Source: Myxococcales bacterium (lineage in GTDB: Bacteria > Myxococcota_A > Polyangia > Fen-1088). From it: a stretch of 32,171 bases of DNA. The stretch is from contig JANXXE010000078.1 in the NCBI GenBank assembly GCA_025350815.1, positions 1-32,171 on the forward strand, read 5' to 3'. Positions 1-32,171 of the stretch are shown here, in pieces. Below the pieces are notes generated by a model. That model made no database searches. It was given only the letters and a program-made list of their open reading frames with translations, and was not told the DNA's origin. The first letter of the stretch is position 1; each line of letters begins with the position of its first letter. A program made the translations under genes and the position numbers.

Positions 1-3
1 CGC

Positions 4-1724
<1,721 letters not shown>

Positions 1725-1728
<4 letters not shown>

Positions 1729-2780
1729 CCGACCTGGACCTCCTTGACGTGGTGGGCGCGCCAGTCGGGATCGCCGACCTTGCGCGCCGCCGCCTTGGCG
1801 AAATACGCGGGCAAGGCTTCGGATTTGCGTTCCAGCAGACTTTCCCAGCCGAAGGCGTCCGCGGCCAACGAATCGGTCGACGCGACAACGGTATTCCCGA
1901 GCTTGACGTCGCTGAGGCTGCCGCCCGTCGGGCCGCTGCGAAACAGCACCCGACTGCCGTCCAGCAGCACGAACGTGGGCCGCAGCATCAGCGCCAGATC
2001 CGCGATGATGCCGTGAATGTCCTGGTGAAACTGATTGCGCCGCCCGCCCAGCAAGCCGTACCAGTTCTTCGTCGTCATCGACGCGCGGCACAGGTTGTGA
2101 TCTTTGACCGGTGCGACGCCGATGACCTTGTTGGCCCCCTTGAAGGGGCGCCAAAAGAAGGGCCAGCGTTCAATCCAGGTGGCACCCGCGACGTTCAGCA
2201 TCTCAAATTCACCGGCCGACGGCAGGAAGACCCGCGCGCCCGCGGCGACTGCCGCCTGCTGGATACCAGTGCGCGCAAAACAGCTTTGCGGCGATTCGAT
2301 GGGATTGTCGGCGACACGCACCTCGGCGGCGCCCGCCTCGCGCACCAGATGAATCAGCGCGGTCAGCACCTCGGGATGCGTCGTCGCGCCCAACACCGCC
2401 GGACGTTCGAAGGCAACATTCGGCTTCACGACAACGACGTCGCCACGCTGGACGAAGCGGCCCATCCCGCCGATGGCATCGACCGCCGCGCGCACCATGG
2501 GGCCTATCCGTGAGCCGTGCGCCACGCCCAGATAGGGCAGCGTGGCATGCGGCGCGACCGAGAAGCCGCCCGGGGGCAGGCGCAATGCTGGCGTCTGCGG
2601 TTTGCCCCGCTCACCGTCGGGATCGCGCAGTGACAACGGCCAGCCGGGCGGTGCCAGGCTGACGTACCCCGCCCCGGCCGTGACCCCCGCGACGATGGCG
2701 GCCTGCTTGAGAAACAAGCGGCGCTCTTGCCCGCGGTGCTCGATCAGTTGGGCGCCGATATCCGGGCTTTCAGTGGTCAC
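1725..2780 (-). CDS. Tat-exported DUF362 domain protein
   Basis: This 351-residue protein carries a twin-arginine signal (R20-R21-L-F-L-K, then a hydrophobic stretch to about residue 40), so it is probably exported folded. The rest matches DUF362, with the typical phrases GDVVVVKPN (about 113-121) and THPEVL soon after. Some DUF362 proteins carry ferredoxin domains, but this one has no Cys clusters; they are instead on the next gene, with which it overlaps by 4 bp. It starts with GTG at 2780, inside the end of the upstream gene (11 bp overlap). The likely role is as an extracytoplasmic partner of the polyferredoxin. DUF362 chemistry is not established, so no reaction is assigned. Confidence 0.87.
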
Positions 2781-3897
2781 CGTTGTCCCCCTTTTTGCTG
2801 GGCACCACCGCTGGCCGCGCCCTTTGCTTGAGTTCCGGCGATGCTTTTGAAAAGGCGTCTTTCAGCCGACCGAGTTCGCGCGTGACCACACTGTCGTCCG
2901 CCGCCCCGTGCACGCCAATCACCCAGCGTTCGGTCGACCGCACAGCGGCCAGCGTGCCCAAAAAGCGATCTTTCACCAGCGATGCACCGATGGGCTCGCC
3001 CATTTCCAGGAAACCCGCCCGCAGCTTGGTGGCCAGCTTGGCCGCGTCCGCGGCGCTGTTGCGGGCAATTACGAACACCTCGAGATCATCGCTATTGCCG
3101 CCCGGCCGCACCGTCCACACGTCGCGGCCCGCCGCTTGCGAAAACGCGTTCTCGGCAAAATAGGCGATTTTTCCAGGGTCGATGCCCATCTGCCCGACGA
3201 ACAAGGCGAAGGCCCAGGGCAGCGATTCGCCCTTCACACCGGCGGTCAGGGCCTCGCCCAACACCTGCAACTTCTGCGTCACGGCGGTCGTTTCGTCGGA
3301 ACCAATGACCCGGATGTAGTAGGGCCCGCGCGCGAGGTACAGCGCATTTCGATCGACATGCTGCAATCCCGAATCGGTGACTTGCGGGCTGATGCCCGGC
3401 GCGCGTTCGCCCCCGTAGGCGCCCAGGGCGTTTGCGACCGCACCCAGATCGTAAAGCTCGACATCGACGGTGGTCGCGGGATCTTTGTCGCTGACCAGCA
3501 ACACGCCATACAGGCGACGAAAGCCGAACGACTTGAAATAATCCGCGCGACCGTCGATCTTCACGTACAGGTTGTCCGCGTCGAACTGGGTCATCTTGTC
3601 CTCGTGCCAACCCGCCCCCGCCAGATTGGGCGGCAGCGGACCCCGGTCGACGGCGGGTGCGACGCGGGCTGGCGCCGGGGCAGGCAGCGACGACGTCCCG
3701 TCGGCCGGCTTCAACAGGGCCGTCCCGTCGGAAAATAGATCAGGATCGACGGGATGGCTGCCCTTCCAGACGACCCACGCCGTCAGTGCGCCCATCAGAC
3801 CCAGCGTCACCAGGCCCCAGCGCACCTCGGTCAGCGAATACCGGCGCCGGTAATGGCGGAAGCCATCCCGGATCAGCAGCCTGTCTTCGTCATCCAC
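2770..3897 (-). CDS. DUF6599-like membrane-anchored protein
   Basis: This is the first gene of the three-gene minus-strand operon (375 residues). A short basic N-terminus is followed by one membrane segment (about residues 24-45), a proline/alanine-rich linker and a long extracytoplasmic part. That part contains a [20 protein letters not shown]-type region and an alternating strand pattern that I associate with DUF6599. I chose the GTG at 3897 because the frame upstream is low-complexity and a TATACT box lies 7 nt before this codon. The 3' end overlaps the DUF362 gene by 11 bp. The function is unknown. The anchoring and operon suggest an extracytoplasmic accessory of the Fe-S module. The DUF6599 name is from memory and moderately sure. 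Confidence 0.75.
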
Positions 3898-3904
3898 GGC
3901 GCGC

Positions 3905-3910
3905 AGTATA
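3905..3910 (-). promoter_or_regulatory. -10 box (TATACT) for the redox operon
   Basis: TATACT on the minus strand matches the sigma-70 -10 consensus at 5 of 6 positions and lies 7 nt before the GTG at 3897. Transcription would begin at or next to the start codon. No clear -35 box is visible. Confidence 0.5.
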
Positions 3911-4055
3911 GCCCCGCCGCTAAACCGAGGCGATGACGCCGGGGCGACGCCGCCGGGCCGTCCCCCTGCCGCCGGCCTCCTGCCCGCCGTGCGCCGGGCC
4001 ACGCCGTGCGCCCAGTTGGCGCCGGGCCCGCGCCGTAGTAAACAGCGACGCCTTC

Positions 4056-5678
4056 GTGATTCGCCTCGACGCCATCAGCAAGCAGCACGGCCCGCAAATC
4101 CTATTTGTCGAGGCGGCGGCCGCGCTTTATCGCGGCGAAAAGGTGGGTCTGGTCGGCCCCAACGGCGCCGGCAAGTCCACCATCTTCCGCATGATCATGA
4201 AGGAGGAATCCCCTGACGAGGGGCAAATCTCGGTCGATCGCGGCGTGACCATCGGCTACTTCAGCCAGGACGTCGGCGAAATGGCGGGCGAGCCGGCAGT
4301 GGCCACCACCATGGCGGGTGCGGGCGCAGTCTCGGAGGTCGCCGCCGAGCTGAAAGAACTGGAGTTTGCGCTGGCGGATCCCGCGCGCGCCGACGAGATG
4401 GAACAGTTGGTCCAGCGCTTTGGCGACGTGCAGGCACGCTTCGACGAACTGGGCGGCTATGCCCTGGAGGCACGGGCGCGGGAGATCCTGGCCGGCCTGG
4501 GCTTTTCCCAACAAATGATGGATGGCGACGTCGGCGCGCTGTCCGGTGGCTGGAAGATGCGGGTCGCCCTGGCGCGCATCCTGCTGATGCGACCCGACGC
4601 GATGCTGCTGGACGAGCCGTCGAACCACCTGGATCTGGAATCCATCATCTGGCTGGAAGGTTTTCTCAAGGACTACGACGGCGCGGTCCTGATGACCTCG
4701 CACGATCGCGAATTCATGAACCGCGTGGTCAGCAAGATCATCGAGATCGACGGCGGCGCGCTGACGACCTACTCGGGCAACTACGACTTCTACGAAAAAC
4801 AGCGCGCCATTGGCGAGGTACAGGCCGAGGCGCAGTACGCGCGGCAGCAGGCGATGCTGGCCAAGGAGATGCGCTTCATCGAGCGTTTCAAGGCGCAGGC
4901 GGCCAAGGCGGCGCAGGTGCAGTCGCGGGTCAAGAAGCTGGACAAGATCGAGAAGGTCGAGCCGCCCAAACGCCGCAAGACGCTGGAATTCGATTTCCCG
5001 TCACCCCCGCGTTCGGGTGAAGACGTCGTGAAGATCGAAAACGCCTGCAAGAGTTACGGCACACGCGTGATTTACGACGGGCTGAACCTGATGATTCGCC
5101 GCAAGAACCGCTGGGCCATCATGGGCGTCAACGGCGCCGGCAAATCGACGCTGCTGAAACTACTGGCCGGTGAAATCGCGCCCGACGCGGGCGGCGTCAC
5201 CCTGGGGGCCAGCGTCAAGCTGGGCTACTTCGCGCAGCATTCGATGGAGCTGCTGGATCCCGCGAAGACCGTCTGGCAAACGCTGGAGGATTCGTTCCCA
5301 CTGGCGTCCGTCGGAACGTTGCGATCGCTGGCGGGCTGCTTTGGCTTTTCGGGAGACGACATCGAGAAGAGCTGTCGGATTCTTTCAGGCGGCGAAAAGG
5401 CGCGCCTGGTTCTGGCCCGCATCATGTACGACCGCCCCAACTTCCTGGTGCTGGACGAGCCGACCAATCACCTGGACATGGCGACCAAGGAAATGCTGGT
5501 GCGCGCGCTGGGCGATTTCGACGGCACGATGGTCTTCGTCTCCCACGATCGCCAGTTCCTGGCCAAGCTGTCGAACCGCGTGCTTGAACTGACCCACGAG
5601 GGCGTCGTGCCCTACAACGGCGGCTACGTCGAATACGTCGCCCGCAGCGGCCACGAAGCCCCCGGCCTGCGAACCTAG
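4056..5678 (+). CDS. ABC-F family ATPase
   Basis: This 540-residue soluble protein has two ABC ATPase domains and no membrane segment, the ABC-F architecture; these proteins act on ribosomes in translation or antibiotic protection. Domain 1 has Walker A GPNGAGKST (34-42), signature LSGGWKMR and Walker B with LLDEPSNHLD. A basic, coiled inter-domain linker rich in Ala, Gln and Lys follows. Domain 2 repeats the set with GVNGAGKST, LSGGEKAR and VLDEPTNHLD. The GTG at 4056 gives an N-terminus VIRLDAISKQHG that fits the family; the longer open frame back to 3933 is not protein-like. It ends in a CTAG shared with the convergent yhbY-like gene. The ABC-F subgroup is not determined. Confidence 0.93.
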   Translation: MIRLDAISKQHGPQILFVEAAAALYRGEKVGLVGPNGAGKSTIFRMIMKEESPDEGQISVDRGVTIGYFSQDVGEMAGEPAVATTMAGAGAVSEVAAELKELEFALADPARADEMEQLVQRFGDVQARFDELGGYALEARAREILAGLGFSQQMMDGDVGALSGGWKMRVALARILLMRPDAMLLDEPSNHLDLESIIWLEGFLKDYDGAVLMTSHDREFMNRVVSKIIEIDGGALTTYSGNYDFYEKQRAIGEVQAEAQYARQQAMLAKEMRFIERFKAQAAKAAQVQSRVKKLDKIEKVEPPKRRKTLEFDFPSPPRSGEDVVKIENACKSYGTRVIYDGLNLMIRRKNRWAIMGVNGAGKSTLLKLLAGEIAPDAGGVTLGASVKLGYFAQHSMELLDPAKTVWQTLEDSFPLASVGTLRSLAGCFGFSGDDIEKSCRILSGGEKARLVLARIMYDRPNFLVLDEPTNHLDMATKEMLVRALGDFDGTMVFVSHDRQFLAKLSNRVLELTHEGVVPYNGGYVEYVARSGHEAPGLRT

Positions 5679-5983
5679 AGATCGCGCGGGTCGATGCGGC
5701 CTTCGAACTGCGGCCGGTCGGGGTGGCACTTGTAGACCAGGATCGTGCGGCCGAGGACTTGCACCACTTGAACGCCCGGCTCGCGCGCCAGGGCGTCCGC
5801 GACACTGAAGCGGCTTTCGGGGTTTTCGCCGACCAGCTTCACCTTGACCAGTTCGTGATCCAGCAGGGCCTGCCCCAACTGCGTGACCACTGCCGGCGTC
5901 AGGCCCTCTTTGCCGATCTGCACCAGCGGCGTCAGGCCGTGGCCGTGGCCGCGCAGCGATCGGCGCAGCTTGGTCGAGGGCAT
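5675..5983 (-). CDS. yhbY: YhbY family RNA-binding protein (CRM domain)
   Basis: This small protein (102 residues from the ATG at 5983) has the single CRM domain of YhbY, a protein associated with large-ribosomal-subunit assembly. The start MPSTKLRRSLRGHGHGLTPL aligns with the N-terminus of E. coli YhbY. The motif QIGKEGLT and the later HELVKVKL and GRTILVYK blocks are family hallmarks. An in-frame GTG at 6019 would add 12 residues, so the start is not certain. The stop codon overlaps that of the ABC-F gene in a CTAG tetranucleotide. Confidence 0.88.
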   Translation of the reverse strand: MPSTKLRRSLRGHGHGLTPLVQIGKEGLTPAVVTQLGQALLDHELVKVKLVGENPESRFSVADALAREPGVQVVQVLGRTILVYKCHPDRPQFEGRIDPRDL

Positions 5984-6069
5984 CAGGGCTCGCTTCTTGG
6001 GACTGGTCGTTGCTGTCACGGCACCTGCGTGGTTACCACGAAAGACGTCGCCCCCCTACCGGTTCTGCG

Positions 6070-6075
6070 TACACT
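6070..6075 (+). promoter_or_regulatory. -10 box (TACACT) before the sugar isomerase gene
   Basis: TACACT lies 8 nt before the ATG at 6084, with no Shine-Dalgarno sequence between them. The same hexamer and spacing recurs before the ATG at 23738. No -35 box is obvious. Confidence 0.45.
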
Positions 6076-6083
6076 ATCGTCCC

Positions 6084-6995
6084 ATGACAACACCCCTCGT
6101 TCCCTCGCGGCGAAAATTCGTTCAACAGGCCGGGACGGCGGCGCTGGCGGCGGCCGTTGCGACGGCGCCCGGGCGCCCCACCCGCGCGGCTGGCAATCCC
6201 CTGGCACTGCGCAAGGCGGTGAAGTACGGGATGATCAACATTCCCGGTGGCTCGGTGCTGGACCGTTTCGCCCTGGTGAAATCCCTGGGCTTCGAGGGCG
6301 TTGAACTGGACAGCCCGTTCGAGATCGATCGCGCCGAGGTCTGCCGCGCGCGCGACAAGACGGGCATCGTCATCCACGGCGTCGTCGATTCCATCCACTG
6401 GAAGATTCGCCTGTCGGATCCTGACCCCGCCGTGCGCACGCAGGGGCTGGACGGCCTGAAGACGGCGATGGGCGATGCCAAGCTGTACGGCGCGTCGACG
6501 GTGTTGCTGGTTCCCGGCAAGGTGACGGACAAAGAGACCGAGAATTTTCAGCAGGTCTACGAACGTTCGCAGATCGAGATCCGGAAGATCCTGCCGCTGG
6601 CGCGCAAGCTGGACGTCAAGATCGCGATCGAGGTGGTGTGGAACGACTTCATCACCAACGCCGAACAGCTGGTCCAGTACATCGACGATTTTGGCGACCC
6701 GATCATTGGCGCCTATTTCGACGTCAGCAACATGATCAAGTACGGCGTTCCGCCCGCCGAATGGATCCGAAAGCTGGGCAAGCGCATGCTGAAGTTCGAT
6801 TTCAAGGGCTATAGCCACACCAAGAAGTGGGTGGCGATCGGCGACGGGGACGAAGACTGGCCCGAGGTCCGCAAGGCCCTCGGCGAGGTCGGCTACCGCG
6901 GGTGGGCCACGGCCGAAGTAAAGGGTGGCGGCGAGACCGAACTGCGCGACGTGGCCGCCCGCATGGACCGCGTGCTGGGCACGCAAGCGGGCTGA
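6084..6995 (+). CDS. Tat-exported sugar phosphate isomerase/epimerase-like TIM barrel
   Basis: This 303-residue protein begins with a twin-arginine signal (R9-R10-K-F-V, hydrophobic to about 28) and continues as an AP-endonuclease-2-type TIM barrel, the fold of xylose-isomerase-like epimerases. Expected metal-site acids sit at strand ends: E74, E183 (AIEVVWND), D213 (AYFDVSN) and E278 (ATAEVKGG). Proteins of this layout are often annotated as hydroxypyruvate isomerase-like or sugar epimerases, but the substrate cannot be read from sequence. The ATG at 6084 puts the RR motif near the N-terminus; the longer upstream frame overlaps the yhbY-like gene antisense and is rejected. It appears monocistronic and convergent with the MFS gene. 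Confidence 0.85.
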   Translation: MTTPLVPSRRKFVQQAGTAALAAAVATAPGRPTRAAGNPLALRKAVKYGMINIPGGSVLDRFALVKSLGFEGVELDSPFEIDRAEVCRARDKTGIVIHGVVDSIHWKIRLSDPDPAVRTQGLDGLKTAMGDAKLYGASTVLLVPGKVTDKETENFQQVYERSQIEIRKILPLARKLDVKIAIEVVWNDFITNAEQLVQYIDDFGDPIIGAYFDVSNMIKYGVPPAEWIRKLGKRMLKFDFKGYSHTKKWVAIGDGDEDWPEVRKALGEVGYRGWATAEVKGGGETELRDVAARMDRVLGTQAG

Positions 6996-7017
6996 GGGCG
7001 AGGGCTAAGGGCGAGAG

Positions 7018-8289
7018 TCAGACGGCCCGAACGCGCCCCAGATCGCCTATCAGCCACTGGACCGCGCAGAAGGCCAGCAAGTACATGCCCGAGCAAATCG
7101 CGAAGATGGGGCCGAACGAGAATTTCTGCACGACGTAGCCGATGCCAATCTGGCTGCACGCGCCGGCCAATCCCCCCAGCGCCCCGCCGAAGCCGGTGAC
7201 GGTGGCGATCACATGCCCCGGAAAGACCTCGACAGGCAAGGTGATGTTGCCCCAGGCCGCGTGCCCGAACATCAACCCGGCAACGGCCGCCAGCGCAAGG
7301 GCCGGGCTGCTGGCCCGCACGACGACGAGAGCCAGCAGCGGCATCGCGCAGGACACGACCAGCATGGTCGTCTTGCGCGCGCGGTTCACCGTCCAGCCGC
7401 AGCCCACCAGAATGCGGGGGATCGCCCCACTGCACAGGTTGCCGACGGTCAGCGCGACGTACGGGATCCAGCCGAACTTGGCCATGTCCGCCAGGCCGAA
7501 GCCGCGCGCTTCCTGCAGGTACTTCGGCACCCAGAAAATCAGGAAGTACGTCACCGGATCGGTCAGGAAACGCGCCAGGGCACAGCCCCAGGTCTCGCGC
7601 ATGCGCAGCAATCGACCGAGCGGCACGGCGGCCGGTCGCACCACCGGTCCATCGGCGACATCACCGGCTATCAGGCGGCGTTCGTCATCGCCGAGCCGTT
7701 TGTGATCCGCTGGCAACCGGTAGAACAGCACCCACACAATCATCCACACGAAGCCCAGCGCCCCTGTGATGACGAAGGCGGCGCGCCATCCAAGTGTCAG
7801 CGCGATGAACGAAACCAGCGGGGCCGCCACCGTGGCGCCAATCGCCGTGCCGGCGTTGAAGATGCCAATGGCCAGCGCTCGCTCGCGCATGGGGAACCAT
7901 TCGGACACCGCCTTGACGCCCGCCGGAATGTTGGCCGCCTCGGTCGCGCCCAGCAGAAAGCGAAACATACCCAACTGGAAGGCGGTTCGCGCAAGTCCGT
8001 GCATCATGTTCGACAACGACCACGCGGAAACGAAAATCATCAGACCGATGCGCGTACCCAATCTGTCGATCAGCCGCCCCCCGATGAGGTACATCACCGT
8101 GTAGCTCATCAGAAAGGCCGATGTGATGTACGAGTACTGGACCGTTGTCAGCCCCAGGTCCTTCTGGATGGTGGTGGCCAGGACCGACAGGGTCTGGCGA
8201 TCGAGGTAGTTCAGCTCGGTCGACAGACACAGAAGGACGGCGATGTACCAGCGGAGGTTCTTGATCGGCTTCGGCATGGGGCGGGTCAC
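7018..8289 (-). CDS. MFS transporter, ACS (anion:cation symporter)-like
   Basis: This 423-residue protein has about 12 membrane segments in two halves. The loop after helix 2 reads GGRLIDRLGTRIG, the MFS signature. The N-terminal region with LNYLDRQTLSV and the segment with RFLLGATEAANIPAGVKAVSEWFP are typical of the ACS family, which includes hexuronate, glucarate and similar carriers. It starts (GTG at 8289, or ATG at 8277) directly after the stop of nagA with no gap, so the two are surely co-transcribed. An amino-sugar or related sugar-acid substrate is a reasonable inference from the neighbour but is not shown by the sequence. Confidence 0.88.
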   Translation of the reverse strand: MTRPMPKPIKNLRWYIAVLLCLSTELNYLDRQTLSVLATTIQKDLGLTTVQYSYITSAFLMSYTVMYLIGGRLIDRLGTRIGLMIFVSAWSLSNMMHGLARTAFQLGMFRFLLGATEAANIPAGVKAVSEWFPMRERALAIGIFNAGTAIGATVAAPLVSFIALTLGWRAAFVITGALGFVWMIVWVLFYRLPADHKRLGDDERRLIAGDVADGPVVRPAAVPLGRLLRMRETWGCALARFLTDPVTYFLIFWVPKYLQEARGFGLADMAKFGWIPYVALTVGNLCSGAIPRILVGCGWTVNRARKTTMLVVSCAMPLLALVVVRASSPALALAAVAGLMFGHAAWGNITLPVEVFPGHVIATVTGFGGALGGLAGACSQIGIGYVVQKFSFGPIFAICSGMYLLAFCAVQWLIGDLGRVRAV

Positions 8290-9279
8290 CTATTCGCTGA
8301 CACTAGCGATTTCAAGGTGATGAGTCGAGACATCCCATAACGCGCGAACCCACCCCGCCGGCTGCAGGCCGAGGCTGCGCGCAGGCTGAACCGTCGCCAT
8401 CGGCAGCACCTGATCGAGCGGCAAGCCTGTGAACGCCACTGTCCGAGCCACCGCCGCATCCAGGGTCAGGGCCGAGCCCGCCAGGCCCCCGGTGCCCGCC
8501 ATCGACACGCGCCCCGACGCCGACAGCGCCACCTGCGCATCCCCCAGCGTGTACGAACCCGGCGGCTGCCGGGCGGCGGCGATGGCGTCCGTGACCAGCA
8601 CGGTCCGCGCCGCCGTCTTGGCCCGCACCATCACCTTGACCACCGATTCGGGCAGATGATGCCCGTCGACGATCAAGCAGGCGGTCAGACTGTCCGCCGC
8701 GAGTTGCTCCCACAGAATATTTTCGTGCCGGGGCAACATCGCAGCGCATCCGTTGCCAAGATGCGTGGACAGCGTCGCGCCCGCCGCCACGGCGTCCCGG
8801 ATTTGCGCGGGATTCGCCGCCGTGTGCCCGATGGCGACGCGCACGCCCTGCCCGACCAAATACTCGGTCAACGGCAACACCCCTGCGACCTCGGGGGCCA
8901 GTGTGACCAGGACGATGCGGCCACGCGCGGCTTCCTGGCGGCGCTTGAAATCATCGACCGAGGCGGCGACCAGATGCCGCGGCGGGTGCGCCCCCCGGGC
9001 CGCGTCCGCCAGGTAGGGCCCTTCCATATGGATGCCGACCAGCGCCGGATCGGGGCAGGCCGCCAGCACAGCCGCGCAGCGGGCAAATGACTCAAACGCC
9101 GATGTGATCAGCGTGGGCGCAAAGCGCGTCACACCCGTCGTGCGCATCGCCGCGATGGCCCGGACAAGATCGTCAGCGGTTAACTGCGGATCATTGAAAT
9201 CGACCCCGGCGAAACCATTGACCTGAAGGTCGAACAAACCCGGAAACGTGACCGGCACGGCGCCCATCGTGAGTACCAC
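8290..9279 (-). CDS. nagA: N-acetylglucosamine-6-phosphate deacetylase
   Basis: NagA removes the acetyl group from GlcNAc-6-phosphate in amino-sugar catabolism and wall recycling. The 329-residue protein has PGLFDLQVNGFAG (13-25), HMEGPYL with metal ligand E86, GHT (H152), THLGNG (H173), VDGHHLP and the catalytic aspartate D231 in VTDAIAAA. These match the E. coli metal and catalytic residues in order. It is shorter than the usual ~380 residues because the N-terminal beta-domain portion is nearly absent. The start may be GTG 9279 or ATG 9267; neither has a clear ribosome site. It is followed without gap by the MFS carrier. Confidence 0.9.
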   Translation of the reverse strand: MVLTMGAVPVTFPGLFDLQVNGFAGVDFNDPQLTADDLVRAIAAMRTTGVTRFAPTLITSAFESFARCAAVLAACPDPALVGIHMEGPYLADAARGAHPPRHLVAASVDDFKRRQEAARGRIVLVTLAPEVAGVLPLTEYLVGQGVRVAIGHTAANPAQIRDAVAAGATLSTHLGNGCAAMLPRHENILWEQLAADSLTACLIVDGHHLPESVVKVMVRAKTAARTVLVTDAIAAARQPPGSYTLGDAQVALSASGRVSMAGTGGLAGSALTLDAAVARTVAFTGLPLDQVLPMATVQPARSLGLQPAGWVRALWDVSTHHLEIASVSE

Positions 9280-9319
9280 GGTACACCAGGACCCGGGCGC
9301 TCAGAAGGCGGCCGGTTGC

Positions 9320-9553
9320 TCAGCGCGCGCCGCGGGTCGGACCCACTTTGCCCACGACATCGGCTGCCGTCGCAGCCACGGTGGCCCGTTTGAGCCACTG
9401 ATCGAGCCGCCCCTGGTCCCCGCACGACAGAATGCGGCGGCGCACCGCCGCGCCCACCACAACTCCGCGGGCCTCAAGGACGCGGAGAATGGCATGCGCC
9501 TCGCCCTCAAGCCGCCCCCGAGCCTCCCCTTCGGCCCTGCCCTCGGCCTAGCC
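9320..9553 (-). pseudogene. Severed C-terminal part of the Rpn-like gene
   Basis: Directly after the TAG at 9554-9556 the same frame continues as Gly, a second TAG (9548-9550), then about 75 codons to a TGA at 9320-9322. The segment starts with a Glu/Gly/Ala/Arg repeat linker (AEGRAEGEARG) and continues with AILRVLEARGVVV and VRRRILSCGDQGRLDQWL, which reads as a real protein tail. Repeat-rich linkers and such tails are usual at the C-terminus of these Rpn-like proteins. Restoring both stops to GAG (Glu) would give one reading frame of about 306 residues. Confidence 0.7.
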
Positions 9554-10240
9554 CTAGGCGACGAAATTCCGGCCGAAGGCACTCTTGTACGCGTAGTTCT
9601 TCAGGTCCATGGCTTCGAATTCCTTTCGCGCGGCATCCGACAGTGCCCCCAAAATCAGATCGTAGTACAGCATCCGCAACTCGTCACGCAGCTTCTCCGT
9701 TGCTCGCACCGCCGCCGTCGCCACCAGCGCCGCCCGCCGAGCGGGCAAGCGATTCCCGTGCGCCACGACCGAAAGAACGGCCAACTCTGGGTGAGGCATG
9801 CCGCTGTTGACCACGTCGATGACGGGCACAAGGTCGGGGCCGATCACGATTGGCGCGAAGGTCCATCCAGGTCCGCCCGGTACGGTCGCGCCTGCCCAGC
9901 GCGCGACTCTTTCATTCGGGGCGTACACCAACACGCACGTCGGGCAGCCCAGACGGGCCCGCAGGCTCGTCGCGTAATGCGGCCACGACAGGCGCTTCTT
10001 CGCGTCGACGCCCAACTGCACTTCCACGACCACGCCCAGAACTGGTGACTGGTCCCCCAGTACCACAACAAGATCCGCTCGGTACTCGGGCGGTGTCAGA
10101 TCTGCGAACGCAGCGGATTCAATTCGCGCCTGCGTGAAGGACGGCAGAGGCACGGACAGCGTATTGCCCAATAATTGTGCGGCCAGCATCGGACGCTGCC
10201 GGAACAGTTCGACAATTGCCTCATGGAAGACAGACGGCAT
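9554..10240 (-). CDS. Rpn-like PD-(D/E)XK-fold protein, truncated by amber codon
   Basis: The 228-residue product starts at the ATG at 10240 (MPSVFHEAIVELFRQRP). It has the pattern of recombination-promoting nuclease-like (Rpn/YhgA-type) PD-(D/E)XK proteins: YRADLVVVL, then VVVEVQLGVDAKKR, where D and E-x-Q would be the acidic and third positions of the nuclease core. CPTCVLVYAPNERVARWA and ELAVLSVVAHG are blocks I associate with a family abundant in myxobacteria. The frame is closed by TAG at the point where family members enter a repeat linker, and the missing tail follows in the same frame (9320-9553). The nuclease fold is intact, so a shortened protein could still be active. Function in the host is unknown. 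Confidence 0.78.
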   Translation of the reverse strand: MPSVFHEAIVELFRQRPMLAAQLLGNTLSVPLPSFTQARIESAAFADLTPPEYRADLVVVLGDQSPVLGVVVEVQLGVDAKKRLSWPHYATSLRARLGCPTCVLVYAPNERVARWAGATVPGGPGWTFAPIVIGPDLVPVIDVVNSGMPHPELAVLSVVAHGNRLPARRAALVATAAVRATEKLRDELRMLYYDLILGALSDAARKEFEAMDLKNYAYKSAFGRNFVA

Positions 10241-10594
10241 AGGCGCGGCCCGTCTTCGGCCGCCGCAGCCACGGGTTGCGCGACAGCGGCACGACAAGTC
10301 TCTGCAATCCGCCTGTATGTGGCCCACGACCTGGATTCGCAGTCTCCGCACTGCCGCCAGCCTCGGCGTGTCGCCCTTTGCGGCTGTGGGACCAGCGTCG
10401 GTCAGATGACCGATGCGGCCGGCACGCGCGGCAACGACGCTACACCCCCGGCGGACACCTGAAGGTTGCGACCACTACCAACGATGCGCCCGCCGCGGAC
10501 TCGCCGGGACCGGACTTGCCGGCGAACAGCCCTTAGAAAGAACCGTCGCCAGGATAAAGACGCAGCCCCGGCAGTTGTCGCATAATCGCGGCCC
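10241..10594. other. Intergenic region between divergent genes
   Basis: About 350 bp between the Rpn-like gene (minus) and the peptidase gene (plus). I see no convincing coding frame or RNA gene. It holds a 7-bp inverted repeat (TCGCCGG at 10501-10507, CCGGCGA at 10519-10525) and the CATAAT box just before the peptidase start. Confidence 0.5.
10581..10586 (+). promoter_or_regulatory. -10 box (CATAAT) before the M2 peptidase gene
   Basis: CATAAT matches the -10 consensus at 5 of 6 positions and lies 8 nt before the ATG at 10595, with no ribosome-binding site between. A leaderless transcript is likely. No good -35 box is seen. Confidence 0.5.
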
Positions 10595-12436
10595 ATGACT
10601 CCCACGCGTTTCTTCTTTCGTCGCCTTGTGCCCCTGACCTCCGCCGTCTTGTTGTTAGGCGGTGCCGGCGCGCCACCACAACCCGCACAGGGGCCGCCCA
10701 CCGCGGCCGAGGCGCGGACATTCGTCGCGCAGGTCAACGACGACATCAAGAAGCTGACGGTCAAGGCGTCGACGGCCGAATGGATCAAGAACACGTACAT
10801 CACCGACGACACAGAGCGCATGGCCGCGGCCGCCAACGAGGAAATGCTGGGCTACAACAGCGCGGCCATCCACGCGGCGGCGCGCTTCTCGAAGCTGAAT
10901 CTGGACCCGGACACAGCGCGTATGTTGCGCCTGCTGCGCGTGTCGTCGCCGCTGGCCGCCCCAGGCGACGCGGCCAGGCGCCTGGAACTGACGACCATAG
11001 GGGCCCGCCTGGAAGGGATGTACGGCAAGGCGAAGGCCTGCCTGCAACGCAAGGCCGCCAACGGCAAGTGCCTGGATATCGAGGAACTGAACGTGTTGTT
11101 CGCCAAAAGCCGCGACTTTGACGAACTGGCGGACGCGTGGACCGCCTGGCACCAGTCGGCGCGCCCGATGCGGCCGCTGTACCGCCGCTACGTCGATCTA
11201 GCGAACGAAGGCGCCAAGGAAATCGATTTTGCCAATATGGGCGATCTGTGGCGTTCGGCCTACGACATGCCGCCCGAGGCTTTCGAGAAGGACACCGATC
11301 GCTTGTGGGAACAGGTGCGGCCGTTGTACGAGGAACTGCACTGCTACGTGCGCGCGCAATTGCGCAGCACCTACGGCAACGACAAGGTGCCCGCACACGG
11401 TCCGATTCCGGCGCATTTGCTCGGTAACCTGTGGGCGCAGGAATGGGCCAATGTGTATCCGCTGGTGATGCCCTACAAGGGACAGCCCAGCCTGGACGTG
11501 TCCGAGGCGCTGGCCGCGCAGAAATACGATTCGAAGCGCATGGTGCAGGTGGGCGAACGATTTTTCACGTCGCTGGGTCTGGATCCGCTGCCGAGTACGT
11601 TCTGGGAGCGATCGCTGTTCGTGAAGCCACGCGACCGCGAGGTGGTCTGCCACGCCAGCGCCTGGGACGTGACGATGGACAACGATCTGCGCATCAAGAT
11701 GTGCATCAAACCGACCGAGGAGGACCTGACGACGATCCACCACGAACTCGGCCACAATTACTATTTTCACTATTACTACAAGCTGCCGGCGCTGTATCAG
11801 CAGGGCGCCAACGACGGCTTTCACGAGGCCATCGGCGACGCGCTGACGTTGTCCATCACGCCGCAGTATCTGAAGAACCTGGGCCTGCTGAAGACCATCC
11901 CCACCGACGAAAAGGGGCTGATCAATGTGCAGATGAAGGACGCGCTGGAAAAGGTGGCCTTCTTGCCCTTCGGCAAGGTCATCGATCAGTGGCGCTGGGC
12001 CGTGTTCTCGGGCCGCATCACGCCCGCGCATTACAACGAGGCGTGGTGGCAGATGCGACGCAAGTACCAGGGCATCAATGCGCCGGTGGCCCGCGACGAG
12101 CAGGATTTCGATCCGGGCGCCAAGTACCACATCCCCGCCAACGTGCCCTATACGCGTTACTTCCTGGCCCGCCTGCTGCAATTCCAGTTTCACCGGGCCC
12201 TGTGTCAGGCCGCCGGGCACAAGGGGCCGCTGCACCAGTGTTCCGTCTACGGCAACAAGGAAGCGGGCGCCCGCCTGCGCGCGATGCTGGCGATGGGCGC
12301 CAGCAAACCGTGGCCAGAGGCCCTGGCCGCGCTGACCGGACAGCGCGAGGTGGATGCATCGGCCCTGCTGGAATATTTCGCGCCGCTGCGGACGTGGTTG
12401 AAGGAAAAGAACCGCGGCCAGACCTGCGGCTGGTGA
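10595..12436 (+). CDS. M2 family metallopeptidase (ACE-like peptidyl-dipeptidase)
   Basis: This 613-residue zinc peptidase belongs to the M2 family, whose model is angiotensin-converting enzyme; it would remove dipeptides from the C-termini of exported peptides. A Sec-type signal peptide spans about residues 1-26 (basic start, Leu-rich core, no lipobox Cys). The zinc motif is HHELGH at 382-387 (HELGH, H383 and H387 as ligands, E384 catalytic). The third ligand is E411 in GFHEAIGD, 24 residues after H387 as in the family. Length matches single-domain bacterial ACE homologues. It stands alone, 137 bp upstream of argG on the same strand. Confidence 0.93.
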   Translation: MTPTRFFFRRLVPLTSAVLLLGGAGAPPQPAQGPPTAAEARTFVAQVNDDIKKLTVKASTAEWIKNTYITDDTERMAAAANEEMLGYNSAAIHAAARFSKLNLDPDTARMLRLLRVSSPLAAPGDAARRLELTTIGARLEGMYGKAKACLQRKAANGKCLDIEELNVLFAKSRDFDELADAWTAWHQSARPMRPLYRRYVDLANEGAKEIDFANMGDLWRSAYDMPPEAFEKDTDRLWEQVRPLYEELHCYVRAQLRSTYGNDKVPAHGPIPAHLLGNLWAQEWANVYPLVMPYKGQPSLDVSEALAAQKYDSKRMVQVGERFFTSLGLDPLPSTFWERSLFVKPRDREVVCHASAWDVTMDNDLRIKMCIKPTEEDLTTIHHELGHNYYFHYYYKLPALYQQGANDGFHEAIGDALTLSITPQYLKNLGLLKTIPTDEKGLINVQMKDALEKVAFLPFGKVIDQWRWAVFSGRITPAHYNEAWWQMRRKYQGINAPVARDEQDFDPGAKYHIPANVPYTRYFLARLLQFQFHRALCQAAGHKGPLHQCSVYGNKEAGARLRAMLAMGASKPWPEALAALTGQREVDASALLEYFAPLRTWLKEKNRGQTCGW

Positions 12437-12573
12437 GGCTCGGGCCCTCGATCATGCGCGCCGGGACCTGCCGGCCCGCCGCGCGCGCGCGCAACCTTCC
12501 CCCGGCCAGGTGGCACGCATCCCCCTGTGGGCCATAGGCCCGCGGGCCCTGCCTGTGGTATTTCGTACGCCTC

Positions 12574-13935
12574 ATGAGCCGCATCCATCGCACCCTGCCC
12601 CCCAAAGGAACCCGCATCGGCGTCGCCTTCTCAGGCGGCCTGGACACCCGCTGTGCCGTGGCGTGGTTCGAACGCAACGGCCTGGAGGTGTTTTGCTACA
12701 CCGCCGATCTGGCGCAGCCCGACGAGGCCAGCTGTTCCGACATTCCACCGGTCGCCTTGCAGCACGGCGCGCGCAAGGCGCGACTGGTTGATTGCCGGGA
12801 CGCCCTGGTGCGCGAAGGCATGATCGCCATCCAGTGCGGCGCGTTCCACCTGACCACCGGCGGTAAGAAATACTTCAACACGACGCCGCTTGGCCGCGCC
12901 GTCACCACGACCGCCATCGTGCGCGCCATGCGCGAGGACGACGTCAACATCTTCAGCGACGGCAGCACGCACAAGGGCAACGACATCCAGCGCTTCTACC
13001 GCTACGGCATCCTGACCAACCCGTCGCTCAGCATTTACAAGCCGTGGCTGGATCGTCGCTTTGTCGAACAGTTCGGCGGCCGCAAAGAGATGAGCGAATA
13101 CCTGGTCGGCCTGGGCTTGCCCTACCGCATGGGCACCGAGAAGGCATACAGCACGGACGCCAATGCGCTGGGCGCCACGCACGAGGCGAAGGATCTGGAA
13201 TTTCTCGACAAGGGCCTGCGCATCGTCAGCCCCATCATGGGCGTGGCGCACTGGAAGCCCGAGGTGCCCGTCGCCGCCGAGGAAGTCACTGTCGGCTTCG
13301 AACAGGGCCTGCCGACAACACTGAATGGCAAGCGCTTTGCCTCGACCTTCGAGTTTTTTCTCGAGGCCAACCGCGTCGGCGGGCGTCACGGCCTGGGCAT
13401 GTCCGACCAGATCGAGAACCGGGTCATCGACGCGAAAAGCCGCGGCATCTACGAGGCGCCCGGCATGGCGCTGCTGCACATCGCCTACGAACGTCTGCTG
13501 TCGTCCATTCACAACGAAAACACCACGGACCTGTATTTCAACCTGGGACGGCGCCTGGGCCGCATTCTGTACGAAGGCAAGTGGTTCGACCCCGAGGGCA
13601 TGCTGCTGAAGGACGCGCTGACCCGCTGGATCGCTCCATCGATTACAGGGTCGGTCTCGCTGGAACTGCGCCGGGGTGACGACTACAGCATCCTGGACAC
13701 GCGCGCGGCGCACATGGCCTACGATCCGCACAAGCTGTCGATGGAAAAGGTGGACAGCGCCTTTTCCCCCGAGGACCGCATGGGCGCGCTAGAGATGCAG
13801 ACGCTGGCGGTGCAAGACAGCCGCGCCTTCCTGATCAATCACCTGACCAACCTGCGCGAACTGTCGGCCGCCGCGCAAAGCCCCGCCCTGTCGGAGATTC
13901 TGGCCGACAACGGCGAGCCGCCGACGAAATCCTAG
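12574..13935 (+). CDS. argG: Argininosuccinate synthase
   Basis: ArgG joins citrulline and aspartate with ATP hydrolysis to AMP, the penultimate step of arginine synthesis. The 453-residue protein has the N-type ATP pyrophosphatase loop AFSGGLDT (18-25), then [54 protein letters not shown] and [14 protein letters not shown]. It aligns almost throughout with the E. coli-type enzyme (about 447 residues), not with the shorter ~400-residue type. No argH or other arg gene is nearby, so it sits outside an arginine operon. Its TAG stop lies in a CTAG shared with the convergent glycosyltransferase. Confidence 0.97.
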
Positions 13936-15044
13936 CGCATCAGCGATCGCACCAGCGCCCAGTAGCGGCGAAAGATCGGGTTCGCCACGGCAGTCAGCAG
14001 CCACGGGCTCATGGCGGGGAACAGCACCTCGCCGGTGAACAGCGCGGTGGCTTCGCGGTCGGTGCACGCGCGCAGGGCCTGAACGCGCCGGCGGGTGTTC
14101 ATAATCGCCGGCCAGCGTCGGGGCGACAGCACATAGGCCGTCGCCCGCGCCTTGTCGCGCCACCAGCCACCACGCGCGGCGAACAGCCACAGGCCCATTT
14201 CCATCGCACCCAGCGCCGGCGCGATCATGGCCAGGGTCCGCCAGTCGTAACACCACGCGAGGACCAGGAAACGGTTGCGCTCCATCAAGTAAAACTTCGC
14301 GGGCGAGCGCGAGAACTCGTACTTGTGCACCACCCGCGAGTCGGGCGCGAACACGACACGATGGCCAGCGAGATGCGCGCGCCACGACAGTTCGAGATCT
14401 TCGTGGTACGCGAACAGTTCCTCGTTGAACAGGCCAATCTCGGCCAGCGCGGACAGGCGCACCAACACACCGGCCCCGCTGGCGTAGGCGATGTCGCGTG
14501 GGGATGACAGCTTGTCCCTGGCTTCCGGCGCGTGGACCGCCAGGCCGTCCCCTGCGGCGTATCCAAATCCCAGGTAGTGAAGGGCGTTGCCGAAGCTGTT
14601 GACGATGTCGCGCCCCGGCCCGCGCACCAGCAGACTTTGCACCTGCGCGATCTTGTTGTCCGTACGCGCCACCGCGACAACCCGCGCCAAGAAATCCGGC
14701 TCGACCTCGGTGTCGGGATTCAGCAAGTAAGCGTAGGCATCCCCGTCGTCCATCGCGCGCCGCAATGCCTGGTTGTTGCCCCCGGCGAATCCCCGGTTGT
14801 CCTGATTCGCCATCAGCACGGCGGGCAGCCCGCCCCTGGTCGCATCCCCGGCGGCGTTCAGGAGTTCGTCGCGTATCAAGGCGGCGCTGCCGTCGGCCGA
14901 CGCGTTGTCGACCAGTATCAGGCGCGTGTTCGCCGGATCCAGGCCCGCCCCTTCCAGTGCCCGGACGCAGGCGGACAGGTACGCGCGGTGGTTATAGCTG
15001 ACGACGATGATCGACGTGCGGCCCGGCACCGCGGGGGCCGTCAC
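13932..15044 (-). CDS. GT2 family glycosyltransferase (rhamnosyltransferase-like)
   Basis: This 370-residue enzyme has a GT-A fold: [13 protein letters not shown] at the start, VDNAS (45-49), the metal/nucleotide motif NPD (109-111) and an ED acid pair within [10 protein letters not shown] (215-216), the likely catalytic base. The C-terminal 120 residues are amphipathic or membrane-associated. The layout resembles rhamnosyltransferases and other O-antigen GT2 enzymes, but donor and acceptor are unknown. It is the last gene of a three-gene operon. Its GTG start at 15044 overlaps the DUF2304 stop (GTGA), and its stop overlaps that of argG. Confidence 0.9.
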
Positions 15045-15391
15045 GGATCGCGCCGCGACAGGGTGTCGTCAAGCTCCTTGAGGGCGGCGGCGCGCACCAC
15101 GCGGGTGATCTGCCGCTCGAGATCCTCGATCTTGCCGAACATGCGGAACAACAAATAGAACAGCGACATCAACGACAGGTAGATGACGACGTCCGCGCCG
15201 CGCCCCACCCCCAGCAGGGTCGCCAGGCGACTGGTCACCGACGGCTGCACCACCACCACGATGACCGCGCTCCAGAACAAGACCCACAGGCCCAGGTGCA
15301 GCAACGGCAAGCCGCCCCGACGAAAACGCAGCACGGCGCGCGACAGGGCGAACACGGCGAAACAGATCAAGACGATGGAGATGGCGCTCAT
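15041..15391 (-). CDS. DUF2304 membrane protein
   Basis: This 116-residue protein has three hydrophobic segments (about 3-22, 29-48 and 67-85) and then a charged helix (KIEDLERQITRVVRAAALKELDD) that could form a coiled coil. This is the DUF2304 layout; these proteins are commonly encoded beside polyprenyl-phosphate-type GT2 glycosyltransferases, as here. It begins 4 bp after the stop of the GT2 gene upstream and overlaps the next gene by 4 bp. A role as a membrane partner of the glycosyltransferase is inferred from the context. Confidence 0.88.
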   Translation of the reverse strand: MSAISIVLICFAVFALSRAVLRFRRGGLPLLHLGLWVLFWSAVIVVVVQPSVTSRLATLLGVGRGADVVIYLSLMSLFYLLFRMFGKIEDLERQITRVVRAAALKELDDTLSRRDP

Positions 15392-15395
15392 GCGT

Positions 15396-16094
15396 TCATC
15401 CGATGAAGCGGCGAATGATCAACTTCGCGGCCGTCTTGACGCCCACGAAAAGGCTTTGTCCCTTGGACATCGAATATTCCGTGTAAATGGCGGGAATGGC
15501 GATCTCGGCATAGCGCCAGCGTTTTTCCTTCAGTTCCTTGATGAACTCGGACGACACTTCCATGCCGTTCGTGCGCAAGTCCAGCGATTCGGCGGCGCCG
15601 CGTGACAGCCCGCGAAGGCCGCTTTGGCTGTCGCTGACCCACACGCCGAACAGGACATAGGTCAAAACGTTGCCGATGCTGTTGAAGATGATCCGGCGCA
15701 ACGGCATCTTGCCGCCCGCGTCGCCGGGAATCAGGCGCGAGCCGATGACGAAATCCACGTCGCCTTGCTCGACCCGCACCAGCACCCGGCGGGCGTCCTC
15801 GGCCCGGTGCTGTCCGTCGGCGTCCATGGTGACGATGGCTGTCGCCCCCAGCTTCACGGCCGCCGCGATCCCGGTGCCCAGCGCGCCGCCCAGCCCCCGG
15901 TTGACGGCGTGCCTCACCACCAGAGCCCCGGCTTGCTTCGCCAGGGCCGCCGACTGATCGCGCGAGCCGTCGTCCACGACCACGACCACGTCGGCCACCT
16001 GGACGGCCTCGCGAACGACCTGCGCGATGGTGGCCTCTTCGTTGTAGGCCGGGATGACGATGACCTTGGTGCCCAACGCGCGCGACCATAACAT
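15396..16094 (-). CDS. GT2 glycosyltransferase, polyprenyl-phosphate-sugar synthase-like
   Basis: This 232-residue enzyme resembles dolichyl/polyprenyl-phosphate mannose or glucose synthases: VIVIPAYNEE (11-20), VDDGSRDQ (40-47), NRGLGGALGTGI (65-76), the metal-binding DADGQH (91-96) and SDSQSGLRGLSR (154-165). It would move a sugar from a nucleotide donor to a lipid carrier on the cytoplasmic membrane face. It lacks the C-terminal membrane domain of the longer class. It is the first gene of the operon with DUF2304 and a second GT2, and is divergent from a membrane glycosyltransferase that could use its product. Confidence 0.9.
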   Translation of the reverse strand: MLWSRALGTKVIVIPAYNEEATIAQVVREAVQVADVVVVVDDGSRDQSAALAKQAGALVVRHAVNRGLGGALGTGIAAAVKLGATAIVTMDADGQHRAEDARRVLVRVEQGDVDFVIGSRLIPGDAGGKMPLRRIIFNSIGNVLTYVLFGVWVSDSQSGLRGLSRGAAESLDLRTNGMEVSSEFIKELKEKRWRYAEIAIPAIYTEYSMSKGQSLFVGVKTAAKLIIRRFIG

Positions 16095-16149
16095 GCCCGG
16101 CCGCCGGGTCAGCAGCCCGTCGGCGCGGCGGACCTGCCCCCCCCTGTGC

Positions 16150-16155
16150 TATGGT
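16150..16155 (+). promoter_or_regulatory. -10-like box (TATGGT)
   Basis: TATGGT lies 9 nt before the GTG at 16165, in the 70-bp space between two divergent genes. It is a modest match to the -10 consensus, but its position fits the other leaderless-type starts. Confidence 0.3.
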
Positions 16156-16164
16156 CGCGCCGCC

Positions 16165-17679
16165 GTGTGGCGCGAGCGTCTTGCAGAAATCTCGTCGCGT
16201 CGCGGACTGGCCCGCGCAATCTGGCTTGGGACTGCGGCCCTGGTGTCGTGGCTGCACCTGTTCGTGCACGCCACGCGCATGGGCGATGCCGAGCTGTCCC
16301 TGGACGAGGCCGGCACCTGGGGCGTCGCGCGGCGATCGCTGGGCACCCTGGTCACGCTGCCCACCGCCTTCCATTCACAGCCACCGCTTTACTACTTCAT
16401 CCTGCACGGCCTGATTGGCATCAGCAGCCAGCAGTGGTTCCTTCGGGGATTCTCGTGGCTGTGCTTCTTGATCACGCTTCAGTTCGTCCTCTTCTATCTC
16501 GACGAGCTGAACCTGTTCGCGCGCCTGTTTCTGTGCCTGCTGCTGATCTACGCTGATATCAGCCACTACCTGGCCACCGCCGTCCGGCCCTACGGGCTGG
16601 CCACGCTGTGCACGCTGGTCTCGACGGTGTTACTGACCCGCCTGCTGCGCGAGCCGACGCGACGCCGCGCCATCGCTTATGCGTTGTGGGCGCTGGCAAT
16701 GCTTTACAGCATGGCCTTCGCGGTGGCGGTGCTGCTGGTCCACGGGATGGTCGCGGCTGCCACGGTGACGGCGGCATTGCCCCGCTTCGGCCTTCGCGAT
16801 GCCCTGCGACGGCACCGCGCGCTGCTACTGGCGATGACCTGCGTCGTCATCGCCTACCTGCCGTACCTCTTCATGGCGATCCACTACCAGTACAAGCCCA
16901 ACCCGGCGCACACGCTGGACTTGGTCCGGAATCCGCACACCTACGAAAACGCGCTGACGGAACAGTTCCAGCTGCCGGTGCCAATGATGCTGGGGTTATT
17001 TGCGCTGTGCGTGTTCGCGGTCGCGGGCGAGTTGCGTGGTCGAAACTTCGTGGTGCTGCTGTGGCCGCTGCTGGTGTTCGGGCAGATTGCCTTCGTCTTC
17101 TTCTTCATCGTGGGCCGCAGCCCGATCGGCGCACAGCCCAAGTACATGATGCCGGCGTTTTTGGCGGTGTGCATGCTGGCGGCCCTGGGCTTCCAGCAGT
17201 TGCTGCCGCGAACCGAACGCGCCGTGTGGCATTGCGTTCCGGTGCTGCTGGGTGCCCTGGTGTGGTCGCGCTACGGGGATTTTCATACGTACATGCACAC
17301 GAGGGCGCCCCTGGGTCAGTTCGAGATCCTCCACGGCGCGATGGCCCAGCAGCCGGGCAAGAAGCTGATCTTTTTCGACATCGGTTACGAGGGGCAATTC
17401 CTGGAACACGTCATTCGCGACGACGCCAACGTGGACCTCGGCATCATGCGCGGCCCGGCCTGGGCGACCGGCGGCGACAACCACCTGGACCCCAAGTACA
17501 TCATCGACACGGTCGACAAAGCGGCCCCGACAACCCGCTGCTTCTTCTATTACCTGCAGCATCCGAATGGCCCCTACGCCACCGCGTTCGTGCCCACGAT
17601 GCAGCGGCTGGGTTACACCGAACTGCCCGCCCTGCCCCGCATCCACGGACACCGCGTGCCGGGTTTTTGCCGGAACTAG
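16165..17679 (+). CDS. GT39/ArnT-like membrane glycosyltransferase
   Basis: This 504-residue polytopic membrane protein has a long first periplasmic loop with LDEAGTWGVARRS (an acidic motif as in GT39/ArnT-type enzymes) and then SQPPLYYFILHGLIG, the usual P-P-L-Y-Y phrase at the start of the next helix. About ten further helices and a C-terminal extracytoplasmic tail follow. Such enzymes transfer sugars from polyprenyl-phosphate donors outside the membrane, which fits the divergent polyprenyl-phosphate-sugar synthase-like gene. The GTG at 16165 is preferred; the longer frame overlaps the divergent gene and is not protein-like. The stop overlaps the next, convergent gene in CTAG. Confidence 0.82.
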   Translation: MWRERLAEISSRRGLARAIWLGTAALVSWLHLFVHATRMGDAELSLDEAGTWGVARRSLGTLVTLPTAFHSQPPLYYFILHGLIGISSQQWFLRGFSWLCFLITLQFVLFYLDELNLFARLFLCLLLIYADISHYLATAVRPYGLATLCTLVSTVLLTRLLREPTRRRAIAYALWALAMLYSMAFAVAVLLVHGMVAAATVTAALPRFGLRDALRRHRALLLAMTCVVIAYLPYLFMAIHYQYKPNPAHTLDLVRNPHTYENALTEQFQLPVPMMLGLFALCVFAVAGELRGRNFVVLLWPLLVFGQIAFVFFFIVGRSPIGAQPKYMMPAFLAVCMLAALGFQQLLPRTERAVWHCVPVLLGALVWSRYGDFHTYMHTRAPLGQFEILHGAMAQQPGKKLIFFDIGYEGQFLEHVIRDDANVDLGIMRGPAWATGGDNHLDPKYIIDTVDKAAPTTRCFFYYLQHPNGPYATAFVPTMQRLGYTELPALPRIHGHRVPGFCRN

Positions 17680-19271
17680 GCGTTGCGACCGGGGCGCAGG
17701 CAGCGCCACCACAGATAGGCCGACTCGCCGCTAAGACTCAGCATCAGGATCATCAACAAGGCCGCCGCCGCCCTGTCCTTTTCGTAGTCGAGGATCCACC
17801 AGTCCAGCCGAAACCGCTGGTAGGTGCCGCTGATGTCCAGCTTCAGTGATGTGTGCGTGTGCCAGGGCGCGTCTGCCTCGGCGCGCTTCCAGTCGTGGCC
17901 CGCAACGACATGCTTGAACGCCCAGTAGTGACCAACGATCGGCTGGAAGGGTGGCAGCCACAGCAACGGATACATGTCCTCAAAGCACGCGTCACAGTAC
18001 CCGCCGCGGTCCGGAGTGACCGAGCCGCCGCGGTTGGGCTGGCCAAGCCAACGCGCGCGCGCCTCCATCGACAGGCGAATAAAGTGATCCCAGTAGAAGA
18101 CGCTTCCCAGCACCTGGACGAACACACCCGCGATGACCAGGGCCGCAGTGGGGGCGACCAGCTTCCAGCGCAGCACCGGCAGCGATTCCTTGAGGTATAG
18201 CAGCGCCGGAAGAGCCAGCACCGGGACGGCGAACACGACATAGCGCGGCCCCCAGGCGAAGTCTCCGCTCCAGAAAGGAAAGCGCGCGTTGACGAACAGC
18301 GGCGGCACAATCGTGAGAACCATCGCCACTAGCGTTCGCGGATAGCGGGCCACACATTTCGGCAGCGCGACCAGGCTCAGCAGCAGGGGCGGGCTGTACA
18401 GAAACAGGCTTTTGCCGGGGGAAAGAAACATCCCCCAGAAACCTTCCCAGGCGTTGCCGCGCACGAACAAGGCCCCCGCCCCGCCGTAACCCGAGTTGAA
18501 GATCGAACCGTAACGGGCCCAATTGTAGAAGAAAATAAGCCCGAACGACGGCAGCATCGTCAGCCCCGCCCACAGCGCAACCGATCGCAGCCGCCGCCAA
18601 TCCTTGCGCAGCGTCCAGGCGACCAGCAGACCCGCGCCGGCGACACCGACGGCATAGATCAGTTTCGAGTCGAGCAGCACGCCGGCCCACAAGCCGAAGG
18701 CGCGCGCGCGCGCGTCGCTGGGCAAGTCGAGCACCCGCAGCAGGGTCAGGAAGAACCCGGTGAAGCAGGCCACCTGCAAGATTTCCGTGTAGGGGTAACG
18801 CGCGTAAACCCAGGTAGTCGTCGCAAAACCGACGACCAGCGTGCCGATGCTGGCAAAACGGGGCGAAACGCCGTGATCGCGACACAGCCAGAAAAACAGA
18901 AGACACGTAAGCGCCCCCAGCGCCGACGGCCCCAGATGGCAGGCCAGTGGCAGCGCGTACTGCGACGTCGCGGGCCAAAACGAGGTGACGATTCGATACA
19001 CGGCGGCACCCGGCACGTGGATCAGCGAGGGTAGCAAGGGATGGGGGGCGTAGTACTTGCCGTTTCGACCCGGCGGCGCATCGGGTGGCCAGCGCACCGA
19101 ATCCACATGCAGCGTGCCGTGCGCGACCAGATTCTCGGCCACCCTGTACACGGGGTTCGCGTCCCCCCACGGCCGCTCGCGGCTGGTCGCCGCCATGTAC
19201 GCGAAGAAGATCGTGCAGAAGATCGCCGGCGCAAGCCAGCGGGAGGTCTTGTCGGGCGCGCTGTCAGTCAC
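17676..19271 (-). CDS. Polytopic membrane protein, GT39-like
   Basis: This 531-residue protein has about ten membrane helices. The first loop carries RERPWGDANPVYRVAENL and then HPLLPSLIHVPGAAVYRI, resembling the donor-binding loop region of lipid-linked-sugar glycosyltransferases (GT39/PMT-like). A large hydrophilic stretch (about 410-495) precedes the last helix. No catalytic residue can be assigned with certainty, so 'glycosyltransferase-like' is a family-level inference. The GTG start at 19271 lies 13 nt after a TATAAC box. Its stop overlaps the stop of the convergent 504-residue glycosyltransferase. Confidence 0.75.
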   Translation of the reverse strand: MTDSAPDKTSRWLAPAIFCTIFFAYMAATSRERPWGDANPVYRVAENLVAHGTLHVDSVRWPPDAPPGRNGKYYAPHPLLPSLIHVPGAAVYRIVTSFWPATSQYALPLACHLGPSALGALTCLLFFWLCRDHGVSPRFASIGTLVVGFATTTWVYARYPYTEILQVACFTGFFLTLLRVLDLPSDARARAFGLWAGVLLDSKLIYAVGVAGAGLLVAWTLRKDWRRLRSVALWAGLTMLPSFGLIFFYNWARYGSIFNSGYGGAGALFVRGNAWEGFWGMFLSPGKSLFLYSPPLLLSLVALPKCVARYPRTLVAMVLTIVPPLFVNARFPFWSGDFAWGPRYVVFAVPVLALPALLYLKESLPVLRWKLVAPTAALVIAGVFVQVLGSVFYWDHFIRLSMEARARWLGQPNRGGSVTPDRGGYCDACFEDMYPLLWLPPFQPIVGHYWAFKHVVAGHDWKRAEADAPWHTHTSLKLDISGTYQRFRLDWWILDYEKDRAAAALLMILMLSLSGESAYLWWRCLRPGRNA

Positions 19272-19284
19272 AGGGGCGCCGGCG

Positions 19285-19290
19285 GTTATA
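19285..19290 (-). promoter_or_regulatory. -10 box (TATAAC) before the membrane protein gene
   Basis: TATAAC on the minus strand matches the -10 consensus at 5 of 6 positions and is 13 nt from the GTG at 19271, so any leader would be only about six bases long. Confidence 0.4.
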
Positions 19291-19366
19291 CCCCAGACAG
19301 CAGATTTGCAGCCCGCGAGGTGTCGGCCCGGGGCGGCAGATCGACCGGGGCCACCGCGGGGGGCCG

Positions 19367-20149
19367 CTACGGGTCGGAACGCAGCGCTACCTGCGCACCC
19401 GCCGCCGACCAGGCGAGGTCATTCGCCAGCTTCAGCGACGGGAAGGTACCGGCATCGGTCCACCAGCCAGGCAGCATGTCGTACGTCAGATCGCCACGCT
19501 GGATATAGGCGTTGTTGACGTCGGTGATCTCCAATTCGCCACGGCCCGATGGGCGCAGGCTGGTGATGATGTCGAACACCGTCGCATCGTAAAAGTAGAC
19601 GCCGGTAACGGCCAGTGCGCTGGGCGCCTTTTTGGGCTTTTCCAGAATCTGGACCACCTTTTTGCCGTCGGTGACCGCCACGCCGTAACGCTCGGGATCC
19701 GTCACTTCCTTCAACAGAACCTTGGCGCCGCTGGCCTGGCGACGAAACGCCTCGGCGAACGGCGCGATCGACGCGTCGAAAATGTTGTCGCCCAGGATGA
19801 CCGCCAGACGACCGCCCCGCCCAAAACGTCGCGCCAGGCCCAGCGCCTGGGCGATACCACCCGCCTCGTCCTGCACGCGGTAGGTGAACTCGCAGCCGAA
19901 GTCCTTGCCACTGCCCAGCAACGTGACGACCGCACCCATATGCTCGGTGCCCGTGACGATCATGATCTCGTGGATGCCGGCCGCCACCAGCTTCTTGATC
20001 GGGTGGAACACCATGGGTTCCGATCCCACCGGCAAAAGGTGCTTGTTCGTGGCCTTGGTCAGCGGAAACAGGCGCGACCCGGCGCCCCCGGCCAGCACCA
20101 CGCCCCGAAGTTCGCTTTCACTATGACTCTGGCTGCTCACATTGTTCAT
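19367..20149 (-). CDS. rfbA: Glucose-1-phosphate thymidylyltransferase (short form)
   Basis: RmlA/RfbA makes dTDP-glucose from dTTP and glucose-1-phosphate. The 260-residue protein has the nucleotide loop GGAGSRLFPLTKATNKHLLPV (21-41) with PM just after, GDNIFD (about 119-124), VTDPERYGVAV, LEKPKKAPS and GWWTDAGT. It is shorter than classical RmlA (about 290) and lacks the C-terminal extension, so another sugar-1-phosphate nucleotidyltransferase is possible. The ATG at 20149 overlaps the stop of rfbB as ATGA, which strongly supports the dTDP-sugar role. An N-terminal Ser-rich stretch of about 13 residues precedes the domain. Confidence 0.88.
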   Translation of the reverse strand: MNNVSSQSHSESELRGVVLAGGAGSRLFPLTKATNKHLLPVGSEPMVFHPIKKLVAAGIHEIMIVTGTEHMGAVVTLLGSGKDFGCEFTYRVQDEAGGIAQALGLARRFGRGGRLAVILGDNIFDASIAPFAEAFRRQASGAKVLLKEVTDPERYGVAVTDGKKVVQILEKPKKAPSALAVTGVYFYDATVFDIITSLRPSGRGELEITDVNNAYIQRGDLTYDMLPGWWTDAGTFPSLKLANDLAWSAAGAQVALRSDP

Positions 20150-21192
20150 GTTGGGCTCGCTTTGGAAGGGTCGACGCCGCGCAGGCGCTCGGCGTATTGC
20201 TGTTCGTAGTAATCGCGGTAGGCGCCGCTGCGCACGCGTTCCCACCAGGTCGGGTGGCTGCGGTACCAGTCGACGGTGGCGGCCAGGCCCGCTGCAAATG
20301 TATGTTGCGGTCGCCAACCCAGTTCATCGCGAACCTTCGCCGCGTTCATCGCATAGCGCCGGTCGTGCCCCGGCCGATCGGGGACATGGCGGATCAGGTC
20401 TTCGCCACGATCCGTGTGGCGCAAGATGGCGCGCACGACGTCCAGATTGGGACATTCGTTCTCGGCGCCGATGTTGTAAACCTCGCCCGCGCGCCCGCCT
20501 CGCAACACCAGATCGATCGCCCGGCAGTGATCTTCGACGTGAATCCAGTCGCGCACGTAAAGCCCGTCGCCGTACACCGGCAAGGGCTTGCCCTCGAAGG
20601 CGTTCAAGATCATCAACGGGATCAACTTTTCGGGAAATTGATGGGGCCCGTAATTGTTGGAACAGCGGGTGATGACGGCGTCCAGACCGTGCGTGTGGTG
20701 GAAGGCCGCCACCAGATGATCGGCCGCGGCCTTGCTGGCCGAATACGGGCTGCGCGGCGCAATCGGCGTCGTTTCCTCGAAGGCGCCCGTCGCCCCCAGC
20801 GAGCCGTAGACCTCATCGGTGGACACTTGCAGGAATCGTTTCACGCCGCCTGCACGCGCGGCCTCCAGCAGGCTCAGCGTGCCCGTGACATTGGTATCGA
20901 TGAAGGGGCTGGCCGACAGGATGCTGCGATCGACGTGGCTTTCGGCCGCGAAGTTCACAATCGCCTGCACCTGATGCCGGGCAATCAGCGTGCGCACCAG
21001 GGCCGTGTCACGGATGTCACCCTTCACGAAAACGTGACCGGCGTCGTCGCGCAGATCGGCCAGCGATTCCATGTTGCCGGCGTAGGTCAAGGCGTCCAGG
21101 TTGACGACGCTGTCGGCGGGCCGCGCGCGACGGATCAGGCGCACGTACCACGAGCCGATGAAACCGGCGCCGCCGGTGACCAGAAGATTCAT
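20146..21192 (-). CDS. rfbB: dTDP-glucose 4,6-dehydratase
   Basis: RmlB/RfbB converts dTDP-glucose to dTDP-4-keto-6-deoxyglucose, the branch point for rhamnose and other 6-deoxysugars. The 348-residue SDR protein has the NAD loop TGGAGFIGS (6-14), FAAESHVDRSI (81-91), the catalytic T125-D126-E127 in VSTDEVYG, and Y150-x3-K154 in SPYSASK. RCSNNYGPHQFPEKLIP and YVRDWIHVEDHC are family signatures. It is translationally coupled to rfbA and lies 32 bp after ubiD on the same strand. rmlC and rmlD are not in the window, so the final sugar is unknown. Confidence 0.95.
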   Translation of the reverse strand: MNLLVTGGAGFIGSWYVRLIRRARPADSVVNLDALTYAGNMESLADLRDDAGHVFVKGDIRDTALVRTLIARHQVQAIVNFAAESHVDRSILSASPFIDTNVTGTLSLLEAARAGGVKRFLQVSTDEVYGSLGATGAFEETTPIAPRSPYSASKAAADHLVAAFHHTHGLDAVITRCSNNYGPHQFPEKLIPLMILNAFEGKPLPVYGDGLYVRDWIHVEDHCRAIDLVLRGGRAGEVYNIGAENECPNLDVVRAILRHTDRGEDLIRHVPDRPGHDRRYAMNAAKVRDELGWRPQHTFAAGLAATVDWYRSHPTWWERVRSGAYRDYYEQQYAERLRGVDPSKASPT

Positions 21193-21224
21193 GCCGGCAG
21201 AATGCCCAGGCGATCCACCGACTG

Positions 21225-23069
21225 TCAAAGGCGAACCCCGTGCAACGGCGCACCCCTGGCGAACAGGGCGTCGACGCGCCTGGTGACCGCGGGATCCTCG
21301 ATCAGGGCCGGCGCGTGGTGGGCCTTGCGACGCGCATCGATGACGACCGACCCCGCGCAGCCCCAGTGCTTGTTGCGGGTGATCGCGCCGATTCCGCCGA
21401 CGTCGATCGCCGGATTCGAGCGCGTGAAGGTCACCCAGAAAAAGTTGTTCAGCGTCCGCGCACAGAATTCGCTGTCCTCGGTCAAGACCACCAGCGGAAA
21501 CTGGTTGATAGCGTCGGCGGACGACAGCCCGGCACAGAAGCGTTCGAAATCCGCCGCGACACCCTCGGGACCCGGCACATGGGCGCCGGCGCGGACGGCC
21601 AGCACGCCCGGCAGACACACCCGGGGATCACTGAAGCCGTCGGGCAGACGCAGGCCCGTGGGAACATCGCCCGGCAGATTTCGACGGACCCCGCCCACCG
21701 CTGCGATCACCACCTTCGACCCCTGGTTGAGCCCGCTGCCCGAATAGTCCAGCGTGTCGATGGTCGTCCGCGTCTGAAAATGCAGATCGCGCGTGGGATC
21801 GAAACGCGCCAGCACGTGTTGCAGAAACGCCGACACGTCCCCCACGCCCAGGTTCGGATCGTCGTCGCCGGCCGCAATGAAAAGATACTTGGCCAGCGAC
21901 ATCTGCCCCTGCCCCAGGATGGCGTTCGCCTGGGTCAGCAGTTCCTGCGGTTCGGTCCGCGCGGCGTACGGCACATACCGCTCACTGCCAAGCGCCAGCA
22001 GAACTGGATGCACCCCCGCAGCGTCGACGGCGTGAACCGCGCGCACCCCCGGCAGCACCGTCGGGATAATGGGCCCGGTCAGCTCGTGAATCAGCGCACC
22101 GAAGACCGTGTCCTCCTGCGGCGGGCGCCCGACAACGGTGAACGGCCAGATGGCGTCGGCGCGGTGGTAGACCCGCTGGACGCGCAGGACCGGAAAGTCG
22201 TGGACCAGGCTGTAGTAGCCCAGGTGATCACCGAACGGGCCTTCGGGCTTGCGCGAGGTCCCGTCGACGTAGCCGACCAGACAAAAATCCGCGTCGGCCG
22301 CGACCGGCAAGCCGCCCTTCTGCGTTGCCATGCGCACCCGCCGCCCGCCCAGCGCGCCCGCAAACGCCAGTTCCGACAACCCTTCGGGCAGCGGCATCAC
22401 CGCGGCCAGGGTCATCGCCGGCGGGCCCCCGACGAACACGTTGACCTTCAGCGGCTCGCCTCGTCGCAACGCCGCCGCGTGATGGACGCCGATGCCGCGG
22501 TGGATCTGGTAGTGCAGCCCCACTTCGTGATCCTTTTCGTAGGACCCGCCCGACAGTTGCACGCGGTACATGCCCAGATTCGAATGGCCGAAGCCCGGCC
22601 GGTCGGGATCTTCCGTGTAGACCTGCGGCAAGGTGATGAACGCGCCGCCGTCGTCGGGCCACGACACCAGTTGCGGTAGCTCGCTCACGGCCGCCTGGTT
22701 CGTGAACACCGGCCCCCCGTCGACCTTGCGTGGAATCAATCGCAGCGCGGTAAGCGGCGTGCCCAGATAGCGCAGCGGACGTTTCCAGGCTGCGCCCGGA
22801 TCCACCTTCAGCTCGATCAGCCGCCGGACGCTTTCAAGCGTGTCGCGGAAGATGTAATGGGCCCGGTCGAGCGTGCCGAACAGGTTGCCGACCATCGGAA
22901 AGCGCGAACCCCGCACGCGCGTGTAAAGAACCGCAGGGCCACCTGCGGCGAAAACCCGCCGCTGGATCTCGGCCACCTCCAGATGGGGGTCGACCTCGGT
23001 GTCGATGCGCACCAGTTGCCTGCTGCGCTCGAGATCGGCGACGCAGTCGTGAAGGGATCCGTGGGACAT
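21225..23069 (-). CDS. ubiD: UbiD family (de)carboxylase
   Basis: UbiD enzymes use prenylated FMN, made by UbiX, to add or remove a carboxyl group on aromatic or unsaturated acids; the classic substrate is 4-hydroxy-3-polyprenylbenzoate in ubiquinone synthesis. The 614-residue protein has NLGMYRVQ (164-171, R169), GGPPAMTLAA (214-223) and KPEGPFGDHLGYYS (274-287), which carry the Arg and acidic residues expected at the cofactor site. It is longer than E. coli UbiD (about 500), mostly at the C-terminus. No ubiX or quinone genes are nearby, so a quinone role is not assured. The ATG at 23069 follows a GGTAGGAAA stretch that could be a ribosome site. Confidence 0.88.
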   Translation of the reverse strand: MSHGSLHDCVADLERSRQLVRIDTEVDPHLEVAEIQRRVFAAGGPAVLYTRVRGSRFPMVGNLFGTLDRAHYIFRDTLESVRRLIELKVDPGAAWKRPLRYLGTPLTALRLIPRKVDGGPVFTNQAAVSELPQLVSWPDDGGAFITLPQVYTEDPDRPGFGHSNLGMYRVQLSGGSYEKDHEVGLHYQIHRGIGVHHAAALRRGEPLKVNVFVGGPPAMTLAAVMPLPEGLSELAFAGALGGRRVRMATQKGGLPVAADADFCLVGYVDGTSRKPEGPFGDHLGYYSLVHDFPVLRVQRVYHRADAIWPFTVVGRPPQEDTVFGALIHELTGPIIPTVLPGVRAVHAVDAAGVHPVLLALGSERYVPYAARTEPQELLTQANAILGQGQMSLAKYLFIAAGDDDPNLGVGDVSAFLQHVLARFDPTRDLHFQTRTTIDTLDYSGSGLNQGSKVVIAAVGGVRRNLPGDVPTGLRLPDGFSDPRVCLPGVLAVRAGAHVPGPEGVAADFERFCAGLSSADAINQFPLVVLTEDSEFCARTLNNFFWVTFTRSNPAIDVGGIGAITRNKHWGCAGSVVIDARRKAHHAPALIEDPAVTRRVDALFARGAPLHGVRL

Positions 23070-23153
23070 CCGCCGCTTTCCTACCCCGGCCGTCGTGGCG
23101 GCGCCAGACGGGGCACGACCGGGCCGTTTTCTTGCTTCCCGCGACGCCGGACC

Positions 23154-23159
23154 TACGCT
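23154..23159 (+). promoter_or_regulatory. -10-like box (TACGCT) before the greA-like gene
   Basis: TACGCT lies 6 nt before the ATG at 23166. A partial -35-like TTGCTT sits 16 nt upstream (23132-23137). There is no Shine-Dalgarno sequence in the gap. Confidence 0.4.
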
Positions 23160-23165
23160 GGGTGC

Positions 23166-23654
23166 ATGGACAAGAAGTTCTTCGTCGAGCAGCTGGCCGA
23201 CCGCCTGCAAAAATCCGCATCGGTCGCCACGCGCGCGGGGCAGGCGGCCGCCCAGGAAGCCCGCGACGGCGCCACCGCGGCGGAAAAGCGCGAGGATTCG
23301 CGGGTCGCCATCGAATACGCCGGCCTTGCCCGCGGGCAGGCGCAAAGGGCCGACAAGGTACGCGCCGAGATCGCCGCCCTCGAGACCTTCCGCCCCGGTC
23401 GTGTCGTCGGCGGCGGGCCGGTCGCACTGGGTGCCGTGGTCGAAGTGGAAGACGGCGAACAGGGACGGACCTTCTTCTTGGCTCCGGTCGGTGCCGGCGT
23501 CGAGCTGGCGGGGCCCGACGGTGATGGTTTTCTGTCGGTGGTCACGCCGCATTCGCCGGTGGGCAAGGCGGTCCTCGGCCGCCGCGTCGGCGACACCGTC
23601 GAGGTCACCGTGCAGGGCGAGCCGCGCGAATGGACCATCACCTACGTAGAGTGA
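23166..23654 (+). CDS. GreA/GreB family transcript-cleavage factor-like protein
   Basis: This 162-residue protein ends in the FKBP-like C-terminal domain of Gre factors (about 80-160). The run FFLAPVGAGVEL, then GPDGDGFLSVVTPHSPVGKAVLGRRVGDTVEV, is diagnostic. The N-terminal 75 residues are helical and Ala/Arg/Glu-rich (KREDSRVAIEYAGLARGQAQRADKVRAEIAALE) but do not clearly match the canonical GreA coiled-coil with its acidic tip. It may bind RNA polymerase without stimulating transcript cleavage, as some Gre homologues do. It is divergent from ubiD and precedes a lipoprotein gene that has its own promoter-like box. Confidence 0.82.
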   Translation: MDKKFFVEQLADRLQKSASVATRAGQAAAQEARDGATAAEKREDSRVAIEYAGLARGQAQRADKVRAEIAALETFRPGRVVGGGPVALGAVVEVEDGEQGRTFFLAPVGAGVELAGPDGDGFLSVVTPHSPVGKAVLGRRVGDTVEVTVQGEPREWTITYVE

Positions 23655-23723
23655 ACCGAGGCAGCGATAATGCATAGCAGCATGTCAGCGATCACGGCTG
23701 AACCGACATCTCACGAAAGCTGC

Positions 23724-23729
23724 TACACT
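23724..23729 (+). promoter_or_regulatory. -10 box (TACACT) before the lipoprotein gene
   Basis: TACACT is 8 nt before the ATG at 23738, the same hexamer and distance as before the gene at 6084. Both also share TCGTCCC between box and start. No ribosome-binding site is present. Confidence 0.45.
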
Positions 23730-23737
23730 TCGTCCCG

Positions 23738-24748
23738 ATGGACGCGGCTACGCAAGAGAAGTACCGGTCGCGGCACCGTCTGCTGTTGCTTGCCACGCTG
23801 ACGCTGACCGCGGCATGTGCAGCGGTAAAGACCGACGGCCTGGCGAGTAAAGGCGCGGGCGCCGACGGGGCCGCCGACGACGAGCCCCTTCCAACCGCCG
23901 CGGGTGCCGGTCAAGGATCGGGCGGCGCTGCGGGCGCGACACACATGATGGACGCGGCCCCCCCGATCGTCATCGATCCCGCGAGGACGGCCGACGCGGG
24001 TGCCGCTGACCGGCCCGCCGGCGATGACGCCAGGCGAGCCGACACAGCGCCTGCCCGGGACACCGCCGCCGACAGCGGCCCGCTGATTCGGCCTGACGCA
24101 ACCGCCGCTCGGCCGGCGCGTGCGATACTGCTGACCAGCATCCCGACGGCGGACGTGGGCGACGTGATGCTCAAGGCACGCCTGGCCGGTCTCGGATATC
24201 AGGTCACGGTCGCGGTGGTGACCAACGTCGACAACATGCGCGCCGCACGCAAGTTAGCTGCGGACCAGGATCTCCTGGTGGTGTCGTCGTCGTTCCTGTC
24301 GACGGTGCCCGAAAGCGGCATCTTCGTGGATCTCCCTGTGCCCATCCTGTGTCTCGAGCAAGCGCTGCTGGCCGGTCTCGAGATGGTACAGACCGAGATC
24401 GATTCGAGTGGATGGTTCGTCAATCAGACCAAGATCGAAATCACCATGCCCCGCCACCCCCTGGCAGGGGGAACCGCCGCCGGTCTCGTTACAGTCGTCA
24501 ACGGCTTCAGCGAAATGGGATGGGGCCGCCCCCTGCCATCAGCGACGGTCGTCGCCACCCTCGCGGGCGGGCCCGACCAGGGGACGATCTTTGCCTACGA
24601 CAAGGGCACCCAGCTGGTGCGCATCACCGCACCCGCCCGGCGCGTGGCCTGGTTCGGTCACGTCCTGACACTACCGGCGCTGAATGCACAGGGCTGGTCG
24701 TTGTTCGACGCCGCCGTCACCTGGGCCGCCAACCTGCCGCCCCGCTGA
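23738..24748 (+). CDS. Putative lipoprotein with disordered linker
   Basis: This 336-residue protein has a basic N-terminus, a Leu-rich core and the lipobox LTAAC with C27 as lipidation site. Residues about 30-125 are low-complexity, rich in Ala, Asp, Gly and Pro, a surface linker style common in myxobacteria. The C-terminal 210 residues form an alpha/beta domain beginning AILLTSIPTADVGDVMLKARLAGLGYQV. It has a central LLVVSSS strand, a PILCLEQALL segment and an end reading RRVAWFGHV, then LNAQGWSLFDAAVTWA. I recall similar domains in secreted myxobacterial and planctomycete proteins of unknown function. No enzymatic motif is evident. Confidence 0.8.
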   Translation: MDAATQEKYRSRHRLLLLATLTLTAACAAVKTDGLASKGAGADGAADDEPLPTAAGAGQGSGGAAGATHMMDAAPPIVIDPARTADAGAADRPAGDDARRADTAPARDTAADSGPLIRPDATAARPARAILLTSIPTADVGDVMLKARLAGLGYQVTVAVVTNVDNMRAARKLAADQDLLVVSSSFLSTVPESGIFVDLPVPILCLEQALLAGLEMVQTEIDSSGWFVNQTKIEITMPRHPLAGGTAAGLVTVVNGFSEMGWGRPLPSATVVATLAGGPDQGTIFAYDKGTQLVRITAPARRVAWFGHVLTLPALNAQGWSLFDAAVTWAANLPPR

Positions 24749-24752
24749 CGAA

Positions 24753-25445
24753 TCAGGGCTTTTCGATCACGGCCAGCACGTGCGTGCGCAACCAGGGCAC
24801 GCTGTTGAACAAGGCATACGCACGGGGGTGCACGCGGCACACGGTGCGGGCCACCGGTGGAGCCAGCGTTACGCGTTCCGCGTGCATGCGGCCGTCGGGG
24901 AAAAGCTGGCGGACACGCGACAGTGGCACGCCCCGAACGTCGGCGTTGCGGGGGTTGTTCACAACGAAGTCGTACCAAAGAACCGCGCCGCCGGGCTTCA
25001 GCCACCGCCACATCGCCTGGGCCAGACGCATCTGCAGATCGTCGTTCAAGATCGACGAGAACACAGTGAACTGCAGTGCCAGATCCTGGCTGCCCTCGGC
25101 GATCTCGGCTTGACTGGCGTCGCCCGCCCGCAACTGGACGGCCGCCGGCAATACGTAACGCGCGGATTCCAGGCGGTCCGGCAGCAATTCCAGTCCCGTC
25201 AGATGTTCGGGCCGCAAGCCCAGGCGCAGCATGCCCAGCAAGTTGCCTCCGGAACCGCAGCCAACCTCGACCAGACGCCAATCCGCCGCAGTGCCGGATC
25301 GCAGGGCCAGCCGCCGCCGCAACGCGCCCTCTCGTTCCACTAGCATCGCCCAGATCTCGGGGCGAAGCAGGCTGTAACGGTCCACCCCGCTGCGACGTGC
25401 ATAGCGCTCGGCAATGGCGCGCAGTTCCTCGTCTCGCTCGTTCAC
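24753..25445 (-). CDS. Class I SAM-dependent methyltransferase
   Basis: This 230-residue protein has the SAM-binding motif VEVGCGSGGNLLGML (59-73), an acidic residue ending strand 2 in LTGLELL, GDAS after strand 3 and a WLKPGGAVLWYDFV block. This is the fold of small-molecule methyltransferases. The N-terminus RYARRSGVDRYSLLRPEIW is typical of methyltransferases in surface-glycan or secondary-metabolite clusters. The substrate is unknown. The GTG at 25445 is used; a weak TAAAAG box lies 6 nt upstream. It converges on the lipoprotein gene with a 4-bp gap. Confidence 0.87.
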   Translation of the reverse strand: MNERDEELRAIAERYARRSGVDRYSLLRPEIWAMLVEREGALRRRLALRSGTAADWRLVEVGCGSGGNLLGMLRLGLRPEHLTGLELLPDRLESARYVLPAAVQLRAGDASQAEIAEGSQDLALQFTVFSSILNDDLQMRLAQAMWRWLKPGGAVLWYDFVVNNPRNADVRGVPLSRVRQLFPDGRMHAERVTLAPPVARTVCRVHPRAYALFNSVPWLRTHVLAVIEKP

Positions 25446-25548
25446 AACAGTCTTTTACACCTGTTGCCCCATCCGGCGCGCGGTGCTGGCGCGCCTGACA
25501 GCGAACCATTTGGGAACGCCCGCTGCTGTTCGCGCTTTCGTTGCGCCC

Positions 25549-26010
25549 CTACCGTTTCTTCGCCGGCGATCCGTTCAGGGTCACCGCAGCCCTCACAAGC
25601 GCCTTGAACGCCGCCGCGTCGATCTTTTCCCCTTCGTGGATGTCGATCGCCCTGCGGGTGTTGCCTTCCAGGCTGGAATTGAAAAGGCCAGACGGGTCCG
25701 GAAGGCTGGCCCCCCGGGCGAAGGTATGCTTCACGACCTTCGTATATGCCTCGCCGGTACAGACGATCCCGTGGTGCGACCACACCGGTGTGCCCATCCA
25801 CTTCCACTCTTCAGTCATCCCGGGGTCGGCTTGCAGGATCAGCCCCCGCATGTGGGCCAGGGTCTCCCCGCGCCATCCCCCCAGATCGCAGATCCGCTGG
25901 TCGATAAGCCGGGAAGCGCGCTGCCCAGTCGCGCCTGCAGTCGCCGGGGACTTGGACTTGGCGGCCGAATGCCGTGGCTTGCTTGCGCCCGACCCGCCCT
26001 TGGTATTCAT
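25549..26010 (-). CDS. DUF1801 domain protein
   Basis: This 153-residue protein starts with a basic, Ser/Ala/Lys-rich tail (1-33) followed by a DUF1801 (YdhG/YjbR-like fold) domain. Recognisable pieces are LILQADPGMTEEWKWMGTPVWSHHGIVCTGEAYTKVVKHTFARGA and then EGNTRRAIDIHEGEKID. DUF1801 proteins are small, of unknown function, and often lie near YCII/DGPF proteins and ECF sigma factors, as here. The ATG at 26010 is preferred over a longer open frame. A TACAAT -10 box precedes it. Confidence 0.85.
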   Translation of the reverse strand: MNTKGGSGASKPRHSAAKSKSPATAGATGQRASRLIDQRICDLGGWRGETLAHMRGLILQADPGMTEEWKWMGTPVWSHHGIVCTGEAYTKVVKHTFARGASLPDPSGLFNSSLEGNTRRAIDIHEGEKIDAAAFKALVRAAVTLNGSPAKKR

Positions 26011-26031
26011 GATCTTCTGTCTCGCGGAACC

Positions 26032-26037
26032 ATTGTA
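26032..26037 (-). promoter_or_regulatory. -10 box (TACAAT) for the DUF1801 gene
   Basis: TACAAT on the minus strand matches the consensus at 5 of 6 positions. It is 21 nt before the ATG at 26010, giving a short leader unlike the leaderless-type starts elsewhere. Confidence 0.4.
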
Positions 26038-26106
26038 GCCGAGACGCCCCCTCCAGAAAATGCGGGAGGCAGTGTCCAAGACGCTGCCGCCCGGGCGTCA
26101 TAACGT

Positions 26107-26125
26107 GTCGGTCGAGCTGACCGAC
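26107..26125 (+). promoter_or_regulatory. Inverted repeat upstream of the YCII-ECF42 pair
   Basis: GTCGGTC (26107-26113) and GACCGAC (26119-26125) form a perfect 7-bp inverted repeat around GAGCT, 23 bp before the YCII start. It could be an operator, or part of the sigma factor's own promoter: TGTCGG at 26106 is one base from the TGTCGA -35 element I recall for ECF42. Confidence 0.4.
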
Positions 26126-26135
26126 CAAACAATAG

Positions 26136-26141
26136 AAGGAG
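26136..26141 (+). promoter_or_regulatory. Strong ribosome-binding site (AAGGAG)
   Basis: AAGGAG sits 7 nt before the ATG at 26149. It fixes the YCII start and contrasts with the many starts in this window that have no Shine-Dalgarno sequence. Confidence 0.7.
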
Positions 26142-26148
26142 AGAAACC

Positions 26149-26493
26149 ATGCCCAAGTACCTGTGTATGCAACGAAATCTGCCGAGTGCGGACGGCCAGA
26201 AGGGCCACAAGCCCTCGCCCGCTCAGATGCAGGAGATGTACGCCCAGTTCGGCGCGTGGCAGGCGAAGTTCAAGAAAAACCTGGTCGACATGGGGGGGAA
26301 GCTTGGTCAGGGACGCCTCGTCACCACCCAGCCTGCGGCAGACGGACCGCTCGTGGAGGTCAAGGAGCTGGTCGGCGGCTACATGATCGTCTCCGCAGCC
26401 AGCCTCGACGAGGCGATCGAGGTTGCCCGCGAGTGCCCGGGGCTCGTGGGCCCGGGCTCGGGCGTCGAGGTCATCGAGATTCACACGCCTTGA
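26149..26493 (+). CDS. YCII-related (DGPF) domain protein
   Basis: This 114-residue protein has the ferredoxin-like YCII fold: MPKYLCMQRN at the start, a helix with MQEMYAQFGAWQAKFKKNLVDMGG, then ADGPLVEVKELVGGYMIVSAASLDEAIEVARECPGLVGPGSGVEVIEI. These blocks are typical of DGPF/YCII proteins encoded beside ECF42 sigma factors. Their biochemical role is unknown; YciI itself has been proposed as an enzyme. It is coupled to the sigma-factor gene by a TTGA overlap and has a strong ribosome site. Confidence 0.9.
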   Translation: MPKYLCMQRNLPSADGQKGHKPSPAQMQEMYAQFGAWQAKFKKNLVDMGGKLGQGRLVTTQPAADGPLVEVKELVGGYMIVSAASLDEAIEVARECPGLVGPGSGVEVIEIHTP

Positions 26494-27737
26494 GCACACC
26501 CCGTCTCGTTGAGCACTTCTTCCGGCACGAGTACGGGCGACTGGTTTCGATGCTCTCGCGTCGGGTAGGAGTGCAGAACCTCGAGGCGGTCGAGGACGCC
26601 GTTCAGTCCGCGCTGACGACCGCGCTCGAGTCGTGGACCGTGGCTGGCTTGCCCGACAATCCGTCGGCCTGGCTCTTTCGAGTGGCGCACAACGATCTCG
26701 TGGGAGGGCTGCGCCAGCGAACCCATCGCCGTCGCATCCTGGACGAGAACGGGGCCGAACACGTGGGAGATCCGGAGGACGGACCGGGGCCCCTTCTGGC
26801 CGGTGAGGTGCAAGACGACCTACTCAGGATGCTGTTCGTCTGCTGCGATGACGCAATCCCGCCGGAGTCGCAGCTGGTCTTGGCCCTCAAGACCCTCTGC
26901 GGCTTCGACGTTCGGGAGATCGCCCTGCGCCTCTTCAGCAGCGAGGCCAACGTCTACAAGCGCCTCGCGCGGGCCCGAAACCGCCTGCGTGAGGTTCCGC
27001 CACGCATCGACGATCTCACCCCCGAGCAATACTCGTCGCGCGTCCCGGCGGTGCACCAGATCCTCTACCTACTGTTCACGGAGGGCTACCTGTCATCCCA
27101 CGCCGAGACGGCCATCCGCCAGGAGCTCTCCGACGACGCGATCCGGTTAGCTTCCGTCTTGGCGGAACATCAGGTGGGGAAAGTTCCGGAGACCTCTGCG
27201 CTATTGGCCCTGATGCATCTGCACGCGGCGCGGATCACCGCACGCCAGGACGCATCGGGCGGACTTATTCTGCTCTCGGAGCAGGATCGAGCGCTGTGGG
27301 ACCAGCAGAAGATTCAGGTCGGGCTTTCGTGGCTCGCAGACTCTGCACGCGGCGACGTCTACTCGCGCTACCACGCGGAGGCGGGGATCGCCGCCGAACA
27401 CTGCCTCGCCCCCTCCTTCGAGGAGACGCGTTGGGACAGGGTCGTCGAATGCTATTCGCTGCTGGAACAGATCGCCCCCTCCGCGCTGCACAAGCTCAAC
27501 CGCGCGGTAGCCGTCGCAGAGTGGCAAGGGCCCGCCGCGGGGCTCGCAGTGCTTGAGGGTCTTGAACCGCCGAGCTGGCTGGCCGGCTCCTACCAATGGG
27601 CCGCGGTGCTGGCGGACCTGCATCGGCGCTGCGGACACGACGATGCGGCCCGGCGCTACAGAGACGTCGCGGTGAAATCCGCTCCCACCCAAGCTGTGCG
27701 GGAGCTGTTGCAGCGACGACTCCGGGTCGGCGCGTAG
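26490..27737 (+). CDS. ECF42-type RNA polymerase sigma factor
   Basis: This 415-residue sigma factor has region 2 (about 1-75, with FFRHEYGRLVSMLSRRVG and PSAWLFRVAHNDLVGGLRQ), region 4 (about 120-165, PPESQLVLALKTLCGFDVREIALRLFSSEANVYKRLARARNRL), then a DUF6596 domain (about 180-280) and an alpha-helical TPR-like C-terminus. This long architecture, with no anti-sigma gene but an adjacent DGPF/YCII gene, defines group ECF42, where the C-terminal extension is thought to control activity. The start is the TTG at 26490, overlapping the YCII stop as TTGA; it is the only codon that gives a normal N-terminus. Confidence 0.92.
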   Translation: MSTPRLVEHFFRHEYGRLVSMLSRRVGVQNLEAVEDAVQSALTTALESWTVAGLPDNPSAWLFRVAHNDLVGGLRQRTHRRRILDENGAEHVGDPEDGPGPLLAGEVQDDLLRMLFVCCDDAIPPESQLVLALKTLCGFDVREIALRLFSSEANVYKRLARARNRLREVPPRIDDLTPEQYSSRVPAVHQILYLLFTEGYLSSHAETAIRQELSDDAIRLASVLAEHQVGKVPETSALLALMHLHAARITARQDASGGLILLSEQDRALWDQQKIQVGLSWLADSARGDVYSRYHAEAGIAAEHCLAPSFEETRWDRVVECYSLLEQIAPSALHKLNRAVAVAEWQGPAAGLAVLEGLEPPSWLAGSYQWAAVLADLHRRCGHDDAARRYRDVAVKSAPTQAVRELLQRRLRVGA

Positions 27738-27876
27738 TATGGCCGACTGCCCGTTGCACAGCGGCGGGCACCTGTTGACCCGTGCCTCGTCGACCCGCCA
27801 TCGGCGGTGGAGGTGCGCGCCGAACATCTGGCGAGCAACGACGCCCTTCGAGCTGGGCCACCGGCGACGACGCTCG

Positions 27877-27907
27877 CGTCACCGTGACGATCGGCCTGCA
27901 GCCGATC
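27877..27907. terminator. Candidate bidirectional terminator hairpins
   Basis: Between the convergent sigma-factor and hydrolase genes lie two inverted repeats. One is the palindrome CGTCACCGTGACG (27877-27889). The other is GATCGGC/GCCGATC with a CTGCA loop (27889-27907). Neither has a clear T-tract, so termination is inferred from position and stem quality. Confidence 0.35.
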
Positions 27908-27912
27908 TGAGA

Positions 27913-28698
27913 TCAGCGCGCGCCGAACAGCTTCTTCGGCTGCTCGGCGGCGAGGAAGTCGAGCAGGAGCCGGTTCACGACCTCCGGCTTCTCCATCGCC
28001 AGCGCGTGCGACGCCCCCGGGATGACGGCGAGCTGCGCTGAGGGCATGGCCGCCTGCATCGCCGCCGCCCCCTCCACCGTCCCGATGTCGTCGTCGCCCA
28101 CGAGCACCAGCGTCGGCGTCTGCACGCCGCGAATGTTCTCAAGCGGAATTCCCCGATCGGCCCGCCACGCCGCCACCATCTTCTCGGCCACCACGGCGTA
28201 GTGCGCCGGTCCGTCGGGTGACACGGCCGCATAGCCGGCCTCGAGGAACGGCGGCAGATGGGCCGGCGTCATCTGCGCCATCATCGCCACGTACTTCGGC
28301 CGAGTGCCGTCGGGGTTGAGCGGCTGGCTGATGTAGCCGAGCTTGCGCACCAGGCCGGGACGCTTCATCGCGACCATCAGCGCGATCATGGCGCCGTCGC
28401 TCCACCCGATCAGATGAGCCGACTCGAGGCGGAGCGCGTCCATGAACGCGATCGTGTCGTCGACCATGATCTCGTACGTGATCGGCCCGGGCAGGTCACG
28501 GGTGCGCCCGTGCCCGCGTCGCTCGGGCATGATCAGGCGATACTTCTCGGCGAGCGCGGGGATCTGCGGGCCCCAGGTCTCGATCGTGCACAGGCCGCCG
28601 TGGAGCAGGAGCACCGGCTCGCCCTCGCCGATCATCTCGTAGTAGGTGCGGACGCCGCCGGCATCGACGTGGTCTCGAACGCGCTGGTTGTCTTGCAT
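27913..28698 (-). CDS. Alpha/beta hydrolase
   Basis: This 261-residue protein has the hydrolase fold: oxyanion motif LLHGG (31-35), nucleophile elbow GWSDGA with S100, an acid in LVGDDD (202-204) and H231 in GASHAL. The complete triad predicts activity on an ester, lactone, epoxide or C-C bond, but not which. It lies 61 bp downstream of the HD-GYP/LuxR gene on the same strand. A TAGAGT box 6 nt before its ATG suggests it may also have its own leaderless promoter. Confidence 0.9.
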   Translation of the reverse strand: MQDNQRVRDHVDAGGVRTYYEMIGEGEPVLLLHGGLCTIETWGPQIPALAEKYRLIMPERRGHGRTRDLPGPITYEIMVDDTIAFMDALRLESAHLIGWSDGAMIALMVAMKRPGLVRKLGYISQPLNPDGTRPKYVAMMAQMTPAHLPPFLEAGYAAVSPDGPAHYAVVAEKMVAAWRADRGIPLENIRGVQTPTLVLVGDDDIGTVEGAAAMQAAMPSAQLAVIPGASHALAMEKPEVVNRLLLDFLAAEQPKKLFGAR

Positions 28699-28704
28699 GG
28701 ACCA

Positions 28705-28710
28705 ACTCTA
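28705..28710 (-). promoter_or_regulatory. -10-like box (TAGAGT) before the hydrolase gene
   Basis: TAGAGT on the minus strand is 6 nt from the ATG at 28698. It matches the consensus at 4 of 6 positions; no -35 box is seen. Confidence 0.3.
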
Positions 28711-28759
28711 GGCAGCTCCGTGATCCCCCGCATCGGGCGTTCACCCGACGAACCCGACA

Positions 28760-30301
28760 TCAATCGGTCATCAGGCCGTGTTTCATCGCGAACAGGCCGG
28801 CGCGAGCCCGGTTGCTGGCGCCGATCTTGGCGTAGATGTGCTCGACGTGGCTGCCCGCGGTCTTGGGCGAGATGGCCAGCTCGGCGGCGATCTCCTTGTT
28901 GGACAGGCCCACCGCCACCAGGCGGAGCACCTCGACCTCGCGCGCGCTGAGCCCCGCCGGCCACTCGCGCCGACGGCGCACGCGGTGCCCGGCCGCACGC
29001 AGCACCGCGTCCACCGCACCACCGTCGAGGCGACCCGCTGTCACCATGACCCGCAGCTCACGCGCGGCATCGTCGGCGGCACGGGCCGGCCGATGCGGCC
29101 GCTTCTGCAGGAGCGCCTGGTAGGTGTCAGCCGCACCGAGCAGGCGACCGGCCGGGGTGATCGCGTCGCCGGCGATCCCGCGCGGATACCCGGAACCGTC
29201 GAGGCGTTCGTGATGCTGGATCGCGATCGCCGCCATCGGTGCCAGGGTCGGCAGGTACGCGAGCATTCGCTCGCCGAGGTACGGGTGCAGGCGCACGCGC
29301 TCGTGCTCGACGTGAGACAGGGGCCCGCGCTTGTCCCAGATCGAATTGGGCACGCCGAGCTGTCCAAGGTCGTGGACCAGCGCGGCTCGGCGCACGAGCG
29401 CGACGTCTCGCTCGGGCAGACCCTGATCGCGAGCCGCCGCGTCGACCAGCTCGGCCACCGCGCGGGCGTGGCCGATCGTCCACGGCGACTTCAGATCGGC
29501 GAAGTCGCCCATCGCCTCGAGCACGCGCTCAAACACGTCGTCGCCGATCGGCGACGACAGCGCGGGCTCGGCATCGATGATCGCGTTCCAGGCGCTGGGC
29601 TGGTCCAGATCGGCGAGCAGCTCCGGCGCATGGCGGCAGAAGAGCTTCACCAGCCCGGGGTCGAGCTGCGAGCCGCCGCGCTTCTTCGTCATCTCGATCG
29701 CACCGTCGGTGCCGCGGGTGCGGTGGAACATCGCGACCACGTCGGAGAAGGAGATCACCCGCGCGGTGCCCAGGATCTGATCGCGGCGCAGCCCGAGCGG
29801 CCCCTTGCCATCCCAGCGCTCGAACGTCTGCGACAGGCAATCGCGCACGCCCTGTCCCAGGCCCAGACGCTGGGCGAGCTCGTCGGTGGCCAGATGGTGG
29901 TTGGTAAGCATGTCGTTGACGTCGCGCACGCCCTGGCGCAGGAAGCCGACCGAGACGCGGATCCGCTCGAGCAGGGGCTTGCCGGAGCCGAGGCGGCGGA
30001 GCATCGCCACCGCGCCGCTCTCACGCCCGGCCGCCTTCAGCGCCAGATCATCGCCGAACCACTTCGCCTGCTCGTACGCATCGGTGTGGCAGCCGACCCA
30101 CGCCAGCAGTCCGGAATAGAAGAGGACGCCGCGATCAGCCTCGCCGAGGCCCAGCCGGTCGCCGATGCGGAGCGCGATCGCGCACTGCCGCATGACGTGC
30201 TCCATGGGCAGACCGAGCCCGAGGTCAGTGCCGAGCGATAGCAGCGCCACGAGTTCCGCCAGCCGGACCTCTCCTGGCACCTGCCCGATTCGCTCCGCCA
30301 T
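28760..30301 (-). CDS. Tandem HD-GYP phosphodiesterase with LuxR-type HTH
   Basis: This 513-residue protein has an intact HD-GYP domain at about 255-435: H278 in IGHARAV, HD at 310-311 (VHDLGQLGVP), H339, HHE at 363-365 and DGSGYPRG (369-375). It should hydrolyse cyclic di-GMP or a related dinucleotide. A LuxR-type helix-turn-helix follows (449-513: LSAREVEVLRLVAVGLSNKEIAAELAIS), so the enzyme is tied directly to DNA binding. Residues about 15-225 look like a second, degenerate HD-GYP copy: ERWDGKGPLG (161-170) parallels HHERLDGSGYP and HD is replaced by AW (67-68). It is upstream of the hydrolase and has a good TTAACA/TACACT promoter. Confidence 0.9.
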   Translation of the reverse strand: MAERIGQVPGEVRLAELVALLSLGTDLGLGLPMEHVMRQCAIALRIGDRLGLGEADRGVLFYSGLLAWVGCHTDAYEQAKWFGDDLALKAAGRESGAVAMLRRLGSGKPLLERIRVSVGFLRQGVRDVNDMLTNHHLATDELAQRLGLGQGVRDCLSQTFERWDGKGPLGLRRDQILGTARVISFSDVVAMFHRTRGTDGAIEMTKKRGGSQLDPGLVKLFCRHAPELLADLDQPSAWNAIIDAEPALSSPIGDDVFERVLEAMGDFADLKSPWTIGHARAVAELVDAAARDQGLPERDVALVRRAALVHDLGQLGVPNSIWDKRGPLSHVEHERVRLHPYLGERMLAYLPTLAPMAAIAIQHHERLDGSGYPRGIAGDAITPAGRLLGAADTYQALLQKRPHRPARAADDAARELRVMVTAGRLDGGAVDAVLRAAGHRVRRRREWPAGLSAREVEVLRLVAVGLSNKEIAAELAISPKTAGSHVEHIYAKIGASNRARAGLFAMKHGLMTD

Positions 30302-30310
30302 CGATCGGCG

Positions 30311-30338
30311 AGTGTACGCCTATCGGGCCGTGTGTTAA
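30311..30338 (-). promoter_or_regulatory. Promoter of the HD-GYP/LuxR gene
   Basis: On the minus strand, TTAACA (30333-30338, 5 of 6 to the -35 consensus) is 16 nt from TACACT (30311-30316), which is 9 nt from the ATG at 30301. This is the best two-box promoter among the leaderless-type starts. Confidence 0.55.
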
Positions 30339-30352
30339 CTGCGTTCGCGCCC

Positions 30353-30404
30353 TGGTTGGTGGTGGAGAAAGAATGGCTCCCCATTCGATCGGCCCCACCA
30401 ACCA
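30353..30404. repeat. 10-bp inverted repeat
   Basis: TGGTTGGTGG (30353-30362) and CCACCAACCA (30395-30404) are perfect inverted copies 32 bp apart, in non-coding DNA between the host-like HD-GYP gene and the methyltransferase locus. It could be a protein site, a hairpin or a junction scar. Confidence 0.55.
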
Positions 30405-30617
30405 AGTTCTCAGGTCGCGGCGCCGAGATTCAACTCGTTCTCAGGCGAATTCACCAAGCGGACCCGCAGGTTGCGTGATGGCGCTCGGCACGACAAAACA
30501 ATGCTACCCCACTCGTCAACTGCACCTTCCACCCCCGTGGCGGGCTCTCGACGACGGGCGCGCCGAGGTCGAGGGGACGCGGAGGGCATCAAAAACCTCC
30601 ACACATCATGCGGAATG

Positions 30618-30639
30618 TATCTTAGATATAGTTATATCT
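30618..30639 (+). promoter_or_regulatory. Palindromic operator upstream of the RHH-methyltransferase pair
   Basis: AGATATA-GT-TATATCT (30624-30639) is a perfect 7-bp inverted repeat that touches the -35 box. TATCT at 30618-30622 makes a third half-site facing AGATA at 30624. AT-rich half-sites repeated like this are a usual target layout for ribbon-helix-helix repressors, and the next gene encodes one. Confidence 0.55.
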
Positions 30640-30667
30640 TGACTCGAAAGGCGGCAGATTTCATCAT
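30639..30667 (+). promoter_or_regulatory. Promoter of the RHH-methyltransferase pair
   Basis: TTGACT (30639-30644) is 17 nt from CATCAT (30662-30667), which is 6 nt before the ATG at 30674. The -35 box abuts the AGATATA/TATATCT palindrome, so binding there would block RNA polymerase. Confidence 0.5.
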
Positions 30668-30673
30668 GCACGT

Positions 30674-30907
30674 ATGGGTACAAGAGCAGCCCCGCGTCGA
30701 ACGGAGCGGAAGGGCCCGGCCGTCACGACCGACGTCGGCGCGCGTCTCATTCATGTCCGCCTGTCCGAATCTGTCCATCGTGCCCTCCGGATCCGTGTGG
30801 CGGCACACGACACGTCGATTCAGGAGTGGGTCGCCATACTGGTTGAGCGCGAGCTTGCCTCCGCCAATGGCGAAGGCTCGTCGAGCGAAGGAGGTCAGCG
30901 GAAATGA
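30674..30907 (+). CDS. Ribbon-helix-helix (Arc/CopG-like) protein
   Basis: This 77-residue protein has a basic N-terminal tail (1-15) and an Arc/CopG-type ribbon-helix-helix core at about 23-63. IHVRLSESVHRALRIRVAAHDTSIQEWVAILVERELA has the alternating beta strand (HVRL) and two helices expected, with S in the helix-2 cap. Such proteins bind DNA as dimers, as antitoxins or autoregulators. The stop overlaps the methyltransferase start (ATGA), and a palindromic operator lies upstream. A role as controller of the methyltransferase locus is the simplest inference. No toxin gene is adjacent. Confidence 0.8.
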   Translation: MGTRAAPRRTERKGPAVTTDVGARLIHVRLSESVHRALRIRVAAHDTSIQEWVAILVERELASANGEGSSSEGGQRK

Positions 30908-31905
30908 GCATGAAGGAGCGAGCACCTCGCAACAGAACGATTTTCCTGTCGCAAGAGGATCGCGAAATCTTGCGACCGCGCTTGGCTTCCGCTGGTGACG
31001 TCACGCGCGAGGGTTACCTGGATCGAACTTTTCTCGGCAACTACAGCGACGTCACGCCGTTGCTTCCAAGAGGATTCGCTGACCTCCTCTTCCTCGATCC
31101 GCCCTACAACCTCGACAAGCGGTTCGGAGACAGCAAGTTCAGCAAGCGGTCTGTGGACGAGTACACGGCGTGGTTGGGCGACGTTCTCGACGTCGTTCTC
31201 CCTGGGCTCAAGCCGAATGGGACGGTGTACATCTGCGGCGACTGGTTCACGTCCGCATCAATATTCGTGGCGGCGTCAGAGCGTCTCCATGTACGCAACC
31301 GAATCACGTGGGAACGAGAGAAGGGCCGCGGCGCGAAGACCAACTGGAAGAACGCGAGCGAAGACATCTGGTTCTGCACCAACTCGCACGAGTACACGTT
31401 CAACGTTGAAGCTGTGAAGCTCCGTCGCCGCGTGATCGCGCCATACCGGGGCACGGATGGTGCGCCTCGTGACTGGCACGAGACGCCCGATGGAAACTTC
31501 CGGGACACGCATCCCTCAAACCTGTGGACGGACATCACAGTGCCGTTCTGGTCGATGCCCGAGAATACGGACCACCCTACTCAGAAGAGCGAGAAGCTCT
31601 TGGCCAAGCTCATCCTGGCGAGCACGAATTCTGGCGATGTCGTGTTCGATCCTTTTCTGGGGAGCGGAACGGCATCCGTAGTGGCACGAAAACTCGGTAG
31701 GCGATACGTGGGAATCGAGGGGGTCGAGGAGTTCGCGCTCCTGGCTGAGAAGCGCCTCGCCGTGGCCATCCAGGATAAAGCGATCCAGGGCCATGCAGAT
31801 CGAGTCTTCTGGGAGCGAAACACGCTGAATGTCGTGAACGCCAACGCGCATCGACGGCAGCTGGCCGAGGAGGGCCCGCGAGAGGCCCAGACCAGGCTGT
31901 TGTAG
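30904..31905 (+). CDS. DNA methyltransferase, beta class (DPPY)
   Basis: This 333-residue enzyme has the catalytic motif DPPYNL (65-70) before the SAM-binding motif DPFLGSGT (249-256), with HPTQKSEKLLAKLI (224-237) between. This circular order defines the beta class. DPPY points to N6-adenine methylation, as in HinfI- and CcrM-type enzymes; N4-cytosine is less likely. The target-recognition region lies at about 140-215. The start at 30904 is fixed by a near-perfect ribosome site (AAGGAGGT, 30888-30895, 8 nt spacing). It is coupled to the ribbon-helix-helix gene. Base composition appears less GC-rich than the rest of the window, suggesting transfer. The recognition sequence is unknown. Confidence 0.93.
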   Translation: MSMKERAPRNRTIFLSQEDREILRPRLASAGDVTREGYLDRTFLGNYSDVTPLLPRGFADLLFLDPPYNLDKRFGDSKFSKRSVDEYTAWLGDVLDVVLPGLKPNGTVYICGDWFTSASIFVAASERLHVRNRITWEREKGRGAKTNWKNASEDIWFCTNSHEYTFNVEAVKLRRRVIAPYRGTDGAPRDWHETPDGNFRDTHPSNLWTDITVPFWSMPENTDHPTQKSEKLLAKLILASTNSGDVVFDPFLGSGTASVVARKLGRRYVGIEGVEEFALLAEKRLAVAIQDKAIQGHADRVFWERNTLNVVNANAHRRQLAEEGPREAQTRLL

Positions 31906-31909
31906 ACGT

Positions 31910-32171
31910 TCATTCTCCGAGCAGACGAAGCACGAACGCCTGTGCGCGTACCAAGTCAATCCCCGGCTTGAAGTCTGGAGCAAGCACCCGGTCGAACCGA
32001 CCGGCAAGCTGCGTCACGCCTCGCGACGACCTGCCGGCCCAGTGGTGCTGAACGACAGTTGCATCACGCAGCACGTCCTCAAGCACAGGCACGAGACGCA
32101 CGACCACCAATCCTCCGCGAACATCGATGCCAAGGACCAGGAACGCGAAAACAGAATCAGGCTCCGCGTGG
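31910..32171 (-). CDS. Unidentified protein, C-terminal part (runs off window)
   Basis: An open frame enters from the right edge and ends at a TGA at 31910-31912, giving the last 86 residues of a longer protein. It reads VFAFLVLGIDVRGGLVVV, then VQHHWAGRSSRGVTQLAGRFDR, then LAPDFKPGIDLVRAQAFVLRLLGE. It is convergent with the methyltransferase, 4 bp away. No family is recognised. The position, a single gene converging on a solitary type II-like methyltransferase, makes a restriction endonuclease a reasonable guess, but no nuclease motif is visible in this fragment. Confidence 0.6.
   Translation of the reverse strand, partial: HAEPDSVFAFLVLGIDVRGGLVVVRLVPVLEDVLRDATVVQHHWAGRSSRGVTQLAGRFDRVLAPDFKPGIDLVRAQAFVLRLLGE

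What the first reader, a model, noticed from the sequence alone, without database searches (positions are those of the whole stretch)
9320..10240. Rpn-like gene severed by two adjacent in-frame amber codons in a Glu-repeat linker
At the end of the nuclease-like core the frame reads ...Phe-Val-Ala-TAG-Gly-TAG-Ala-Glu-Gly and continues for about 75 sensible codons to a TGA. Both TAGs sit where the repeat linker would have GAG (Glu), so two G-to-T changes account for the break. The tail is still open and protein-like, so the event is recent or the tail remains in use. Genome-wide amber recoding is unlikely, since TAG ends several other genes here (5678, 13935, 17679, 31905).
Basis: partly seen in the sequence, partly recalled or inferred. 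Interest (0 to 1): 0.6.

Follow-up and report, generated by a model that had tools for sequence, protein, structure and literature searches.

The report
Broken Rpn-like toxin-antitoxin gene
A myxobacterial gene for a DNA-cutting, probably self-restraining phage-defence protein has been cut short by two stop codons in its linker; the break is an ordinary inactivation, but the intact relatives show that this little-described gene family very probably makes a second, small protein from inside the same gene.

Summary
On the minus strand (10240 to 9320), a 228-codon PD-(D/E)XK nuclease-like core is followed by TAG-Gly-TAG (9554-9556, 9548-9550) and 75 more open codons to TGA. Of 108 distinct Polyangia homologues, 104 read straight through the linker into the same C-terminal domain and none stops at the Phe-Val-Ala position, so the window gene is a broken copy. 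The genome has an intact release factor 1 and no CUA tRNA, so amber recoding is out. Glu is not the consensus at either site (first: Lys/Glu/Gln; second: mostly Arg). No usable start codon directly follows the stops, so "the tail remains in use" is not supported. The rest of the frame is preserved, which fits recent inactivation or an assembly error; reads would decide.

The larger result concerns the family. A conserved internal ATG, 18 codons before the first TAG, carries a strong Shine-Dalgarno kept by synonymous codon choice in Polyangia and, independently, in genes mostly from Actinomycetota. This matches the RpnL/RpnS gene-within-a-gene toxin-antitoxin design, in a family whose scanned members match no Pfam or NCBIfam model. 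In the window both stops lie downstream of that start, so both products are cut.

The parts
9557..10240 (-). 228-codon PD-(D/E)XK nuclease-like core of the Rpn-like gene, start ATG at 10238-10240; E7, D56, E73, Q75 and K82 kept
9554..9556 (-). first in-frame amber codon; homologues have Lys, Glu or Gln (less often Arg) here
9548..9550 (-). second in-frame amber codon; homologues mostly Arg here, also Leu, Lys, Glu
9323..9547 (-). 75-codon open tail: four-residue-repeat helix and C-terminal helical domain (RpnS-like), with no suitable start of its own
9320..9322 (-). TGA, original end of the reading frame
9608..9610 (-). ATG of Met211, the family's conserved internal start position; here with a weak, distant Shine-Dalgarno
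9621..9626 (-). AAAGGA, candidate internal ribosome-binding site about 10 nt before the internal ATG; the TGGAGG of most homologues is absent

Best explanation
The locus is a recently inactivated copy of a divergent Rpn-like gene. In intact relatives the gene most likely encodes two products: a full-length protein (L) with a PD-(D/E)XK nuclease core, a four-residue-repeat helix and a C-terminal helical oligomerisation domain, and a small protein (S) made of the repeats and C-terminal domain, translated from a conserved internal ATG with its own strong Shine-Dalgarno. By analogy with E. coli, L is a toxic anti-phage nuclease and S its antitoxin. In the window, two amber codons just after the internal start cut both products: the core keeps its catalytic residues but loses the oligomerisation domain, and S is reduced to an 18-residue peptide. 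Shown here: the break, intact homologues, the internal-start signature in the family, intact release factor 1, no amber tRNA. Inferred: the toxin/antitoxin roles, that the break inactivates, and that it is recent.
For: Break and frame. Of 108 distinct Polyangia homologue genes, 104 are 281-337 aa and continue through the linker; the 4 short ones do not stop at the window's position. No recoding: prfA intact at 512.9 bits, over cut-off; 37 tRNA genes, none with anticodon CUA. No other decay: core 49/53 and tail 4/4 conserved positions kept, mid-range leave-one-out profile score. Fold: AlphaFold model pLDDT 86; several of the best PDB matches, individually weak, are PD-(D/E)XK enzymes (NucS, MspJI, Cap4, PaqCI, Hjc). 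Profile comparison aligns E7/D56/E73/Q75 with RpnA D11/D63/E82/Q84, positions whose mutation abolished or altered RpnA phenotypes (PMC5350276). Internal start: Met at that column in 85 of 104 homologues; GGAGG or GAGGA within 18 nt upstream in 68 of 85 against 4.5% elsewhere in the genes; the Leu codon three before is CTG/TTG in 75 of 81 against 49% expected (nonredundant 46 of 51, p = 1e-10). Replicated in 49 genes from outside Polyangia, mostly Actinomycetota: Met 43 of 49, Leu CTG/TTG 34 of 36 (p = 3e-6), and where Leu is replaced by Trp or Met the TGG(G)AGG is kept. The internal Shine-Dalgarno is stronger than the main one (median -9.3 vs -2.9 kcal/mol). E. coli rpnA, rpnB and rpnE show the same geometry (PMC10327210).
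Against: No raw reads, so the stops could be an assembly error. No close orthologue (best 52% identity), so neither recency nor relaxed selection can be measured. The family matches no Rpn Pfam model and the profile comparison with E. coli Rpn is only 37% probable. A truncated core may keep some activity: RpnD lacking its last 45 residues was less active but not dead (PMC5350276). The window's own internal Shine-Dalgarno is among the weakest 5%, so its internal start is doubtful.
Confidence: 0.75

Rival explanations
1. The two amber codons are a sequencing or assembly error, or a minority strain variant, in a fragmented draft genome; the gene is intact in the organism.
For: The genome is in 226 contigs, no reads are available, both changes sit within 9 bases, and nothing else in 306 codons is damaged. 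The tetranucleotide CTAG is strongly depleted in the window (12 against about 102 expected), yet two occur here within 10 bases.
Against: Two substitution errors in one consensus are uncommon; no homopolymer or indel is involved.
Confidence: 0.15
2. Functional truncation: the 228-residue core is the working product, freed from the C-terminal domain, and is retained by selection.
For: All catalytic residues are kept; a shortened RpnD kept partial activity in E. coli (PMC5350276).
Against: No intact homologue ends there; the removed domain is the oligomerisation and antitoxin-binding part in E. coli Rpn (PMC10327210); the tail has not yet decayed, as it should have if the truncation were old.
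Confidence: 0.06
3. The tail is still made, by stop-codon readthrough or from a start inside the tail.
For: The tail is open and family-like. Two broken homologues, L155 and L249, keep a separately translatable tail because their breaks lie just before the internal ATG.
Against: In the window the internal ATG is upstream of the stops. The first standard start in the tail frame is GTG at 9460, after most of the first domain helix. Two tandem stops make readthrough very inefficient (general knowledge), and there is no amber tRNA.
Confidence: 0.03
4. Amber is recoded as a sense codon in this genome.
For: None beyond the open frame.
Against: Intact RF1, no CUA tRNA among 37, and TAG terminates other window genes including the ABC-F and argininosuccinate synthase-like genes.
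Confidence: 0.01

Closest known systems
E. coli Rpn proteins (RpnA-E, COG5464, PF04754) with intragenic RpnS antitoxins (PMC10327210)
   Same: PD-(D/E)XK core with D and ExQ in register; four-residue repeats of varying number; helical C-terminal domain; internal ATG with strong Shine-Dalgarno shortly before the repeats
   Different: No PF04754 match, profile link only 37% probable, about 21% identity over the aligned 97 columns; toxicity, antitoxin action and phage defence untested here; the window copy is broken
PDDEXK_2 (PF12784) nuclease family, often annotated as Rpn-family or transposase
   Same: PD-(D/E)XK type with ExQ motif, several copies in some Polyangia
   Different: No profile relation detected (hhalign probability 0.6%); not found in this genome
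DUF4351 (PF14261) C-terminal domains, the annotation of some free-standing RpnS (PMC10327210)
   Same: Repeat helix plus small helical domain at the C-terminus
   Different: The window tail does not match DUF4351; only one more distant locus, L012, does

Membership tests
Rpn (YhgA-like, PF04754 / COG5464) | match to the family model | tested here: not met
   no PF04754 match in any of 20 members
Rpn (YhgA-like, PF04754 / COG5464) | PD-(D/E)XK catalytic residues (RpnA D11, D63, E82, Q84) | tested here: met
   E7/D56/E73/Q75 align in register; D56, E73, Q75 at least 99% conserved in the family
Rpn (YhgA-like, PF04754 / COG5464) | PD-(D/E)XK fold | tested here: inconclusive
   confident model; PDB matches weak (best E 0.14, probability 0.93) but several are PD-(D/E)XK enzymes
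RpnL/RpnS intragenic toxin-antitoxin | four-residue repeats of varying number before a C-terminal helical domain | tested here: met
RpnL/RpnS intragenic toxin-antitoxin | internal translation start with ribosome-binding site, 8-20 residues before the repeats | tested here: met
   sequence signature at family level; translation itself not shown; the window copy has the ATG but only a weak Shine-Dalgarno
RpnL/RpnS intragenic toxin-antitoxin | L toxic, S blocks it | not testable with these tools
   needs expression
RpnL/RpnS intragenic toxin-antitoxin | anti-phage activity | not testable with these tools
   needs infection assays; no PADLOC match
PDDEXK_2 (PF12784) | match to the family model | tested here: not met
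Amber-recoded gene | loss of RF1 or a CUA tRNA | tested here: not met

The most novel reading that the evidence does not exclude
An Rpn-like nuclease family without a Pfam or NCBIfam match, spread over Myxococcota, Actinomycetota, Acidobacteriota and Gammaproteobacteria, is a gene-within-a-gene toxin-antitoxin system whose internal ribosome-binding site is stronger than the main one; the window holds a copy cut below the internal start, so that both partners were lost together.
Probability: 0.6. Interest if true: 0.55.

Novelty: new member of a known kind. Interest (0 to 1): 0.4.

Why it matters
The break itself is ordinary gene decay. The intact relatives matter more: codon-level conservation of an internal ribosome-binding site is sequence evidence that intragenic antitoxins extend to a large family, common in myxobacteria and actinomycetes, for which no Pfam or NCBIfam model was found. 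It also changes how breaks in such genes should be read: a stop before the internal start removes the toxin but leaves the small protein; a stop after it removes both.

Tried and rejected
Amber recoding and amber suppression. Natural short form. Frameshifts in the repeat linker of relatives: the apparent splits were only alignment breaks at variable repeat number. A second functional copy in the genome: only one place matches, plus a 51-base fragment of the 5' end on contig C213. Synteny with the nagA-like locus of G002: not conserved. Upstream hairpin as a repeated element: the third genomic match lies inside a coding gene and is taken as chance. A mutational route, that the second stop was copied from the first through the short inverted repeat GCCTAG-GG-CTAGGC, is possible but largely follows from CTAG being its own complement, so it is not claimed. 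Phage and plasmid collections: no phage match, two actinomycete replicons. A named scan with the window core alone found nothing; an alignment of closer relatives succeeded.

Full report
Observation. The minus-strand frame from 10240 down to 9320 encodes 228 codons of a conserved core, then TAG-GGC-TAG (9554-9556 and 9548-9550), then 75 codons of tail and a TGA at 9320-9322. The other TAG gene ends it lists are real, two of them in genes with firm Pfam matches (ABC-F-type ATPase, argininosuccinate synthase).

Where it is. The window is one contig of a 4.5-Mb draft genome in 226 contigs, 97.7% complete. The gene lies 40 nt upstream of an amidohydrolase gene (nagA-like by sequence) on the same strand.

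Family. The core matches no Pfam, NCBIfam or PADLOC model, and 20 aligned members show no Rpn model match in Pfam. Yet 103 of 318 Polyangia genomes hold homologues at E <= 1e-10, many in several copies, and a named scan found relatives in Actinomycetota (Nocardia, Sphaerisporangium, Actinomadura, Amycolatopsis), in an Acidobacteriota draft genome (Thermoanaerobaculum) and in Gammaproteobacteria. The model of the read-through protein is confident (pLDDT 86); several of its closest, individually weak, PDB matches are PD-(D/E)XK enzymes. A profile comparison with E. coli RpnA/B/C/E puts E7, D56, E73 and Q75 on RpnA D11, D63, E82 and Q84, residues shown to matter for RpnA activity (PMC5350276). 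It looks built like an Rpn; formal membership of PF04754 was tested and not met.

Is it broken? Of 108 distinct Polyangia homologue genes that begin near the start of the family and have their stop inside the fetched DNA, 104 are 281-337 aa and run through the linker into a C-terminal domain. The four short ones are three frameshifts (L155, L156, L163), in which the tail survives in another frame, and one fragment, L018. None ends at the window's position. The residue at the first stop is Lys 29, Glu 23, Gln 21, Arg 13 of 98 aligned; at the second mostly Arg (26), then Leu 11, Lys 7, Val 5, His 5, Glu 3, with 36 gaps because repeat number varies.

Recoding and suppression. Release factor 1 is present and intact. 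The 37 tRNA genes found include no CUA anticodon.

Age. Apart from the two stops there is no lesion: no indel, 49 of 53 strongly conserved core positions and 4 of 4 tail positions kept, and leave-one-out profile scores in the middle of the family (33rd and 36th of 53). A nonsense change is about 3% of random substitutions in this gene, and two falling within two codons has probability about 0.016. This fits a recent break, one local event, or an artefact; without a close orthologue (best 52% identity) it cannot be dated.

Internal start. Met211, 18 codons before the first TAG, is conserved (85 of 104 homologues) and always ATG. In 68 of 85 genes GGAGG or GAGGA lies within 18 nt upstream, against 4.5% at other codons. 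The codons that form it appear chosen for it: the Leu three codons before is CTG or TTG in 75 of 81 (49% expected; nonredundant set 46 of 51, p = 1e-10), and the Glu is GAG in 87 of 91. A separate set of 49 genes from outside Polyangia repeats this (Leu CTG/TTG 34 of 36, p = 3e-6), and Trp (TGG) or Met (ATG) in place of Leu keep the TGG(G)AGG. The internal site is stronger than that of the main start (median -9.3 vs -2.9 kcal/mol). E. coli rpnA, rpnB and rpnE have the same layout, and there the small proteins of RpnA and RpnB were shown to act as antitoxins (PMC10327210). I take this as good evidence for a translated small protein in the family; its antitoxin role is inferred.

What the break does. 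In the window the internal ATG is kept (9608-9610) but its Shine-Dalgarno is weak and distant (AAAGGA, about 10 nt; weakest 5% of the family). Its nearest tree neighbour, L114 (weak support), is intact and also lacks GGAGG, so this weakness need not be a result of the break. Both stops lie after the ATG, so both products are cut. The tail frame has no standard start until GTG at 9460, past most of the first domain helix. Five other broken homologues (L155, L156, L163, L228, L249) all break before the internal ATG, leaving the small-protein frame open; with only five cases this is suggestive, not significant.

Verdict. A confirmed, probably recent inactivation of an Rpn-like gene, ordinary in itself, with assembly error the main remaining doubt. 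The family-level internal-start signature is the part worth following.

Noticed in passing
G000:C213:39241-39291 (L002 1501-1551): A 51-base, 84% identical copy of the gene's first ten codons and the bases just upstream lies at the end of a peptidase-like gene elsewhere in the same genome; probably the remnant of a second copy.
   Followed up: partly
window 10241-10265: A short stem-loop (loop GAAGAC) sits directly before the start codon; the C213 remnant has the same loop with different but paired stem bases. It folds better than shuffles only in the remnant (z -4.5 vs -0.9).
   Followed up: partly
L249 around 2118: The Actinomadura logoneensis homologue has an in-frame TAG just before the internal ATG, where relatives have a GAG Glu codon; the small-protein frame stays open.
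   Followed up: partly
L155 around 1032: The homologue in G286 is frameshifted exactly at the internal start, leaving the core and a separate tail frame starting ATGATG behind GGAGG.
   Followed up: partly
G002:C3:158931-164153 (L006, L016, L024, L032): Tandem array of several Rpn-like genes with differing repeat numbers, in the only other genome of the window's family found to carry them; the other 16 of that family sampled have none.
   Followed up: no
window, whole: CTAG is strongly depleted (12 found, about 102 expected from base composition); three of the 12 are at TAG gene ends (5675, 13932, 17676) and two are the stops reported here.
   Followed up: no
window 9320-10240: Third-position GC of the gene (0.75-0.78) is a little below the other window genes measured (0.80-0.86), as might be seen in a gene acquired from elsewhere.
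   Followed up: no
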